A stretch of 64,000 nt of DNA. Origin: Methylocystis sp. SC2. GTDB taxonomy: Bacteria > Pseudomonadota > Alphaproteobacteria > Rhizobiales > Beijerinckiaceae. The stretch lies in NCBI RefSeq assembly GCF_000304315.1, contig NC_018485.1, positions 1,396,501 to 1,460,500 on the forward strand, in the 5' to 3' direction. The translations under genes and the position numbers were made by a program. Of this stretch, positions 1-64,000 are shown one piece after another. Under the pieces are notes generated by a model. It was not told the DNA's origin and searched no databases. It saw only the letters and a list, made by a program, of their open reading frames with translations. Numbering within the stretch: the stretch's first letter is position 1; each line of letters starts with the position of its first letter.

Positions 1-1185
1 GCGAATGGCGACAAGTTCATCGGCGAAGAAATCGCCAAGGCGATGCAGAAGGTCGGCAATGAGGGCGTGATCACGGTCGAGGAGGCGAAGAGCCTCGAGA
101 CCGAGACCGACATCGTCGAAGGCATGCAGTTCGATCGGGGCTATCTCTCGCCCTATTTCATCACCAACGCCGAGAAGATGATCGCCGAACTCGACGATCC
201 CTACATCCTCATCCACGAGAAGAAGCTCTCGACGCTGCAGCCGCTGCTGCCGATCCTCGAAGCCGTCGTGCAGACCGGCAAGCCGCTGCTCATCGTCGCC
301 GAGGACATCGAAGGCGAAGCGCTGGCGACCCTCGTCGTCAACAAGCTGCGCGGCGGGTTGAAGATCGCCGCCGTCAAGGCGCCGGGCTTCGGCGATCGCC
401 GCAAGGCGATGCTCGAAGACATCGCCATCCTCACCGGCGGCGAGTTGATCGCCGAGGACCTCGGCATCAAGCTCGAGAACGTCACGCTCGCCATGCTCGG
501 CCGCGCCAAGCGCGTGCGCATCGAGAAGGAGAACACGACGATCATCGACGGCGCCGGCGAGAAGAAGGACATCGAGGCGCGCATCTCCCAGATCAAGGGA
601 CAGATCGAGGAGACCACCTCTGACTACGATCGTGAAAAGCTGCAGGAGCGTCTGGCGAAGCTCGCCGGCGGCGTCGCGGTGATCCGCGTCGGCGGCGCGA
701 CCGAAGTCGAAGTCAAGGAGAAGAAGGACCGCGTCGACGACGCCCTCAACGCCACCCGCGCGGCGGTCGAGGAAGGCGTGTCGCCCGGCGGCGGCGTGGC
801 GCTGCTGCGCGCCATCAAGGCGCTCGACGCCGTCAAGGTCGGCAATCCCGACCAGCAGACCGGCGTCGACATCGTCCGCAAGGCGATCCAGGCGCCGGCG
901 CGCCAGATCGTCGACAACGCCGGCGGCGACGGCGCCGTGGTGGTCGGCAAGCTGCTCGAAGCGTCCGAATACGGCTACGGCTTCGACGCGCAGAAGGGCG
1001 AGTATGGCGATCTGATGAAGCTCGGCATCATCGACCCGACCAAGGTCGTGCGCACCGCGCTGCAGGACGCCGCGTCAATCGCCGGTCTGATCATCACCAC
1101 CGAGGCGACGATCACCGAAGCGCCGAAGAAGGAAGGCCCGCCGGCCATGCCGGGCGGCGGCGGCATGGGCGGCATGGACTTCTAA
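1..1185 (+). CDS. groL: 60 kDa chaperonin GroEL, 3' part
   Basis: Cytosolic ATP-dependent folding chaperonin, the large ring subunit that works with GroES. The reading frame is open from base 1, so the gene is cut by the window edge and about 394 C-terminal residues remain. Visible family sequence includes [19 protein letters not shown], the apical-domain stretch [34 protein letters not shown], the GDGAVVVGK region, and the classic Gly/Met-rich tail [10 protein letters not shown]. groES and the 5' half should lie just to the left. A strong factor-independent terminator follows 27 bases after the stop. Identification is secure. Confidence 0.98.
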
Positions 1186-1212
1186 GTCTCGCCACCAATC
1201 GCTGATCCAGTC

Positions 1213-1242
1213 AAAGTCCCGGGGAAACCCGGGACTTTTTTT
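1213..1242 (+). terminator. Rho-independent terminator of groEL
   Basis: A perfect 11-bp stem (1213-1223 with 1228-1238) closed by a GAAA tetraloop is followed by a T run to 1242. It sits between groEL and the convergent LysR gene, whose stop is at 1241, so the two 3' ends overlap within the terminator. Confidence 0.95.
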
Positions 1243-2125
1243 ACGTTCCTTGTCGGCTTTGGGTCGCGCCGAATATGCCTTCGATCCAGGCCGTCACCGC
1301 CCTGATCCTTGGAACATGTCTGTCGCCGGGATTGACGAGCAGCCACACTTCGCGCTTGAGCACGGGCGCCTTGTCGCCGAGCCGGCGCAACCCAGACTCG
1401 CGATCGGCGATCAAACACGGCAGCAGCGACTTTCCGATGCCGATCTTTACGGCGTTGAGGGCCAGTTCGGAGTCATTGACGGCAAGGCTCGCCGGATGTC
1501 CCTGCCGACTGACCGCCCGATTGATCCAGGCGACGTGTGGAAGCCCGGCCATCTCCGCCTCGTAAGTGATCCATGAAAGCCGCCGCGCGTCCCCCGCGGT
1601 CGGCGCGTAGACGGCATAGTCGAGGTCTGCGATGCGACGCGTGATCGCTCGTTGATCTTCTCGCGGCCGCGCATGGCGAAGCGCGATGTCGGCGTCGCGA
1701 CGCATAACGCTGAGATTGCGCGGCTCGGCGATGATCTCGAGCGACAGTCCGGGATAGATTTGAGTCAGCCGCTCGACCGCGGGCAGCAGAAGCCGGCTTG
1801 CGATGAGCGGGATGGCGGTGATGCGGACGCTGCCGGTCGGCGCGGAGTCGGCGCCAGCCGACGCTTCGGCGATCGCGATCGCCTCTTCCTCCATGCGCTC
1901 CGCGCGTTCGATGATATACGCGCCGATCTCCGTCAGGCGCCAGCGAGGCTCGAACAGCGTCAATCCGAGGCCTTGTTCGATGCGCCGAACTCGCCGCGCC
2001 ACCGTCGTCTCGTCCACCCGCAAAGCCTTCGCCGCTGGCGCGATGGCGTTTGCGCGGGCCACCGCAAGCACGTAGCGCAGATCGTTCCAGTTCATCGGCG
2101 GCGAATTTGCTGACATGAGCGGCAA
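1241..2125 (-). CDS. LysR-family transcriptional regulator
   Basis: Predicted DNA-binding regulator of about 294 aa. The N-terminus carries the LysR winged helix-turn-helix (MNWNDLRYVLAVARANAIAPAAKALRV, then TTVARRVRRIE), followed by a substrate-binding-like effector domain. The real start may be the internal Met of MNWNDLRY (about 30 bases in), since LysR proteins normally begin just before this helix. It is divergent from the haloacid dehalogenase gene at 2197, with a 71-base spacer, so it may regulate that gene. The inducer is unknown. Family call is firm; target is inference. Confidence 0.88.
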   Translation of the reverse strand: MPLMSANSPPMNWNDLRYVLAVARANAIAPAAKALRVDETTVARRVRRIEQGLGLTLFEPRWRLTEIGAYIIERAERMEEEAIAIAEASAGADSAPTGSVRITAIPLIASRLLLPAVERLTQIYPGLSLEIIAEPRNLSVMRRDADIALRHARPREDQRAITRRIADLDYAVYAPTAGDARRLSWITYEAEMAGLPHVAWINRAVSRQGHPASLAVNDSELALNAVKIGIGKSLLPCLIADRESGLRRLGDKAPVLKREVWLLVNPGDRHVPRIRAVTAWIEGIFGATQSRQGT

Positions 2126-2196
2126 AACTACCGCTGCCGGGGCGTCTTTGCATCAACTAGGTTTCTCCCCGTCGACTTTGAAGACGGAGCCGGAAC

Positions 2197-2964
2197 ATGC
2201 ACTTTGATCGTCGTCTATTGATCCAGGGAGGTCTGGCGTCGATGACCGGCCTGCGATCGCCGGAGCATCCCCGACGTTCCGTCAGAACTGCGACGGCGCG
2301 CTTCAAGGCTTTGGCTTTCGACGCGTTCCCGATCTTCGATCCAAGGCCGATTGACGCGCGCGCCGAGACGCTTCTTCAAGGCGACGGAAGGCGACTTGTC
2401 GAGTTGTGGCGAAATCGTCAGTTCGAATATTCGTGGCTGCGAACTGCGTCAGGCCAATATGTGGACTTCATGAAAGTATCGGAGCAAGCGCTGGTCTTCG
2501 CCGGCAACGCGCTGAAGCTGCAAGTGAGCGCAGAGACGCGCGATCAACTCCTTCGCGCCCATCTTGCGCTCGGCCCATGGCCGGACGCGAAGCCGGCTCT
2601 GCAGGAACTGCGATCGGCGGGCGTTCGTCTGGCGCTTCTCTCCAATCTTACGCCCGATATGCTGAACGGATCGATCGTAGCGTCCGGGCTTGAGGGCGTT
2701 TTCGAGCATGTCCTGAGCACGGATCGTGCGAAGACGTACAAACCAAGTCCAGACGCCTATCGGCTAGGAGTCGATGCGTTCGGACTGGCGGAAAGCCAGA
2801 TCTTGTTCGTCGCCTTCGCCGGATGGGACGCGGCCGGCGCAAAGGCCTTTGGCTATCCGACGTTTTGGGTCAACAGGCTCGGCCTGCCTTCCGAGGAGTT
2901 GGGGAGCAAAGCTGATGCGGAGGGCAAATCGCTCGCAGATCTGACGGCGTATGCGCTCGATTGA
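2197..2964 (+). CDS. HAD-superfamily (S)-2-haloacid dehalogenase-like protein
   Basis: 255 aa hydrolase of the HAD superfamily, closest to type II haloacid dehalogenases. The nucleophile loop is FDAFPIFD (residues about 47-54), motif II Ser/Asn is LLSNLTPDM, the Lys is in YKPSPDAYRLG, and the acidic loop region reads FVAFAGWDAAGAKAFGYPTFWVNR, where type II enzymes usually have FVSSNxWD. The N-terminus (DRRLLIQGGLASM) resembles a weak twin-arginine signal, so the protein may be exported, as some relatives are. The altered loops mean the substrate may not be a haloacid. It is divergent from the LysR gene. Confidence 0.82.
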   Translation: MHFDRRLLIQGGLASMTGLRSPEHPRRSVRTATARFKALAFDAFPIFDPRPIDARAETLLQGDGRRLVELWRNRQFEYSWLRTASGQYVDFMKVSEQALVFAGNALKLQVSAETRDQLLRAHLALGPWPDAKPALQELRSAGVRLALLSNLTPDMLNGSIVASGLEGVFEHVLSTDRAKTYKPSPDAYRLGVDAFGLAESQILFVAFAGWDAAGAKAFGYPTFWVNRLGLPSEELGSKADAEGKSLADLTAYALD

Positions 2965-2966
2965 CG

Positions 2967-3764
2967 TTACTGACCCGCCGTGCCCGGCGCGGTCTGCTGC
3001 GCATGTCGCTTCGCGAGGATCTCGCCGGGGGTGATGTTCGCCGCCGCAACCTGCAGCTTGTTGGCCCAGCCGCTGATGATCTCCGCGTCGCCGCGCATCA
3101 TGGCTTCGAAGCCATCCATCGCCACTTCCTGGGCGGACGCCTTTTCCGACCGTCCGACTTTCGTGTCCATCAGATCAGCGCGCTCGAAGAAATCGGTCGC
3201 GGTCACTCCCGGCATCAGGCAGGTGACGGTGACGCCGGAATCCTTGAGCTCCTCGCGCAGCGCGAAGCAGAAACTGTTGAGAAAAGACTTCGTCGCGTTG
3301 TAAACGGCCTGATACGACCCCGGAATGAAGCCGGCGATGGAGCCCGTGACCAGAATGCGTCCGGCGCCCCGCGCGCGCATGTCCCTGGCGACCTTGTGAA
3401 GCAGATAGATCGTGCCCGTCACATTGGTGTCGAGCACATGCCGCTCCGCCGAGAAGTCTTGATCGAGAAAGCCGCGACCCAACCCATGTCCGGCGTTGGC
3501 GAGAAGCGCGGCGATCGGGCGCCCCTCAGCTGCGGCGCATAACCGGTCGACGCCATCCGTTGTGGAGAGGTCGGTTTCGACCTCGGTCACATTCGCGCCA
3601 AGCTCCCGAAACCGAGCGGCGGCGCCGTGAATTTCGGGACGATCGGCCGCGATCGCCAGATCAAAGCCCCGCTGAGCGCAGATCCGGGCCAGTTCGTAGC
3701 CAATCCCTGACGAGGCGCCGGTCACCACGGCGAGCGGCTTCCGCGAAGTCTGGTTCATTTCCAC
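2967..3764 (-). CDS. Short-chain dehydrogenase/reductase (SDR)
   Basis: 265 aa NAD(P)-dependent oxidoreductase. The Rossmann cofactor motif is TGASSGIGYELA (residues about 15-26), the NAG motif is LLANAGHG, and the catalytic Ser...Tyr-x-x-x-Lys is seen as TGSIAGFIPGSYQAVYNATKSF. Length is normal for classical SDRs. Substrate cannot be told from sequence. Its stop is 2 bases from the stop of the convergent HAD gene. Confidence 0.9.
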   Translation of the reverse strand: MEMNQTSRKPLAVVTGASSGIGYELARICAQRGFDLAIAADRPEIHGAAARFRELGANVTEVETDLSTTDGVDRLCAAAEGRPIAALLANAGHGLGRGFLDQDFSAERHVLDTNVTGTIYLLHKVARDMRARGAGRILVTGSIAGFIPGSYQAVYNATKSFLNSFCFALREELKDSGVTVTCLMPGVTATDFFERADLMDTKVGRSEKASAQEVAMDGFEAMMRGDAEIISGWANKLQVAAANITPGEILAKRHAQQTAPGTAGQ

Positions 3765-3817
3765 GTCAGCGGCGCCGCCCGCGGACGACGCCGATGCTCC
3801 TGTTGGGCGCCCTTGCG

Positions 3818-4321
3818 TCAGGCGGCCTTACGATTGACCCGCCCTTCGGCAAGCGACGACAGTTTCTTGTCCGCGTTCTTTTCTTCCGCGAGCGTCTCCG
3901 ACAGAAGCTGCGCGCAGTCTTCGCGGCCAAGCTCCTTCGCCCAGGCGATCAGCGTGCCGTAACGCGTGATTTCATAATGCTCGACGGCCTGAGCGCTCGC
4001 GATCAGCGCGGCGTCCAGCACTTCATTGTCGGCGGTTTCGCCCGAGACCTCATCGGCCTCTTCAAGAATGCCGTCGATCGCCGGGCAGTTGACGCCCTTG
4101 GGGGCCACGCCATGCAGTTCAAACACTTTCTCAAGCCGGCGCACCTGATTTTCCGTCTCGCCAAGGTGCTGCTCGAACGCTTCCCTCAGCCGCGGATCGG
4201 AGGCCTTCTCGACCATATCGGGCAGCGCTTTCAGGATCTGGTTTTCAGCGTAGTAAACGTCGCGCAGCGTATGCACGAAGAGATCGTCGATGGTCTTGAT
4301 GTCCTTGGAAAAGAGACCCAT
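3818..4321 (-). CDS. YciE/YciF-type ferritin-like protein (DUF892)
   Basis: 167 aa all-helical ferritin-like protein. It begins MGLFSKDIKTIDDLFVHTL and contains the diiron-type helices DVYYAENQILKALPDMVEKA, FEQHLGETENQVRRLEKVF, AQAVEHYEITRYGTLIAWAKELG and LAEEKNADKKL, with E and ExxH-like residues spaced as in the family. I chose the ATG at 4321 because the frame upstream looks non-coding and the family starts here. Relatives are stress or metal associated; no defined role can be assigned. Confidence 0.88.
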   Translation of the reverse strand: MGLFSKDIKTIDDLFVHTLRDVYYAENQILKALPDMVEKASDPRLREAFEQHLGETENQVRRLEKVFELHGVAPKGVNCPAIDGILEEADEVSGETADNEVLDAALIASAQAVEHYEITRYGTLIAWAKELGREDCAQLLSETLAEEKNADKKLSSLAEGRVNRKAA

Positions 4322-4585
4322 CGTCCCGCTCCGGTTTTGGCGATGTGAAGGAAGCCCGCGGGCCGCAGGCGTGCATTGGAACGCCGCCCGCGCGCGAATG
4401 TTCCCCAGAGGCGGAGAGGCGCGCCTGAACGCCGGAAGGGGCCGCATTTGAGTTCGCGCGCCCTGCGCGTCGGGGCGCCGCAGGCTTCCGAACGCTTCAG
4501 GCCGTTGCCCTATGGCTTCCGCTCGTTTAGCATCAGCTTCGCACGCGGGATCACGCGCGCGTCAGCAAGAATCGGGAGGAGCGAA

Positions 4586-4732
4586 ATGGCGAGCTTGCGC
4601 ACGCCGGCGGAGTCGAACGGCGACTGGGCCGAGCATCTAAGGACCTACAACACATTCTTGTTGCTGCTGAAGATCGGCGCGGCAAGCACTGCGGTTCTGC
4701 TGCTCCTGCTGTTTTTCTTCGTCGCGCGCTAG
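4586..4732 (+). CDS. Small aa3-type cytochrome oxidase subunit IV-like protein
   Basis: 48 aa single-span membrane protein: a hydrophilic N-terminus with WAEHLRTYNTFLLLLKIG and one C-terminal helix (ASTAVLLLLLFFFVAR). This layout, with an acidic/His 'AEHxxTY' segment before one helix, fits the bacterial aa3-type cytochrome c oxidase subunit IV family, common in alphaproteobacteria. A GGGAGGA ribosome-binding site lies 5 bases upstream of the ATG. It sits just before the pnt operon. Confidence 0.72.
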   Translation: MASLRTPAESNGDWAEHLRTYNTFLLLLKIGAASTAVLLLLLFFFVAR

Positions 4733-4804
4733 GTTCAGAGCCTCCGCTTTTTACCGCTGGCGGCGACGCTGGCGGCGACGGTTTTTCCACAACCGGAGTT
4801 CGTT

Positions 4805-5932
4805 ATGCGCATCGCCGTACTGGCTGAAACGGATAAATCCGAGCCGCGCGTCGCGGCCACGCCCGAGACCGTCAAGAAATTCATCGGACTAGGCGCCGAC
4901 GTCGTGGTCGAGGCCCGCGCGGGCGACGCCGCCGGCTTCTCCGACAGCGACTACGCCGCCGCCGGCGCGACGATCGCCGATAACGCGGCGGCCGCGCTAA
5001 CGGGCGCCGACGTCGCGCTGCGCGTGCGCCGTCCCTCGGCGGCGGAGCTCGCCGGCGCAAAGTCCAATCTCGCGGTGATCGCGATCATGGATCCCTTTGG
5101 CGCGGGGGCTCAGCTCGCCGATCTCGCCAAGAGCGGCGCGATCGCCTTCGCCATGGAGCTCATGCCGCGCATCACGCGGGCGCAAACCATGGACGTGCTG
5201 TCGTCCCAAGCCAATCTCGCCGGCTATCGCGCCGTCATTGACGCGATGGCCGAATATGGCCGCTCCTTTCCGATGATGATGACCGCCGCCGGCACCGTCC
5301 CGGCGGCGAAAGTCTTTATAATGGGCGTCGGCGTCGCCGGTCTGCAGGCGATCGCCACGGCGCGGCGCATGGGCGCGATCGTCACCGCCACCGACGTGCG
5401 GCCGGCGACGAAGGAGCAGGTCGAATCGCTCGGCGCGAAATTCATCGCCGTCGAGAACGAAGAGTTCAAACAGGCCGAGACCTCCGGCGGCTACGCCAAG
5501 GAAATGTCGCCTGAATATCAAAAGGCGCAGGCCGAACTCGTCGCGTCGCACATCGCCAAGCAGGACATCGTCATCCCCACGGCGCTGATCCCCGGCCGAC
5601 CCGCGCCTAAGCTCATCTCGGCGGAGATGGTGCGCTCCATGCGGCCCGGTTCGGTCATCGTCGATCTTGCGGCCGAACGCGGCGGCAATTGCGAATTGAC
5701 CAGGCCCGGCGAAACCGTGGTCGTCGACGGCGTGAAGATCTTAGGGGCGCTCAATCTCGCCGGCCGCATGGCGTCGACGGCGTCGAGCCTCTACGCCAAA
5801 AATCTGCTGGCCTTCGTCGAGACGCTCGTCTCGAAGGACACCAAGCAGCTCGCCATCAATTGGGAAGACGAACTGGTGAAGGCGACCGCGCTGACCCGCG
5901 ACGGCGCCGTCGTCGACGAGCGTTTTAAATAG
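4805..5932 (+). CDS. pntAA: Proton-translocating NAD(P)+ transhydrogenase, subunit alpha part 1
   Basis: 375 aa soluble NAD(H)-binding domain I of the membrane transhydrogenase, which couples hydride transfer between NADH and NADP+ to the proton gradient. Family features: ETDKSEPRVAATPETVKKF at the N-terminus, MPRITRAQTMDVLSSQANLAGYRAV, and the dinucleotide fold KVFIMGVGVAGLQAIATARRMGA followed by ATDVRP. Length matches split-alpha versions. First gene of pntAA-pntAB-pntB; the next gene starts 37 bases on. In methylotrophs it is a main NADPH source. Confidence 0.96.
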   Translation: MRIAVLAETDKSEPRVAATPETVKKFIGLGADVVVEARAGDAAGFSDSDYAAAGATIADNAAAALTGADVALRVRRPSAAELAGAKSNLAVIAIMDPFGAGAQLADLAKSGAIAFAMELMPRITRAQTMDVLSSQANLAGYRAVIDAMAEYGRSFPMMMTAAGTVPAAKVFIMGVGVAGLQAIATARRMGAIVTATDVRPATKEQVESLGAKFIAVENEEFKQAETSGGYAKEMSPEYQKAQAELVASHIAKQDIVIPTALIPGRPAPKLISAEMVRSMRPGSVIVDLAAERGGNCELTRPGETVVVDGVKILGALNLAGRMASTASSLYAKNLLAFVETLVSKDTKQLAINWEDELVKATALTRDGAVVDERFK

Positions 5933-5969
5933 CCGCCTGCGCGCGTATCAAACTAAGGGGCGTTAAGCG

Positions 5970-6422
5970 ATGACCGACTCTACGCAACAATTGCTCGAGA
6001 AGGCGCAGGCGGCGGCGGAGGCCGCCCGCCATCTGGCCGAACAGGCGCAACACTATTCGGACGAACTCGCGCATACCGCCGCGGCCGCGGCGGCGCACGG
6101 GCTCGCCGGCGGCGCGATTGATCCTTTCGTCTTCCGCGTGGCGATCTTCGCCATGGCGGTCTTCGTCGGCTATTACGTCGTCTGGTCGGTGACGCCGGCG
6201 CTGCATACGCCGCTGATGTCGGTGACCAACGCGATTTCCTCGGTCATCATCGTCGGCGCGCTGCTCGCGGCGGGCGTCGAAGGCATGACCGCCGCCGAGG
6301 CTTCGGGCTCATGGTGGGCCAACGCCTTCGGTTTCATCGCGGTCATTCTCGCCAGCGTGAACATCTTCGGCGGCTTCCTCGTCACCGAACGCATGCTCGC
6401 CATGTACAAGAAGAAGGGCTGA
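5970..6422 (+). CDS. pntAB: NAD(P)+ transhydrogenase, subunit alpha part 2
   Basis: 150 aa membrane part of the split alpha subunit. After an Ala-rich amphipathic N-terminus (residues 1-45) come three to four membrane helices: [45 protein letters not shown] and [27 protein letters not shown], the last ending in the conserved TERMLxMYKKK. The N-terminal extension is longer than in many relatives. pntB starts 4 bases after the stop, so translation is probably coupled. Confidence 0.95.
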
Positions 6423-6426
6423 GGCC

Positions 6427-7824
6427 ATGAGCGCCAATATCGCAGCCCTTCTCTATCTCGTCGCCGGCGTGCTGTTCATCTTCGCGCTGCGCGGCCTCTC
6501 CTCCCCCGCCACCTCTCGCGAGGGCAATCGCTACGGCATGATCGGCATGGCGATCGCCGTGGCGACGACGCTGCTGACGCATTTCCCCTCCTTCGGCGGC
6601 CTGCTGATGATCGTGATCGGCGTCGCCATCGGCGGCGGTGCGGGCGCTTTCATCGCCCAGCGCGTGCCGATGACGAAGATGCCGGAGCTCGTCGCCTTCT
6701 TCCATTCGCTCGTCGGCCTGGCGGCGGTGCTTGTCGCCGCCGGCGCCTTTTTTGCGCCGCGCGCCTTCGGCATCGGCGACGCGAATGAGATTCACGCCGG
6801 CAGCCTCGTCGAAATGTCGCTCGGCGCGGCGATCGGCGCGATCACCTTCACCGGATCGATCATCGCCTTCCTGAAGCTGTCCGAACGCATGACCGGCAAG
6901 CCGATCCTGCTGCCCGAGCGCCATACGATCAACATCATGCTCGGCGTCGCCCTGCTGGCGTTGACCGCGCTCTTCGTCGGCACGCAGAGCGGCGCTTGGC
7001 TGTTCCTGCTGATCCTCGCCTCGCTGGCGCTGGGCGTGACGCTGATCATTCCGATCGGCGGCGCCGACATGCCGGTGGTCGTCTCCATGCTCAACTCCTA
7101 TTCGGGCTGGGCGGCGGCGGGCATCGGCTTCACGCTCGGCAATCTCGCGCTGATCATCACCGGCGCGCTTGTCGGCTCGTCGGGCGCGATCCTCTCCTAC
7201 ATCATGTGCAAGGGGATGAACCGCAGCTTCATCTCCGTCATTCTCGGCGGCTTCGGCGGCGAGGTGGCGGGGCCGGCCGGCGGCAAGGAAACGCGCAACG
7301 TCAAACAGGGCTCGGCGGAGGACGCCGCCTATATCATGCAGAACGCTGGCAAGATCATCATCGTGCCCGGATACGGCATGGCGGTGGCGCAGGCGCAGCA
7401 CGCGCTGCGCGAAATGGCCGACCTGCTCAAGGCGGAAGGCGTCGAGATCAAATACGCCATCCATCCGGTCGCCGGGCGCATGCCGGGCCATATGAACGTG
7501 CTGCTGGCCGAGGCCAACGTCCCCTATGACGAAGTGTTCGAACTCGAAGACATCAACTCCGAATTCGGACAGGCGGACGTCGCCTTCGTCATCGGCGCCA
7601 ACGACGTGACCAACCCCGCCGCCAAGACCGACAAGACGTCGGCGATCTACGGCATGCCGATCCTCGACGTCGAAAAGGCGAAGACGGTTCTGTTCCTGAA
7701 ACGCGGCATGGGCTCGGGCTACGCCGGCGTCGAGAACGAACTGTTCTTCCGGCCCAATACGATGATGCTGTTCGGCGACGCCAAGAAGACCGTCGAATCG
7801 ATCGTCAAGTCGCTGGCGCATTAA
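6427..7824 (+). CDS. pntB: NAD(P)+ transhydrogenase, subunit beta
   Basis: 465 aa. The N-terminal half holds about eight or nine membrane helices forming the proton channel. The C-terminal NADP(H)-binding domain III shows IIIVPGYGMAVAQAQHALREMADLL, YAIHPVAGRMPGHMNVLLAEA, VIGANDVTNPAA and KRGMGSGYAGVENELFF. Length and all signatures are normal. Last gene of the pnt operon, followed by a strong terminator. Confidence 0.97.
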   Translation: MSANIAALLYLVAGVLFIFALRGLSSPATSREGNRYGMIGMAIAVATTLLTHFPSFGGLLMIVIGVAIGGGAGAFIAQRVPMTKMPELVAFFHSLVGLAAVLVAAGAFFAPRAFGIGDANEIHAGSLVEMSLGAAIGAITFTGSIIAFLKLSERMTGKPILLPERHTINIMLGVALLALTALFVGTQSGAWLFLLILASLALGVTLIIPIGGADMPVVVSMLNSYSGWAAAGIGFTLGNLALIITGALVGSSGAILSYIMCKGMNRSFISVILGGFGGEVAGPAGGKETRNVKQGSAEDAAYIMQNAGKIIIVPGYGMAVAQAQHALREMADLLKAEGVEIKYAIHPVAGRMPGHMNVLLAEANVPYDEVFELEDINSEFGQADVAFVIGANDVTNPAAKTDKTSAIYGMPILDVEKAKTVLFLKRGMGSGYAGVENELFFRPNTMMLFGDAKKTVESIVKSLAH

Positions 7825-7848
7825 CGCCGCTTCAACGACGCCAAAACG

Positions 7849-7879
7849 AACGCCCGGGAGTTTCCTCCCGGGCGTTTTT
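7849..7879 (+). terminator. Rho-independent terminator of the pnt operon
   Basis: Perfect 12-bp stem (7849-7860 with 7865-7876), loop TTTC, and a T run to 7879. It lies 25 bases after the pntB stop. Confidence 0.95.
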
Positions 7880-7952
7880 GCATGGTCGCCGCACATGAAA
7901 GCGCGCGCAGATCATTCCGCTCTCATTCGACATCCGTTCAAATGGCGCGGAA

Positions 7953-8066
7953 GTCTTTCCCGACGCGCGCGCATCGCGCGCGATCCTGACCAGCGTTCCT
8001 GGATTGGCGCTGAATTCCCGGTCGGGCCTTCGGCCCGCCGCGAATGACAACCCAAGCGAAGGGATC
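7953..8066 (-). repeat. Dispersed palindromic repeat family A, copy 1
   Basis: This intergenic stretch is the reverse complement of a diverged copy of the repeat at 30401-30527. Shared blocks include CCAGCGTTCCTGG, ATTCCCGGTCGGGCCTTCGGCC and GAATGACAA followed by CCAAGCGAAGGGATC. Internal palindromes (CGCGCG..CGCGCG, GGCCTTCGGCC) would fold into hairpins. It lies between the pnt terminator and the locus A receptor gene. Confidence 0.8.
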
Positions 8067-8092
8067 AGGCGGAAGTCGGATAATTGGGCGCC

Positions 8093-10705
8093 CTACTCAA
8101 AATTCCACGCGACAGGCTGGAACCATGAGCCGAAGTCCGGCCAGCCGCCTTCATTGCCCGTGTAGAACAGACCCGGCTCGCCCTTGGTCTCGCCGAATTG
8201 GTAGCGTCCGGCGACATAGAAGGTTCTTTGCGGGAACGGATGGAACAGGAAGTACCGGTAGTTGCCGATGTTGTCGACGCCGAAATCGGCGGAGAATCGA
8301 TCGTTCCATTTGTAGTGGATCTTGGTGTCGACGACGAAGAACGGATCGAAGGCGAAATAGATTCCATAGGCGCGGTCATTGTTCGCCAAGGTGCGCCACA
8401 GCTTGCTCTGATAGCGTCCGGCGAGCGTAAACGCCCAATGATCGTCCGGCCGATAGGTGAAAGCGAGCGTTCCGCGCCATTCAGGAACGTTCGGCACGGT
8501 CTTGCCCGCCACCGACGTCGCCCAGGGGAACTCAAAATTCCCGGTGCTCGGCGCCCAGGTCGGATCGGAGATGACTCGCGCGTTGAGCCAGGTGGCGCTG
8601 CCGAGCACCTCAAGCCCCTTGAAGCCGAAGTTGTCCTTCTGAAACGCCACTTCGACGCCGCTGTTGCGAATGCGCTGGACGTTGGTCGGCGTTTGCACCA
8701 GTTGCGCGGGCGCCGCGGGCACAGAGACCAGCTGGTTGATGATGGCGTCGCGCACTTCTTCGTCGAAAAAGGAGATGCGCGCGGCTCCATCCGGTCCGAG
8801 CTTGCGCTCGATCATCAGCTCTTTGCTGAGCGCCGACTCGGGACGCAGATTGGGATTTGGGTTGGTTGCGACGCCATTAACGCCGACGGTGGCGAGGTTG
8901 TAGAGCTCGCGCACAGTGGGGAAGCGGTTCGCCATGCCGATCGAACCGACGGCGCGCCAATCATCGTCGAACTTGTATTCGAGCGATCCCTTCGGCGAGA
9001 AGCGGGTGCTGTAGAGATTGGGCTGGTAGATCGGCAGCCAGGAGAGCGTCGAGCCAGTCAGCGCAGTTCCGAAATTGTTGACGCCCGCCGCCTGATTGTA
9101 GCCGTTCGACGCCGTCCAATGCTCGCCGCGAAGACCGGCCGTGAACTTCAGGTCCGGCGTGATGAAGAAGGCGTCCTGGAACCAGAGCGCCTGCGTGCGC
9201 GTCGTGCCCTGAGCGATCGTGATCGCCGCGCCCGTGCTTGCGTCGGTCCCGGCGGTCCAATTTGTCGTCAGCCAGACCGGATTGTTCAGGTGAAACTGAT
9301 CGCCATGCACGCCGAAGGAGATGTCGTGGCCCTGCAAGAGTCCTTCCGGCGGCCGCACGATGCCCTTCGCGTCGAAGAGCGTCCAATAGGTGCCGGTGAA
9401 GACCGTATCGCGGCCGGTCTGCGTGTAGCCGCCGAAAGGAACCGCCGCGGACCAGGGCGAAATTTGATCGGACTGCAAATAGGTGAAATTTGAGGCCGAA
9501 ACTTCGAAGTCGAACGGACCGCCGCTGTTGGAGCGCACCGCCGCGGCGTTGACCATGATCTTTTCCTGGACCCGGTAGCGGCCCTGCGTCGCGAAATTCT
9601 GCAAAATGGCGTTGCTCAGGCCGCGCCCCGTGGTCGTCACGCCCCAATAGGGGCCAGCGCCCGCAGTGAGATAGTTCTCGGGATAAGACTGGCCGTCGTT
9701 GGACCAGAAGCCGAATGTGTACGTGCCGCGGATCGTGTTGGTGAAGTCGTAAGCGAATTTCAGTTTCGCATTGATCTGATCATTGGCGAGATTGCCTGTC
9801 GAGCCGATGACATTGGCGAAGGTGGTGCCATAGACGTTCGTCGCCAGATAGCCCCCGGGGTAGAAATTCGGCGTCGTGACATAGGTGAGCGGCTGCTGCG
9901 ATCCGCGCTGCCAATTGCCGGAGACCGTCCAGAGAAAGTCGCCGACCTTATCGCCGATAAAGAAGCTCGAGACGTTATTGACGAAACCTCGCGAGGTTCC
10001 CCACTGGGAGAAATCCTGGATCGCCGTGGTGTTCTTGACCGAGACTTCGAGTTTTTCGGGCATGCGCGTCGTGATCTTCAACACGCCGCCCATCGAGTTG
10101 CCGGGGTATTGCGCCGCGAAAGGTCCGTACAGGAAGTCGACGCGCTCGATTTCCTCCGGCGCGACGAGGCCCCAGCGCGGCGCGCCGATCGTATTGTCGT
10201 TGCCGATCAGCGCCGTCAGCAGCAGATCGTCCGCGTAGACGAGACTGCGCGCCGAGGAGCCGACGCCCCAGGTGCGGGTCTGCAAAACCGCCTGAGTGTC
10301 GCCGCTGTTGCGTTTGCGCACGAAAAGGCTCGGCATGTATCTGACCGCGTCTTCCGTATCGATGATGTTGATTTTACGCTCGATCTGCTGCCGAGTGACG
10401 CTCGCGACCGTGTTGGGCAATTGCCACTTCTGAACGAAGGCCGGCTTGCCGTCGGGAAGCGTCGCCGCCCAAATCGACGGCGGCAAAGGCGCTGGGGCCG
10501 GGCTTGGAGCCGGCGCGACATTCGTGGGCCTCCCAGGGCCAGCGACGCGCTCGGCGCCCCGGCGCATGACGCCGCGGCGCTGGCCGCCGACGTCAATTGT
10601 CGGCAGCGACTGCTGCGCGGCGGCGGGCGCGACGTCAAGTTCCGAGAGCGCAAGAAGCGTGAGAGCGCCGATTGAGACGCCGCGCAGGAGCGAGTGGCGA
10701 GACAT
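8093..10705 (-). CDS. TonB-dependent outer-membrane receptor (locus A)
   Basis: 870 aa. A signal peptide (MSRHSLLRGVSIGALTLLALSELDVAPAAAQ) is followed by a Pro/Ala-rich linker and the plug domain (INIIDTEDAVRYMPSLFVRKR, ARSLVYADDLLLT, IERVDFLYGPFAAQYPGNSMGGVLKITT), then a beta barrel ending in an aromatic C-terminus (VAWNF + E). I chose the ATG at 10705 because AGAAGGAAG lies just upstream and the signal peptide begins there. No extra N-terminal STN signalling domain is seen. It heads the left arm of locus A with a DUF2946-like gene; exbBD-tonB lie across the divergent region. Ligand unknown; a metal or metal chelate is inferred from context. Confidence 0.93.
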   Translation of the reverse strand: MSRHSLLRGVSIGALTLLALSELDVAPAAAQQSLPTIDVGGQRRGVMRRGAERVAGPGRPTNVAPAPSPAPAPLPPSIWAATLPDGKPAFVQKWQLPNTVASVTRQQIERKINIIDTEDAVRYMPSLFVRKRNSGDTQAVLQTRTWGVGSSARSLVYADDLLLTALIGNDNTIGAPRWGLVAPEEIERVDFLYGPFAAQYPGNSMGGVLKITTRMPEKLEVSVKNTTAIQDFSQWGTSRGFVNNVSSFFIGDKVGDFLWTVSGNWQRGSQQPLTYVTTPNFYPGGYLATNVYGTTFANVIGSTGNLANDQINAKLKFAYDFTNTIRGTYTFGFWSNDGQSYPENYLTAGAGPYWGVTTTGRGLSNAILQNFATQGRYRVQEKIMVNAAAVRSNSGGPFDFEVSASNFTYLQSDQISPWSAAVPFGGYTQTGRDTVFTGTYWTLFDAKGIVRPPEGLLQGHDISFGVHGDQFHLNNPVWLTTNWTAGTDASTGAAITIAQGTTRTQALWFQDAFFITPDLKFTAGLRGEHWTASNGYNQAAGVNNFGTALTGSTLSWLPIYQPNLYSTRFSPKGSLEYKFDDDWRAVGSIGMANRFPTVRELYNLATVGVNGVATNPNPNLRPESALSKELMIERKLGPDGAARISFFDEEVRDAIINQLVSVPAAPAQLVQTPTNVQRIRNSGVEVAFQKDNFGFKGLEVLGSATWLNARVISDPTWAPSTGNFEFPWATSVAGKTVPNVPEWRGTLAFTYRPDDHWAFTLAGRYQSKLWRTLANNDRAYGIYFAFDPFFVVDTKIHYKWNDRFSADFGVDNIGNYRYFLFHPFPQRTFYVAGRYQFGETKGEPGLFYTGNEGGWPDFGSWFQPVAWNFE

Positions 10706-10777
10706 GAGAAACTTCCTTCTGGCGCCGGCCAAGGCGGCGCAACTGACCTGAATGGCTTTCGCCGGGCGTTCGGCAGA

Positions 10778-11161
10778 TCAGGTGAAGGAAGGAGGTCCGC
10801 GGGTCGGGGCGCTACGGTTGGGCCGTGACGGAACCAGCGCCTGCGCCGGCGGCGCCCGCGGCGCGAGATTGTGTTCCACGCCGCGGATCGCAAAAACGGC
10901 GTCCGCCAGCGGCAACATGCTCCAGCCGAGTTGGCAGAGCGCGCAGGAACACCCGTCGCGATCCGCTTCGCCGGCTGGCGCTTGATCCGAATCGCCCTGC
11001 GCCGCAGGCGACGCGTTGGCCAGCAAATGGCACTTGGCGATCGGCGCGTTTGGCGCGCTTGACGCGTCAGCGGATCTCGACGCCAGCGCCTCGCATGGCG
11101 ATGCGAGCCTCGCGATGAGCGCAAACAACATAAAGAGCGACGCGAGTCGGCGGATGCGCAT
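10778..11161 (-). CDS. DUF2946-like exported Cys protein (locus A, left)
   Basis: 127 aa. N-terminal signal (MRIRRLASLFMLFALIARLASPCEALA), then a low-complexity region and a Cys cluster DGCSCALCQLGWSMLPLADAVFAI, where CxxC-type pairs precede a hydrophobic helix. Small exported proteins of this layout (DUF2946-type) are commonly found beside TonB-dependent receptors. The start at 11161 is chosen for the signal peptide; an upstream Met at 11209 is possible. It precedes the receptor gene by 72 bases and is divergent from a second such gene at 11287. Molecular function is not known. Confidence 0.65.
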   Translation of the reverse strand: MRIRRLASLFMLFALIARLASPCEALASRSADASSAPNAPIAKCHLLANASPAAQGDSDQAPAGEADRDGCSCALCQLGWSMLPLADAVFAIRGVEHNLAPRAPPAQALVPSRPNRSAPTRGPPSFT

Positions 11162-11286
11162 AGGATCTCTGCAAGTCCGGCGTACATTAACTGTAGCGGC
11201 GCGGCGCATGCAGATGAGCCGGTAAACCGAGACTTTCCAAGCCTGCGCGCGTTGTCAAAGGTTAAAAAATCAACTAAGAGACATTT

Positions 11287-11715
11287 ATGTCACAGTTGCG
11301 CGCCATGCGTCGGGAATTCCGCGCGGCACTCGCCGTCGCGGCCGTTTGCGCGCTGATGCTCTCGCTTCTTCTGTCAGGCGCTACGCGGCCCGCGCACGCA
11401 TTCGCGAACCAAGGCGGCGTCGCCTGCGATCACGCCGCTTATGTCGCAGGCCTGCACGCAACCGCCGCGCAGAAGGGAAGTTCGACGCAGCGCGACGGCG
11501 CGCCGGCGCATTCTCCGCGTAACTGTCCGGACTGTTGCCTGAACGCCCATGCAGGCCACGCCGTTCTTCCAGAACGCCTGATTTCTGTCGCGCGGCCAAA
11601 CGCCGAACCAGCGGCTCCGATCCAACTTCGCGCGGTCGCCGCGCAGCCGCCCGAGAGTTTCGCCGCGAACGGCGCCAATGGCGCGCGCGCTCCACCCTCA
11701 ATTCATATTTTCTGA
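11287..11715 (+). CDS. DUF2946-like exported Cys protein (locus A, right)
   Basis: 142 aa. A hydrophobic N-terminal signal (AALAVAAVCALMLSLLLSGATRPAHAF) is followed by a short region with HSPRNCPDCCLNAHAGHAVLPERL, a CxxCC plus His cluster that could bind metal. The C-terminal half is low-complexity Ala/Pro. It is divergent from the related gene at 10778-11161 and is the first gene of the exbB-exbD-tonB arm. Assignment to the DUF2946-like group rests on size, signal peptide, CxxC and neighbourhood, so it is moderate. Confidence 0.6.
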   Translation: MSQLRAMRREFRAALAVAAVCALMLSLLLSGATRPAHAFANQGGVACDHAAYVAGLHATAAQKGSSTQRDGAPAHSPRNCPDCCLNAHAGHAVLPERLISVARPNAEPAAPIQLRAVAAQPPESFAANGANGARAPPSIHIF

Positions 11716-11869
11716 AATTGCGTTAGGCTCCAGGGCGCGCCGCGCCGGAGTCTGATTGCGGGCTTTCGCCGGTTTGCGGCCTCTCGTCTCGCGAAGACAT
11801 AACAAAACAAAAACTGACGCTTCGCCTGCGCGGTCGCCGCAAGCGCGTCCAAAAAACGAGTGAGTGAAA

Positions 11870-12514
11870 ATGGATTACAACACGCTTTCCCCTCTCGCCA
11901 TGTTCCTTAACGCCGGTCCTGTCGGAAAGGCGGTCATGGCGCTGCTGCTGCTCGCGTCGATCTGGACGTGGGTGCTCATCGTCGAAGGCGTGGTGGCCGT
12001 CACCCGCATCGCCAAATCCGCGCGTTCGGCGCGTCAGGGCGGAGACGTTGGCGTTCTCGCGCCCGTCGCCGAAGCGGGCCGCGAAGCTTTTGCGCTCGAT
12101 CTCCCGGACGAGACGATCGGCGACAAGCGCGCGCGCATCGCCGACCATATGAGTCGCGCCGCGCGCGAGTTCCTGACCAAGGCGGAAGGCGGCCTGCCGA
12201 ATCTCGCCGTCATCTCATCGGTCGCGCCCTTCGTCGGTCTTTTCGGCACGGTGTGGGGCATCATGACGAGCTTCGCCGGCATCGCTCAGTCGCAGGACAC
12301 GAGCCTCGCCGTCGTCGCGCCGGGCATCGCTGAAGCGCTTGCGGCCACGGCCTACGGACTCGCCGCCGCCATCCCCGCCTCCGTCGGCTACAACCGCATC
12401 GGCGCCGCCTTCGCGCGCGTCGGCCAACAGGTCGCGCACTATATCGAAGACGAGGCGCTGCTGATGTGCAGCGGCCAACAGACGCGCGCGCGTCGCGATC
12501 GGGAGGCTGCATAA
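11870..12514 (+). CDS. exbB: ExbB/TolQ-type proton channel subunit
   Basis: 214 aa inner-membrane protein of the ExbB/TolQ/MotA family, the proton-driven stator that energises TonB. Three membrane helices: about residues 18-38 (AVMALLLLASIWTWVLIVEGVVAV), then NLAVISSVAPFVGLFGTVWGIMTSF and EALAATAYGLAAAIPASVGYN, the last two being the most conserved part of the family. The ATG at 11870 is taken as the start, with GTG at 11864 as alternative. Its stop overlaps the exbD start (TAATG). Confidence 0.94.
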   Translation: MDYNTLSPLAMFLNAGPVGKAVMALLLLASIWTWVLIVEGVVAVTRIAKSARSARQGGDVGVLAPVAEAGREAFALDLPDETIGDKRARIADHMSRAAREFLTKAEGGLPNLAVISSVAPFVGLFGTVWGIMTSFAGIAQSQDTSLAVVAPGIAEALAATAYGLAAAIPASVGYNRIGAAFARVGQQVAHYIEDEALLMCSGQQTRARRDREAA

Positions 12515-13041
12515 TGGGAATGCCCTCACGCCAGCGCCAGAGCGCAACCGAAGGCCTGTATCAGCCGCTCGCCGAAATCAACGTGACGCCGCTCGTCGAC
12601 GTCATGCTGGTGCTGCTCATCATCTTCATGGTGACCGCGCCATTGCTCGCCAAGGGCGTCAAGGTCAATCTGCCGCAGGCGAGCGCCGCGATGCCGATCA
12701 ACCAAAAAGACCCGATCGTCGTGACGGTCGGCAAAGAGGGCAAGATCGCGCTTGGCGCGGACGAGCTCTCTCCCGAGGCGCTCATCGACGGCATCAAGGT
12801 GATGATGGGCGACGACCACTCGCGCGTCGTTCATATCCGCGGCGACACCGAGGCGGTCTATGGCGAGGTCGTCGCGGTGATGGATAAGCTTGCGACGAAC
12901 GGCATCACCCATATCGCAATCATGACCAACTCGCGCAGCAAGACCGGACCGGCCTCGAAGGCCGCGCCCGGCCGCGCCGCGCCCGCCGCCGGCGCTCAGC
13001 CCGCGCAAGCTCCGGCGGCGCCGGCGGGAGCGCTGAAATGA
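12514..13041 (+). CDS. exbD: ExbD/TolR-type biopolymer transport protein
   Basis: 175 aa. One N-terminal membrane helix follows the family signature LAEINVTPLVDVMLVLLIIFMVT, containing the conserved proton-path Asp in PLVDVMLVLL. A periplasmic domain follows (VVHIRGDTEAVYGEVVAVMDKLATNGITHIAIMTN). The last 30 residues are an Ala/Pro-rich tail. ATG at 12514 shares a base with the exbB stop. It works with ExbB and TonB. Confidence 0.95.
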   Translation: MGMPSRQRQSATEGLYQPLAEINVTPLVDVMLVLLIIFMVTAPLLAKGVKVNLPQASAAMPINQKDPIVVTVGKEGKIALGADELSPEALIDGIKVMMGDDHSRVVHIRGDTEAVYGEVVAVMDKLATNGITHIAIMTNSRSKTGPASKAAPGRAAPAAGAQPAQAPAAPAGALK

Positions 13042-13757
13042 CCGACCTCGCGCTAAGTCCGCAAGGCATGGCGCGAGAGGGCGACCACCACCCGCCTTCG
13101 GGTCCGGAGCCGGTCAAGCCCTCCTGGCTGCGCTCGGTGACGACCGTCCTGGTCGTCGCGGCGCATGTCATGGTCTTCGGCATACTCGCCTATTCCGCGA
13201 AACCGACCGCCGTATCGCTCGACTCCGTCAGCATGGACCTCGTTCCGGAAGGCGATTTCTTCGAACAGGAGGAAGTCGCCGAGGCCGACGACACGCCGCC
13301 GCCCGAAGCGGTCGAGGAGCCTGACATCGCGCTGCCGCCGCCGGTGGTGATGGCGCCCGACGCGGTGCCCTTGCCGGCCAAGAAGGAAGACGTCGACAAG
13401 GTCAAGAAGAAGGTCGAGCAGCAACAGGCCCAGCGCGCGCAGCAACGTCAGGAGGCGCAGGCGCGTCGACGCTATGGCGCGCCTGAGGGACAGGCCGGGA
13501 ATTCGGGCGCGTCGCAGGCGACGTGTCTTGCCCATATCGCCGCCGCGCTTCGCCGCCATACGCCAGGCAACACCAGCCTTGGTCCCGGCAGCGCGAGCGT
13601 GACGTTCCACGTCAATCCGGGCGGCGGTCTGTCGGGCATCTCGGCTTCGGGATCGACTCCGGCGCATGCGGCGCTCGCGCGGCGGATCGTCTCCTCCGCG
13701 CGCGGCCCAGGCATGTGCGGCTCGGCCTATGTGAGCCAGGCTTTCGCCTTCCATTGA
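13038..13757 (+). CDS. tonB: TonB family energy transducer
   Basis: 239 aa. One N-terminal membrane helix (SVTTVLVVAAHVMVFGILAYS, about residues 33-53), a Pro/Glu-rich region (DDTPPPEAVEEPDIALPPPVVMAP), a charged Lys/Gln coiled-coil-like stretch, and a C-terminal TonB domain (CLAHIAAALRRHTPGN, SVTFHVNPGGGLSGISASGSTP). It overlaps exbD by 4 bases (ATGA). A Cys in the final domain (GPGMCGSAY) pairs potentially with the Cys of CLAHI. It should contact the locus A receptor and perhaps MbnT. Confidence 0.88.
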   Translation: MTDLALSPQGMAREGDHHPPSGPEPVKPSWLRSVTTVLVVAAHVMVFGILAYSAKPTAVSLDSVSMDLVPEGDFFEQEEVAEADDTPPPEAVEEPDIALPPPVVMAPDAVPLPAKKEDVDKVKKKVEQQQAQRAQQRQEAQARRRYGAPEGQAGNSGASQATCLAHIAAALRRHTPGNTSLGPGSASVTFHVNPGGGLSGISASGSTPAHAALARRIVSSARGPGMCGSAYVSQAFAFH

Positions 13758-13818
13758 CGCGAACGGCGGCGGACGCTTGCGCCCGCCGCCCGAGATCGTT
13801 CCGGATTTAGGGGGCCTG

Positions 13819-14289
13819 ATGAAGCTCGCGCGATTGCTTACCATCGCCGCGGCGTTCGCTGCTTGCAGCGCGCACGCAGAGGACGCCAAGCCCGCGGCCT
13901 CGGCGCCCGCGTCGCCGCGATCCGCAGCGCCCGCGCAAACCACGGCCCCGGCGCGCGCCGCAGCGCCAAAGCCGGCCGCGCCCGCGGCGACGGCGGGCGT
14001 GGCGGCCCCAGCCGCTCCGGCGATGTCGGAGAGCAAGTTCCTCGGCGTGCTCTATACGGCGATCGCCAAGCAAACCCCTTCGGAAAGTCCTGCCGGCGAC
14101 GGCGAGGTGACCGCCAGCTTTCACGTCAACGCGCAGGGCAAGATCGACAAGGTGACGATCGACAAGACGACAAGTCCGGCGCTTTCAGAAACCGTGAAGA
14201 AGATCCTGTCGAGCGTCGAAGCGCCGCCGCCGCCGGGCGGATCGATGGATGTGGGGCAAACTTTCAAGTTCCGCGCGACGCCGAAATGA
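13819..14289 (+). CDS. Exported TonB C-terminal-domain-like protein 1
   Basis: 156 aa. A signal peptide (MKLARLLTIAAAFAACSAHAED) leads into a 50-residue Ala/Pro-rich linker and a short C-terminal alpha/beta domain: FLGVLYTAIAKQTP, GEVTASFHVNAQGKIDKVTIDKTTSP, VKKILSSVEAPPPPGGSMDVGQTFKF. This resembles the C-terminal domain of the neighbouring TonB but there is no membrane anchor after cleavage. Function unknown; it may be a periplasmic partner or modulator of the TonB complex. The start is chosen at the signal peptide. Confidence 0.72.
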   Translation: MKLARLLTIAAAFAACSAHAEDAKPAASAPASPRSAAPAQTTAPARAAAPKPAAPAATAGVAAPAAPAMSESKFLGVLYTAIAKQTPSESPAGDGEVTASFHVNAQGKIDKVTIDKTTSPALSETVKKILSSVEAPPPPGGSMDVGQTFKFRATPK

Positions 14290-14374
14290 TCGATCGCGCC
14301 ATTCATAGCTTTCGGTCCGTGGCCGAAAGGTCCATGCGCATGAGGCCCGCGCATTTTTAGAGAAGGAGAGGGAA

Positions 14375-14896
14375 ATGCGGCATATTTCTCGACTGACATT
14401 GAGCCTTTCCGCGTTGGCGTTCGCCTGTGCGCTTGGCGCGAGCGGACCGGCGCGCGCGCTCGACGAGGCCCCGAAGCCGAAGGCCGAAGACAGCGCCGCG
14501 CCGAAGCGCGAAGACGGCAAGGATGCGAAATCCGAGGAGAAGACCGAAAAGCGCGAGGAGAAGACCGACGCCGGGCGCGAACAGAAACCGAAGGCCGCGC
14601 GGGACGAGAAGGCCGAAAAGGCCGCCGATAAAAAGAAGCATGCCGACAACGGCGCCTATCTGCGCAAGCTCGGTCAACTCATCCGCGCGCGCTCGCCGGG
14701 CACGACGAGTCTTGGCGAAGGAAGCGCCGTCGTTCGCTTTCGTCTTGGCGCCTCAGGCGCGCCTGACAGCGTGACGCTCGTTTCCGCTTCGACGCCCCGC
14801 CACGGGCAATTGGCGCGCTCCATCGTCTCCGGCCTGCGGGCGCCGCCGCCGCCCGGCGGCTCCTATGACGGCGTGCAGAGTTTCAGATTTCACTAG
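14375..14896 (+). CDS. Exported TonB C-terminal-domain-like protein 2
   Basis: 173 aa. Signal peptide (LTLSLSALAFACALGASGPARA), then about 70 residues of Lys/Glu/Asp-rich charged linker, then a TonB-C-terminal-like domain (GAYLRKLGQLIRARSPGTTSLGEGSAVVRFRLGASGAPDSVTLVSAS, LRAPPPPGGSYDGVQSFRFH). It matches the neighbouring TonB in its RxxxPGxTSLGxGSAxVxFxxxxxG pattern, so the three genes look like paralogues. AGAAGGAGAGG precedes the ATG. Unlike TonB it would be soluble in the periplasm. Confidence 0.75.
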   Translation: MRHISRLTLSLSALAFACALGASGPARALDEAPKPKAEDSAAPKREDGKDAKSEEKTEKREEKTDAGREQKPKAARDEKAEKAADKKKHADNGAYLRKLGQLIRARSPGTTSLGEGSAVVRFRLGASGAPDSVTLVSASTPRHGQLARSIVSGLRAPPPPGGSYDGVQSFRFH

Positions 14897-14962
14897 AGGC
14901 GCGGCGCCGCCTTACGCCCGCCTCTAAAAGCGTCCGCCTTGGGCCGCAAACAGGAGAGAAGA

Positions 14963-16252
14963 ATGAAGCGCATCGCCTTTGCCCTGCTCGCCGTTTGCGT
15001 CCCCGCCACGCTGACCGCGCAAGAAGCGCCGCGAGCGCCCGCGGACGCGGATAAGGCCGCGCCGCCAGCGCACTCGATGACGCCGGGCGCAATGAGTCAC
15101 CACCCCGCCGCCGCCTGCGCCGAGGCGAAGGTGGATTGCGCGGCGACCGCCGTTCCCGCCTTTGCCAAGGACGGACGACTGTGGGTCGCCTTCTCCGTCG
15201 GCAAGAGCGTTTACGCGGCCGCCTCTTCCGATAATGGCGCGACGTTTGCCGCGCCGACCGCGATCGCCACGATCGACGACGGCGTGATCGACGCGCATGG
15301 CGACGCGCGTCCGAAAATCGTCGCGCTCAAAGACGGGACGCTGCTCGCCAGTTATACGACCCGGCCCGACAAGCAGATGATCGGCACGATCTTCATCGCG
15401 CGCTCGACCGACGGCGGCAAGACGTTCTCGACGCCGCAGGCGCTTCTGAGCGAGGGCGGCCAGCGCTTCGACAGCATCCTCGTCAACCGCAAGGGGCGCA
15501 TCTACGCCGGTTGGCTCGACAAGACGCATGCGCTCAAAGCCAAGGCCGAAGGCAAGGAATTTCTCGGCAGCGGCGTCGCCTTCGCCTATTCCGACGACGG
15601 CGGCAAGACCTTCAAGGGCAAATCGATCCTCATCGATCACGCCTGCGAATGCTGCCGCATGTCAGGCGCGCTCGACAAGGATGGAACGCCGGTCTTCGCC
15701 TGGCGACAGGTGCTGGAGGGCAATATTCGCGACCATATGGTCGCGAAGCTTTCCGCGGACGCCACGCAAGCGACGGCGACGCGCGTGTCCGACGACGAGT
15801 GGGCGATCAACAGCTGCCCGCATCATGGACCGTCGATCGCGATCGACGCCGCCGGCGGTTGGCATGTGGTCTGGTTCACCAAGGGCAAGAAGCGCCAGGG
15901 ACTCTATTACACGCGCAGCCTCGATGCGGGCAAAAGCTTCTCGGAGCCGGAGAAATTCGGCGACGACGCGCGCGCCGCCGGACATCCGACGCTGGTCGCG
16001 GCCAAGGGCCGCCTGTATCGCGTTTGGAAGGAATTCGACGGAACGACGACGACGATCGCCATGCAGATGTCGCGCGACAACGGCAAGAGCTGGAGCGCGC
16101 CGCGCGTCGTGGCGCAAACATTGGACGCCTCCGACCATCCGGAGCTCATCGCCAACAACGGCGCGGCGTATCTATCCTGGTTAACGCATAAGGAAGGCTA
16201 TCGCCTGACGCCGCTGCCGCGGGACGAAAAAAGCGCAGCGGCGCCGCAGTGA
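14963..16252 (+). CDS. Exported beta-propeller protein with Asp-box repeats (sialidase-like fold)
   Basis: 429 aa with signal peptide (MKRIAFALLAVCVPATLTAQ). Asp-box (SxDxGxTF/W) repeats mark a six-bladed propeller: SSDNGATF, STDGGKTF, SDDGGKTF, SLDAGKSF and SRDNGKSW. Just after the signal is a Met/His-rich stretch (HSMTPGAMSHHPAAAC), and an internal DHACECCRMSG motif sits in the middle blade. These look like metal-binding sites, not sialidase chemistry, and I see no reason to assign glycosidase activity. It follows the TonB-like genes and overlaps or abuts the next frame. Confidence 0.8.
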   Translation: MKRIAFALLAVCVPATLTAQEAPRAPADADKAAPPAHSMTPGAMSHHPAAACAEAKVDCAATAVPAFAKDGRLWVAFSVGKSVYAAASSDNGATFAAPTAIATIDDGVIDAHGDARPKIVALKDGTLLASYTTRPDKQMIGTIFIARSTDGGKTFSTPQALLSEGGQRFDSILVNRKGRIYAGWLDKTHALKAKAEGKEFLGSGVAFAYSDDGGKTFKGKSILIDHACECCRMSGALDKDGTPVFAWRQVLEGNIRDHMVAKLSADATQATATRVSDDEWAINSCPHHGPSIAIDAAGGWHVVWFTKGKKRQGLYYTRSLDAGKSFSEPEKFGDDARAAGHPTLVAAKGRLYRVWKEFDGTTTTIAMQMSRDNGKSWSAPRVVAQTLDASDHPELIANNGAAYLSWLTHKEGYRLTPLPRDEKSAAAPQ

Positions 16253-16277
16253 CGCCGACTCGCACGGGCGCCGCCTT

Positions 16278-16393
16278 GTCATGCGCGACGCGCGCGCCGC
16301 GCGTGATCGGCGATCCAGAAACGACCCGCCGCGCGCGCTTCATCACTCTCGAGTCCCGCTCGGGCCTGCGGCCTGCCGGGAGCAACAAGAACC
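16278..16393 (-). repeat. Dispersed palindromic repeat family A, degenerate copy
   Basis: Reverse-strand relative of the repeat at 30401-30527. The right end (CCCGCTCGGGCCTGCGGCCTGCCGGGAGCAACAAGAACC) parallels the other copies and the left end keeps the GCGCGC palindrome and GATCGGCGATCC. The middle is poorly conserved, so the call is tentative. Confidence 0.5.
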
Positions 16394-16422
16394 ATAAAAA
16401 TCGTCCAGTGGGTCTTCGCCGC

Positions 16423-16902
16423 ATGCGCCTCATGTCACTCGCCCTCGTCTTTGCGCTTCTTGCAGGAGGAGGCGCCTTCGCCATGGACTTCAAGCCCTAC
16501 GGCCGAGGCGCGTTCGGGCAATTGACCAAGGCACACGCCGGCAGGCCGCTCATCGTGCATTACTGGTCGGTGACCTGTCCGCCCTGCCTCGTGGAATTGC
16601 CGCAATGGGCGAAGATCGCCGCGGAGAAAAAGGGATTCGACATCGTCTTCGTCAACACCGACGGCGACGATGAACGCGCCCGCGCGCAAGCGCGCATCGA
16701 GAAGGTCGGACTCTCGAGCGCGGTCCATTACGGCTTCGCCGACGACTTTGTCGAAAAGCTTTATTTCGAAGCGGACAGCGCCTGGCGCGGAGAATTGCCC
16801 TTTACGGCGCTCGTCGCCCCGGACGGCGGCGTCGTCACGGTGACGGGCGCGGTCGACGATCCGCTGATCGTCGAGTGGCTGGAGAAGCGCGTCGCCAAGT
16901 GA
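16423..16902 (+). CDS. TlpA/thioredoxin-like exported protein
   Basis: 159 aa. Signal peptide (MRLMSLALVFALLAGGGAFA), then a thioredoxin fold with the redox motif in VHYWSVTCPPCLVELPQW (CPPC at about residues 47-50), followed by IVFVNTDGDDERA and a cis-Pro segment GELPFTALVAPDGG. TlpA-type proteins reduce or shuffle disulfides in the periplasm and some deliver electrons to copper chaperones. It closes the locus A operon, next to a protein with an unusual CECC motif that could be a substrate. The start was placed at the signal peptide. Confidence 0.84.
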   Translation: MRLMSLALVFALLAGGGAFAMDFKPYGRGAFGQLTKAHAGRPLIVHYWSVTCPPCLVELPQWAKIAAEKKGFDIVFVNTDGDDERARAQARIEKVGLSSAVHYGFADDFVEKLYFEADSAWRGELPFTALVAPDGGVVTVTGAVDDPLIVEWLEKRVAK

Positions 16903-16908
16903 GCGCGC

Positions 16909-17109
16909 TTACCAGCGGCCCCGCGCGTAAAGCACGCCGAGCACGATGAGAAGCGCCAGCAGTTGCAGGCCGACGCGCCAACGCATCAGCTTCTGCGAGC
17001 GGGCCGGCGCGCCCTCGCCGCCGCGAAACATATTGATGAAGCCGGCGACGACGACAAGAATCACCGCCGCGACGGCGACGACGACCAATAGATTTGAAGG
17101 ACTTGGCAT
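16909..17109 (-). CDS. Twin-transmembrane HIG1-domain small protein
   Basis: 66 aa with two membrane helices (LLVVVAVAAVILVVVAGFINMF and VGLQLLALLIVLGVLYARGRW) joined by a short loop with the HIG1-type QKLMRWRVGLQ signature. In alphaproteobacteria such proteins are linked to respiratory oxidases. Convergent with the thioredoxin-like gene. Confidence 0.82.
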   Translation of the reverse strand: MPSPSNLLVVVAVAAVILVVVAGFINMFRGGEGAPARSQKLMRWRVGLQLLALLIVLGVLYARGRW

Positions 17110-17169
17110 GAGCGGCGCTTCTCCCTACCCGCTGCGCTGTAGAGAAGCGCGCGCCCGCCGGCAAGGCGT

Positions 17170-19638
17170 TTATCGCCGCAGCAGGCGCTGCAGATAATCG
17201 AGCTCTTCCTGCGGGCGCTCAGGCTGACCGAGCCTGCGGCGCAGCTCCTCCTGCACGCGATGGGCGCGCTGCGCCGGCGGCAGGCCGAGCGGATCATATT
17301 TCCCATAGGCGTCGGGACGATTGCCGTCGCCGGGCGCCCGCCCGAGCGGATCGCGGCCCTTGCCCCGGCGCCCGCGCCTGCCGGGGCCGCCGCCCTCTTC
17401 TTCGGCGCTTTGGTCGCCCTCGCCGCGCATTTGCTGCGCGAGCCTGTCGGCGCCCTTGCGCAAGGCCTGCACCGCGCGCCCTTGCGCGTCGACCGCCCTC
17501 GCGCCGCCTTCGCCGGCCTTGCCGAGCGCGTCTTCCGCCTCCTTCATCGCGCGGCGCGCGTCGTCGAGCTCTTCGGCGGCTTCGACGCCGCCCTCGCGCA
17601 GCGCGTCCTGCTGGCGCTCGAGCCGCTCGCGAAGCGCCTGCTGGCGTTGGCGTTCGTCGCCGAGCTCCCCGTGCTGCGGCTGTCCCTTCTGTCGATGGCC
17701 GCGCGCGCCGCGACTCTCCGTATCGCTCGGCGCGTTCATCCCCTGGAACGTGTCGTCGCGCAATTGCTGCTCTTCGCGCGACAACTGATCCAGTTCGTTG
17801 AGCGCGCGCGCCATTTCGCGTCCGCGGCCGCGACGCTGGCCCGCGCCCTGCGCCGTCTGCACATTTTCGAGAATGTCCTGGAGCTCCTCCAGGAGCCTTT
17901 GCGCTTGCGCCATGTCGCCCGACTTCATGGCTCGGTTCATCTCGTCGAGCATCGCCTGCAGCTCGTCCGGCGTGACGGCGTCGCCGCCCTCCTCCGACTC
18001 CTGGCGCGGCGAACCTTCCGGCGGCAATCGGCTGCCGAGCTGCTGGAGAAATTTATCGAGCGCGGCGCGAAGCTCCTCGGCGCGTTTCGCGATTTCCTGC
18101 TCGCTGTCGCCGCGCGCGATCGCATCCTTCAATTCGCGCTCCGCCGCGCGCAGTTCGCGCTCCGCCTGGGAGGTGTCGCCCTCCTCCAGGCCGAGCGCCA
18201 TCGCCCACAGCATTTCACAGACGCCGCGCAATTCGTCGTCGCTGCGCGGACCCTCGAGACCGCGGCGCGCCTCGCGGAGTCCGAGATGGACGGCGGCAGG
18301 CGTATCGAAGGCTTCCGGCGCGACCGACAGCGCCTCGAGCGCCACGCGAACGCTTGAGCGCGAATCCGGATCGAGCGCGAGAATGCGCCTCTGTTCGGCG
18401 AGCGCGCGGGCGAGCGGCTTGACGAAGCGACGCTGCGGCAGAGTCACGTCGATCGATTCAGAAGCGCCTTCATTGTCGGCGGCGTCCTTGGCGACGAGGC
18501 GCATCGCGAGCTTCGCGCCGCCGAACGGACTGTCGGCGAGATCGATCGTCGCCTTGGCGTCGCCCTGGCCGCCGCCGCCGGGCGGCAAAGCGAGCGCGAG
18601 ACGCGGCGGCTCGTAGAGCGCGCGTCGTGCGCTGGGCGGGCGGCTAAAGACCGCTTCGGCGCCGACGACGCCGTAATCGTCGGTGGCGCGGAACGCGAGC
18701 GTCATCGAGCCTCGAACATTGTTGCGCGGCTTTTCCGTCAGCGCGATGCTCGGCGGCTTGTCCGGGATCGCCGCAAGATCGAAACGCCGGCCGTCGGAAA
18801 GCGAGACGCGCGCCGCGCGCGAGAGTTTGAACGCCTGCTCTTTCGCCGCCCCCTTTTGCGCGTCCTCGACGGCCGCCTGCGCGGCGGCCAGTCCGCCGGA
18901 GACGGATACGCCTAAGTCCGGAGGGCGGATGCGCAGCGTCGAATTGACCGGCGCCTCGATGGGCGCGTCGCTTTCCTTCGCCAGCACGATCGGCGGACGC
19001 CCCGTAAAGGCGGGCGGTTCGAGCCAGGCGTCGACGCGCGCAGCGGTCCCGAAGCTCGCGGACGCCCGCCAGTCGAACGCGGCGGCGATGCGCGCGCGCT
19101 TTTCGTCGCCCGCCGCGAATCCGGCGGCGACCGCCGCGACGAGCGCCAGCGCGCGCAGCGCGTAAGGGTCGCGCTGCGGGACGCGCGGATGCGGCGCCTC
19201 GATGGGCGTCTGCGCCAGCGCCGTCTCCAGGCGCTGGCGATGCAACGCCCAGAGCGCCTCGACCCCCGCGTCGGCGTTCGGGCTCGCGAGCCGATCCTCG
19301 AGCGAAGACGCAGGACGCAACGCGGCGTCGCCGCTGCGGTCCAGCCGTTCAAGCGCGGCAGCGCGATGCGGCCAGCCGCGCGCCGATTCCCGAGCGATCA
19401 CATAGAGCGCGGCGAAGCCGAAGAGCGCCACGCCGCCGATGCGCGCCTCCAGCGGCGCAGCCTGCCAAAGGCCCAGCCAGGAGAGCGTCAGAAAGAACAG
19501 GAGAATCGTGGCGAGCGCCAGGCCGGCCCGCCAGACGCGCTCGGCGAGAATCGCGAGCGCCGACTGGCGCAGCATCCCCTCAAGACGCGGCGAGGTCCTT
19601 TTCCCCGAGGGCGCATTCTGGTGCTGAAGCTCGTCCAT
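17170..19638 (-). CDS. TIGR02302/DUF4175 family membrane protein
   Basis: 822 aa. Two membrane helices near the N-terminus (AGLALATILLFFLTLSWLGLW and AALYVIARESARGW), a large soluble middle part, then a long Gln/Glu/Arg-rich coiled-coil half (LQAMLDEMNRAMKSGDMAQAQRLLEELQDIL, EEQQLRDDTFQGMN) ending with a conserved DPLGRAPGDGN...YDPLGLPPAQRAHRVQEELRRRLGQPERP. This matches the alphaproteobacterial TIGR02302 family. Function is not established. Confidence 0.88.
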   Translation of the reverse strand: MDELQHQNAPSGKRTSPRLEGMLRQSALAILAERVWRAGLALATILLFFLTLSWLGLWQAAPLEARIGGVALFGFAALYVIARESARGWPHRAAALERLDRSGDAALRPASSLEDRLASPNADAGVEALWALHRQRLETALAQTPIEAPHPRVPQRDPYALRALALVAAVAAGFAAGDEKRARIAAAFDWRASASFGTAARVDAWLEPPAFTGRPPIVLAKESDAPIEAPVNSTLRIRPPDLGVSVSGGLAAAQAAVEDAQKGAAKEQAFKLSRAARVSLSDGRRFDLAAIPDKPPSIALTEKPRNNVRGSMTLAFRATDDYGVVGAEAVFSRPPSARRALYEPPRLALALPPGGGGQGDAKATIDLADSPFGGAKLAMRLVAKDAADNEGASESIDVTLPQRRFVKPLARALAEQRRILALDPDSRSSVRVALEALSVAPEAFDTPAAVHLGLREARRGLEGPRSDDELRGVCEMLWAMALGLEEGDTSQAERELRAAERELKDAIARGDSEQEIAKRAEELRAALDKFLQQLGSRLPPEGSPRQESEEGGDAVTPDELQAMLDEMNRAMKSGDMAQAQRLLEELQDILENVQTAQGAGQRRGRGREMARALNELDQLSREEQQLRDDTFQGMNAPSDTESRGARGHRQKGQPQHGELGDERQRQQALRERLERQQDALREGGVEAAEELDDARRAMKEAEDALGKAGEGGARAVDAQGRAVQALRKGADRLAQQMRGEGDQSAEEEGGGPGRRGRRGKGRDPLGRAPGDGNRPDAYGKYDPLGLPPAQRAHRVQEELRRRLGQPERPQEELDYLQRLLRR

Positions 19639-19761
19639 TTACTCTCCGAGAGCGCGCCGATGACAATGGCGGTTTCGTTGCGGACAGACAATCTTGGCCG
19701 TAGGAAAACGGTAAAATTCAGCGGATTGGCGCATCAAGGGCGGAGCGCGCTAACATGCTGC

Positions 19762-20274
19762 ATGATCCGCAAACCCAAGGGTGACGTCACTGGCGACGTC
19801 CTTTCGCCCCCGATCGGCGATCTCGCGCTTTTGCCCGCGCCCGTCGCCAGGATCCGCGACAAGATTCTCGCCGCTTGCGAGACGGGCGATGTCGAGGCGC
19901 TCCGCGTTCCGATCGACTGGAACGAGACGCGCCCGCTGTTCGCCAAGAGCGGCGCCTTCAAGGCCGGCGCCGATCCCATCGAGATTTTGAAGGCGCTTTC
20001 CTTCGATCGCAAGGGCCGCGAAACGATTTCGCTCATTCTTGCGATTTTTGCGCAGCCCTTCGTCAAGATCGTGCGCGGGCCGACGACGCTCTACGAATGG
20101 CCGGCCTTTGCGCGCCACCCACAGGCGGCGGCCAATGAGGAGGAGGCGCGCGCAAGATGGCGCTGCGTGCGTTTCGCCGATCTTATACGCTCCAATGCCG
20201 AAGGAAAGCCGCGCGCGATGCGCATCGGCGTCGGGTCGGACGGCGTTTGGCACTACTTCTGGAGCGAAGACTGA
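19762..20274 (+). CDS. Conserved hypothetical protein
   Basis: 170 aa, start placed at MIRKPKGDVTG. Recognisable stretches are DKILAACETGDVEALRVPIDWNETRPLFAKSG, DPIEILKALSFDRKGRETISLILAIF and a C-terminal GVWHYFWSED. It looks soluble, with no signal peptide. Similar proteins are widespread in Rhizobiales, to my recollection, but no function is known. It is divergent from the DUF4175 gene. Confidence 0.7.
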   Translation: MIRKPKGDVTGDVLSPPIGDLALLPAPVARIRDKILAACETGDVEALRVPIDWNETRPLFAKSGAFKAGADPIEILKALSFDRKGRETISLILAIFAQPFVKIVRGPTTLYEWPAFARHPQAAANEEEARARWRCVRFADLIRSNAEGKPRAMRIGVGSDGVWHYFWSED

Positions 20275-20379
20275 AAGTTCGTCGAAGCGTCGGGAGACGG
20301 CGCGGCGGCGATCGCCGCGCCGTAATCTGGAGAGGCTGTTCGGCAGGTCGAACGCGACCGCCGCCGGCAAAGCACTAAG

Positions 20380-20607
20380 TTAGATCTCGCGCTCCTGCTC
20401 ATGCGGCGCGGCGTGCGCGCGGCCTTCATCTTCGGCGCGTTTCAATTCTTCCGCTTCGTCGCCTTCGATCGCCTGCTCGGCGTCCTTCGCCGCCTTGTCG
20501 ACCTTGCCGCTTTCGACGAATTTCCTCGTGGCCTCATTATACTGTTTGGCGGCGGTTCGGCTGCCTTCGCCTTCGTTCGTCGGCTGCACGTCCTTCTGCG
20601 CGGTCAT
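20380..20607 (-). CDS. Small charged hypothetical protein
   Basis: 75 aa, very rich in Glu, Lys and Ala, with predicted long helices (TAAKQYNEATRKFVESGKVD, AAKDAEQAIEGDEAEELKRAEDEG). No known motif. Two small charged genes lie side by side here, both on the minus strand. Confidence 0.6.
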   Translation of the reverse strand: MTAQKDVQPTNEGEGSRTAAKQYNEATRKFVESGKVDKAAKDAEQAIEGDEAEELKRAEDEGRAHAAPHEQEREI

Positions 20608-20645
20608 CGCGTTCTCCTGTCGCTTTCAGCAGCAATGGCTTCGCG

Positions 20646-20957
20646 CTAGCTGGCGCGCCGTTCATTGCGTTTGCGCGTTTCGGCGGCCTTCTTGGCGGAC
20701 GCCGAGCGTTCTGCAGCTGGACGCGACGCGGAAGCTTCGCCGCCGATCTTGCCGCCCTTGTGCGCCGCCGGATTGCCCGTCTTGGCGCCGCGGCCGGACC
20801 CCGATTTCTTGCCGCCGCCGTCGTCCTTGTTGACGGTCGCCCAGGCGCGGCGCTCGGCTTCTTTCTCGGACACGCCGCGTTTCTCGTAGCCTTCCTCGAT
20901 GTGCTCGGCTTTGCGTTTCTGCTTGTCGGTATAGGCCGACTTGTCTCCCTGCGGCAT
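20646..20957 (-). CDS. Small basic protein, plasmid-stabilisation/ChaB-like annotation group
   Basis: 103 aa. N-terminal MPQGDKSAYTDKQKRKAEHIEEGYEKRGVSEKEAERRAWATVNK is a well-conserved bacterial sequence often labelled 'plasmid stabilization protein', followed by a Gly/Lys-rich KGG-like tail (GNPAAHKGGKIGGEA). Probably a stress-related cytosolic protein. The common name is not evidence of plasmid function. Confidence 0.72.
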   Translation of the reverse strand: MPQGDKSAYTDKQKRKAEHIEEGYEKRGVSEKEAERRAWATVNKDDGGGKKSGSGRGAKTGNPAAHKGGKIGGEASASRPAAERSASAKKAAETRKRNERRAS

Positions 20958-21051
20958 GGCTCATCTCCTTTTGCGCGCAATTGGGAATGAGCGACTAACC
21001 GCGCGCGAGGCCGCAATGTTCCGGGCCTTCGCGCAACTTTGCAAAAGGAGC

Positions 21052-22377
21052 TTAGAGCGCGTTCCAGAAGCGCATCGGCGCTCCGCTGGAAGGCGTTACG
21101 AGTTCGCCGTCCCACATGACCTTGGCGCCGCGCACGAAGGTCCCGACCGGCCAGCCGACGACTTCCTTGCCGTCATAAGGCGTCCAGCCGACGCGCGAGG
21201 CGATCCAGGAATTGCGGATCGTCTCGCGGCGCTTCATGTCGACGATGGTGAGATCGGCGTCGTAGCCCACCGCGACGCGCCCCTTGCCGGCGATGCCAAA
21301 AAGCCGCGCCGGACCGGCGCTGGTGAGGTCAACGAAACGCTGCAGGGTCAACCGGCCGGCGTTGACGTGATCGAGCAGCAGAGGAACGAGCGTCTGCACG
21401 CCTGTCATCCCCGAGGGGCTGTTGGGATAAGGCTTGGCCTTCTCTTCCAGCGTATGCGGCGCATGATCGGAGCCGAGCACGTCGACGACGCCCTGCGCGA
21501 CGCCGCGCCAGAGGGCCTCGCGATGGCGCGCCTCGCGCACCGGCGGGTTCATCTGCGCCAGCGTGCCGATGCGCGCATAATCGCGCGCATCCATCGTCAA
21601 ATGATGCGGGGTCACTTCGACGCTGGCGATGTCCTTATGTTCGGCGAGCAGCGCGATCTCTTCTTGCGTCGTGACATGCAGCACATGGACGAGCGCGCCC
21701 TTCTCGCGGGCGATGTTCATCAGCCGACGCGTCGCGCGCACCGCCGTCTCGACGTCGCGCCAGACCGGATGCGAGGACGGATCGCCGGCGATGCGCAGGG
21801 ACTTGCGCAGATTCAGCCGGTCTTCGTCTTCGCTGTGAAAGGCGGCGCGTCGGCGCGTATGCGACAGCACCTCCGCGACGCCGGCGTCGTCGGCGATGAG
21901 CAGCGAGCCGGTCGAGGAGCCCATGAACACTTTGATCCCGGCGGCGCCCGGCAGGCGCTCCAATTCGCCAAGATGCGCGGCGTTCTCATGCGTGCCGCCG
22001 ACCCAGAAGGCGAAATCGCAATGCATGCGCCCGCTCGCGCGCGCCACCTTGTCGGCGAGCTCCGCTTCGCCCGTCGTCAGCGGATTGGTGTTGGGCATGT
22101 CGAAGACGCCGACGACGCCGCCCAGAACCGCGCCGCGCGATCCCGATTCAAGGTCTTCCTTGTGCGGGGCGCCGGGCTCGCGGAAATGCACCTGGCTGTC
22201 GATGACGCCAGGCAGAATATGCAGGCCGCGACAATCGATCGTCTCACCGGCCGAGGCGCGAGAGAGATCGCCGATTTCGGCGATCTTGCCGTCGCGGACG
22301 CCGACGTCGCGTGCGCCCTCGCCGTCCTGATTGACGAGCGCGCCGCCGGAGAGGATGACGTCGAAAACCTGCGGCAT
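21052..22377 (-). CDS. pyrC: Dihydroorotase-like amidohydrolase (class I type)
   Basis: 441 aa cyclic amidohydrolase, predicted to interconvert carbamoyl aspartate and dihydroorotate in pyrimidine synthesis. Signatures: GVIDSQVHFREPG, VFDMPNTNPLTT, HSEDEDRL, HVLHVTTQEEI and the C-terminal DVLGSDHAPHT catalytic Asp. The metal motif usually reads HxH, but here the first position is Gln (SQVHF), which I recall as typical for one dihydroorotase subgroup. Start taken at MPQVFDVILSGG (22377). No pyrB neighbour is present, so it may be a paralogue. Divergent from ygfZ. Confidence 0.85.
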   Translation of the reverse strand: MPQVFDVILSGGALVNQDGEGARDVGVRDGKIAEIGDLSRASAGETIDCRGLHILPGVIDSQVHFREPGAPHKEDLESGSRGAVLGGVVGVFDMPNTNPLTTGEAELADKVARASGRMHCDFAFWVGGTHENAAHLGELERLPGAAGIKVFMGSSTGSLLIADDAGVAEVLSHTRRRAAFHSEDEDRLNLRKSLRIAGDPSSHPVWRDVETAVRATRRLMNIAREKGALVHVLHVTTQEEIALLAEHKDIASVEVTPHHLTMDARDYARIGTLAQMNPPVREARHREALWRGVAQGVVDVLGSDHAPHTLEEKAKPYPNSPSGMTGVQTLVPLLLDHVNAGRLTLQRFVDLTSAGPARLFGIAGKGRVAVGYDADLTIVDMKRRETIRNSWIASRVGWTPYDGKEVVGWPVGTFVRGAKVMWDGELVTPSSGAPMRFWNAL

Positions 22378-22481
22378 GAGTGGCGCCTCGCTTGCGATGT
22401 CGTCGCAGGATGGAGTTTTGTTGCTAATGCGCCAAAGGCGCGCGAGACTCAAGCAGCTGGCGGCGGAGGCGGAAGAGAGAC

Positions 22482-23315
22482 ATGACGACGGCGATCCTGC
22501 TCGATGACCGCGCGATCATTGAGATTTCCGGCGAAGACGCAGGCAAGTTCCTGCATAATCTGGTGACCAACGACGTCGCCTCGCTCAAGGCCGGAGAGGC
22601 GCGCTTCGCCGCGCTGCTGACGCCCCAGGGTAAGATTTTGTTCGATTTTCTGGTCTTCGCCGCAGGCGAAGGGGGCTATCTGCTCGACTGCCCGCTCGCG
22701 CTTTCCGCCGATCTCGAAAAACGTCTGAACATTTACAAGCTGCGGTCGAAAGTGACGGTGACGAACCGCAGCGGCGAATTCGAAGCGATCGCCTTTCCCG
22801 ATGCGACCGAAGCGCCGCAGGTCGAGGCCGTCGCCATCGCCGCCGATCCGCGCGGCCCGCTCGGCTTCCGCGCCATCGCGGCGAAAGGCAAGATACCGAC
22901 GGCGGAGGGGCGGAGCGCCTACGAGGCCCGGCGCATTCATGCCGGCGTGCCGCTCGGCGGCGTCGATTTCGACTATGGCGCAACCTTTCCGCACGAAGCC
23001 AACATGGATCTGCTCTCGGGGCTCGACTTCAAGAAGGGCTGCTATGTCGGCCAGGAAGTCGTGTCGCGGATGAAGCATCGCGGCCTGGTGCGCAAGCGGA
23101 TCACGAAATATCGGGCGCAAGGCGCCGCGCCCGCGCCGGGCGAAACGATCCGCGCCGGCGACGTTGAAATCGGCGTCACCGGCTCGCGCCTGCATGAAGA
23201 GGGTCTCGCCTTGATCCGTCTCGACCGTCTCGGCGACGCCTTGGCGGCCGGCGCGACGCCAATGGCGGCAGGCGCGGATTTGTCTTTTGAGACTCCGGAC
23301 AAACCGGCGACTTAG
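22482..23315 (+). CDS. ygfZ: Folate-binding protein YgfZ/IBA57
   Basis: 277 aa GcvT-like protein that helps assemble or repair iron-sulfur clusters in a folate-dependent way. The hallmark KGCYVGQEVVSRMKHRG motif is present near residues 185-201, and the N-terminus has the family's DDRAIIEISGEDAGKFLHNLVTNDV. Length is normal. The spacer to the divergent dihydroorotase is about 100 bases. Confidence 0.93.
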   Translation: MTTAILLDDRAIIEISGEDAGKFLHNLVTNDVASLKAGEARFAALLTPQGKILFDFLVFAAGEGGYLLDCPLALSADLEKRLNIYKLRSKVTVTNRSGEFEAIAFPDATEAPQVEAVAIAADPRGPLGFRAIAAKGKIPTAEGRSAYEARRIHAGVPLGGVDFDYGATFPHEANMDLLSGLDFKKGCYVGQEVVSRMKHRGLVRKRITKYRAQGAAPAPGETIRAGDVEIGVTGSRLHEEGLALIRLDRLGDALAAGATPMAAGADLSFETPDKPAT

Positions 23316-23357
23316 GGATACGACGGCCGCCGCAGCAAACGAGCGCAGGGGGCGCCG

Positions 23358-23954
23358 TCACGCCTGCCGGAACTTGGTCTTCTTGGAGGCTCTCTTGCCG
23401 AAGGAATGCACGTACCAGCCCGCGCCTAAAGCGATCGCGACCACGGTGGCGACGGCGACCGCGGTCCAGGCGCGCATGAACTCCTCGCCGACCGAGAAGA
23501 GGAAACGGGCGTTGTATTCCTTGCGGCCATCCTCGCTGCGCGCCCGCACGAGCGCCACGTAGTCTCCTTGTTTCTTGAAATCATGTTCGAGCTGGATGAC
23601 GCCGGTTTGGAACCGCGCGGGCGGCAAATAGGCTTCGTTTGGCGCTGCTTCGTCGTCGCCATTCGGCGCCGCCTCAACGATTCGGATCTCCACCATCATA
23701 TCCCGCAATTCGTCCTGCATCGTGTCGACCACGATGGTCGTCGATCCGGTTTCGGGAACGTCCTCGCAGAACTGATCTCGCGATTGCGTCGGTTGATAGA
23801 AGCTGAAGGTGATGACGTTCGGGCCCATTTGGGCCGAGCATTCCCGAACTTTCTGGAACGCCTTGGCGGAATCCCTGCGCACCGCTTGCGCCTCCGCGCA
23901 GTCGATCGAGCCGATCGCCGCGAGGAGAATGAAGAAGAGCCTAATTCTGAACAT
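23358..23954 (-). CDS. Exported protein with C-terminal membrane anchor, unknown
   Basis: 198 aa. Signal peptide MFRIRLFFILLAAIGSIDCAEAQ, a periplasmic domain with two Cys (VRECSAQ and DQFCEDVP) that could form a disulfide, a beta-rich portion (FQTGVIQLEHDFKKQGDYVALVRARSEDGRKEYNARFLFSVGEEF), and a C-terminal helix (AWTAVAVATVVAIALGAGWYVHSF) with a Lys-rich cytosolic tail. No family recognised. The layout resembles tail-anchored periplasmic proteins such as PmoD, but its metal motifs are missing. Confidence 0.62.
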   Translation of the reverse strand: MFRIRLFFILLAAIGSIDCAEAQAVRRDSAKAFQKVRECSAQMGPNVITFSFYQPTQSRDQFCEDVPETGSTTIVVDTMQDELRDMMVEIRIVEAAPNGDDEAAPNEAYLPPARFQTGVIQLEHDFKKQGDYVALVRARSEDGRKEYNARFLFSVGEEFMRAWTAVAVATVVAIALGAGWYVHSFGKRASKKTKFRQA

Positions 23955-24151
23955 GTTTTCGCCCGAATTCGACATCGTGTCTCGAAAATCGAGAATGCCG
24001 CATTTTTGGGCCTGCCGTCCATCGCCTGCCGACGGCGAAGGCGACGAAATGAGTTCCCCAAGCCGAAGGCGTATCGCAGCTGGACGCTGACGGAAGTTGC
24101 TCTCAGCCCGCCGATCTTCGTCGACCCGCCGATGGCCGGTCGGCGCGTGGC

Positions 24152-24313
24152 CTATCGGGCCAGGGAATCGAGCGCGACGTCCATGGCGCGGACGAGCGCC
24201 ATATTGCCGAAGAGAATCACCGCAATCGCGAGCGCGACGTAGAGCACGTCGGCCAACGCAAGATGTCCAGCCGCATGTTCGGCGACGTCCCGTTCAGTCG
24301 GCTGCACGTCCAT
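24152..24313 (-). CDS. Small single-span membrane protein, unknown
   Basis: 53 aa starting MDVQPTERDVAEHAAGH, with one hydrophobic helix (LADVLYVALAIAVILFGNMAL). GGAAGGAAG lies about 8 bases before the ATG. It lies between an unknown exported-protein gene and the divergent mch promoter region. Short, so support is limited to the ribosome-binding site and a clean membrane helix. Confidence 0.45.
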   Translation of the reverse strand: MDVQPTERDVAEHAAGHLALADVLYVALAIAVILFGNMALVRAMDVALDSLAR

Positions 24314-24667
24314 CTCATCTTCCTTCCAGCGTAAAAATATATCGTACTGGTCGCTTTTCGCACAAAGCGCGCCTGCTTGATGTGCGGAAACACACAAGCG
24401 ATGCTCAACGCTTCAGCAGCCGATTGGTTGCCTTAATAAACCCACAAAGATTGAAGTTTTGTGACATTCGGCCTCAAACTTCATGGCCGATTCATGGCCA
24501 GCTTATGGCCGAGCGGTTCGCGCCGCGACATGCTGCGACGCGGCCCGGCTTTCGTTTCGGCGGAAAAGCTCTATAAGTTCAGGGCTCGAACCGGCGGCAG
24601 GCGCATGCTTAGAACGGCCGGGCAAGGGTGGATAGCGCCACAGAGCGAAAGAAGGGAAGGGCCACAC
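24314..24667. promoter_or_regulatory. Gene-free region upstream of mch, with three phased repeats
   Basis: No convincing gene is seen here. Three near-identical 9-mers lie at 24480-24488, 24491-24499 and 24502-24510 (TTCATGGCC, TTCATGGCC, CTTATGGCC), exactly 11 bases apart, about one helical turn. Such face-of-helix direct repeats could be an operator for the C1 gene cluster starting at 24668. This is an inference from spacing only. Confidence 0.4.
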
Positions 24668-25648
24668 GTGAGCGGAAGCCTGAACATCAGCGGCCGCACG
24701 ACCGAAAGCGTCAACGCTCTCGCGGGCGCGCTGGTCGACCGTCTCGTCGCCGGCGCGGCGAAATATCGGGTCTCGGTCGAGCGCGGCGGCCTCGGCGAAT
24801 TACTGATCGACGCCGGCGCCAAGGTCCCGGGCGGCATTGAGGCCGGCCTGCTGCTGACCGAGATCTGCATGGGCGGACTTGGGCGCGTCGCCCTTTCCCA
24901 CACGCCGGCCGCGCCCAACTGGCCGTTTTGGCTGACCGTGACCAGCGCCGATCCCGTCGTCGCCTGCCTCGCCAGCCAATACGCCGGCTGGAGCCTCAGC
25001 CATGAAAAATTCTTCGCTCTGGGGTCGGGGCCGGGCCGCGCCCAGGCGCGGGCCGAAAAGCTCTTCGACGAACTGTCGTATCGCGATCTCGCCGACCGCG
25101 TCACCATCGTCCTCGAAAGCGGCTCGCCGCCGCCCAAGGAAGTTGTCGAGAAAGTGGCGGCGCGCTCAGGCGTGACGCCGGACAAGGTCGCCTTCATTTA
25201 TGCGCCGACGCAGTCGCTCGCCGGCGGCGTGCAGGTGGTCGGCCGGGTGCTCGAAGTCGCGTTGCACAAGGCGCATGAGCTGCATTTTCCGCTCGACGAC
25301 ATTATCGACGGCGTCGCGACGGCGCCGCTCTCGCCGCCCCACCCCGACTTCGTGCAGGCGATGGGCCGCACCAATGACGCGATCATTTATGCGGGGCGCG
25401 CGCATCTTTTCGTGAAGGGCTCGGCGGCCGCCGCCAAGGAGCTCGCCGAGAAGCTGCCGAGCATGACGTCGCGCGACTATGGCCGGCCGTTCGCCGAAAT
25501 CTTCAAGGCGTATAAGGGCGACTTCTATAAGATCGACGGCAGCCTGTTTTCGCCGGCCGAAGCGCTTGTGACGGCGGTCGAGACCGGCGAAACCTTCCGG
25601 GCCGGCGAGATCAATCTGGCGCTGCTGGATAAATCGTTTGGCGGGTGA
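24668..25648 (+). CDS. mch: Methenyl-tetrahydromethanopterin cyclohydrolase
   Basis: 326 aa cytosolic enzyme of the H4MPT-dependent formaldehyde oxidation pathway, hydrolysing methenyl-H4MPT to formyl-H4MPT. Family stretches: [67 protein letters not shown] and [17 protein letters not shown]. The start is a GTG at 24668, preceded by GAAGGGAAGG. The frame extends upstream but that part looks non-coding. It opens the gene order mch, ATP-grasp, CitG-like, fae known from methylotrophs. Confidence 0.96.
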
Positions 25649-25663
25649 TCGCCGGGGCGTTGT

Positions 25664-26623
25664 TTGACTGCGTTCGACCTGCTCGATAGATCCGACCCCA
25701 CCGCTCTTCTGAGCGAGGATAGCGGGCCACCGCCGCGTGTGGCGGTCTTCACCGACAAGCTCGATTGGCATGTGGAGCGCACGCTCCGCGCCTTGCGCAG
25801 GCAGGGCGCGACGCCGGTCGCCGTGCGGCTCTCCGCCTGCAAGATCGAGACGGGCCGCGCCCACGGCCTCATCATCCCCAGATTTCGCGACCTTCCCGAC
25901 CTCGCCATCGTTCGCGCCATCGGCGACGGGTCGCTCGAAGCGATCACCATGCGGCTCGGCGTCCTGCACGCCCTGGAGGCGCTCGGCGTTCCGGTGGTCA
26001 ACAGCGCGCGCGCGATCGAACGCTGCACCGACAAATCCATGGCGAGCTTTCTTCTGGCGCGGGCCGGACTGCCGACGCCGCAGACTTTCGCGGCGCAGAC
26101 TCCCGCGCAGGCGCGCGCCATCGCGCGGCGCGAATGCGCCAAGGGCCCGCTCGTCATGAAGCCCCTGTTCGGGGCGCAGGGCTGGGGCCTGCGCTTGATC
26201 GAATGCGAAGGCGATCTGCCGTCGCTTCAGGACGCGCGCGGCGTGTTCTATCTGCAGCGCTTCGTCGGCCCGGCGCGACCGCCCTTCGAAGACATGCGCA
26301 TTCTCGTCTCGGGCGGCGAAACCATCGCCGCCATGCGCCGGCGCTCGAGCCATTGGATCACCAATGTGCGGCAGGGGGCGAAGCCGCTCGCCGTCGAGCC
26401 GTCAGAACGGGAGACGGAGATCGCGCTCGCCGCCGCAAGCGCGCTCGGCGTCGATTTCGCCGGCGTCGACATCATCCATGACGACCGCGGCGCGCCGCTA
26501 ATTCTTGAAGTCAACAGCATGGCGGGCTGGAGCGGACTGCAGCGGGTGACGCCCTTCTCGATCGCCGACAGAGTCGCCGCCGACGCGCTCGCGCAGCTGA
26601 CGCGCGCGCGACGTCGCGCCTGA
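25664..26623 (+). CDS. RimK-like ATP-grasp protein (methylotroph 'orf5' type)
   Basis: 319 aa. ATP-grasp ligase fold: an N-terminal domain (VAVFTDKLDWHVERTLRALRRQG), then RCTDKSMASFLLARAGLPTPQTF, GPLVMKPLFGAQGWGLRLIE, DMRILVSGGE and the metal-binding end IHDDRGAPLILEVNSMAGWSGLQ. In methylotrophs this gene follows mch and is thought to act in tetrahydromethanopterin synthesis, adding an amino acid side chain; that role is from context. A TTG start at 25664 is used, 15 bases after mch. Confidence 0.88.
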   Translation: MTAFDLLDRSDPTALLSEDSGPPPRVAVFTDKLDWHVERTLRALRRQGATPVAVRLSACKIETGRAHGLIIPRFRDLPDLAIVRAIGDGSLEAITMRLGVLHALEALGVPVVNSARAIERCTDKSMASFLLARAGLPTPQTFAAQTPAQARAIARRECAKGPLVMKPLFGAQGWGLRLIECEGDLPSLQDARGVFYLQRFVGPARPPFEDMRILVSGGETIAAMRRRSSHWITNVRQGAKPLAVEPSERETEIALAAASALGVDFAGVDIIHDDRGAPLILEVNSMAGWSGLQRVTPFSIADRVAADALAQLTRARRRA

Positions 26624-26624
26624 C

Positions 26625-27500
26625 GTGGCGACCTTCGCGGCCGACCCGCAAGCGATCGCCACCGCCTTCGTCGCCGCCTGCGAAGCCGAGCTGCAGGCGC
26701 CCAAGCCCGGCAACGTCCATGTCTTCGCCGACGGCCATGGCATGACCACGGCGGATTTCCTCGCCAGCGCCGAGGCCGCCGCCCCCTTCATCGGCGCGGA
26801 GCGATCGAGCGTCGGCGCCCGCATCGCCGGCGCGATCGAAGCGACGCGGGCGCGCGTCGGGCAGAACACCAATCTCGGCATCGTGCTGCTCTGCGCGCCG
26901 CTGGCGCAAGCCGCGACGACCGCGCAAAGCGCCGATCTCAACCAGGAGACCGGGCGCGTCCTGCAGGCCCTCGACATCGACGACGCCGACGCCGCGTTTC
27001 GCGCCATCGCCCATGCGCGGCCGGCGGGGCTTGGAGATGCGCCGCAGCATGACGTCCATGCGCCGGCGCAAACGACTCTCCTCGAAGCGATGCGCGCCGC
27101 CGCCGGCCGCGACCGCATCGCCTGGCAATACGCCAATGGCTTCGCCGATATTTTCGACCTTGGCCTTGAGACTCTCGCCGAAGCGCGCGCGCGAAGCGCC
27201 GATGCGGCGCTCGGAACGCTCGCCGTCTATGCGGCCTTTCTCGCAGCTTTTCCGGATAGCCATATCGCGCGCAAACATGGAGTCGCCGCCGCCGAGGCGG
27301 TTCGCGGCGAGGCGGCGCTTTTCGAAAAGAGTCTCAAGAACGCCAAAGGCCGCGCGGCGGCGTTCGAACTGGCGTTGGACTTCGATCGCGCGCTGAAACA
27401 GCGTGGGTTGAATCCCGGCACAAGCGCCGATCTGACCGTCGCGGTTCTTTTCGCCGATTATCTTGGGGCCATCTTGGCAAGGCCGCGCAAAAATGGTTGA
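26625..27500 (+). CDS. CitG-like triphosphoribosyl-dephospho-CoA synthase family protein (methylotroph 'orf7' type)
   Basis: 291 aa, GTG start one base after the ATP-grasp stop. Family features: ACEAELQAPKPGNVHVFADGHGMTTADFLASAE, NTNLGIVLLCAPLAQAA, DDADAAFRAIAHARPAGLG and DSHIARKHG. CitG proteins bind ATP and CoA in citrate lyase cofactor synthesis; the methylotroph paralogue is instead placed in tetrahydromethanopterin cofactor synthesis by gene context. Ends with TTGA, overlapping a possible small frame. Confidence 0.88.
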   Translation: MATFAADPQAIATAFVAACEAELQAPKPGNVHVFADGHGMTTADFLASAEAAAPFIGAERSSVGARIAGAIEATRARVGQNTNLGIVLLCAPLAQAATTAQSADLNQETGRVLQALDIDDADAAFRAIAHARPAGLGDAPQHDVHAPAQTTLLEAMRAAAGRDRIAWQYANGFADIFDLGLETLAEARARSADAALGTLAVYAAFLAAFPDSHIARKHGVAAAEAVRGEAALFEKSLKNAKGRAAAFELALDFDRALKQRGLNPGTSADLTVAVLFADYLGAILARPRKNG

Positions 27501-27619
27501 GTCCGCCGCGCGCGGGATGGACTCGCGGCTATCTGACCACCGGTCCGATCGGGCTTTTTTCGCTCGGCGCCGAAGAGGGGATAGAGGCGCTCGGGACCGA
27601 ATGGCGCGCGCGATCATGA
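27497..27619 (+). CDS. Candidate small ORF between the CitG-like gene and fae
   Basis: A 40-aa frame with a TTG start overlapping the previous stop (TTGA). It reads with protein-like composition: [19 protein letters not shown] followed by [11 protein letters not shown]. It ends 20 bases before fae. It might be a coupled small protein, or the remnant C-terminus of a lost gene. Nothing recognised; support is only composition and the coupled geometry. Confidence 0.3.
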
Positions 27620-27638
27620 GGAATTCTGGGAGGAACAC

Positions 27639-28148
27639 ATGGCTTTAATCAACAAGATGCTGGTCGGCGAGTCGCTGGTCGGCGACGGCAATGAAGTTGC
27701 GCATATCGACCTGATCATGGGTCCGCGCGGCTCGGCGGCCGAGCTCGCCTTCGCCAATGCGCTCGTCAACAACAAGGACGGCTTCACGACGCTGCTCGCG
27801 GTCGTCGCGCCGAACCTGCTCTGCAAGCCCAACACGATCCTGTTCAACAAGGTGACGATCAAGGGCGCCAAGCAGGCGGTGCAGATGTTCGGCCCGGCGC
27901 AGCATGGCGTCGCCAAGGCCGTCGCGGATTCGGTCGCCGAGGGCGTGATCCCGGTCGACGAAGCCGACGACATCTTCATTGCGGTCGGCGTGTTCATTCA
28001 CTGGGACGCTTCGGACGACAAGAAGATCCAGGACTATAATTACACCGCGACGAAGGAAGCCATCGCCCGCGCCGTCAGGGGCGAGCCGAAGGCGTCGGAA
28101 GTCGTCGCCAAGCGCAACGAAGCCAAGCATCCCTTCGCGCCGAACTGA
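27639..28148 (+). CDS. fae: Formaldehyde-activating enzyme
   Basis: 169 aa enzyme catalysing condensation of formaldehyde with H4MPT to methylene-H4MPT, the entry step of formaldehyde oxidation. It begins [24 protein letters not shown], with the catalytic His in the [13 protein letters not shown] motif (residue 22). Other family blocks: [48 protein letters not shown]-like site (GGGAGG) lies upstream. Very highly expressed in methylotrophs. Confidence 0.98.
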
Positions 28149-28426
28149 ACCGCTTAGGAACATGCGCAGCGGGGAGCTCGAACGCTCCCCGCCGCCGCGC
28201 TCGCAGCCGGCCGAGGCCGCCGCTCGAGCGGCCAAGCGTCGACGCTGCAAGACGATGACGCCGGCAGAGTTCTGACGCCGGCAGAGTTCTAAAGTCTGGC
28301 GCGCGGGGGCGGCAGCCAGCAGAAATTTCGTCTTCCCCGAGGGAGGGCGCAACCAGCAATAGGGGCATTCCGCGCGCGCAAAGTCAGACGCCGCAGGGAC
28401 GCGAACGCACCGGAAGGGATGGGATC
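28149..28426. other. fae1-fae2 spacer with hairpin and 17-nt tandem duplication
   Basis: A 9-bp perfect stem (28169-28177 with 28184-28192) follows fae1 but has no T run, so it may stabilise or attenuate the mRNA. At 28256-28272 and 28273-28289 a 17-base unit (TGACGCCGGCAGAGTTC) is repeated exactly in tandem. No gene is seen. Confidence 0.7.
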
Positions 28427-28996
28427 ATGGCTTCGTTCTTTGAGAAAATACTGGGCGCGCTCTTTCCGAAGCCGTCGTCCGGCTTCACGTCGAGCAGCGC
28501 CAAGACCAGCGTCGGCGAATCGCTCGTCGGCGACGGCAATGAGGTCGCGCATATCGACCTGATCATGGGTCCGCGCGGCTCGGCCGCCGAGAAGGCCTTC
28601 GCCAACGGCCTCGTCAACAACAAGGACGGCTTCACGACGCTTCTCGCCGTCATCGCGCCAAACCTGTTGGTGAAGCCCTATACGATGATGTTCAACAAGG
28701 TGACCATCAAGAACGCCAAGCAGGCCGTTCAGATGTTCGGCCCGGCGCAGTATGGCGTCGCCAAGGCGGTCGCCGACAGCGTCGCCGAGGGCGTCATTCC
28801 GATGAGCCAGGCTGACGACCTCTTCATCTGCGTCGGCGTGTTCATCCACTGGGAAGCCAACGACGATCAGAAGATTCAGGACTTCAATTACTCTGCGACG
28901 AAGGAAGCCATCGCCCGCGCGATGAAAGGCGATCCGAGCGCGCGCAGCGTGTTGTCGGCCCGCGTCACCGCGAAACATCCTTTCGCCGCCAACTGA
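28427..28996 (+). CDS. Formaldehyde-activating enzyme paralogue (Fae2-like)
   Basis: 189 aa, about 75-80% similar by eye to the upstream Fae and with the same catalytic segment ([16 protein letters not shown]). It differs by a 30-residue N-terminal extension ([19 protein letters not shown]) and several core changes, e.g. [19 protein letters not shown] and [14 protein letters not shown]. The ATG at 28427 is in a coding region that extends cleanly. Followed by its own terminator. Likely a recent duplicate with specialised role. Confidence 0.93.
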
Positions 28997-29016
28997 GCTT
29001 TGGCGGTTCGCTTTCC

Positions 29017-29043
29017 AAGGGAGCCTCAGGGCTCCCTTTTTTT
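29017..29043 (+). terminator. Rho-independent terminator after the second fae
   Basis: Nine-bp stem (29017-29025 with 29030-29038) with a 4-base loop and a T run through 29043. It overlaps the 3' end of the convergent HisA-like gene. Confidence 0.93.
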
Positions 29044-29733
29044 GTGCTCGGACGCGAAGCGGTCGAGGTCGGCGCGCGTCAGAGCGCCGTCATGCAGCGC
29101 CGTCGCGACCAGCGCGCCGGCGGCGCCGATCGCCTGAAGCCGTTCAAGATCGTCCGCGTCGCGAACGCCGCCGGCCGCAAACACCCGCCGATCGCCGGCG
29201 CGCTCGATGATTTGCGAAACGCGCGCAACATCGGGACCCGCGCCGACGCCGACGCGCGTCAGCGTCATGACGATGACCTGGCGCGGCCACTGCTTGGTAC
29301 ATTCGTGCAGCGCATCCGGACCCAAAAAAACCTCGTCGCGAAAATCGAGCGAGAGAACGATATTGGGATCGTGCTGCGCAGCCTGCAGGAAGGCGCTGTC
29401 GTGCAAGGATTCGCTGCCGATCACGCAATCAATGCGCGCCGCGCCGCGCCAGTCGCAGGACGCGGCGCCGGCGTCGACCATAAAGCGAAGCGATGGAAAT
29501 CGCTCCGTCAGCGCGCCGATCTCACGGCTATTATCGCCGCTTCCCTCGATCGCGTCGAGATCGGCGATATAGATTCTCTCGAATGGATGAAGCGTCAGAA
29601 AGCCGGCGACGACATCGACCGGCGCGCTCGTCGCCGCAAGCGGCGATGCGATCGGCCTATAGCTGTCGCGGGCGCCGGCGCGGGCGCGCATGACCACGCC
29701 GCTGCGAATATCGATGACGGGGATGATCTGCAT
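29026..29733 (-). CDS. HisA/HisF-family TIM-barrel protein of the H4MPT gene cluster
   Basis: 235 aa beta/alpha barrel: MQIIPVIDIRSGVVMRARAG, ERIYIADLDAIEGSGDN, RIDCVIGSESLHD and a phosphate-binding end FAAGGVRDADDLERLQAIGAAGALVATALHDG. It resembles HisA but is the divergent paralogue found with methanopterin-linked C1 genes, where it is thought to act in cofactor synthesis. Function from context only; histidine synthesis is less likely because no his genes are near. Confidence 0.82.
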   Translation of the reverse strand: MQIIPVIDIRSGVVMRARAGARDSYRPIASPLAATSAPVDVVAGFLTLHPFERIYIADLDAIEGSGDNSREIGALTERFPSLRFMVDAGAASCDWRGAARIDCVIGSESLHDSAFLQAAQHDPNIVLSLDFRDEVFLGPDALHECTKQWPRQVIVMTLTRVGVGAGPDVARVSQIIERAGDRRVFAAGGVRDADDLERLQAIGAAGALVATALHDGALTRADLDRFASEHKKREP

Positions 29734-29778
29734 GAGGCATTATAGCGCGTCGCGATCCTGCGACGTCCGGCAAACCTC

Positions 29779-30387
29779 ATGATTCATCGCAGCCTGCTTC
29801 TCACGCTTTTTTTGCTCGTGTTCGTCGACGCTGCGACGGCGCAGCAAAGCCAGCCGGATTGGCCGTGCCGACAGGTGCGCGTGCCCGAACTCGCGGTCGG
29901 CGGCGTCTGGGCCGGTCCGCCGCTCGACGACGCCGTGACGCATTGGCGCGACGATGCGACAATCGCCGATCTCGTCACGCGCCTCGCGCAGCGACGCACG
30001 CCGATGGATGAAGCTGAGCAGCTTATTGCGCAATTCGCCAAATCTTCCGGCGACAAGCGCAAGGAGCGCCTGACGACGCTGTTCGCCGGCGTCTATGAGC
30101 GCATGAATGACGAGCGGCGCGACCTGGTCAACGGCCTTGATCGTTTTGGACGGCGCCTGAAAGCGATGGCGGAGACGACGCGCAAGGAGACGCAGACGCT
30201 GCGCGAACTGCAGGATCAAAAGCCGCCGGACCCCGAAGCGATCAAAAAGGCGAGCGAAGCCGTGCAGTGGCGGCTGCGGGTGTTCGAGGAGCAACGGCGC
30301 ATGGTCGGCTATGTGTGCGAAAGCCCGGCGTTGATCGAGCAGCGTTTCGGCGCGCTGGCGCGGGCGATCCAGCAGGCGATGGAGTAA
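29779..30387 (+). CDS. Exported helical protein, unknown
   Basis: 202 aa with a signal peptide (SLLLTLFLLVFVDAATAQQ), a short domain containing PDWPCRQVRVPELAVGGVWAG, then a mostly helical remainder (ERMNDERRDLVNGLDRFGRRLKAM, ALQWRLRVFEEQRRMVGYVCESP region). Two Cys. I do not recognise a family. It is divergent from the HisA-like gene, 45 bases apart. Confidence 0.65.
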   Translation: MIHRSLLLTLFLLVFVDAATAQQSQPDWPCRQVRVPELAVGGVWAGPPLDDAVTHWRDDATIADLVTRLAQRRTPMDEAEQLIAQFAKSSGDKRKERLTTLFAGVYERMNDERRDLVNGLDRFGRRLKAMAETTRKETQTLRELQDQKPPDPEAIKKASEAVQWRLRVFEEQRRMVGYVCESPALIEQRFGALARAIQQAME

Positions 30388-30400
30388 TATGGATCCCGCC

Positions 30401-30527
30401 GATCCACTTGCTTGGATCTTGTCGTTCCCGGCAGGCCGAAGGCCTGACCGGGAATCCAGAGCCGACCCAGGAACGCTGGTATTGCTTTGGATTCCCGATC
30501 GCGCGCGTTGCGCGCGTCGGGAATGAC
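30401..30527 (+). repeat. Dispersed palindromic repeat family A, most complete copy
   Basis: Starts GATCCACTTGCTTGGATCTTGTC, then TTCCCGGCAGGCCGAAGGCC, TGACCGGGAATCC, and ends ATTCCCGATCGCGCGCGTTG with CGCGCGTCGGGAATGAC. It contains three palindromic units and is shared in part by 7953-8066, 16278-16393 and the IS-split copy at 43277-43301 plus 44681-44776. It lies between two convergent genes. Confidence 0.9.
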
Positions 30528-30549
30528 GCCGCCACCGAATTAAGGCGCC

Positions 30550-31119
30550 CTACTCGCGCGGCTCAGGCTGGCGCTCCTCGAGCGGATGGCCGGCCTGCTC
30601 CCAAGCGTCGGCGCCGGGCGGATACCACAGCACATGCGTATAGCCGAGGGTGAGCGCGCGTTTCGCCGCGTTCCAGGACGCCCAGCAATTGGTGCGGCAA
30701 TAGAAGACGAGCGGCTTCGATTTGTCGCCGCCGCTCGCGCGCGCCACGCCCTGCTCGAAATAGCGCGCCATCGGCTCGGAGAGTTCGCCAAACCCGGTGT
30801 CGGGAAGCCACACGCTGCCGGGAATGTCGAAGCGCTTCGGATCCCGCCACACTGCGTTCTTCGGCAGGCCTTCCGGCTTTGGCGGCCGCGACAAGGCGTC
30901 GATGAAAACCGCCTTCTTGCCGCTCCACAGTTCAAACGCCTGCGGCGTGTCGAGCACGGTCGCGCCCTTGAGCGTCGCCGGCGTCGGCGCGTGATAATTG
31001 TCCAGCCGGTAGCCTTCCGGCTCCGGCGGCGCTTGGGCGAAAGCCGGCGCGGCGCAAAGCGCGACCGCCGCACAAAGCGCGAGAACGCCGCGATTAAAAT
31101 GTTTCGACAGACTCATCAC
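30550..31119 (-). CDS. PQQ-dependent catabolism-associated CXXCW-motif rhodanese-like protein
   Basis: 189 aa. Signal peptide (HFNRGVLALCAAVALCAAPAFAQ), then a rhodanese-like domain in which the Cys loop reads LVFYCRTNCWASWNAAKRA, the signature of the CXXCW family that accompanies quinoprotein dehydrogenases. It ends HVLWYPPGADAWEQAGHPLEERQPEP. It overlaps the xoxJ stop by 4 bases and is the last gene of the xoxFGJ operon. Confidence 0.9.
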   Translation of the reverse strand: MMSLSKHFNRGVLALCAAVALCAAPAFAQAPPEPEGYRLDNYHAPTPATLKGATVLDTPQAFELWSGKKAVFIDALSRPPKPEGLPKNAVWRDPKRFDIPGSVWLPDTGFGELSEPMARYFEQGVARASGGDKSKPLVFYCRTNCWASWNAAKRALTLGYTHVLWYPPGADAWEQAGHPLEERQPEPRE

Positions 31120-32018
31120 GGAACCGTGATTGCATGTCCCGCCTCATCGAGCAACGGGACTCCATAATCGCGAAGAATGCGCTCCAGCTCGATCTTGTTC
31201 TGGGCGATCAGCGTATTGAGTTCGCGCTTCCAGTTCTGATCGGAATGACGAACCCCGAAGCCGATGCGGAAGGCCATGCGGGCGCCGGGCGTCTCCGGCA
31301 GCGGCGTCACATTCAGCTTCACGTTCGATTGTTTGGCGTAATAGCCGGCGATCGGCCCCCACAGCAGCGCGACGTCGATGTCTCCCATTTCGAGATCATG
31401 CGTCATCGCCGCGCCGGAAGATTCGACGCGCGTATCGACCATCAGCGCATAGGGCTTCACCGACGCCATCAGGCCATTCATCGCCAGCACATTGCCGGGC
31501 GGCGTGTTGGCGACGAGGCCGATGCGATGCGGCTTTTCCTTCAGTCGAGGATCGTCGAGCGTCTTGAGGCCGTCGAGCGCCGAGCCGGCGCGGGTCACGA
31601 TGGCGTAGGTCGTCCGGTAATAGGGATTGGTGGTCTGCACCAGGTCATTGCCCTGCGGCATGCCGAGGATGACGTCGCAAAGATGCGCGTTCAGCGTATT
31701 GCGCACAAAGCCGGTGGCGCCCGGATAATAGGTGTAGGCGAGATCCTTGCCGAGCTTCTTGGCGAGGAATTCGGCGATTCTGTTCTCGAAGCCTTCGCCC
31801 TTGTCGTTTGAAAAGGGCAGATTGTTCGGATCGGCGCACACGCGCAGCGTCTTGGGATCGACGAGTTCGATCGACCCCTGATTGTCGTCGCCCTTGGCGC
31901 CGAAGTCGGGCCCCATATGCTGCGCCGAGGCGGGGGCCGCCACAGAGAGGATCGCGGCGGCCCAGCCCGTCGAGAGCAGCGCGGAAAAACCGCGCCGGCT
32001 GATGTCAAAGCGGATCAT
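31116..32018 (-). CDS. xoxJ: XoxJ-like substrate-binding protein associated with methanol dehydrogenase
   Basis: 300 aa periplasmic protein with a signal peptide (RRGFSALLSTGWAAAILSVAAPASAQ). Family 3 solute-binding fold: TLRVCADPNNLPFSNDKGEGFENRIAEFLAKKLGKDLAYTYYPG and LRDPRLKE-type segments. XoxJ/MxaJ proteins are found with XoxF/MxaF and are thought to help assemble or activate the dehydrogenase; lanthanide loading is suspected but not shown. Sits between xoxG (18 bases upstream) and the CXXCW gene (ATGA overlap). Confidence 0.93.
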   Translation of the reverse strand: MIRFDISRRGFSALLSTGWAAAILSVAAPASAQHMGPDFGAKGDDNQGSIELVDPKTLRVCADPNNLPFSNDKGEGFENRIAEFLAKKLGKDLAYTYYPGATGFVRNTLNAHLCDVILGMPQGNDLVQTTNPYYRTTYAIVTRAGSALDGLKTLDDPRLKEKPHRIGLVANTPPGNVLAMNGLMASVKPYALMVDTRVESSGAAMTHDLEMGDIDVALLWGPIAGYYAKQSNVKLNVTPLPETPGARMAFRIGFGVRHSDQNWKRELNTLIAQNKIELERILRDYGVPLLDEAGHAITVP

Positions 32019-32036
32019 GCGATCGTATCGACGCTC

Positions 32037-32546
32037 TTATTTCTGGCTCATGCACTCGGTCTCGGCCTTGGCGAAGGCTTCCGGGCGATCTTCCTTCTTC
32101 CCCGGACGGCCGGGCTCGATGGCGCCGGTCGAGAGCGCGCGCAGATAGACATAAAGATCGTCGATGTAGCAGGAGGCGTTCTTGTTATCGGCGAAGGCCG
32201 GCATGACGCTATTGCCGTTCTGGCGGCCGCCGATGACGATGCCGGCGAACTCCGCATAGTCGAACCGCTTCACCGAATCCTTGAGCGCCGGCGCATAAGT
32301 CGAGCCGCCGCCATTGGGGCCGTGGCAGACGTGGCATTCGGCGTGATAGCGGCGATAGCCGGAGAAGGTGTACCAGTCCACCTTGCCGTCGGGGCCGACG
32401 TTGTAAGTGGGATCGCCTTTGGCGTCGAAATATTTGCCGTCGACCGACTTGACGGCCTTGGGGTCTCCCGGCGCCTCGGCCATTGCGGAGCTTCCCACGC
32501 ACATGATGACGCCCAGAGCTAACGCTCCGGCCAGCGACGATCTCAT
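32037..32546 (-). CDS. xoxG: XoxG cytochrome c, electron acceptor of XoxF
   Basis: 169 aa exported cytochrome c. Signal peptide (MRSSLAGALALGVIMCVGSSAMA), heme motif CHVCHGPNGGG (Cys81, Cys84, His85) and a candidate Met ligand in NGNSVMPAFADNK. The start at 32546 follows a GGAGAGAGG site. It takes electrons from the PQQ of methanol dehydrogenase. A strong hairpin separates it from xoxF. Confidence 0.94.
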   Translation of the reverse strand: MRSSLAGALALGVIMCVGSSAMAEAPGDPKAVKSVDGKYFDAKGDPTYNVGPDGKVDWYTFSGYRRYHAECHVCHGPNGGGSTYAPALKDSVKRFDYAEFAGIVIGGRQNGNSVMPAFADNKNASCYIDDLYVYLRALSTGAIEPGRPGKKEDRPEAFAKAETECMSQK

Positions 32547-32588
32547 TACCTCTCTCCTTGGTCTCTTCCCACACAATGTAAACGCCGA

Positions 32589-32620
32589 CGCTCGGCGGCA
32601 CCTTGACGGTGCGCCGAGCG
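32589..32620 (-). promoter_or_regulatory. Hairpin in the xoxF-xoxG spacer
   Basis: About 13 bp of near-perfect stem (32589-32602 with 32608-32620, one bulged base) with a 5-base loop, and no long T run on the transcribed strand. It could be a partial terminator or an mRNA-stabilising structure that keeps xoxF more abundant than xoxG. Confidence 0.65.
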
Positions 32621-32647
32621 CCGGCCTTTGGTTGCTTCGCGTCTCGC

Positions 32648-34456
32648 TTAGTTCGGCAGAGCGAAGACAGTCAGCACGCCGCCAAGAGCCGTATAATTGG
32701 CCAGCGACGCATAGTTGCCCACGGCGCCGAGTCCCTCGTTGCTCTTCGAGAGGCCAGCCGCCAAGCCGATGCCGGCCCAGCCGCCAACGCCCGAGAGCAC
32801 CGCGACATACTGCTTGCCGCCGGACTCATAGGTGGTGACGTTGCCGATGATTCCCGACGGAGTCTTGTACTTATAGAGCTCCTTGCCGGTCTTGGTGTCG
32901 ACGGCCTTCAGATAGCCCTCGAGCGTGCCGTAGAAGGTGACGCCGCCGTCCGTCGACGTCGCGCCGCCCCAGACCGAGAACTGCTCCTTGTTGGACCAGA
33001 CGATCTTGCCGACCTTGGCGTCCCAGGCGATGAAGTTGCCGGTGTGGGTCTCGCCCTTGTCCTTGCCCGCGGGGAACATTTCCAGCGTCGCGCCGACGTA
33101 GGGCTGGCCCGCCGTGTAGCTCACGCGGAACGGCTCATAGTCCATGCAGACGTGGTTGGTCGGAACCAGGAACAGTCCCGTCGTCGCGTCATAGCTCGCC
33201 GGCTGCTGGTCCTTGGAGCCAAGCGCCGCCGGGCAGACATATTGCGTGTTGACGTCTTCGCCGTTCTGCTCCGTCGAATATTTCGCCACGCCGAGCGGAC
33301 GGCCATAGGTCTTGGACGACTTGTCCATGTCGACCTTGCTCGCCCAGTTCACCGCCGGATCGAATTTCTCGGCGACAAGCAGTTCGCCGGTGGCGCGGTC
33401 AAGCGTATAGGCGAAGCCGTTGCGGTCGAAGTGAACGAGAGTCTTGCGCTTCTGGCCGCCCATGTCCTGGTCGGCGAGAATCATCTCGTTGATGCCGTCA
33501 TAGTCCCACTCGTCGTGGGGCGTCATCTGGTAAACCCACTTCACCTTGCCGGTGTCGAGGTCGCGCGCCCAGATGGTCATCGACCAGCGGTTGTCGCCCG
33601 GACGCTGCTTGGGGTTCCAGGTCGAGGGATTGCCCGAGCCGTAGTAGACGAGATTGAGGTCCGGATCATAGCTGTACCAGCCCCAGGTGGTGCCGCCGCC
33701 GATCTTCCACTGATCGCCTTCCCAGGTCGTGATCCCTGAGTCCTTCTCGACCGGCTTGCCGAGATGGGTGGTCTTGCCCGGCTCGATCAGCGTGTCGGCG
33801 TCGGGGCCCATCGAATAGCCGCGCCACACCTGCTGGCCGGTCTTCACGTCATAGGCCGTGATGTGGCCGCGCACGCCGAATTCGCCGCCGGCGATGCCCA
33901 CGAACACCTTGTCCTTGAAGACATGCGGGGCCGCGGTCGAGGTCTGGCCCTTGGAGGGATCGCCGTTCTTGACCGACCAAAGCAGCTTGCCGGTCTTGGC
34001 GTCGAGCGCGACGAGCGTGGTGTCCGCCTGCGCCAGGAAAATCTTGCCGTCGCCATAGGCGAGGCCGCGGTTCACCGTGTCGCAGCACATCACCGGCACG
34101 ACCGACGGATCTTGCTTGGGCTCATACTTCCAGAGGATCTTGTGGTCCGGGTCCTTCAGGTCGAGCGCATAAACATTGTTGGGGAACGGCGTATGCAGAT
34201 ACATGACGTCGCCGATGACGAGCGGCGCGCCTTCATGGCCGCGCAGAACGCCGGTGGAGAACTGCCACGCCGGCGCGAGCTTGCCGACGTTCTCGGTGGT
34301 GATCTGCTTAAGAGCGGAATGGCGCAGGTTGGCGTAATCGCCCGTCGGCATCACCCACTGCTTGGGATCCTTCTGCAGGGTCTGCAAATCGTCAGCCTTC
34401 GCCGCGCCGGCGAGCGCGAGTACGGCCACCGAAGTCGACAACAACAGTTTATGCAT
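32648..34456 (-). CDS. xoxF: Lanthanide-dependent methanol dehydrogenase XoxF
   Basis: 602 aa periplasmic PQQ enzyme oxidising methanol (and often formaldehyde). Signal peptide [21 protein letters not shown]. The vicinal disulfide Cys124-Cys125 is in [12 protein letters not shown]. The catalytic Asp318 is followed two residues later by Asp320 in [10 protein letters not shown]; the second Asp is the lanthanide signature, where calcium MxaF enzymes carry Ala. W-motif propeller repeats ([29 protein letters not shown]) are present. The start at 34456 follows a clear GGAGGAAAAG. First gene of xoxF-G-J-CXXCW. Confidence 0.98.
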
Positions 34457-34747
34457 GAGCTTTTCCTCCTGACGACGCCCGGCGCGCATTTTTATGCGCC
34501 GCCGCCGACGTCGTGCCTCCTAGGCGCCTCGACATTGGGAAGGCGATTTCCGTTTATGTCTCATGCCGGCAGGACAAAACGTCCACCAGCGGCGAGAAGC
34601 TCCCGGTTCCCGTCCGGAAGACATCTTTTAACTCGGAAACGGCGGGATAATATGTCGCTAGCGGTTGAATCGCAATCGCAAAAAACAAAGGCGCGGCCGT
34701 GCGATGCAGCGCATCGGCTATCCGGCGAAACCGCTAAGGCGAACAAC
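34457..34747. promoter_or_regulatory. Divergent promoter region of xoxF and the zinc hydrolase gene
   Basis: A 291-base spacer with no convincing gene. It should contain the promoters for xoxFGJ (minus strand) and the hydrolase at 34748 (plus strand). I could not define a box with confidence. Confidence 0.4.
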
Positions 34748-35671
34748 ATGTTGCGTCGCATGCTGGCGCTTGTCGCGGCGGTCGCGCCGCTTCTCGCCGG
34801 GAACCCGGTCCGGGCCTTTTCGTTAAGCGAAATCGCCTCCGGCGTTTACGCGCACCATGGCGAAACTTCCCTCATGAGCCGGGAAAATATGGGCGACATC
34901 GCCAATCTCGGCGCCATCGTCGGGGACGAATCGGTCGCAGTGATCGACACGGGCGGCAGCCTGATCGAAGGACGCGCCTTCCTCGCGGCGCTGCGCGAAA
35001 AGACGCGCAAGCCCATTCGCTACGTAATCAACACCCACGCCCATCCCGACCACACCTTCGGCAATGGCGCCTTCGTCGAGACCGGCGCGACCTTCGTCGG
35101 GCACAAGAATCTGCCCCGCGCGCTCGCCGCCCGCGGCCCGCATTATCTTTCGGCCTTCCGCGCGCAGATGGGCGACGCCCTCGACGGCGTGACGATCGTG
35201 CTCCCGACGCTGACCGTCGACCAGACGCTGACGCTCGATCTCGGCCACCGCGAGATCGTCCTGCAGGCGTGGCGCACGGCGCACAGCGAATGCGACCTCA
35301 CCATTCTCGATCCAAAGAGCGGCGTGCTCTTTTCCGGCGATCTGCTCTTTTTACAGCATGTGCCGGTCGTCGACGGCAGTCTGCTCGGCTTTCTCGACGT
35401 CGCCGACAGGCTCGCGGCGCTCAAGGCGACGCAGGTCGTCGCCGGGCATGGCCCCCTCCCCGCGCCCTGGCCCAAGGCGCTCGAGAATCAGCGCGCCTAT
35501 CTGATGCGGCTGACCGCAGACCTCCGCGCCGCAATCAAGAAGGGCGAGGGCGTCGCGGCGGCGGCCAAGGAAGCCGGCGGCGAGGAGCGGGAGAAATGGC
35601 GGCTGTTCGACGATTACAACGCCCGCAACGCCACGGCGGGATTCGCGGAGCTGGAGTGGGAGGGGCCGTGA
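34748..35671 (+). CDS. Quinoprotein relay system zinc metallohydrolase (MBL fold)
   Basis: 307 aa exported metallo-beta-lactamase-fold protein. Signal peptide (MLRRMLALVAAVAPLLAGNPVRA), zinc motif NTHAHPDHTFGNGAF (HxHxDH), second His in AWRTAHSECDLTI, Asp in VLFSGDLLFLQ and His in VVAGHGPLP. This family occurs only with PQQ dehydrogenases, often as part of the XoxF 'relay' gene set, with unknown substrate. Start chosen at the signal peptide; ATG at 34652 is in frame but not needed. Confidence 0.88.
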   Translation: MLRRMLALVAAVAPLLAGNPVRAFSLSEIASGVYAHHGETSLMSRENMGDIANLGAIVGDESVAVIDTGGSLIEGRAFLAALREKTRKPIRYVINTHAHPDHTFGNGAFVETGATFVGHKNLPRALAARGPHYLSAFRAQMGDALDGVTIVLPTLTVDQTLTLDLGHREIVLQAWRTAHSECDLTILDPKSGVLFSGDLLFLQHVPVVDGSLLGFLDVADRLAALKATQVVAGHGPLPAPWPKALENQRAYLMRLTADLRAAIKKGEGVAAAAKEAGGEEREKWRLFDDYNARNATAGFAELEWEGP

Positions 35672-35740
35672 GGATGACTTTGTCACGTGACGGCGACCAG
35701 AGTTGGCGCTTATTCTTGTCACAAGATCAGCGCTCTCGCC

Positions 35741-35854
35741 GTCATTGCGAGGAGCTTTATCCGAAGTCGGGTATACCCGACTTCGCAAGAAACCGACGCA
35801 GCAATCCAGAGCGGGGCGCCTTTCGATGGATTGCTTCGCTACGCTCGCAATGAC
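35741..35854 (+). repeat. Imperfect palindromic intergenic repeat (family B)
   Basis: A 114-base unit with 11-bp inverted ends, GTCATTGCGAG and CTCGCAATGAC, plus an internal AAGTCGGGTATACCCGACTT palindrome. This is a typical intergenic REP-like element of methylotrophic alphaproteobacteria. Only one copy was recognised here. Confidence 0.8.
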
Positions 35855-35878
35855 GAAGTTGTTAGGAGGATGCCGGAT

Positions 35879-36664
35879 ATGAACACAGCAGCCCGTTCCG
35901 CCGCCGGCGCCCTCTTCGCGCTTCTTTCAAGCGCCGCCCTCGCCCAAACCGCGCCCGATCCCTGGCCCGAACTCGTCGTCGACATCTTTCACAGCCGGCC
36001 GATCGCGGCGGCTGACGGCGCCATCGCGCTCGACGCGCCGGCGCGCGCCGAGGATGCGGCCATCGTGCCGATGACCATGCGCTTTTCGGACCCCTCGCAG
36101 ATCAAGGTCGCGACGCTGGTCATCGACCAGAACCCGATGCCGATGGCGGCGGCCTTCACGCTCGGCGACAAGTCCGGCGTCGGCTTCATCGAGACCCGCG
36201 TGCGGGTGAACTCCTATTCCAACGTCCATGCGGTGGCCGAGATGAGCGACGGCAAGCTGCGCGCCGACGCCAAATTCGTCAAAGCCTCGGGCGGCTGTTC
36301 GGCGCCCGCCGTCAAGGATCAGGACGAGGCGGTCGCCAATATCGGCAAGGTGAAATATCGCGAATTCAAGAGCGCCGATCCGGCAAAGCGCGAAGCGCAG
36401 ATCATGATCCGCCACCCGAACGCCTCCGGCATGCAGATGGACCCCGTCTCGCGCGCCTATCTGCCGGCGCATTTCATCGACTCTGTCGAAGTCTTTCAGG
36501 GCGAGACGCCGATCTTCAAGATGGAAGGCGGCATCTCGCTCTCGGAAGACCCGACCTTCCGCTTCACCTATGCGCCCAACGGCGCGAAGACGATCCGCGT
36601 CGAAGCCCATGACAATAAGGGCGGCGTCTACAAGGGCGAATGGCCGATCGGCGACGCTTCCTGA
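35879..36664 (+). CDS. Quinoprotein dehydrogenase-associated SoxYZ-like carrier
   Basis: 261 aa exported protein. Signal peptide (SAAGALFALLSSAALAQ), a SoxY-like N-terminal domain with the conserved carrier-like Cys in KASGGCSAPAVKD, and a SoxZ-like C-terminal domain (REAQIMIRHPNASGMQMDPVSRAYLPAHFI...TYAPNGAKTIRVEA). Fused SoxYZ carriers occur beside XoxF in methylotrophs. The start at 35879 is set by GGAGG 8 bases upstream; the frame begins earlier within the family B repeat and should not be used. Confidence 0.88.
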   Translation: MNTAARSAAGALFALLSSAALAQTAPDPWPELVVDIFHSRPIAAADGAIALDAPARAEDAAIVPMTMRFSDPSQIKVATLVIDQNPMPMAAAFTLGDKSGVGFIETRVRVNSYSNVHAVAEMSDGKLRADAKFVKASGGCSAPAVKDQDEAVANIGKVKYREFKSADPAKREAQIMIRHPNASGMQMDPVSRAYLPAHFIDSVEVFQGETPIFKMEGGISLSEDPTFRFTYAPNGAKTIRVEAHDNKGGVYKGEWPIGDAS

Positions 36665-36693
36665 GCGGCGCTTTCGCCAAAGGCGTCTAGTGT

Positions 36694-38850
36694 CTATTTC
36701 CTTTCAGTCGAAGGCAGCAGATCAGCGAAATTCGCGACGCGGATGATCGCCTCCGCGCCGACTTGCGGCTGACCGGCGCTATTGATCGTGTCCGCCTTCC
36801 GGAGGGCCTCGCCGAAGTCGATGCCTGTGCGTCCTTCGATGGATTCGACTGATACGCGCCACTGCTGGACTTCAACCGCTTTCAGTTCCTCGGGCGATCC
36901 GAGGTTTTTGCGCGGCTCGTCGAGAAGATTCAACTGGTCAACGACGAGTCCTACCGATTTCAGACCAAGCTTGCCCTTCCAAACGACGATCTTGAAGAAG
37001 GATGATGGGATTTGCACGTCATCCGCCCAGCGGTCGATCTTCTCATCGAAAATCGGCCCTTGGATGACGCAGAGCCGTTTGCCCGAGTCTTCCGCCAACA
37101 CGCCATTCTCCAAAACATAGCGCTCGACGCCCTGCCAGAACTTAGCCGACTGGTTGAAGCGGAAATGCTGGGGCGAACAATTGGTAAAGTGAAACGTGTC
37201 GGCGTTGGCGCGTTCCGCCGAACTCGCATCGCCCCAAGTCGGATCGCTGCGGCGCGTGAGATGCCCGCGATCAAAATAATCAGACCAGTCAGAATAGAAG
37301 CTCTGGTCGAGAACGAAACCATTGCTGATGCGCGGGTCCTTAAACCAGCGGTCGCCTTCGGCGGTCGAGGCGACCTGTCCCGTTTTCCGATCTACGTTGA
37401 GGTAGGTGGCGCCGTCGATATTCGTCGCGGTGAAGAAGGCGATCCGCTTTGCCTTATTGATGACTATGCTGAAATGTTCGTAACGCAGTACGCCTTCGCT
37501 AGCATGTGGCTCGCCAGCACGCAGCGGCGCGACTTGTTCGGCGAGCGGCCCCGTGATGCGCGGTGCTGGCGTAACGTGGCCGGGGATAAAGTCCTCCTGA
37601 TACCCTTTTCGCGATGCATAATCCCGGTCAATCTTCAGCGCCTCGGCAGCTTTCAGGAGCGGCTTTGGCGGCTCCGCTTCCGACGACTGGGGGACCGCGG
37701 CCACGGGCGCGACGGCAAGCACAGGCGGCGCGGCGGCGCCCACGCGAACGGTGATCTCAATGGGCACAACGACCTTCACCTCGCCTCCTTTCTCCCTGGC
37801 GACAGGCATGACCACAGGGTTTCCCGCGCTAGACATGTCGACTCCTGTGTGGGCAAACGATTCTCGACTCGAGACCGCGCGAGGCGCGCCGAGCTTGTGG
37901 GGCGATGGCGGCGGCGCATCCGCAAAGGTGAGCGCCTGAGCGAGCAACGCTCGCTGGTCGCCGTCGAGAGATCCGAGACGCTGTTTCAGGTCGCCATAAA
38001 TGGCGCTGATGCGCACCCCCTCGTTGACTTGCGTATTGGCTTTTTCGTCACCGTCGCCCAAGGCGAGAGACGGCTCGCCCCAGTGGTGCAACGCAATCAG
38101 TTCCCATTCGTCGTTAAATACCGGCGATCCGGAAGAGCCGTGCTCCGTGTCGGTTTCGTACAGCAGGCTTCGCGTGGTGCGATATTGCAGCAAATTATTG
38201 CGCACGCTGATCATCTTGTAACTGCCTAGCGGGTGCTGAATGATATTCACGCTCATCCCGAGCATATGCTTGTCCGGATGGTCGGAGAGGATGCAGTAAC
38301 CTAGCGACTCGAGCGAATCCTCTCCTGCGATACGATCGCCCACGGCGACCAACGCGTAATCGAGCACCGATTCGGGAGAAAACAGGCTGAAGCGATCGGG
38401 ATCCAATCGGAAAGCTGTCGTCTTGGTCAGGCGCCCAGCCTCGATTTCCCTTCCAAAAGTGATCTGTGCGCTCTTGGCGTGATCCGCGCTTTCGAGGACA
38501 TGCTGATTGGTGATAAACAAATTCGGACTGACCAGAAAGCCGCTGCCTACCGAACTATTTAGCGGCGATTCAACATAGGCGACGGCAGTACGCACGCGAG
38601 CGCCGATGGTAAGGAAAGACGCCGGTTGGAAATCCAATGCGCCGCGAATGGCCTCGGCGGCCGATCTTGGCGTTGGAGGAACCCGCTTGGCGACGTAGGC
38701 CGCGGCGCGGTCCTCGTTTCTCTCGACCTCGCGCCAACAGCCCCTGGCAATGAGATCGCGTGCGCGCTTGCGCGCTTCACGCGTGTCCGCCATGAGTTTT
38801 CGGAAATCGTCGAGAGCCCGTTCGCCTAATCTTGCTTTACCAATATCCAT
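36694..38850 (-). CDS. Trypsin-like serine protease fused to DNA/RNA non-specific endonuclease
   Basis: 718 aa with no clear signal peptide. N-terminal helical part (1-80), then a trypsin-like domain: His117 in LFITNQHVLE, Asp164 in SVLDYALVAVG and Ser240 in EHGSSGSPVF. A low-complexity Val/Ala/Pro linker (about 370-410) leads to a nuclease domain with the DRGH motif (Asp527-His530, SDYFDRGHLTRRSD) and Asn557 in FHFTNCSPQHFRFNQ, as in NucA/EndoG enzymes. A protease-nuclease fusion is unusual and suggests an effector that acts in a conflict or cell-death role, with the protease perhaps activating the nuclease. Function is inference. Confidence 0.85.
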   Translation of the reverse strand: MDIGKARLGERALDDFRKLMADTREARKRARDLIARGCWREVERNEDRAAAYVAKRVPPTPRSAAEAIRGALDFQPASFLTIGARVRTAVAYVESPLNSSVGSGFLVSPNLFITNQHVLESADHAKSAQITFGREIEAGRLTKTTAFRLDPDRFSLFSPESVLDYALVAVGDRIAGEDSLESLGYCILSDHPDKHMLGMSVNIIQHPLGSYKMISVRNNLLQYRTTRSLLYETDTEHGSSGSPVFNDEWELIALHHWGEPSLALGDGDEKANTQVNEGVRISAIYGDLKQRLGSLDGDQRALLAQALTFADAPPPSPHKLGAPRAVSSRESFAHTGVDMSSAGNPVVMPVAREKGGEVKVVVPIEITVRVGAAAPPVLAVAPVAAVPQSSEAEPPKPLLKAAEALKIDRDYASRKGYQEDFIPGHVTPAPRITGPLAEQVAPLRAGEPHASEGVLRYEHFSIVINKAKRIAFFTATNIDGATYLNVDRKTGQVASTAEGDRWFKDPRISNGFVLDQSFYSDWSDYFDRGHLTRRSDPTWGDASSAERANADTFHFTNCSPQHFRFNQSAKFWQGVERYVLENGVLAEDSGKRLCVIQGPIFDEKIDRWADDVQIPSSFFKIVVWKGKLGLKSVGLVVDQLNLLDEPRKNLGSPEELKAVEVQQWRVSVESIEGRTGIDFGEALRKADTINSAGQPQVGAEAIIRVANFADLLPSTERK

Positions 38851-39013
38851 TTGCGCTCGCTCCGAGCACGACCTGCGAAATGGGGATCCGTCCGAAAGCG
38901 GCGGAACGAGCAACATAATGTCGTGAAACGCGCTCTATCAATGCTAAGTTTAAGCGATTAGCGCAACTTTATTGTGACGACTCTCCAGAGTCTTCCAAAA
39001 GCTTCAAAAAGCT

Positions 39014-39325
39014 TCAATAGGTTGCGGCGAGATAATCCACGATCGCGGCGGCGTCGGGTTCGTCGATCTGCGCATGGTAGGACGCGATCATCTTTTTGAC
39101 GACGCCCTCCCAGAACGCCCGGCCCATCTTCGGCGGCTGGCGCTCGATATAGTCGACCGAGTGGCAGGCGGCGCAATTGCTCTGGGCGGTTTCCTGGCCC
39201 GGTCCGGGGCGCAGCGTCGCGGTTTCTTCCGGCAGCGCATAGGTCAGCGTCTCGGCGGCGCCGAGCGCCGGCGCGAGAGACGCCGCCGTCGCCACCAGGA
39301 TGAGGGTTTTGCGAATGCGCCGCAT
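39014..39325 (-). CDS. sorB: Mono-heme cytochrome c (sulfite dehydrogenase electron partner)
   Basis: 103 aa exported cytochrome c. Signal peptide (KTLILVATAASLAPALGAAETL), heme motif in SNCAACHSVDYIERQPPKMG, a likely Met ligand in PKMGRAF or VVKKMIASYH. SorB-type proteins accept electrons from SorA. It is 7 bases downstream of the sorA frame's stop. Confidence 0.85.
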   Translation of the reverse strand: MRRIRKTLILVATAASLAPALGAAETLTYALPEETATLRPGPGQETAQSNCAACHSVDYIERQPPKMGRAFWEGVVKKMIASYHAQIDEPDAAAIVDYLAATY

Positions 39326-39332
39326 GTCTCCG

Positions 39333-40545
39333 CTAGACCGCCTCTATCCGAATTGTCTCCACCACGTTCTGCATATAGCCGGCGTGGTTCCATAAGGGCG
39401 CCAAGGGCTGCGACTGGCCGACGCGACTGACGGCGCGGGATTTCAAATGATGCACGCCGGGCCGCAGCGACAGCTCCGTCCGCCATTCGCGGAAGGAATA
39501 GCGGCCAAGATCCTCGCCGAGCCGCGCCGCGGTCCAGCTCGCGCCGTCGTCAGCTGAGAGCAGCACCGCTTCGACGCCATGGCCGCCGTCGAAGGCGATG
39601 CCCCTGACCTCGAAGGCGACATGCGCCGCGACCTTCGCGTCTTCGGCCGGCCGCGTCACGAAGCTGCGGACATTGAGCCGCTTGATCGGCCGCGTCGCCC
39701 CCTTCGGCGCGCCGGGCGTGACGCAGACGCAATCATTATCGGGGATGCGATAGGCGCTCGACATCCAGAAGCCGCTAAAATCGCTGTTGAGCACTTCGAT
39801 ATCGTTGAGATGCTTCACCCAATAGGTGCCGTAACAGCCGGGAACCACCAGCCGCAACGGGAAGCCGTTGAGCCATGGCAGGTCTTCGCCATTCATGGCG
39901 TAGGCGAGCATCACTTCGCCGTCGCCGGCGTGGCCGAGGTCGAGCGCCTTGACGAAATCCGGCGTCTCCCACGGGCGAGTCGAGCCCGTTGAAGGCGACG
40001 GACTGAGCCCCCGGCTTCGGGCCGGCCTTTTCGAGCAGCGTCTTGAGCGCGACGCCGCGCCAGCGGGCGTTGCCCATCGCGCCATGGCCGAACTGTCCGC
40101 CCCCGACGCGCGGCTCGACGAAGCCGCGGCTGTTGCCCGAACATTGATTGACGGCGACGATCTCAACTGGCTCGAAGTCGCGCTTGAGCGCTGCAAGCGA
40201 GAGCGACAGCGGCATCTCGACATGCCCCCGCACCTCGAGGCGAAAGGCTTCCGGATCAATGCTGAGCGGGACGCCGGCGAGGTGATAGCGGACGAAAAAG
40301 GCGTCGTTGGGCGTCAGCACGCCTTCGTCGTAAACGGAAAAAGGGGTTTCGAGCTGAGGCGGCCTGACGGTCTGCTCGATCAGCGCACGTTTCCCAGGGT
40401 AGCGCACGAGGGGCCGGTCGCCATTGGCGAACCCCAGTCGCGCGGCGTCCGCCGCGAACGCGCGCCGTCCGTCCAATGAGGACAGCGCCGCAAGGCCAAG
40501 GCTTGCGCCTCGCAGAAATGATCGCCTGCTCGTGGCACGGGGCAT
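39333..40545 (-). pseudogene. sorA: Sulfite oxidase/dehydrogenase SorA, interrupted by a 1-base frameshift
   Basis: Molybdenum-cofactor protein. Frame one (40545 to about 39970) carries a Tat signal (RRSFLRGASLGLAALSSL), FFVRYHLAGVP and the molybdopterin Cys in AVNQCSGNSRGFVEPR. Frame two (about 39967 to 39333) continues with TPDFVKALDLGHAGDGEVMLAYAMNGEDLP, FPLRLVVPG and the dimerisation domain (EVRGIAFDGGHGVEAVLLSADDG). Dropping one base in the CCC at 39968-39970 gives an unbroken protein of about 403 aa (...GLDSPVETPDFVK...). Either a sequencing or assembly error or a real recent mutation. Confidence 0.88.
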
Positions 40546-40595
40546 ATTCAAGCCGCTCGCGGCCGGCGCCTTGCAGCGACTGCGCGGATAGACCG

Positions 40596-40736
40596 TCAGG
40601 AGCCCCAGATCGTCAGCGCGGCGCAGAGCGCGAACGGCAGCGTCGCAAGCGCCAGAACGCCCGTAACGCACAGAATCCGCTCAGCTTCGCTCGCCTCTCT
40701 CGGAGCCGCCTTTTCCTGCCAGTTGATGAACGCCAT
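40596..40736 (-). CDS. Small membrane protein upstream of sorA
   Basis: 46 aa starting MAFINWQEKAAPREASEAERIL, with one hydrophobic helix (VTGVLALATLPFALCAALTIW). It ends 50 bases before sorA and may be cotranscribed. No family recognised. Confidence 0.5.
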   Translation of the reverse strand: MAFINWQEKAAPREASEAERILCVTGVLALATLPFALCAALTIWGS

Positions 40737-40860
40737 CACGATCCCCTTACAAGTCCGACGGGCCCCTGCCGTTAGGCTCGGCAAAGAGGCGCCCGCATAG
40801 GAACGCGCGAGGCGGCGAATCGTTGCAATAATGTTAAAAAAGGCTGAAGCGCCGGCTGTG

Positions 40861-42786
40861 TCAGCGGCGCGCCACGACCGGCGCGCGGGAGCGGCGCTGG
40901 GTCGGCGGCGGCGCCGGCGCGGCGTTTTCGCTGAACAGCTCGGCGAGCTTTTCTGTCATGGCGCCGCCCAACTCCTCGGCGTCGACGATCGTCACCGCGC
41001 GCCGGTAGTAGCGGGTGACGTCATGGCCGATGCCGATGGCGATGAGTTCGACCGGCGACTTGCTCTCGATCTCTTGAATGACCTGCCGCAAGTGCCGCTC
41101 AAGATAGTTGCCGGCGTTAACCGAGAGCGTCGAATCATCGACCGGCGCGCCGTCCGAGATCATCATCAGGATGCGCCGCTGCTCGGTGCGCGCGAGCAGA
41201 CGGCGATGCGCCCAATCGAGGGCCTCGCCGTCGATATTCTCCTTCAACAGCCCTTCCCGCATCATCAGGCCGAGGTTGCGTCTGGCGCGGCGCCAAGGCG
41301 CGTCGGCGGCCTTATAGATGATGTGGCGGATGTCGTTGAGGCGACCGGGATTGGCCGACTTCCCTTCGGCGATCCAGGCCTCGCGCGACTGCCCGCCCTT
41401 CCAGGCGCGGGTGGTGAAGCCCAGGATTTCGACCTTGACGCCGCAGCGCTCCAGCGTGCGCGCCAGAATGTCGGCGCAGGTGGCGGCGACCGTTATCGGG
41501 CGCCCGCGCATCGAGCCGGAATTGTCCAGAAGCAGCGTCACCACCGTGTCGCGAAAGTCCATGTCCTTTTCGCGCTTGAACGAAAGCGGCTGCTGGGGAT
41601 CGATAATGATCCGCGGCAGCCGCGCGGGGTCGAGCATGCCCTCCTCAAGATCGAACTCCCAGGAACGGCTCTGCTGCGCCATCAGCCGGCGCTGCAGCCG
41701 ATTCGCGAGCCGGCCCACGACCGAGGAGAGATGCAGCAGCTGCTTGTCCAGATAGGCCCGCAGCCGGTCCAGCTCCTCGACGTCGCAGAGCTCCTCGGCG
41801 CGAATGATTTCGTCGAAGCGGGTGGTGTAGGCGTGATAATCGGCGCCGACGCGCTCGCCGGCGTTCGTCGCCGGGTGACGCGCCTCGGCGGCCTCTTCGG
41901 CGTCTCCGGCGTCGGCCTCTCGCTCGGTCTCGCCATAGGGCGCTTCCGCGGAGTCGCTTTCGCCCTCCTGTTCGGCGTCTTCGGCCGCGAGCGCCGTATC
42001 CATCTCGGCGGCGCTCTTGGACTCTTCGTCGTCGCGATCGTCGCTCTCGCTCTGGTCGGGATTTTGTGGCGCGTCCTCGCTTTCCTCGTCGGACTTGGTC
42101 TCGTCCGGCGCTTCGCCGCTCGCCATGTCGAGATGCGAGAGCAGCTCGCGCACGATCTGGGCGAAAAGCTTCTGGTCCTCGACCGCCCCGGACAGTCGGT
42201 CGAGATCCGCGCCGGCGCGCTCTTCGATCGTGTCGCGCCACAACTCGACAATCTTCTGCGCGTGCTGCGGCGGATTGAGTCCGGTCAGGCGTTGGCGGGC
42301 GAGCAGCGCCAGCGCGTCTTCGAGCGGCGCCTCGTCGCGGCCTGAGATTTCATCGGCGCGGCTGCGCTGATAGCGGTCGTCGAGCATCGCGCCGATGTTG
42401 GCGGCGACGCCCGGCATGCGCATCGCGCCGATCGACTCGCAGCGCGCCTGCTCCATCGCGTCGAAGGCGGCGCGGGCGTCCGGGGGCTCGGGCGCATAGC
42501 GGCGATGCAGCCCGTCGTCATGGCAGGCGAGACGCAGCGCCAGCGAATCCGCTTGACCGCGCAGAATCGCGGCGTCCCTTACGTTCAGCTTGCGCGGCGG
42601 CTCCGTCAGCCGCGCCTTCGCCCCCTCGGCGCCCGCGATCAGCGAGGGCCGCTCGGGGGCGAAATTCACCTCGAGCGCTGGCGAGCGCGCCATGGCGCGC
42701 ATGGCGCCGGCGACGGCGCGCTTGAACGGCTCCTGCGGCGCCTCTTTGGGCGAGGCAGGCCGTCGGTTTGTCGGGACGGGCGGCAT
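40861..42786 (-). CDS. cobT: Cobaltochelatase subunit CobT
   Basis: 641 aa. Cobalt insertion subunit of the aerobic cobalamin pathway, with CobN and CobS. N-terminal domain ([22 protein letters not shown]), a very acidic central stretch ([30 protein letters not shown] type), and a C-terminal von Willebrand A domain with the metal site in [19 protein letters not shown]. Length is normal. It should form the chelatase motor with CobS; an IS element now lies between the two genes. Confidence 0.96.
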
Positions 42787-42849
42787 GACCGAACTATATG
42801 CGCGCGGGCAGGCAAGGCCGCAAGCCGAAAGGCCCGATGGGCGGAAAGC

Positions 42850-43077
42850 TTACAATTTTCGGTCGGCCTTGCTGAAATTGGAAAGATCGCCTTCCGCCGC
42901 GGCGCGCCGGCGCCAGGATTTGGCGATGGCGGGATATTTGATCTCTTTCGAGATGCGGGAAATCTGCTGCTGCAGCTTCTCGCTCCCGCATTGGGGACAG
43001 GCTGGGACGTCCGCGCCGCGCACCAAGAGTTCGAATTCCGCCGCGCAGGCGTCGCAGACATAGGCGTAAAGCGGCAT
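42850..43077 (-). CDS. FmdB-type zinc ribbon protein
   Basis: 75 aa. Zinc ribbon MPLYAYVCDACAAEFELL followed by VPACPQCGSEKLQQQISRI (CxxC...CxxC), as in the FmdB/CxxC regulatory family. C-terminal half is charged. Lies between cobT (64 bases) and the IS element; role unknown. Confidence 0.85.
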   Translation of the reverse strand: MPLYAYVCDACAAEFELLVRGADVPACPQCGSEKLQQQISRISKEIKYPAIAKSWRRRAAAEGDLSNFSKADRKL

Positions 43078-43276
43078 GAGGGCCTCGCGTCATGTGCAGT
43101 CGCCCATGACACGAGCAATTTTCGTTCCGCCATACGGTCTCATGCTTGCGCGCCCGCGACGTGTCGGACGTGCATGTCTACAGACCGATCTCGCTGGCTC
43201 AACGCGCGAATAGCGGCAACTGAGCCGGACGGTTGAAGCGGCTGCCCGGTTGAGCGCCGTGATACGAACGCTGGCT

Positions 43277-43301
43277 GATCCGTTCGCTTGGAGCTTGTCA
43301 T
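43277..43301 (+). repeat. Left fragment of repeat family A, cut by the IS element
   Basis: GATCCGTTCGCTTGGAGCTTGTCAT matches the start of the 30401 copy (GATCCACTTGCTTGGATCTTGTCGT) at 20 of 25 positions. The remainder of the repeat resumes at 44681 on the other side of the IS. It shows that the IS inserted inside this repeat. Confidence 0.8.
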
Positions 43302-43317
43302 ATGTGGACGGCCCCGC

Positions 43318-43556
43318 TTGGCAAGCGGTTTTTTGTCGGCGCGGTGAACCTGGTGGCGGGTTTCGGTCATATGTCCGGCCTTTTGGCGCGGCGCGTATGT
43401 CCGCTGGCCCTGATGAAGTTCGACTGCGAAGGCTCCTGATCATTCCCGCGAGCTTTGTGCACGTGACACGTAGCGGAGTGTCCTTCGTCGTCGTTTCCGA
43501 CCCTGTCGTTCATCACGTCGATGTTTCGCCCTCGCCAAACTGGATGGTTCGAACGG
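43318..43556 (-). ncRNA. Candidate bridge/seek RNA region of the IS
   Basis: The only long non-coding part of the IS lies downstream of the transposase, the place where IS1111-type elements encode their guide RNA. It contains TCATTCCCG at 43440-43448, identical to the target flank at 44681-44689, and next to it GAGCTT at 43450-43455, matching the other flank at 43291-43296. The first match supports a guide role; the second is short. RNA boundaries cannot be set by eye. Confidence 0.45.
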
Positions 43557-44600
43557 TTACGCCATCGAGGGCTTCCCTGCGCGCGCCATGATCTGGGTTC
43601 GGAAGGCCTCGCCGGTCGTCATCATGGCCCAGATGATCCGCGCCAGCTTGTTGGCGAGCGCGAGGCTCACGAGCCGCGCCGGCTTCCTGGCCAGGAGGGC
43701 GACGAGCCAATCGCGCAGAACGCCGTTGCGTTTGCCGGCCACGCGCAACAGCGAGGTCGCGCCGAGCGTCAGCAGCTTGCGCAGATAGCGGTTGCCCTGC
43801 TTGGTGATGGCGCCGAGCTTTTCCTTGCCGCCGCTGGAGTTTTGCCTGGGCGTGAGGCCGAGCCAGGCGGCAAAGTCGCGCGCGGATTTGAAGACGCTGG
43901 GGTCCGGGACGCTGGCGACGATCGCCGTGGCGACGATCTTGCCGACGCCGGGGACGCCGGCGAGCAATTTGCTGATCTCGCTTTGCGCATGGACGTTGGC
44001 GATCTCTTTATCGAGCGCGACGATCGCGGCGCTGATCGCCTCCAGCTGCTGGACGAAAATCTTTACGGTCGCCTTGGCGATTTCTGGAAGCGTCGCGTCA
44101 TTCTTGGCTTTTTCCAGCAGTTCGCCCGCATGGCCGACGCCCTTGGCGGCGACGACGCCAAACTCCGCGAGATGTCCGCGCAGCGCATTGACGCTCATGG
44201 TGCGCTGCTTGACCAGAAGCTCGCGCGTCTTGTGCAGCATCAAGCTCGCCTGGTTCTCGGCGCTTTTGATCGGCACGAAGCGCATGTCTGGCCGCGACAC
44301 GGCCTCGCACACCGCCGCGGCGTCGACCGCGTCGTTCTTGCCGCGCTTGACATAGGGCTTGACGTAAATCGGCGGGATCAGGCGCACGTCATGGCCCATG
44401 GCGCGCAGTTCGCGTCCCCAATAATGCGCCGAGCCGCAGGCTTCCATGCCGATCAGGCAGGGCCCCGCCTCGGCGAAAAAAGCAAGAAAACCATCCCGCC
44501 GCAGCTTGCGCGTGACGGCCCGCCCATCCTCGCTCACCAGCGCGTGAACTTGAAAATACCGCTTGCCCAAATCAATCCCGATTCTGATAAACTTCTTCAT
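43557..44600 (-). CDS. IS110/IS1111-family transposase (DEDD recombinase)
   Basis: 347 aa. N-terminal RuvC-like DEDD domain: GIDLGKRYFQVHALV (first Asp), CLIGMEACGSAHYWGREL (Glu) and GKNDAVDAAAVCEAV (Asp pair). C-terminal Transposase_20 domain with the HhH-type LLAGVPGVGKIVATAIVASVPDP and FAAWLGLTPRQNSSGGKEKLGAITKQGNRYLRKLL, containing the conserved Ser of this family in the LGLTPRQNSSGGK segment. Start at 44600; the frame further upstream overlaps the IS end and repeat and is not used. Confidence 0.95.
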   Translation of the reverse strand: MKKFIRIGIDLGKRYFQVHALVSEDGRAVTRKLRRDGFLAFFAEAGPCLIGMEACGSAHYWGRELRAMGHDVRLIPPIYVKPYVKRGKNDAVDAAAVCEAVSRPDMRFVPIKSAENQASLMLHKTRELLVKQRTMSVNALRGHLAEFGVVAAKGVGHAGELLEKAKNDATLPEIAKATVKIFVQQLEAISAAIVALDKEIANVHAQSEISKLLAGVPGVGKIVATAIVASVPDPSVFKSARDFAAWLGLTPRQNSSGGKEKLGAITKQGNRYLRKLLTLGATSLLRVAGKRNGVLRDWLVALLARKPARLVSLALANKLARIIWAMMTTGEAFRTQIMARAGKPSMA

Positions 44601-44680
44601 GGACGGCCTCCCTCTCTGTGGCGCTCCGGCGACCACGTCTTGGCACTTTAGATGCCGTTGAGGCGGGGCCGTCCACCCCA

Positions 44681-44776
44681 TCATTCCCGGCGGGCCGAAG
44701 GCCTGACCGGGAATCCAAGCCAAACCAAGAATGCTGGTCTTGCGCTGGATTCCCGATCGCGCGCGTCGGGAATGAC
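44681..44776 (+). repeat. Right fragment of repeat family A, after the IS
   Basis: TCATTCCCGGCGGGCCGAAGGCC, TGACCGGGAATCC and ATTCCCGATCGCGCGCGTCGGGAATGAC match the 30401-30527 copy along their length. It is the continuation of 43277-43301. Confidence 0.88.
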
Positions 44777-44845
44777 AGCCGAATGGTTCAAGCGGCCCAC
44801 ACCCCGGCCCTCCCCCGCTTCGCGGGAGAGGGAGAAGCCGCAGCG

Positions 44846-45844
44846 CTACGTCATCACCACATTCACGGCGCTTTCCGGCAGCTCCTTGCCGAAGCAGCGC
44901 TGGTAGAATTCGGCGACCAGCGGGCGCTCCAGCTCGTCGCATTTGTTCAGGAAGGTCATCCGGAAGGCGAAGCCGATGTCGCCGAAAATCTCGGCGTTCT
45001 CGGCCCAGGTGATCACCGTGCGCGGACTCATCACCGTCGAGAGGTCGCCGGCCATGAAGGCGTTGCGGGTCAGATCCGCGACCCGCACCATCTTATTGGC
45101 GACGTCGCGGCCTTCCTTCGTCGCGCCATAGGATTTCGCCTTGGCGAGCACGATATTGGTTTCCGCGTCATGCGGCAGGTAGTTCAGCGTCGCGACGATC
45201 GACCAGCGGTCCATCTGCGCCTGATTGATCTGCTGCGTGCCGTGGTAGAGGCCCGACGTGTCGCCGAGCCCCACCGTATTGGCGGTCGCGAACAGGCGGA
45301 ACGCCGGATGCGGCCGGATGACCCGGTTCTGATCGAGCAGCGTCAGCCGGCCGGAGACTTCGAGCACCCGCTGGATGACGAACATCACGTCGGGGCGCCC
45401 CGCGTCATATTCGTCGAAGCACAACGCCACGCAGTGCTGCACCGCCCAGGGCAGGATGCCGTCGCGAAATTCGGTGACCTGCTTGCCGTCCTTGAGGACG
45501 ATGGCGTCTTTGCCGACGAGGTCGATGCGCGAGATGTGGCTGTCGAGATTGACGCGCACGAAGGGCCAGTTGAGCCGCGCCGCCACCTGCTCGATATGGG
45601 TCGACTTGCCGGTGCCGTGATAGCCGGTGACCATCACGCGCCGGTTCCTGGCGAAGCCGGCGAGAATGGCGAGCGTCGTCTGCCGATCGAAGAGGTAGTC
45701 CGGGTCAAGATCCGGCACATGTTCGTTGCGCTCGGAAAAGGCGGGAACCTCCATATCGGAGTCGATTCCGAACACCTGGCGCACCGAGATCTTCATGTCC
45801 GGCGTGCTCTCGAGGCCCGTTGCGGCATATTCTACAGCGACCAA
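44846..45844 (-). CDS. cobS: Cobaltochelatase subunit CobS
   Basis: 332 aa AAA+ ATPase of the cobalt chelatase. Walker A is [19 protein letters not shown], Walker B is [16 protein letters not shown], and the sensor region reads [13 protein letters not shown] with the AAA insert [14 protein letters not shown]. Length is normal. It cooperates with CobT, from which it is separated by the IS and fmdB. Confidence 0.97.
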
Positions 45845-45928
45845 AATGCGTCCTCCTTGCGAGGACCGTTTCGTCCCCGCATGATTGCGCCGAAGATGTC
45901 TGCGCCGGCGCGGAAAAGCGGCGCGCGC

Positions 45929-46525
45929 TCAGACCAGCCGGGCGGCCCTCAGCGTCTTATAGGCATGGATGATTTCCCGCAATTTTTCCTCGCGGGAGCG
46001 GTCGCCGCCATTGGCGTCGGGATGATGGCGCTTGACGAGCTCCTTGTAACGCGCGCGGATTGTCACGGCGTCCGCCGTCTCCTCAAGCCCCATCGCGACG
46101 AACGCCCTGATCGTCACGGGCGAATGCTGCGGACCACGGCGCTCGGCCGGCTGAGGACGGCGAAAGCGCTGGCGATAGACGGCGAGCGGATCGGCCGCCG
46201 TCATCGTGTCCTCGCGAAAACCCGCCTGTCCGCGTCTCGTCCCCATCGACCATGTCGGGCGATGCCCGACCGTCGCGTCCTTCATGTAGCGGGCGACCGA
46301 AGCATCATCCATGCCGTTGAAATAATTGTATGTGGCGTTGTATTCCCGAACATGTTCGAGGCAGAAGCAGAGATACTGCCCCTCACGCAGCCGGCCCATC
46401 GGCGCGCGGTGGACGCCCTCCGCCTCGCAGCCGGGGGAATCGCAGCGCGTCACGGTCTCGCGCCGAGTTTCGCGCGGCTGGCGCTTGGTTCGGATGCGGT
46501 CGAAGAGGGGCGAATTCAGGTCCAT
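45929..46525 (-). CDS. J-domain protein, DnaJ-like
   Basis: 198 aa. The J domain is C-terminal (VTIRAFVAMGLEETADAVTIRARYKELVKRHHPDANGGDRSREEKLREIIHAYKTLR), with the HPD motif. The N-terminal part holds CDSPGCEAEGVHRAPMGRLREGQYLCFCLEHVREYN, a Cys/His cluster that probably binds zinc. Commonly found between bolA and cobS in alphaproteobacteria. Works with DnaK. Confidence 0.9.
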   Translation of the reverse strand: MDLNSPLFDRIRTKRQPRETRRETVTRCDSPGCEAEGVHRAPMGRLREGQYLCFCLEHVREYNATYNYFNGMDDASVARYMKDATVGHRPTWSMGTRRGQAGFREDTMTAADPLAVYRQRFRRPQPAERRGPQHSPVTIRAFVAMGLEETADAVTIRARYKELVKRHHPDANGGDRSREEKLREIIHAYKTLRAARLV

Positions 46526-46611
46526 TTCATTCCATTATGATGGCGCCGCAGCGCGCCGCAAGCGCAACCAAGCGCCAATGTGCTAAATCGGCGGTCGAAC
46601 CGGAGATAAAC

Positions 46612-46908
46612 ATGACGGATCAGGGTAAAGGCGTCGTCAAGACGCGCATTGCGCAGAAACTCACCGAAGCCCTTGCGCCAGCGGCGCTCAACGTGATCGA
46701 CGAATCGCACAGCCATGCGGGGCACGGGCATCACCATCCCGACGGGGAAACCCACTTCAGAGTGGAGGTGGTGAGCGCGGCTTTCGAGGGCAAGAGCTTG
46801 ATCGAGCGGCACCGTCTCGTCAATGCGCTTCTCTCCGACGAGTTGGCCGAACGCGTCCACGCGCTGGCGATCAGCGCCAAAACGCCGCACGAAGCCGCGC
46901 CCGTCTAA
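46612..46908 (+). CDS. bolA: BolA family protein
   Basis: 98 aa. BolA fold with the characteristic VIDESHSHAGH and ETHFRVEVVSAAFEGKSLIERHRLVNALLSDEL, including the conserved FxGKSxxxRHR stretch. BolA proteins work with monothiol glutaredoxins in iron-sulfur handling and stress. Start chosen at MTDQGKGVV. Divergent from the J-domain gene. Confidence 0.94.
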   Translation: MTDQGKGVVKTRIAQKLTEALAPAALNVIDESHSHAGHGHHHPDGETHFRVEVVSAAFEGKSLIERHRLVNALLSDELAERVHALAISAKTPHEAAPV

Positions 46909-46913
46909 GGCCG

Positions 46914-47231
46914 TCAACTGCGCAGCGGGACGCCATCGGCGCCGCAGTCGATCTCGGAAACGTCCTCGCCCATGGCGATGCGGGCGCGCACCAGCGCCCC
47001 GTCGGCGCCATAGGCGTAATCGTGGCGCAGTTCCACCTCGCCATAAACGAGCTTCTCACAACTGATGATCCTGCCCTCGGCGTCATAAGTCGCACGAAAA
47101 TAGGTGTTGCGGTTCATAAGCTCGCTCGCCTCGAGCGGCCCCAGGAGCTTCAATGGCAAGCGAACCCCGGAACAGGAGAGAAAATACCGGCATTCTTCGA
47201 CATTCGGCGCTTCATTCATCTCCGACATCAT
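46914..47231 (-). CDS. Conserved hypothetical protein
   Basis: 105 aa starting MMSEMNEAPNVEECRYFLSCSGVRLPLKLLGPLE. It includes NRNTYFRATYDAEGRIISCEKLVYGEVELRHDYAY, a compact domain often found near bolA and cobS in this order. Function unknown. Convergent with bolA, 5 bases apart. Confidence 0.72.
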   Translation of the reverse strand: MMSEMNEAPNVEECRYFLSCSGVRLPLKLLGPLEASELMNRNTYFRATYDAEGRIISCEKLVYGEVELRHDYAYGADGALVRARIAMGEDVSEIDCGADGVPLRS

Positions 47232-47410
47232 CGCTCTCCCTCGTGCCCGGCGTTTCTTTAGGCGACGCCGCGCAACTATACGAGAAAATCGCGCCAACCT
47301 GATGGCTCCCAACTGCGCGGCTGAAGCCAGCGGCTCTTGACGGTCGGCTGGCCAACGCGTAGGCGCGGGCCGCGCGGCGCTGCGCTGCGCCGCATCGAGA
47401 GGGCTGCACC

Positions 47411-48592
47411 ATGGCCGCCGTCGACAAAATGGCGAAACCCGCCGCTAAGCCGGCCAATCCCTGCTTTTCCTCCGGCCCCTGCGCCAAGCGCCCGGGATGG
47501 GCGCTGGCGCATCTCGCCGGGGCGGCGCTCGGCCGCTCCCACCGATCGAAGGCCGGCAAAGCGAAGCTGGCGCAGGCCATCGCGCTGACGCGGGAGATCC
47601 TGCGCGTTCCCGGCGATCACCGCATCGGCGTCGTGCCGGCCTCCGACACCGGCGCCGTGGAGATCGCGCTCTGGTCGCTGCTCGGCCCCAGGGGCGTCGA
47701 CGTCGTCGCCTGGGAAAGCTTCTCGAAAGACTGGGTCAATGATGTCCTGAACCAGTTGAAGATCGAGAAAGCGCGAAGTCTCGTCGCGCCCTATGGCGAA
47801 TTGCCGGATCTGTCGCAGATCGACTTCGACAATGACGTCGTCTTCGCCTGGAACGGCACGACCTCCGGCGTGCGCGTCCCCAGCGCCGATTTCATTCCTA
47901 CGGATCGCAAGGGTCTGACGATCTGCGACGCGACCTCGGCGGCCTTTGCGCAGCCCTTGGACTTCGCCAAGCTCGATGTGACGACCTACAGCTGGCAAAA
48001 GGTTCTTGGCGGCGAGGCCGCGCATGGCATGCTGATTCTCTCGCCGCGCGCCGTCGAGCGGCTCGAGAGCTATGCGCCGCCATGGCCGATGCCGAAGATT
48101 TTCCGGCTGACGAAAAAAGGGAAGCTGAACGAGGGGATTTTCCAGGGCGAGACGATCAACACGCCCTCGCTGCTTGCGGTCGAAGATTATCTCGACGCGC
48201 TTTCCTGGGCGAAATCGATCGGCGGGCTTGAGGCGCTGTTCGCGCGCTCGAACGCCAATGCGCGGGCCGTCGGCGACTGGGTTGAAAAGACGCCCTGGAT
48301 CGACTTCCTCGCCAAGGATCCGGCGACCCGCTCCAACACCAGCGTCTGCCTCATCTTTTCCGCTGAGAGCGCGGCGAAAGACGCCGACGCGCAGGCGGCG
48401 CTCGCCAAGAAGATGGTTACGATGATCGAAAGCGAGGGCGCCGGCTATGATTTTGCCGCCTATCGCGACGCGCCGCCGGGCTTTCGCATCTGGTGCGGCG
48501 CGACGGTGGAAACCGCCGACGTGGCGCTGCTCACCAAATGGCTCGACTGGGCCTATGCGCAAGCTTGCGGCGAGGCTGCGCAAGCGGCGTGA
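47411..48592 (+). CDS. serC: Phosphoserine aminotransferase
   Basis: 393 aa PLP enzyme of serine synthesis, also relevant to the serine cycle. N-terminus [17 protein letters not shown], the PLP-binding Lys in [23 protein letters not shown], and [19 protein letters not shown]-terminal [11 protein letters not shown] and [16 protein letters not shown]. Length is normal for the alphaproteobacterial form. serA follows 237 bases on, same strand. Confidence 0.95.
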
Positions 48593-48829
48593 CGTCGCGG
48601 CGAGGTTCCGTCGAAGAGCGGGGACTCGGTAGGCTTATTGCTGTCGCGGCCAAACGGCGTGCGTTGATACCTGCGTTTTTTTTGTCGCTGTCCAACGGTT
48701 CGCCTTCTCGGTAGAGTCTTGATTTGAGTGATACGAAAGCTCCCACTAATTCAAGCGTTAAAAAACCCTGGATTGCGCTTGACGCTCGGCGCATGGGGCG
48801 CGTCGCTCCTTTCTTTGCAGGATGATCAC

Positions 48830-50416
48830 ATGCCGCCGCGCGTTCTCATCTCAGATTCTCTTTCGCCGGCCGCCGCACAGATTTTCCGCCTGCGCGGCCT
48901 CGACGTCGATTTCGAACCGACCCTGGGAAAAGACAAGGACAAGCTTGCCGCCGCGATCGCCGACTATGACGGACTCGCGATCCGTTCGGCGACGAAGGTG
49001 ACCGCCGACATCTTTGCGCGGGCGCCGCGGCTCAAGGTCGTCGGCCGCGCCGGCATCGGCGTCGACAATGTCGACGTCGCCGCCGCCACCGCGCGCGGCG
49101 TCATCGTCATGAACACGCCCTTCGGCAATTCCATCACCACCGCCGAACACGCGATCGCGCTGATGTTCGCCCTGGCTCGCGAAATTCCCGCCGCCGACGC
49201 CTCGACCCAGGCCGGCAAATGGGAGAAGAACCGCTTCATGGGCGTCGAGATCACCGGCAAGACGCTTGGCGTCGTCGGCTGCGGCAATATCGGCGCGAAT
49301 GTCGCCGAACGCGCGCTCGGCCTGAAGATGCGCGTGATCGCCTTCGATCCTTATCTCACGCAAGAGCGCGCCAGCGAGCTTGGCGTCGAAAAAGTAGACC
49401 TCGACGAACTCTTGGCTCGAGCCGACTTCATCACATTGCATACGCCGCTTACGGCGCAGACGAAAAATATCCTCTCGGCGGAAAACCTCGCCAAGACGTG
49501 CAAGGGCGTGCGCATCATCAATTGCGCGCGCGGCGGGCTGGTCGACGAAGAAGCGCTGCGCAAGGCCCTCGACGACGGCCATGTCGCCGGCGCCGCCTTC
49601 GACGTGTTCGCGCAGGAGCCGGCGACCGAAAACCCATTGTTCGGCCATCCGCACGTCGTCTGCACGCCGCATCTCGGCGCGTCGACGAGCGAGGCGCAGG
49701 AAAAGGTCGCGCTGCAGATCGCCGAACAGATGGCGGATTATCTGATGCGCGGCGCAATCGCCAACGCCGTGAATTTCCCCTCGATCAGCGCCGAAGAGGC
49801 GCCGCGGCTGAAACCCTTCGTCGAACTTGCCGAAAAGCTCGGTCTCTTCGTGGGTCAGGTCGCGCGCGCCGGCGTCGACACATTGTCGATCGTCTACGAA
49901 GGCGCCGTCGCGTTGCAGAAGACCCGGCCGATCTCGGCGGCTGCGATCTCCGGGCTGCTTCGACCCATTCTCGAAGACGTCAATCCGGTGTCGGCGCCGA
50001 TCCTCGCCAAGGAGCGCGGCCTCGCCATCGAGGAAATCACCCGCGAGGCGCAAGGCGACTATGAATCTCTTGTCACGCTCAGCGCGCATACCGCGCAGGG
50101 CGACATTTGCGTTTCGGGAACGGTTTTCCACGACGGCAAGCCGCGAATCGTCGGCATCGGCGACATTGGCGTCGACGCCGAATTCGCGCCGTCGATGATC
50201 TATCTGACGAATGAAGACAGACCTGGATTCATTGGCAGATTCGCCGGCGTGCTCGGCGAAGCCGAGGTCAATATCGCCACGTTCGCGCTCGGCCGCGACA
50301 GGCCCGGCGGCGGCGCGGTCGCGCTCGTCGCCATCGACGGCGATTTGCCGGCCGACGCGCTTGCCGATCTCAAGAGCCTGCCCGGCGTGAAACAGGCGAC
50401 GACGCTTAAATTCTGA
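48830..50416 (+). CDS. serA: D-3-phosphoglycerate dehydrogenase
   Basis: 528 aa. NAD-dependent first step of serine synthesis. NAD fold GKTLGVVGCGNIGANVAERALGLKMRVIAFDPYL, catalytic RIINCARGGLVDEEAL and HVVCTPHLGASTSEAQEKVALQ, an intervening domain, and a C-terminal ACT domain (MIYLTNEDRPGFIGRFAGVLGEAEVNIATFALGRD) for feedback control. Start at ATG 48830, where MPPRVLISDSL begins. Confidence 0.96.
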   Translation: MPPRVLISDSLSPAAAQIFRLRGLDVDFEPTLGKDKDKLAAAIADYDGLAIRSATKVTADIFARAPRLKVVGRAGIGVDNVDVAAATARGVIVMNTPFGNSITTAEHAIALMFALAREIPAADASTQAGKWEKNRFMGVEITGKTLGVVGCGNIGANVAERALGLKMRVIAFDPYLTQERASELGVEKVDLDELLARADFITLHTPLTAQTKNILSAENLAKTCKGVRIINCARGGLVDEEALRKALDDGHVAGAAFDVFAQEPATENPLFGHPHVVCTPHLGASTSEAQEKVALQIAEQMADYLMRGAIANAVNFPSISAEEAPRLKPFVELAEKLGLFVGQVARAGVDTLSIVYEGAVALQKTRPISAAAISGLLRPILEDVNPVSAPILAKERGLAIEEITREAQGDYESLVTLSAHTAQGDICVSGTVFHDGKPRIVGIGDIGVDAEFAPSMIYLTNEDRPGFIGRFAGVLGEAEVNIATFALGRDRPGGGAVALVAIDGDLPADALADLKSLPGVKQATTLKF

Positions 50417-50596
50417 ATGGGCGCGCGGCGGCAGTGTTGCAAGTCTGCCACTCTCCCAGAAGAAACGCGGCTTGTCCTGAGTTTCGCGCGTCGGCCCGCT
50501 TGCTTGCGCGAGCGGCCTGCGGGAGTAATCATCAGCGCGTCTGCGTCACAATTGGGGTCGGCGCGACGTCAGCCCACTTTTGGACAAGGGAAAACC

Positions 50597-51223
50597 ATGC
50601 GGCGTCTCGCTTTTGCACTGATTTGCGCCTTTGGCGCGCTCGGCGCCCTGTCGTCTCCAGTATCCGCGCGCAGCCCCGCCCCGCAGCCTGCCCCGGCGCC
50701 GGCGCCGGTCGACCCTTTCGCGGCGCTGTTCGGCGGCGGCTCCTTCGCCCCGCAAACCAGCGACGGGCGTCCGCAGGCGGTCGCCGTTCCGCGCGAGACC
50801 GTCCCCTTCGACGCCAAATATGCGCCCGGCACGGTGATCATCGCCACCAATGAGCGTCGCCTCTATTATGTGCTCGGCAACGGCCAGGCGATCCGCTACG
50901 GCGTCGGCGTCGGCCGCCCCGGTTTCGAATGGGCCGGCACCCGCTTCGTCGCCCATAAGCGCGAGTGGCCGGACTGGACGCCGCCGGCGCAAATGCTGCG
51001 TCGCCGCCCCGACCTGCCGCGGCATATGGAGGGCGGCCTCAACAACCCGCTCGGTGCGCGCGCCATGTATCTCTCCGGCACGCTGTACCGCATCCACGGC
51101 TCCAACGAGCCATGGACCATTGGACAGGCCGTGTCGTCGGGCTGCATACGGATGACCAATGACGACGTGGTCGACCTCTACAATCGCGTCAAGATCGGCA
51201 CCCGCGTGGTCGTAACGCGATAA
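50597..51223 (+). CDS. L,D-transpeptidase (YkuD domain)
   Basis: 208 aa exported enzyme that crosslinks peptidoglycan peptides by 3-3 links. Signal peptide (FALICAFGALGALSSPVSA), then a YkuD domain with YRIHGSNEPWTIGQAVSSGCIRMTNDDVVDLY, containing the catalytic Cys in SxGCIRM and the His in IHGSN. Start at ATG 50597. Confidence 0.94.
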   Translation: MRRLAFALICAFGALGALSSPVSARSPAPQPAPAPAPVDPFAALFGGGSFAPQTSDGRPQAVAVPRETVPFDAKYAPGTVIIATNERRLYYVLGNGQAIRYGVGVGRPGFEWAGTRFVAHKREWPDWTPPAQMLRRRPDLPRHMEGGLNNPLGARAMYLSGTLYRIHGSNEPWTIGQAVSSGCIRMTNDDVVDLYNRVKIGTRVVVTR

Positions 51224-51281
51224 GAATTACGGCGACGTTTTGAACGGCCGGCGCTCGCGTCGGCCGATTCATTTTGCAGGA

Positions 51282-51656
51282 TTATTTTTCTCCAGGCCGG
51301 TCGCGATCGAGCCCCTTCGCTGCAAGCTCTTCGAGATAGGACGAGAACCGCTCCGCCGCCGTCTCGCCGAGCTCGCGCAGATATCGCCACGTGTAGATCC
51401 CGGTGCGGTGCATGTCGTCGAAGTCGAGCCGCACGGCGTAATTGCCGACCGGCGCGACCGCGATGATCGCGACATTGCGCTTGCCGCCGACAGTCTTGCG
51501 CTCCTTTGCAGAATGGCCCTGCACTTCCGCGCTCGGACTCTGCGTGCGCAAAAGCTCGGCGCTGAGCGCGAATTGCGCGCCATCGTCGAAGGAGACGTTC
51601 AGCATCCGTCCGCCTTCCGAGAGGCGGAGTTCCGTTGGCCAGGACTCCTGCCCCAT
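51282..51656 (-). CDS. DUF971 family protein (gamma-butyrobetaine hydroxylase-like N-terminal domain)
   Basis: 124 aa: WPTELRLSEGGRMLNVSFDDGAQFALSAELLR at the start, and VGNYAVRLDFDDMHRTGIYTWRYLRELGE, the conserved GIYTWxYLRxLG. Related domains bind iron-sulfur or act in its assembly. Function not established. Confidence 0.88.
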   Translation of the reverse strand: MGQESWPTELRLSEGGRMLNVSFDDGAQFALSAELLRTQSPSAEVQGHSAKERKTVGGKRNVAIIAVAPVGNYAVRLDFDDMHRTGIYTWRYLRELGETAAERFSSYLEELAAKGLDRDRPGEK

Positions 51657-51760
51657 ATGCGTCTCCCGGGCCCGTTGTGGCGTGAGGCGATTTGCGGGCC
51701 GAGTTCTGGCCGCCTCCCAAAATCTCTATCGCCTTCGCGCGACGAGCGCCAACGCGATCC

Positions 51761-53626
51761 TCACTGAAGGCGAGCTTTCTCGCTCCACCAGCTCTCCAAA
51801 GTGAGGCCAAACGGAATCATAGGGAAGAGCGGCGTGTGCGCAGGATGGCGGATGGCGGCGCGATGCGCGCACCAGATGGCGTTCGCGTGCTGCAGAGGCA
51901 CGAAATAGAATCCCGAGAGCAATACGCGATCGAGCGCGCGCGCCGCCCAAATGCTGTCCGCCTTCGTCCGGGACGCGAGCAGATTGTCGAGCGCGGCGTC
52001 GAGCGCCGGCGAAGCGGCGCCGGCGAGATTGAACGAATTCTTCCGGTTGAGACTTTCCGTGCTCCACCGGTTCAACTGCTCCTGACCGGGAACCGCATAC
52101 GCAACCCATTGCCCGATCATCATATCATATTCGAAGCGCTGCCGGCGGCGCTGGTACTGGACTTCGTCATATAAGCGCGGATTGGCTTCGATGCCGATGC
52201 GCTTCAGCGCGGCGGCGAAATTGAGCGCAAGCCGCTCTTCGTCGCGATCGCGAATCATGATTTCGAATATGATCGGAGCGCCATCCTTCTGGAGGCGCCC
52301 GTCGATGAGGACGTAGCCGGCGTCGGCGAGAAGCGTTTGCGCGCGCTTCGCGACCGCGCGATCGCGCCCAGAACCGTCGTGCTGAACGGGTCGCCAACGC
52401 CCCTCGAGAATGTCGTCGCGGACGACGCCCGGAAAATTCGCAAGAAAGCCGCGCTCGGCGGCGCTCGCGGGACGCCCCGTCGAGGCGTAGTCCGACTCGC
52501 CGAAGTAACTCTCCGTGCGCGTATAGAGTCCGCCGTAGAAATTGGCGTTGATCCACTCGAAGTCATACATCATGGCGATGGCTTCGCGCAGCCGCACGTC
52601 GCGAAAGACGGCTTTGCGCAGATTGAAGACGAAACCTTCCATCCCCGTCGGCCGGCCGGGGCGCAGCGCTTCCTTCACAACGGCGCCGCTGCGAACAGCG
52701 GGAAAATCATAACCCGTCGACCACCGCGCGGCGCTCGTCTCCTCGCCATAGTCGATAAGTCCCGCCTTCAGCGCCTCGAACAACGCCGCGCCGTCGCGAT
52801 AGTAATCGACGGCGATCTCGTCGAAATTATAGAGCCCGCGTTGACTCGGTATGTCGCGGGCCCAGTAGTCGGGGTCGCGGCGCAAAACCAGACGCGAACC
52901 CGCTTTGGACTCTGAAATCACATAAGGGCCGGAGCCGAGCGGGATCGTCATATCGAGCTCGTCGAAGCGCTCCACATTGGTCGCCTTCTTCGACAGAACC
53001 GGCATGGCGGCGAGAATGAGCGGCGCTTCGCGATCCTTCACGCCGGTCAGATCGAAACGGACGGTATGGTCGTCGAGCGCCACGGCGGATGTCACCGAAG
53101 CGAAAGTCACGCGATGATTCGGCCGACCTTTCGACTTGAGCAATTCAAAGGAAAATAGAACGTCCGAGGCGACGATCGGCGTTTTGTCGGAAAAGCGCGC
53201 CCGAGGATCGAGGCGAAATGTGACGCGCTCGCGGCCGTCGTCGATTTCGACGGACTGGGCGATCAGCGGATAAAGCGAATAGGGTTCGTCCTGCGATCGG
53301 GTCATCAGGCTTTGCAGCACATTGTCGACGATGTGCTGCGGCGCGACCCCGAATCTGGCGTTGAACGGATTGAGACTTTCGAATCCCCCGCGCCGGCCGA
53401 GCCGCAGCGCGCCGCCTTTTGGCGCGTCGGGATTTGCATAAGGAAAATGAGCGAAATCCTTCGGCAACGCAGGTTCGCCATAGAGCGCGAGACCATGCGT
53501 GACGGGAGCGCTCGAAGGCTTATCGGCAAGCGCCGAAACCGGCGGCGAGATCGCCGTCAATTGGACAAGCGCCGCGAGACGCGCGGCGGCGATCATGCGT
53601 CCGATTGCGTGGCCAGCGCGAAGCAT
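51761..53626 (-). CDS. mbnE: Extracellular solute-binding protein of the methanobactin locus (MbnE-like)
   Basis: 621 aa family 5-type peptide-binding protein. Signal peptide (ARLAALVQLTAISPPVSALA), then THGLALYGEPALPKDFAHFPYANPDAPKGGALRLGRRGGFESLNPF, YSLYPLIAQSVEID, GSGPYVISESKAGSRLVLRRDPDYW and LRLREAIAMMYDFEW-type segments. MbnE proteins bind methanobactin after TonB import in Methylosinus; here it follows mbnT in the same direction. GGAGGCGATGCG precedes the start. Confidence 0.82.
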   Translation of the reverse strand: MLRAGHAIGRMIAAARLAALVQLTAISPPVSALADKPSSAPVTHGLALYGEPALPKDFAHFPYANPDAPKGGALRLGRRGGFESLNPFNARFGVAPQHIVDNVLQSLMTRSQDEPYSLYPLIAQSVEIDDGRERVTFRLDPRARFSDKTPIVASDVLFSFELLKSKGRPNHRVTFASVTSAVALDDHTVRFDLTGVKDREAPLILAAMPVLSKKATNVERFDELDMTIPLGSGPYVISESKAGSRLVLRRDPDYWARDIPSQRGLYNFDEIAVDYYRDGAALFEALKAGLIDYGEETSAARWSTGYDFPAVRSGAVVKEALRPGRPTGMEGFVFNLRKAVFRDVRLREAIAMMYDFEWINANFYGGLYTRTESYFGESDYASTGRPASAAERGFLANFPGVVRDDILEGRWRPVQHDGSGRDRAVAKRAQTLLADAGYVLIDGRLQKDGAPIIFEIMIRDRDEERLALNFAAALKRIGIEANPRLYDEVQYQRRRQRFEYDMMIGQWVAYAVPGQEQLNRWSTESLNRKNSFNLAGAASPALDAALDNLLASRTKADSIWAARALDRVLLSGFYFVPLQHANAIWCAHRAAIRHPAHTPLFPMIPFGLTLESWWSEKARLQ

Positions 53627-53834
53627 CGCATCGCCTCCTTCGCCAGATCGGCCGATTGAAACTATTCGGCCCGGTCAATCTCCGATTCGAAATACGATTG
53701 AGCGCGATCGCCGCATCGGGCGGCGCATTATTGGGTCAGAGAGGATGTCGCGGCGGAAAGCGTTCACGAAGCTTCGCCGAAAAGGCGCTCGTGTGGCGGG
53801 CGCCGCCCCAAAAACAGGGCGGCGCACGATCGCA

Positions 53835-56249
53835 TCAGAACCTGAGTTTGATGCCTCCCGTAAAAGCGCGCGGTTGGCCAGCGAGGATGCCGGCGCCTTG
53901 CGCCGTCACCAGGCCGCCCGTCGGCCAGACCAGCGGCGTTTGTATGGGGCCGGCAAGGAGCGAGTTGGCCACCACGAATGCGCCGGAGACATAAGTCCGA
54001 TTGAAGACGTTCTGGACCTCGAAAAAGAGCTCGATATTCTTGACATAGAAATTGTCCACGTCGTGATTATAGTGCGCGTTAAGATTGAACAGGCTGTAGC
54101 TCGGCAGAGTGGTGAAATTCGCGTTGTCGATCGTATAATTGCTCTTGAAAATATATTCGGCGTAAGCGCCAAGACCCGAGAGGTCGCCGTAGGGCTGATC
54201 ATATCCCAGACGCATCGTCACAGTGTGCGGCGGCACGTTGGGAATTCTGTTGCTGGCGCGATTATACAGGACGGCTCGCCCCCCGACCGATCCGAGGTCT
54301 TCCCAAAAATTGGTGAAGAACTGATTGTTGAACGTATAAGCCGCAATCAGCCGCCATCCTTCGAAGGGTCGCCAATCAGCGTTGAGTTCGACGCCGCGAT
54401 GAAGAGAGGAAGGAATATTCTGCGAGTAGCTGACGAGTCCATTGTTCAACGTCAGAATTTCATTGCGATGCCATTCGTTGAATCCGGTTACGCTAAAGGT
54501 GAGATCGGGGCTCGGCGTCCAGTCGACGCCGAGATCGACGCCCATGTTCGTCTGGGCCTTCAGGGGATTTTGTCCGACGCCGGTTCGCGTGCTGGTAAGA
54601 AACACGAATGTCGGCGTGCTGTAGCCGGTCGCATAGCGCGCTCTCACCTGCCACTCGGGACTATAGCGATAGGTGAGCGACGCTTCCGGCGCCGTGTTCC
54701 AATAGTCATTGTCGACGGCGATCTGAGTGGGAAATCTGGGCGCCAGATTCGTGGGGTAGTTATAAGCGGTATTGACGCCCCAGACCCGATTCCAGTTGGC
54801 GCTGAAGCCGATGACGCCCGTAAGGCCCGGCGCGAGCGCAATCTCTTCGCGCGCCCGCAAGCCAATGTTTGACGTGTAGTAATCCAGCTTGCCGATCTGC
54901 GCGCCGATCGCGCCGCTGTACCAAGTATTCGCGATCTGATTGAAGAGCGGGTTGGTGGTCTTGGCGTTGCTATAGAAGAACTGGAGAAAATGCGTCGCCG
55001 GAAACCCAAAGATCGGCACGTGACTGGTGATGTCGTTCTGCGCGGTGATTCCCACCGTCGGACCTCTTAAGGCGACGGGGCCGCCCTGGCCGGTGGGGCC
55101 AAATATCGGCGGCGGCCAAGCTCCGCTGATGTTGTCGAGATAGTCGTACGTAAATTGCGATCGCAAGGTGGTGTCGTTGTCGAAGTCATGCTCGAACTGA
55201 ACGCCGGCGATCTGTCTGAGAGAGTGCTGATGCGTGCCAAGCTGCCAGACGCTTTGGCGAACGACTGGGGTCGTTATGCCATTCGCCGGCACGTTCAAAT
55301 TATTGCACAAGTTGAGGTTCAGGGGGACGGCGATGGAGCAGCCATAATTTTGTTGGAAGGGATTGAGGTAGAACACATTGAGATTTTCTCGGTTGATGAA
55401 CTCCGATCTCAAGTTGTTGGCGACATATTTTACGATAACACGATCGGTAGGGGTCACGTCCCATCTGCCGAGAAGCTTGGCTTGTTTGGCTGAGAATGAA
55501 TTGCGGGTATAGCCGCTGCTGTTGGCGTCGGAGGCGAAAAACGACAGATCGAAGCCGCCGAGCGTGCTGTCGACCACCGCCTTTCCGACCCGGACGTAAT
55601 TATTGACATAGCCGAAGCTGCCAAATTCCGAACCTGTGTGGACGCCGTCGATTTCGGCCCCGGAAAAGCTCCGGAAATTGAGCGCGCCCGCATAGGCGTA
55701 ATTGCCGAAGAGCGCCGAGGACGGTCCGCGATAGACGTCGATGGCGGTGTAGGAATGCGGATCAAGCATGTCGGTGCGGCCATTGCCGTCGGCCGTCGTG
55801 ATCGGGAACCCGTCTTCGTACAGCATGATGTTGCGGATGCCGGTGGGAAACCCGACGCCAAGCCGATTGCCGGAGCCGCGTATCGAGATAAACAGATCGC
55901 GCGCGTTGTTGCCTTGCTGAACGGAGACGCCAGGGCTGTATTCCAACACCCTCCGGACATCCGCTAGAGGCGTCGGCCTGAGGAATTTGGTGTTGACGAT
56001 CGTCACCGTCTGGCCAGGCGGATCGCGGTAGATCGGCAGCTTCGCGCGGACCGGATTGAAGCCGGGCGCATATCCCGCTTCGCCCGCCGTCGACTCTCTC
56101 ACGGCCGGAGCGGTGACCGGCGGCGGCCGCCGTGCGGCGCCAATCGTGATCTGCGGAAGCGCCTGCTGCGCGAGCGCGACGGAGGGGGCGGATAAGAGCG
56201 CAAGAGCGCCGAGCGCCGCGCCATGCATCAATTTCGACCGGGACGTCAT
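53835..56249 (-). CDS. mbnT: TonB-dependent receptor for methanobactin (MbnT-like)
   Basis: 804 aa. Signal peptide (AALGALALLSAPSVALAQQ), a plug domain (LADVRRVLEYSPGVSVQQGNNARDLFISIRGSG, RNIMLYEDGFPITTADG, AIDVYRGPSSALFGNYAYAGALNFRS) and a beta barrel ending in PRAFTGGIKLRF, the C-terminal Phe. No N-terminal STN signalling domain is seen, so it may not signal through FecR-type proteins. Lies downstream of mbnH by 31 bases. Imports copper-methanobactin by analogy. Confidence 0.9.
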   Translation of the reverse strand: MTSRSKLMHGAALGALALLSAPSVALAQQALPQITIGAARRPPPVTAPAVRESTAGEAGYAPGFNPVRAKLPIYRDPPGQTVTIVNTKFLRPTPLADVRRVLEYSPGVSVQQGNNARDLFISIRGSGNRLGVGFPTGIRNIMLYEDGFPITTADGNGRTDMLDPHSYTAIDVYRGPSSALFGNYAYAGALNFRSFSGAEIDGVHTGSEFGSFGYVNNYVRVGKAVVDSTLGGFDLSFFASDANSSGYTRNSFSAKQAKLLGRWDVTPTDRVIVKYVANNLRSEFINRENLNVFYLNPFQQNYGCSIAVPLNLNLCNNLNVPANGITTPVVRQSVWQLGTHQHSLRQIAGVQFEHDFDNDTTLRSQFTYDYLDNISGAWPPPIFGPTGQGGPVALRGPTVGITAQNDITSHVPIFGFPATHFLQFFYSNAKTTNPLFNQIANTWYSGAIGAQIGKLDYYTSNIGLRAREEIALAPGLTGVIGFSANWNRVWGVNTAYNYPTNLAPRFPTQIAVDNDYWNTAPEASLTYRYSPEWQVRARYATGYSTPTFVFLTSTRTGVGQNPLKAQTNMGVDLGVDWTPSPDLTFSVTGFNEWHRNEILTLNNGLVSYSQNIPSSLHRGVELNADWRPFEGWRLIAAYTFNNQFFTNFWEDLGSVGGRAVLYNRASNRIPNVPPHTVTMRLGYDQPYGDLSGLGAYAEYIFKSNYTIDNANFTTLPSYSLFNLNAHYNHDVDNFYVKNIELFFEVQNVFNRTYVSGAFVVANSLLAGPIQTPLVWPTGGLVTAQGAGILAGQPRAFTGGIKLRF

Positions 56250-56280
56250 CTTCTTTTCTTTCCTAATTCAGGGTTGAAAC

Positions 56281-57459
56281 TCATTGAGCAGGCGCACGCG
56301 TTGGCCCGCTCGCGGTCGACGCCGGTTTCCAGGGATCGGCAAAGCGGGGAGATGTCAGCAAAGTTTCGTCGGTGAGCGTTTTCAAAAAGGCGATCAGATC
56401 GCTCTTTTCTTGAGGCGACAGATCGATGGGCACGATCAGCGCGCTTTTGTTCGGATTGTACCGGCCGTCGCCCTTGAGAGGACCGCTCGTGACATTGCGT
56501 CCGCCGGCCGCGTAAATGTCGATCACGTCCTCGAGCGTCGCGGCGCTGCCGTCGTGCATATAGGGCGCGGTGACAGCGATATTGCGCAGGCTGGGAGCGC
56601 GAAACGCGCCCATCTCGGCGGGATTATGCGTGTTCTCGAAAACGCCGCGATTGGGCTCCGGATAAGCGCCCTTGCCATCGAGATCATAGAGGCCGGTGTT
56701 GTGAAACGGCGTCTCGATCTCGCGCGTTTTGGCGTGATAGAATTGATCGTCGAAATTCACGCTGCCATGGCAGTGATGGCATTCGGCCTTCTCGCCGAAG
56801 AAAAGATCCTTGCCGCGCGTCTCCTCAGGAGTGAGCGTCGCTTTGCCTTCAAGATAGAGATCATATTTCGAGGACGCCGAGACGACGCCGCGCTCAAAGG
56901 CGGAGATCGCCTTGATGACGTTGCCGAAGCTGATCGGATCCGCCTCGCCGGGAAAGGCGGCCGCAAAATCGTGGCGATAATCGGCGTCGCTGGCGAAGCG
57001 CGCGAGGATCTCTTTGCGGTTCTTGTCATTGACGCCCATCTCGATCGGCTCTTCGCCAAACAGCGGGCCTTCCATCTGCCTTTCGAGGGTCACCATCGCC
57101 GGATTCGCCCAGGTGAGCGTGGCGCGCCAGGCGGCGTTGGCGATGCTGGGCGAATTGCGCGGCGTATGCTGGCCCGTGGCGCCGACCGCGACCGGGCGGC
57201 CATCGGTGAACGCCAGGCGCTGCTCATGGCAGGAGGCGCAGCTCTCCTTGCCGTTTCCCGACAGACGCGGGTCATAGAAGAGCTTGCGCCCGAGCTGAAA
57301 GCGCGCCTCCGACATTGCGTTGTCCGCTGGAACCCGCGGCGGCGGCATGAACTCGGGCAAGGTCCAGCGCCACGATTCCGCGCTCGGGGCCGTGTCGCCT
57401 TGCGCGCCGCCCGCGATCAGAGTCGCGGCGAAGAGGAGGATGAGAGTTTCGCGCTTCAT
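56281..57459 (-). CDS. mbnH: Di-heme cytochrome c peroxidase-like MbnH
   Basis: 392 aa exported MauG-like protein. Signal peptide (LILLFAATLIAGGAQG), two c-type heme motifs: CASCHEQRLAF (Cys74, Cys77, His78) and CHHCHGSVNF (Cys227, Cys230, His231), plus PYMHDGSAATLEDVIDIY. MbnH oxidises a Trp in MbnP to kynurenine, creating a copper site; here the two genes overlap by 4 bases (ATGA). The family is diagnostic of methanobactin or copper-linked loci. Confidence 0.94.
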   Translation of the reverse strand: MKRETLILLFAATLIAGGAQGDTAPSAESWRWTLPEFMPPPRVPADNAMSEARFQLGRKLFYDPRLSGNGKESCASCHEQRLAFTDGRPVAVGATGQHTPRNSPSIANAAWRATLTWANPAMVTLERQMEGPLFGEEPIEMGVNDKNRKEILARFASDADYRHDFAAAFPGEADPISFGNVIKAISAFERGVVSASSKYDLYLEGKATLTPEETRGKDLFFGEKAECHHCHGSVNFDDQFYHAKTREIETPFHNTGLYDLDGKGAYPEPNRGVFENTHNPAEMGAFRAPSLRNIAVTAPYMHDGSAATLEDVIDIYAAGGRNVTSGPLKGDGRYNPNKSALIVPIDLSPQEKSDLIAFLKTLTDETLLTSPRFADPWKPASTASGPTRAPAQ

Positions 57460-58532
57460 TTCGCCACCTCCGCGCGGAAAATCTTCGTCGACACGCCGGA
57501 GGACTGGCCGGCGTCATTGGCGTCGGGCGCGGTTTCCTTGAGCCGCAGCCCGAGATTTTCGAACATCGGCGTGCATTCCGGGTCGGCCGGACCGCTCATG
57601 CAGCCGGTCGAGAACCCCTGGTCTTTCCCAAGATCGATGCCGGCGAAGAGCGGCTTCAGATCGAGCACGACGCGCTGCCGCGCCGGATCGAAGGACGCGA
57701 GTTTCACGGGAACGCGATTTGGATTGGCGCAGGAGGTGATTTCGCCTTTCGTCGCGTCGCCGCGACAGCCCGTCGAGCCCAGATGCAGCATCCAGGTCGA
57801 GACGGTGATCGTCCCATCCGAGTTGACGCGCAGCGGCGCCGCCTTGGGCGCGTCGGCCATCGCCGGCGCGCCGCCGGATTTGTCGGCGGACTTGTCGCCT
57901 TGCGCGCCGGAGCCATTCGCTGCGTCCGCCGGGCTTTTCGGCTTGAGCGGCGGACGGGTCACGCCCCCCTCTGGATCAACTTCGATTTTTATGAATTTGC
58001 GGCCGGCCTGCCAATTCCACGTCATCGACTGAAGATCGAGCGGCGCGGGAGCGGTGGCGAAATTCGAGTGGTTGAGAATGACGTCCTTGCCGTCCTTGTC
58101 CTTGACGATGCTGGGAACGCCAATGACGAAGCTGAACCCTTTGTAGCGGCCGCGCGGCGCCGATCCCTTGATCGTCTCGTTGACGTCGGCGCTGCCGACG
58201 CATTTGCCGGTCTTGTTTTCGAAATCGAGCAGGGCAAGGTTGGCGTATTGCCAGTCGTTTTGTTCGAGTTCGATGGGAACCTCATGGCCGGCGGCGTCGA
58301 TCAGAGCCGGCGCGGCGATGTAGAACCTGGCGTCGTGGAGCTGCGCCGGCTGTCCGCCGGTTCCGAGCCCGGGGATGTCGTGGCCGCATTCGACCGGCTG
58401 ATCGCCCGCCGCAAGCGCGAAGCGTATCGCAACCGGCTGTCTTTCGCTCACGTCGGGTTTGTTGGCGGCATGCGCGACGCTCATCGCGGCAAGCCCGCCG
58501 ATGGCGACGGCAAATCGGTTGAATGCGCTCAT
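57456..58532 (-). CDS. mbnP: MbnP, copper-binding partner of MbnH
   Basis: 358 aa exported protein. Signal peptide (MSAFNRFAVAIGGLAAMSVAHA). Contains GLGTGGQPAQLHDARFYIAAPALIDAAGHEVPIELEQNDWQYANLALLDFE and SMTWNWQAGRKFIKIEVDPEGG, with the conserved Trp residues that include the one MbnH modifies, and a C-terminal TISTWMLHLGSTGC. A 60-residue Lys/Ala/Pro insertion precedes the last part. Start chosen at the signal peptide (58532). Confidence 0.92.
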   Translation of the reverse strand: MSAFNRFAVAIGGLAAMSVAHAANKPDVSERQPVAIRFALAAGDQPVECGHDIPGLGTGGQPAQLHDARFYIAAPALIDAAGHEVPIELEQNDWQYANLALLDFENKTGKCVGSADVNETIKGSAPRGRYKGFSFVIGVPSIVKDKDGKDVILNHSNFATAPAPLDLQSMTWNWQAGRKFIKIEVDPEGGVTRPPLKPKSPADAANGSGAQGDKSADKSGGAPAMADAPKAAPLRVNSDGTITVSTWMLHLGSTGCRGDATKGEITSCANPNRVPVKLASFDPARQRVVLDLKPLFAGIDLGKDQGFSTGCMSGPADPECTPMFENLGLRLKETAPDANDAGQSSGVSTKIFRAEVAK

Positions 58533-58704
58533 GATTATTCTCCTGTCGGCGACAAGCATTGAGATTTGTCTTGGCCGCGCACAGCCGGCGACGATCAGCC
58601 GGCGACGACCGGCGGCGCGTGTGAAAACACGCGCGGCGCACATCGAACGCGAGGGATTGGCGAGTGGGGTCGAGGACCCGGCGGCCGGCCGTTAGCGCGC
58701 TCTC

Positions 58705-59118
58705 TTAGGAGAGAAGCGACGGGGGTGCGCGAGAGAGCCTGTTTCTGGGCCACTGGGTGGTCGGCGGCGCGAGATCGCGCTCTTCCGGCCAAAGAGGAGG
58801 AGCCTCAGACAAGGGCGCCAGCACCAGAACGACGGCGGCCAGGAGAACCTTTGCGCCGAGGTCGTCGCTTCGGTCACTGAGAAAGCACGCCATGCAGTGC
58901 ATGTGCTGAACGTGCGGATCCTTGCCGTCGCCATTGGCTTGGTCGGCGCAAAGCTCATTCGCCATCGCGACGGGAGAGCTTAGGAACGCGCTGAAATCGC
59001 CACCGTGGCGCCCGTGAGCGAAAATAAGACCCAAAGCTTGTTGAAACAGCAGACAAGCGACGGCGGCCGCCACAATCGGACGCATGAATCGCCGCATTTG
59101 TTGCTTGTCTTGCCGCAT
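58705..59118 (-). CDS. DUF2946-like exported Cys protein (mbn locus, left)
   Basis: About 137 aa. N-terminal membrane helix (MRPIVAAAVACLLFQQALGLIFAHG), then VAMANELCADQANGDGKDPHVQHMHCMACFLSD with a His/Met/CxxC cluster, then a second hydrophobic stretch (VLLAAVVLVLAPLSEAPPLW). It sits at the head of the mbnP-mbnH-mbnT-mbnE arm. The start is uncertain among Met 59118, 59097 and 59085. Function unknown; copper handling is suggested by motif and place. Confidence 0.65.
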   Translation of the reverse strand: MRQDKQQMRRFMRPIVAAAVACLLFQQALGLIFAHGRHGGDFSAFLSSPVAMANELCADQANGDGKDPHVQHMHCMACFLSDRSDDLGAKVLLAAVVLVLAPLSEAPPLWPEERDLAPPTTQWPRNRLSRAPPSLLS

Positions 59119-59516
59119 ATGGAATTCTGAGTGCACAAGGATTAACTTGTCAACGAGAGTCATCGCCCAATTTTTGCAATATTTCGAACTGTTGCGCTGC
59201 AGCCACACTTGGTCTTTGCAATTGCGCTTTGTCTCTTAAATGACGGGCGCGAAGCGGCCATGCGCTCCGACATCGCCCCCAATGGCGGCGCGACCGACGG
59301 CGCAGCCGCGCTCGCACCGATCTTTTGTCCGTAATGAAGATCCTGCGGCGGCTCGACGCAGTGAAGCAGGCTTGCGGATGCTTGCCGTTTGTCAACGCGT
59401 CTTATCAGACCCTGATCGTTCCGCCATGCGCGCGTCGCATAAGGAGTTTCCGTATTGCCGCGCGCGAGTTTCGCGCCTATGATCCGCGCACCGTAGGCAA
59501 TGGTTGGCGGCAATCC
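59119..59516. promoter_or_regulatory. Divergent intergenic region of the methanobactin locus
   Basis: A 398-base region with no convincing gene, between the DUF2946-like genes of the two arms. It should hold promoters for both arms, possibly recognised by the sigma factor at 59989. I found no box I could defend; AT-rich runs such as TTTTTGCAATATTTCG occur near 59171-59186. Confidence 0.4.
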
Positions 59517-59852
59517 ATGCTCGTTCGGCTCATTCTTTTCATCGCGATATTGCTGCAAGCCGCCGGCGTTTCGACTGTCGCCGCGCGCGCTCAATCTCAC
59601 TCTCCGTCGTTTCGCGCCGTCGTCTGCCAAAGCGACGCGAGTCCCGCGGCGCCTCACGCGCCAGGCGACGCCGACGGCTCTTGCTCGGACTGCATCGCGT
59701 GCTGCAACGCTCAGCCGCAGATGCTCTGCGTCTATGATCAGGTCGCGCGCCTGGCCCTTCCAGCGGCGCGAATCAGCGTTCTCGCTCTCCCAATCCTTCC
59801 CATCTCCCGAACGCGATCGGCGACCCCGCCGGCGCGCGCCTCCCCCGTCTAA
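59517..59852 (+). CDS. DUF2946-like exported Cys protein (mbn locus, right)
   Basis: 111 aa. Signal peptide (MLVRLILFIAILLQAAGVSTVAARAQ), then DADGSCSDCIACCNAQPQMLCVYDQVARLALP, a CxxC-x-x-CC cluster with Met and His nearby, then a Ala/Pro-rich end. Mirror partner of 58705-59118 and counterpart of the gene at 11287. It precedes the sigma factor by 136 bases. Role unknown. Confidence 0.65.
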   Translation: MLVRLILFIAILLQAAGVSTVAARAQSHSPSFRAVVCQSDASPAAPHAPGDADGSCSDCIACCNAQPQMLCVYDQVARLALPAARISVLALPILPISRTRSATPPARASPV

Positions 59853-59988
59853 AGACTCGGCCGTACATCCGCGCGCGGAAGCAATGACGTCCGCGGATAG
59901 AAACCACGCATCGTCGACGCCCCTGGGGCCGCTCGGCGTGATGCGGCTTGGATAATCGGCGCGCTTGGAGACAAGCGGGGAGGCGCTG

Positions 59989-60828
59989 ATGCAGAAATCC
60001 CATGAGACGATCGACCGACTGTTTAGAAGCCATCATCGCGATCTGATAACGCGGGCGCGACGCGTAATCGGCTCGGGAGACGCGGAAGACCTTGTCCAGG
60101 AAGCCTATCTCAAAATGCTGGAAAGCGACCGTGGCGAACTGATTTCAAATGCGCGCGGCTATGCGTCGAAGATGACGTGCACGCTCGCGATCGACAATCT
60201 ACGAAGACAAAGAACGCACGCTCGAGCTCTTGCCGAAGACGGCGCATGGTTCCAGTCGCCCGCCCGAGACGCGCAAATCACCTCGGCCCTCGACGCATTC
60301 GGCCTGGCGCGGGACGTTCAAGCAGCCCTGGCGCGGCTGCCGCGATGCTGTCGTCAGATATTCCTGATGAGCCGGATTCTGGGCTTCAGCCATTCGGAGA
60401 TCGCGCAGGAGCTCGGCGTGTCCTTGAGGACGGTCAATCGCAGCCTGGGTCGAGCGCTCGAGCACTTCGATCGCGCTTTCGATATTCCGCGGCCGAGCGA
60501 CCGGGTGGGCGCGCCGGCTCTCGAGGCGGCGGCTTCGCCGCGCGGGTTCTTGGCGGCGCCATCGGACGCGCCGGCGGCGGCCCGGGATGGGAGCGACATA
60601 AGAATCCCCTCGGCCCGAAAAAAATCTCGTCGCACGCTGTCCGATTTTTGCGGCCTTGCTCGTCATACCATTCGGGTCCCGCGTTCTGCGGAACCCGTCT
60701 GGACTTTCCAGACGAACTCAAAAGGGGAGGCCCCTATGACCATCCGTATCGCCAAGCGCATTACTCTTAACGTTATTGGCCGCGCCGGCGCCATGTGCGC
60801 GTCGACCTGCGCCGCCACGAACGGCTAA
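59989..60828 (+). CDS. mbnI: ECF sigma factor (MbnI-like); frame runs on through mbnA without a stop
   Basis: A sigma-70-like factor: region 2 in LFRSHHRDLITRARRVIGSGDAEDLVQEAYLKML and region 4 in LPRCCRQIFLMSRILGFSHSEIAQELGVSLRTVNRSLGRALEHF. The sigma fold should end near residue 165 (base about 60485). The frame has no stop until 60828, so about 85 further codons, then MbnA, are read in the same frame. ATG at 59989 follows GGGGAGG. In Methylosinus, MbnI activates mbn genes with the FecR-type MbnR; no mbnR is visible here. Confidence 0.85.
   Translation: MQKSHETIDRLFRSHHRDLITRARRVIGSGDAEDLVQEAYLKMLESDRGELISNARGYASKMTCTLAIDNLRRQRTHARALAEDGAWFQSPARDAQITSALDAFGLARDVQAALARLPRCCRQIFLMSRILGFSHSEIAQELGVSLRTVNRSLGRALEHFDRAFDIPRPSDRVGAPALEAAASPRGFLAAPSDAPAAARDGSDIRIPSARKKSRRTLSDFCGLARHTIRVPRSAEPVWTFQTNSKGEAPMTIRIAKRITLNVIGRAGAMCASTCAATNG
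60673..60713 (+). promoter_or_regulatory. Two adjoining hairpins just upstream of mbnA
   Basis: First hairpin 60673-60697 (CGGGT..CCGC, GCGG..ACCCG, one mismatch), then 60697-60713 (GTCTGG loop ACTTT CCAGAC, perfect 6 bp). They end 10 bases before the mbnA ribosome-binding site (60724-60730). They could form in the mbnA leader RNA or be an operator; either is inference. Confidence 0.5.
60736..60828 (+). CDS. mbnA: Methanobactin precursor peptide MbnA
   Basis: 30 aa RiPP precursor. The leader begins MTIRIAKRITLNVIGRAGA and the core is MCASTCAATNG. The two Cys (core positions 2 and 6, each in a CxxT-like setting) are the residues modified to oxazolone/thioamide-type groups that bind copper. 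The sequence closely resembles my memory of the Methylocystis SB2 precursor, whose core begins with Arg; here the first core residue is Met. AGGGGAGG ends 5 bases before the ATG. It lies in the same frame as the upstream sigma gene. Confidence 0.95.
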   Translation: MTIRIAKRITLNVIGRAGAMCASTCAATNG

Positions 60829-60839
60829 GGACGGTCAGT

Positions 60840-60870
60840 TTGCGCCGTCGGCCCCCGGCCCGCGGCGCAA
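60840..60870 (+). promoter_or_regulatory. Hairpin between mbnA and mbnB
   Basis: Eight-bp perfect outer stem (TTGCGCCG at 60840-60847 with CGGCGCAA at 60863-60870) and a second inner 4-bp stem (GGCC/GGCC). No T run follows. Such a structure can protect or attenuate the message so that the tiny mbnA is made in excess over mbnB. Confidence 0.6.
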
Positions 60871-60905
60871 GCGACGTCGGTCGCGCAAGACGAGGGCGAC
60901 AATAA

Positions 60906-61733
60906 ATGCGGCTTGGCTTCAATTTCACGCTCGGCGACACCTATGACATGGTTCAGAGGCTGCTCGCGGAAGGGCATATCGACTACTGCGAATTTCTGAT
61001 CGACAATTTTTTCTGCGTCGATCCGGAGGAACTGTCCAAGGCGTTCGATTGTCCGATCGGCTTGCATATTATGTATTCAAAATTTCTGGAAGCCGATCGG
61101 CCGACGCTCGTCGATTTTGCGGCGCGGCTTCGAGACTACATCGATGTGCTGAATCCGATGTACGTCTCCGACCACATTCTGCGCTTCACTCATGAAGGGC
61201 GCGCTTTTTTTCACTTAGGCGAAATCGACTATTCCACCGAATATGAATCCGTCCGCGACAGGGTCGTCGCCTGGCAGGAAATCGTCGGACAGCGCATCCA
61301 TTTTGAAAATTATCCCTCCATCATGGACGGGGGGAGAGAGGCGCCCGCCTTTTTCGAGCGCCTGATGAAAGAAACAGGCGCCGGCGTGCTGTTCGACGCA
61401 TCCAACGCCGTCTGCTCCCATCGCAATTGCGGGACGCCGTTCGAAGACTGGCGCAACGTCATCGCCGAGGCCAAGCATTTCCATGTCGCGGGCTACAGGC
61501 ATTCCCTGGTCGAGCCTTTCATCTCGCTGGACACGCACGCAGAGGCTCTGGCGCCGGACACGCTCGCCTTCTTAAGAGATTTCCGATCGGTCTTCGACAA
61601 GCCCGGCGCAACCATGACCTATGAGCGCGACGACCGGATCGAATTTGACGATGTCGTCGCCGATCTGAAGTTGTTGCGAGAGCTGTTCGGCCAACCGGAA
61701 GAAAGGCGTCATGATCTTGCTCTCTCTGCCTAG
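60906..61733 (+). CDS. mbnB: MbnB, DUF692-family iron enzyme for methanobactin core modification
   Basis: 275 aa. DUF692 TIM-barrel-like protein, the catalytic subunit of the MbnBC oxygenase that converts core Cys to oxazolone and thioamide using multinuclear iron. Visible segments: MRLGFNFTLGDTYDMVQRLLAEGHIDYCEF, YVSDHILRFTHEGRAFFHLGEIDYS, RIHFENYPSIMDGG, LFDASNAVCSHRNCG and HFHVAGYRHSLVEPFISLDTHAE with His/Asp/Glu metal ligands. It overlaps mbnC by 23 bases. Confidence 0.95.
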   Translation: MRLGFNFTLGDTYDMVQRLLAEGHIDYCEFLIDNFFCVDPEELSKAFDCPIGLHIMYSKFLEADRPTLVDFAARLRDYIDVLNPMYVSDHILRFTHEGRAFFHLGEIDYSTEYESVRDRVVAWQEIVGQRIHFENYPSIMDGGREAPAFFERLMKETGAGVLFDASNAVCSHRNCGTPFEDWRNVIAEAKHFHVAGYRHSLVEPFISLDTHAEALAPDTLAFLRDFRSVFDKPGATMTYERDDRIEFDDVVADLKLLRELFGQPEERRHDLALSA

Positions 61734-62292
61734 TCGGACTGATCGCGATCTCTACCCGGCGCTGATGTCGCCGGAACTGAACGCAAAATATCCAACGGAC
61801 CACAAGGCCTTCGTGCGGATCGACGTGAGCCTGCGCATGTATTGGCACACGCTCTTCGACATCTGCCCCGAGCTGTTGGAGCTTTCCGGTCTCGACGGGA
61901 TGTCGATCTTCCGGCCCTTCATGGCCTGGGCCGGAGAGAAGAAGCTCGCCTTTGACTGGTCCTATTATCTGTGGGTCTACGCTTGGCTGCGCCAATCGCC
62001 GTTTAAAGAGCGGTTGCTCGCCGACGACAAATATCTGCGGTCGGTCATGGCGGCGTCGGCCGCGCGTTGGGCGATCCTCGATCGCGGCAGAGATTGCGGA
62101 ATCGTCATCGGATGCGCAGACACGACGAATCTTGTCATCGGCTGGAAATGCCGCAGCGTTCGTTTGGGACGCGAGATCGAACTCATCGAACCCGAGGAGC
62201 CGCTGCCGGCGCCTCCGGATATTTTTGGCTACTTTACGCTGCAGTCCTTCGAGCTTGACATATTTCCGGGGTGGCAGAGCCTGGCGCGATGA
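61711..62292 (+). CDS. mbnC: MbnC, partner subunit of MbnB
   Basis: 193 aa. Binds MbnB and the leader peptide to form the active enzyme. Recognisable pieces: MSPELNAKYPTDHKAFVRIDVSLRMYWHTLFDICPELLEL, FMAWAGEKKLAFDWSYYLWVYAWLRQS and RLGREIELIEPEEPLPAPP. Start ATG lies inside the mbnB gene; its stop overlaps the mbnM start (ATGA). Confidence 0.93.
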   Translation: MILLSLPSRTDRDLYPALMSPELNAKYPTDHKAFVRIDVSLRMYWHTLFDICPELLELSGLDGMSIFRPFMAWAGEKKLAFDWSYYLWVYAWLRQSPFKERLLADDKYLRSVMAASAARWAILDRGRDCGIVIGCADTTNLVIGWKCRSVRLGREIELIEPEEPLPAPPDIFGYFTLQSFELDIFPGWQSLAR

Positions 62293-63590
62293 CAAGCGCG
62301 CCGCTGTGGCGCGGATACTGGTTCCTGTTCGCCAGCACTTCCGTTGCCGCCTTCATTATGCAAATCGATCTCGCCATGGTCGCGAGACTGGGCGGCCGCG
62401 CGTCGGGAGCCTATGCGATTCTGATGCGCATCGCGCTGCTCGATGTCGCGGTCACCATCGCTTGCGCCGCCGTCGCGGCGATTGCGCTCGGCCGCGCGCA
62501 AAAGAATGGCGAGCCGATCGACGCGATCGAAAAGACCTGCGCGCTCGCCCTGGCGCTGGGCGCCGCGACGGCGGTTTTCGGCTTTTTCGCCTATCCGGTC
62601 CTGCTTGGCGCGCTGATGGGCGACGCCGCGGCCGCTCCTTTTATCGGGGCGCCGATCATTTGGCTCGTCGCCGGCACGCCTTTTCGCGTCGTGTCGAATA
62701 CGCAAGGATTTTTATTGCACACGCTCGGACGCGGCGGCTCGGTGCTCACTTGGAAGCTCGCGGAAATTCCGGCGAAGGCGGCGGCCAACATTTTGTTCAT
62801 GGAGTCGCTTGGATTCGGTTTCGCCGGCTGTTTTCTGGCGGGCTGCGTCGTTGCGGCCGCCTCGTCGCTCTGGCTGTGGACGCGGCTGGAAGCGCATGGC
62901 GCGCGTAGAATGCGCGTCCCGGAAATCGCATTCGTCCGCTCTTTTCTGAGCGGAACCTTTTGGGAAGCGTTGCGCGTGCTCGCCCCGCGGGCGGCGATGC
63001 TCTTCACGCTGGCCCTCTTTTCGCTCCCCTGGCAGAACGGCGCCAACGGCCAGCGTCTCGACTCCTTCGCCGCCGCCCAAACTTTCATGCTGTTCGTAAT
63101 TGGTCCGCTGATTACGCTGACCCGCTTTATCGCCATCCGCCTTCCGGCGAAAGCTCACGGCGACTGGACGCCGGCGCTCGCGCCAATGGTGCGGCTCGGC
63201 GCGCCGATCACACTGGCCGCCGCAGCCATACTGCTGTTCGGGCGCGATTGGATCGGCGCAGCCTTTTACCGCCAACATGGAGCCTGGTGGTCCGTATTCG
63301 TCGCCTGCTTGGCGCTCTCCCTGCCAATCCGTTTCGTCGGCAGTATCGTCCGAGGACTGACGCTCGCGCAGAGCTCATTCGCAGAACTGACCTCTGTCGA
63401 TGTGCTCGCGCAGTGGCTCATCGCGCCGCTGTTCATTTTATTTGGACTCGCCGTGAACCGTCCGGAGATCGCCTATCAATCTCTGATCTGGCCTGAAGCC
63501 CTCGCCGTTTTCTTGATCTGGCTTAACCTTCGATCCGCGCCCGAGGAGCCGGCTGGCGTCCCGTTGCGCTTGAAAGGACGTGTCCAATGA
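62289..63590 (+). CDS. mbnM: MbnM, MATE-family exporter
   Basis: 433 aa multidrug/oligosaccharide-type MATE transporter with about 12 membrane helices. N-terminus FASTSVAAFIMQIDLAMVARLGGR, then GRAQKNGEPIDAIEKTCALALALGA, IGAPIIWLVAGTPFRVVSNTQGFLLHTLGRGG and LNLRSAPEEPAGVPL at the C-terminus. Presumably exports methanobactin. ATGA overlaps at both ends show tight translational coupling with mbnC and mbnF. Confidence 0.93.
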   Translation: MTSAPLWRGYWFLFASTSVAAFIMQIDLAMVARLGGRASGAYAILMRIALLDVAVTIACAAVAAIALGRAQKNGEPIDAIEKTCALALALGAATAVFGFFAYPVLLGALMGDAAAAPFIGAPIIWLVAGTPFRVVSNTQGFLLHTLGRGGSVLTWKLAEIPAKAAANILFMESLGFGFAGCFLAGCVVAAASSLWLWTRLEAHGARRMRVPEIAFVRSFLSGTFWEALRVLAPRAAMLFTLALFSLPWQNGANGQRLDSFAAAQTFMLFVIGPLITLTRFIAIRLPAKAHGDWTPALAPMVRLGAPITLAAAAILLFGRDWIGAAFYRQHGAWWSVFVACLALSLPIRFVGSIVRGLTLAQSSFAELTSVDVLAQWLIAPLFILFGLAVNRPEIAYQSLIWPEALAVFLIWLNLRSAPEEPAGVPLRLKGRVQ

Positions 63591-64000
63591 GCGTGGAACG
63601 AGTCCCTGTTCTCATTGTCGGCGCAGGCTATGCCGGGCTCTCCGCGGCGACGCTCCTCGCCTGGCGCGGCGTTCCTTGCATCCTCGTGGAGCGACGCGCG
63701 TCACCGTCGCGGCTGCCCAAAGCGCATGGGATCAACCGCCGCAGCATGGAAGTGCTGCGCGTCGTCCCCGGCTTGGAGGATGCGCTGTTCGCGGCAAGCC
63801 GCACCGGCGCAAACGATACGACGGTCATCATTGCGGAAACCGTTACGGGGCCGGCGATTGAGACGCTGGTGACCAAGATGTCGCTTGATGCGACTCGCGT
63901 GTCGCCGAGCAAGATATGCGCCGCGGGCCAGGATCGGGTCGAGCCCGTGCTGCTGCGCTTCGCTCGCGAGAACGGCGCCGATATCAGATTTTCCACGGCG
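63587..64000 (+). CDS. mbnF: MbnF, FAD-dependent oxidoreductase, 5' part
   Basis: 138 codons visible; the gene runs off the window. FAD-binding GxGxxG: MSVERVPVLIVGAGYAGLSAATLLAWRG, then ILVERRASPSRLPKAHGINRRSMEVLR, typical of PHBH-type (class A) flavin monooxygenases. In group II Methylocystis clusters MbnF is tied to conversion of an oxazolone to a different ring; treat the exact step as recalled, not shown. Further group II genes should lie beyond the edge. Confidence 0.9.
   Translation, partial: MSVERVPVLIVGAGYAGLSAATLLAWRGVPCILVERRASPSRLPKAHGINRRSMEVLRVVPGLEDALFAASRTGANDTTVIIAETVTGPAIETLVTKMSLDATRVSPSKICAAGQDRVEPVLLRFARENGADIRFSTA

What the first reader, a model, noticed from the sequence alone, without database searches (positions are those of the whole stretch)
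59989..60828. Sigma factor and methanobactin precursor lie in one uninterrupted frame
From the sigma factor ATG (59989) to the mbnA stop (60828) there is no in-frame stop. About 85 codons of linker join the sigma domain to MbnA. Either the sigma gene lost its stop and its tail is junk, or some ribosomes make a sigma-MbnA fusion, or translation reaching the mbnA site couples dose of regulator to product. The mbnA ribosome-binding site is good, so free MbnA should still be made.
Basis: seen in the sequence. Interest (0 to 1): 0.75.

Follow-up and report, generated by a model that had tools for sequence, protein, structure and literature searches.

The report
Sigma factor fused to methanobactin precursor
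In Methylocystis methane-eating bacteria a gene switch (sigma factor) and the copper-grabbing peptide it probably controls are written as one unbroken protein; the join was already reported, but its conserved frame suggests evolution keeps it, and it may let the switch sense copper directly.

Summary
Window 59989-60828 is one open frame: ECF sigma domain (aa 1-162), 87-codon linker, MbnA (aa 250-279). The join is already known: NCBIfam models it (NF040705, 519.7 bits, cut-off 350), and Kenney & Rosenzweig 2013 reported it for two Methylocystis strains, leaving its meaning open. It is no one-genome accident: 16 of 20 assessable Methylocystis mbn loci and 46 of 50 close protein relatives are fused. 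Linker residues evolve almost neutrally (dN/dS 0.71; sigma 0.16), yet all 6 distinct linker gaps are multiples of three, against 1 of 9 and 5 of 23 in flanking DNA, so the sigma-to-MbnA phase is probably selected. The linker also seems to hold mbnA's own start: a promoter-like element (GTCYGATT-N14-CGTC) that the M. iwaonis clade reads in another frame, a covarying hairpin and a Shine-Dalgarno site. Best reading: free MbnA from the internal start, plus a sigma with a disordered MbnA tail. Whether that tail senses copper (compare CorE, OrbS) is untested but testable.

The parts
59989..60474 (+). ECF sigma factor domain (MbnI-like), aa 1-162; region 2 at aa 11-75, region 4 at aa 108-159
   Evidence: Pfam and NCBIfam; dN/dS 0.16 over 14 loci; AlphaFold2 ten-residue blocks at pLDDT 51-88
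60475..60603 (+). variable linker, aa 163-205: nearly neutral amino acids, length changes in multiples of three
   Evidence: dN/dS 0.71 over 14 loci; 6 of 6 gap intervals multiples of three
60604..60735 (+). conserved linker, aa 206-249: both dS and dN low, so probably constrained as DNA/RNA
   Evidence: dS 0.216, dN 0.125 over 14 loci
60617..60624 (+). A-run (GAAAAAAA) upstream of the promoter-like boxes
   Evidence: an A-run stands here in both fused clades
60639..60669 (+). promoter-like element GTCCGATT-N14-CGTC, extended to CGTCATACC; proposed ECF -35/-10 of mbnA (inference)
   Evidence: ungapped 31-mer in 17 of 17 fused loci; same two boxes and spacing in the unfused L035; exact match once in the genome
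60674..60696 (+). leader hairpin 1 (predicted)
   Evidence: fold of the window leader and of relatives; covariation not counted
60697..60713 (+). leader hairpin 2, GTCTGGA-CTT-TCCAGAC
   Evidence: 69 of 70 pair cells pair in 10 distinct forms; 5 of 7 pairs change on both sides, two of them only through L035; arms placed by hand
60724..60730 (+). Shine-Dalgarno site of mbnA, GGGGAGG
   Evidence: sequence; GGA invariant in 15 leaders
60736..60828 (+). mbnA: 30-aa methanobactin precursor, C-terminal end of the fused frame; ends MCASTCAATNG
   Evidence: TIGR04071 and PF25751; dN/dS 0.26 over 14 loci
60906..61733 (+). mbnB
   Evidence: TIGR04159, 448.9 bits
61711..62292 (+). mbnC
   Evidence: TIGR04160, 292.2 bits
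62289..63590 (+). mbnM MATE exporter
   Evidence: NF045578, 525.8 bits
57456..58643 (-). mbnP
   Evidence: TIGR04052, 264 bits
56281..57459 (-). mbnH
   Evidence: TIGR04039, 480.3 bits
53835..56249 (-). TonB-dependent receptor, candidate MbnT; plug and barrel only, no signalling domain reported
   Evidence: Pfam

Best explanation
This is the sigma-MbnA fusion gene of the Methylocystis methanobactin operon (NF040705). Two products are most likely. Free MbnA, probably the bulk, starts from mbnA's own promoter, leader and ribosome-binding site, all of which lie inside the linker (inferred from conservation, not shown by RNA data). A second product is the ECF sigma factor carrying a long disordered tail that ends in MbnA (inferred from the open, phase-conserved frame). 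The linker's amino acids hardly matter; what is conserved is the phase from sigma to MbnA and the nested DNA/RNA signals. The fused tail is most plausibly a regulatory extension, in a sigma for which no FecR-type anti-sigma was found; that last step is a hypothesis.
For: 16 of 20 assessable mbn loci in the genus are fused, plus one plasmid locus. 46 of 50 close protein relatives are fused. Linker gaps 6 of 6 multiples of three against 1 of 9 (Fisher p 0.0014) and 5 of 23 (p 0.001) in flanking DNA. At least 22 linker-length changes among 43 fused proteins, against few frame-broken relatives. The shared element lies in another reading phase in the M. iwaonis clade although both ends are in phase. 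Conserved ribosome-binding site. Covarying hairpin 2. No FecR-type anti-sigma (DUF4880) over the cut-off in 16 of 16 main-clade mbn genomes (some incomplete, candidates capped in many).
Against: No RNA or protein data. Linker dN/dS near 0.7, and AlphaFold2 leaves the tail without confident structure or docking. Four of 50 relatives are unfused, so the join is not indispensable unless those are assembly errors. Only 6 gap intervals support the phase test, and pairwise alignments split several of them into pieces that are not multiples of three. The phase could be kept for reasons other than the fusion protein. The promoter is assigned by conservation alone, and no second copy of it was found in the genome.
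Confidence: 0.55

Rival explanations
1. The sigma gene lost its stop once in an ancestor and the tail is harmless; GC-rich DNA simply stayed open, and the frame is not selected.
For: In this genome two other frames are open across the linker; Markov copies of the variable linker stay open in 42-83% of trials over 15 loci; variable linker dN/dS 0.71; 4 of 50 relatives are unfused.
Against: Linker gaps 6 of 6 multiples of three against 1 of 9 and 5 of 23 in flanking DNA; fusion kept in two clades that share only about 40% protein identity; the element between the ends lies in another phase in M. iwaonis while both ends agree.
Confidence: 0.15
2. The phase is kept for translational reasons, not for a fusion protein: ribosomes in the fused frame run cleanly through mbnA, keep the nested leader translated or shielded from termination, and avoid out-of-frame runs across the mbnA start.
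For: Linker amino acids are almost unconstrained. The frame-shifted relatives P0042 and P0043 both end in residues that fit a TGA overlapping the mbnA ATG, and none of the four unfused close relatives appears to run out of frame into mbnA.
Against: If coupling were wanted, the frame that stops on the mbnA start would be expected to be common; it is 2 of 50. Translation through the leader would disturb the covarying hairpin (inference).
Confidence: 0.22
3. The fusion itself is a methanobactin precursor: MbnBC modify the MbnA end of the sigma protein and a protease releases it, so the sigma is a giant leader.
For: MbnA is intact at the C-terminus of the frame with its leader; the 2013 paper raises cleavage as an open question.
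Against: mbnA keeps a conserved ribosome-binding site of its own in the 15 aligned leaders; a regulator made in peptide-product amounts would be costly (inference). Cleavage motifs were not sought.
Confidence: 0.08

Closest known systems
NCBIfam NF040705 sigma_mbnA, 'methanobactin precursor domain-containing sigma factor'; also reported by Kenney & Rosenzweig 2013 (PMC3621798) for Methylocystis SC2 and M. rosea SV97
   Same: Same architecture over the full model (aa 7-279, 519.7 bits, cut-off 350); the paper says the precursor sequences 'appear to be merged' with an ECF sigma factor (section 5 read).
   Different: Nothing in architecture. The nested promoter-like element, the covarying hairpin and the phase conservation are not mentioned in the passages and section read.
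CorE-type ECF sigma factors (Myxococcus xanthus; PMC3107203, passages read; review PMC8999054, passages read)
   Same: ECF sigma with a C-terminal Cys-containing extension after region 4 and no linked anti-sigma.
   Different: CorE has 38 extra residues with six Cys; here 117 residues with three Cys, two of them in MbnA. Metal response untested here.
OrbS, on-board iron sensor of the ornibactin operon (PMC9023288, abstract and section 22 read)
   Same: Sigma for a metallophore operon, without an anti-sigma, with Cys in its C-terminal end.
   Different: OrbS has a short Cys cluster at and after the end of region 4.2; here the first Cys of the tail is more than 50 residues away and the end is the product's own precursor.
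MbnI of Group I (Methylosinus) operons, FecIRA-like
   Same: ECF sigma beside an mbn operon.
   Different: Group I has a FecR-like MbnR and an MbnT with a signalling domain (PMC3621798 passages); neither was found at this locus.

Membership tests
NF040705 sigma_mbnA | score over the curated cut-off across the full model | tested here: met
   519.7 bits against 350, profile 1-272 of 272
Group II methanobactin operon | MbnA with CASTC core followed by mbnB, mbnC, mbnM | tested here: met
   group description from PMC3621798
Group I MbnIRT (FecIRA-like) system | FecR-like anti-sigma beside the sigma | tested here: not met
   the genome's single FecR match over the cut-off is about 0.96 Mb away, in a 454-aa Gly/His-rich frame with an apparent signal peptide, judged by eye; DUF4880 match only below the cut-off
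Group I MbnIRT (FecIRA-like) system | TonB-dependent receptor with N-terminal signalling domain | tested here: not met
   Pfam reports plug and barrel only
CorE-type metal-sensing ECF sigma | no linked anti-sigma | tested here: met
   for the FecR type only; other anti-sigma types not sought
CorE-type metal-sensing ECF sigma | short Cys-rich C-terminal domain (six Cys in 38 residues in CorE) | tested here: not met
   three Cys in 117 residues (sequence)
CorE-type metal-sensing ECF sigma | activity responds to metal through the extension | not testable with these tools
   needs in vitro transcription or a reporter
OrbS-type on-board sensor | Cys cluster directly after region 4.2 | tested here: not met
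   no Cys in aa 163-205 (sequence)

The most novel reading that the evidence does not exclude
The fused sigma is a copper sensor that uses its own product as the sensing part: MbnA at the end of the tail, unmodified or modified by MbnBC, binds copper and changes sigma activity, so that the peptide precursor doubles as an on-board anti-sigma. This would supply the missing copper input of the Group II operons, which have no MbnR. The evidence does not exclude it.
Probability: 0.25. Interest if true: 0.88.

Novelty: already known. Interest (0 to 1): 0.5.

Why it matters
How methanotrophs with Group II methanobactin sense copper is left open in the 2013 paper: it notes that receptors outside the Methylosinus operons lack the signalling extension and are not next to FecIR homologues, and that the role of the sigma merger is unclear. 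The analysis turns that oddity into a testable claim: the frame appears to be kept by selection although the linker's residues are not, and mbnA seems to have its own start inside the linker. If the tail proves to sense copper, a RiPP precursor would serve as the sensor domain of its own regulator; I recall no other example, but did not search for one.

Tried and rejected
Indel or misread in this genome: rejected, because 16 of 20 assessable genus loci are fused. Protein function of the linker itself: little support, dN/dS 0.71 in the variable part over 14 loci (the three M. iwaonis loci have too few changes to judge) and no confident structure (43 sequences, mean pLDDT 59.0). Known RNA family in the leader: 0 matches in Rfam at E up to 1 over 60400-60960. 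Folding energy as evidence for the leader: weak and mixed (window z -2.27; the pieces of L023 and L033, which began within the leader, z -1.78 and -0.67); a 7/7 hairpin arises in 5-15% of shuffled leaders, so only the covariation counts; and the predicted folds of the L021, L023 and L026 leaders pair hairpin 2's arm elsewhere. Other copies of the promoter-like element: the matrix found one site in the window and one in each of 10 of the 11 loci scanned, at mbnA, and none in the eleventh, L035, whose boxes were found by a looser pattern; in the whole genome one exact match, and 20 sites with up to 3 mismatches against 21 for the reversed control pattern. So no regulon was found and no sign that the sigma drives its own gene. 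A first leader alignment used wrong coordinates for the loci and was replaced. Pairwise gap counts in sister pairs gave 3 of 7 linker gaps as multiples of three because the aligner split events (20+4, 27+17+4), and more distant pairs also gave odd pieces (8, 1, 1; 2, 1; 44, 1, 15); net lengths are multiples of three and the multiple alignment gave 6 of 6. A normal sigma end right after region 4: supported by L053, L054, L061 and P0052 (5-9 residues past the region 4 match) but not by P0111, an unfused M. iwaonis relative with 76 more residues. Family-wide search beyond the genus (Methylosinus) could not be run.

Full report
WHAT IS THERE. The frame 59989-60828 is open and encodes 279 residues. 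NCBIfam matches aa 7-279 with NF040705, 'methanobactin precursor domain-containing sigma factor' (519.7 bits, cut-off 350), and Pfam finds sigma region 2 (aa 11-75), region 4 (aa 108-159) and methanobactin (aa 250-276). mbnB, mbnC and mbnM follow on the same strand; mbnP, mbnH and a TonB receptor lie upstream on the other strand.

KNOWN ALREADY. Kenney & Rosenzweig 2013 (PMC3621798; passages, section 5 read) state that the MbnA sequences of Methylocystis SC2 and M. rosea SV97 'appear to be merged' with an ECF sigma factor and that cleavage and sigma activity are unclear. RefSeq gives the NF040705 product name on two M. iwaonis plasmids. Text searches (one search listed 20 of 245 papers) showed no other paper on the join in the titles and abstracts listed, and passages of PMC9601215 and PMC12452194 do not mention it; the library holds open-access papers only.

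HOW COMMON. MbnB at 55% identity or more was found in 21 of 39 genomes of the genus; six of the 39 had no match and 12 only weak ones. One locus was taken from each of the 21; a second copy in G008 was not fetched. One locus (L024) is cut by its contig end. Of the other 20, 16 are fused, one (L030) has a broken sigma domain followed by an open linker, and three (L035, L036, L037) have a free-standing mbnA. One further fused locus came from a plasmid (L047), giving 17 distinct fused loci; L048 duplicates L033. Among 109 protein relatives with E up to 0.001, 50 are close (P0002-P0051, E below 1e-40, the window's own included): 46 carry the methanobactin domain and four do not. P0042 and P0043 leave the frame inside the linker and end in residues that fit a TGA overlapping the mbnA start; P0044 is the H62 sigma, as in L030; P0045 ends in the linker on a short contig.

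IS THE FRAME KEPT? In this genome alone openness proves nothing. Across the 14 main-clade loci dN/dS is 0.16 in the sigma domain, 0.71 in the variable linker, 0.58 in the conserved linker (with low dS as well) and 0.26 in MbnA. So the linker is not kept for its residues. Yet in an alignment made without regard to codons all 6 distinct linker gap intervals are multiples of three, against 1 of 9 in the mbnA-mbnB spacer and 5 of 23 upstream of the sigma gene (L020 left out of the last, cut contig; Fisher p 0.0014 and 0.001). Intervals are not strictly independent events. A cruder pairwise count over six sister pairs gave 3 of 7, because the aligner split events; net lengths remained multiples of three. 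Among 43 of the 46 fused proteins (three N-terminally truncated ones dropped) at least 22 length changes are needed on a sigma tree; with three frame-broken relatives counted as failures, 22 of 25 against one third gives p 2e-8. That last test is lenient: fused proteins are in frame by construction, and P0045 was not counted as a fourth failure.

WHAT ELSE THE LINKER HOLDS. All 17 fused loci share an ungapped 31-base element GTCCGATT-N14-CGTC.TACC; the unfused L035 has GTCTGATT-N14-CGTC. In M. iwaonis loci the element lies two positions off the main clade's reading phase, although the sigma end and the MbnA end agree in phase. A protein-level reason does not explain that; a DNA-level one can. 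I read it as the -35/-10 of mbnA for an ECF sigma (inference; motif type recalled). It occurs exactly once in the genome. Downstream, hairpin 2 forms in 10 distinct sequences with 69 of 70 pair cells paired and 5 of 7 pairs changed on both sides, two of them only through L035 (arms placed by hand, which favours pairing). Rfam has no match.

THE NORMAL END OF THE SIGMA. ECF sigma frames of unfused Methylocystis genomes end 5-9 residues after the Pfam region 4 match (L053, L054, L061); in L052 and L053 a FecR-type protein lies beside them. By that measure the window's sigma would end near aa 164-168. One unfused M. iwaonis relative (P0111) runs on for 76 residues, so the rule is not strict. The 16 main-clade genomes with mbn have no DUF4880 (FecR anti-sigma) match over the cut-off; both M. 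iwaonis-clade genomes and two of the three unfused mbn genomes do. Some of the 16 are incomplete, candidates were capped in many, and 17 of 18 genus genomes without a close MbnB lack it too, so this shows only that no FecR partner was found, not that the tail replaces it.

MECHANISM. Shown: the open frame, its conservation, the nested conserved elements. Inferred: an internal promoter, free MbnA as main product, a translated fusion. Hypothesis: the MbnA tail regulates the sigma, by analogy with CorE (passages read; review passages) and OrbS (abstract and section 22). The tail does not meet the Cys criterion of either; the linker Cys is missing in P0037 and P0041, and P0041 also lacks the second core Cys. 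AlphaFold2 models the sigma domain and gives nearly all of residues 167-279 a pLDDT below 50, which neither supports nor excludes the idea.

VERDICT.

Noticed in passing
60697-60713 and leaders of L018-L035: Covarying hairpin in the mbnA leader, also in the unfused L035; no Rfam match. It could be a new leader RNA motif.
   Followed up: partly
59325-59849: Open frame just upstream of the sigma gene with a Cys-rich stretch (GSCSDCIACC); a similar frame stands at the same place in L007. No family match.
   Followed up: no
58705-59208: DUF2946 protein (Pfam, just over its cut-off) at the head of the divergent strand; frames that look alike by eye stand near sigma genes in L052, L053, L056, L057 and L061 (not tested against Pfam).
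   Followed up: no
L030 (duplicate of L010, Methylocystis sp. H62, over the stretch compared): The sigma domain is broken in region 4, while the linker and mbnA remain open; real loss or sequencing error unknown.
   Followed up: partly
L048 3028-4212: RefSeq names this gene of M. iwaonis SS37A-Re as MbnM exporter, while the gene of the same size and place in strain SD4 (L047 3044-4228) is named MbnH; probably a naming slip.
   Followed up: no
L035: A free-standing mbnA with the same promoter-like boxes but an outer-membrane-protein-like frame (by eye), not a sigma gene, directly upstream.
   Followed up: partly
L049 565-1929: The only FecR match over the cut-off in the genome lies in a Gly/His-rich frame with an apparent signal peptide (by eye), not a typical anti-sigma.
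   Followed up: partly
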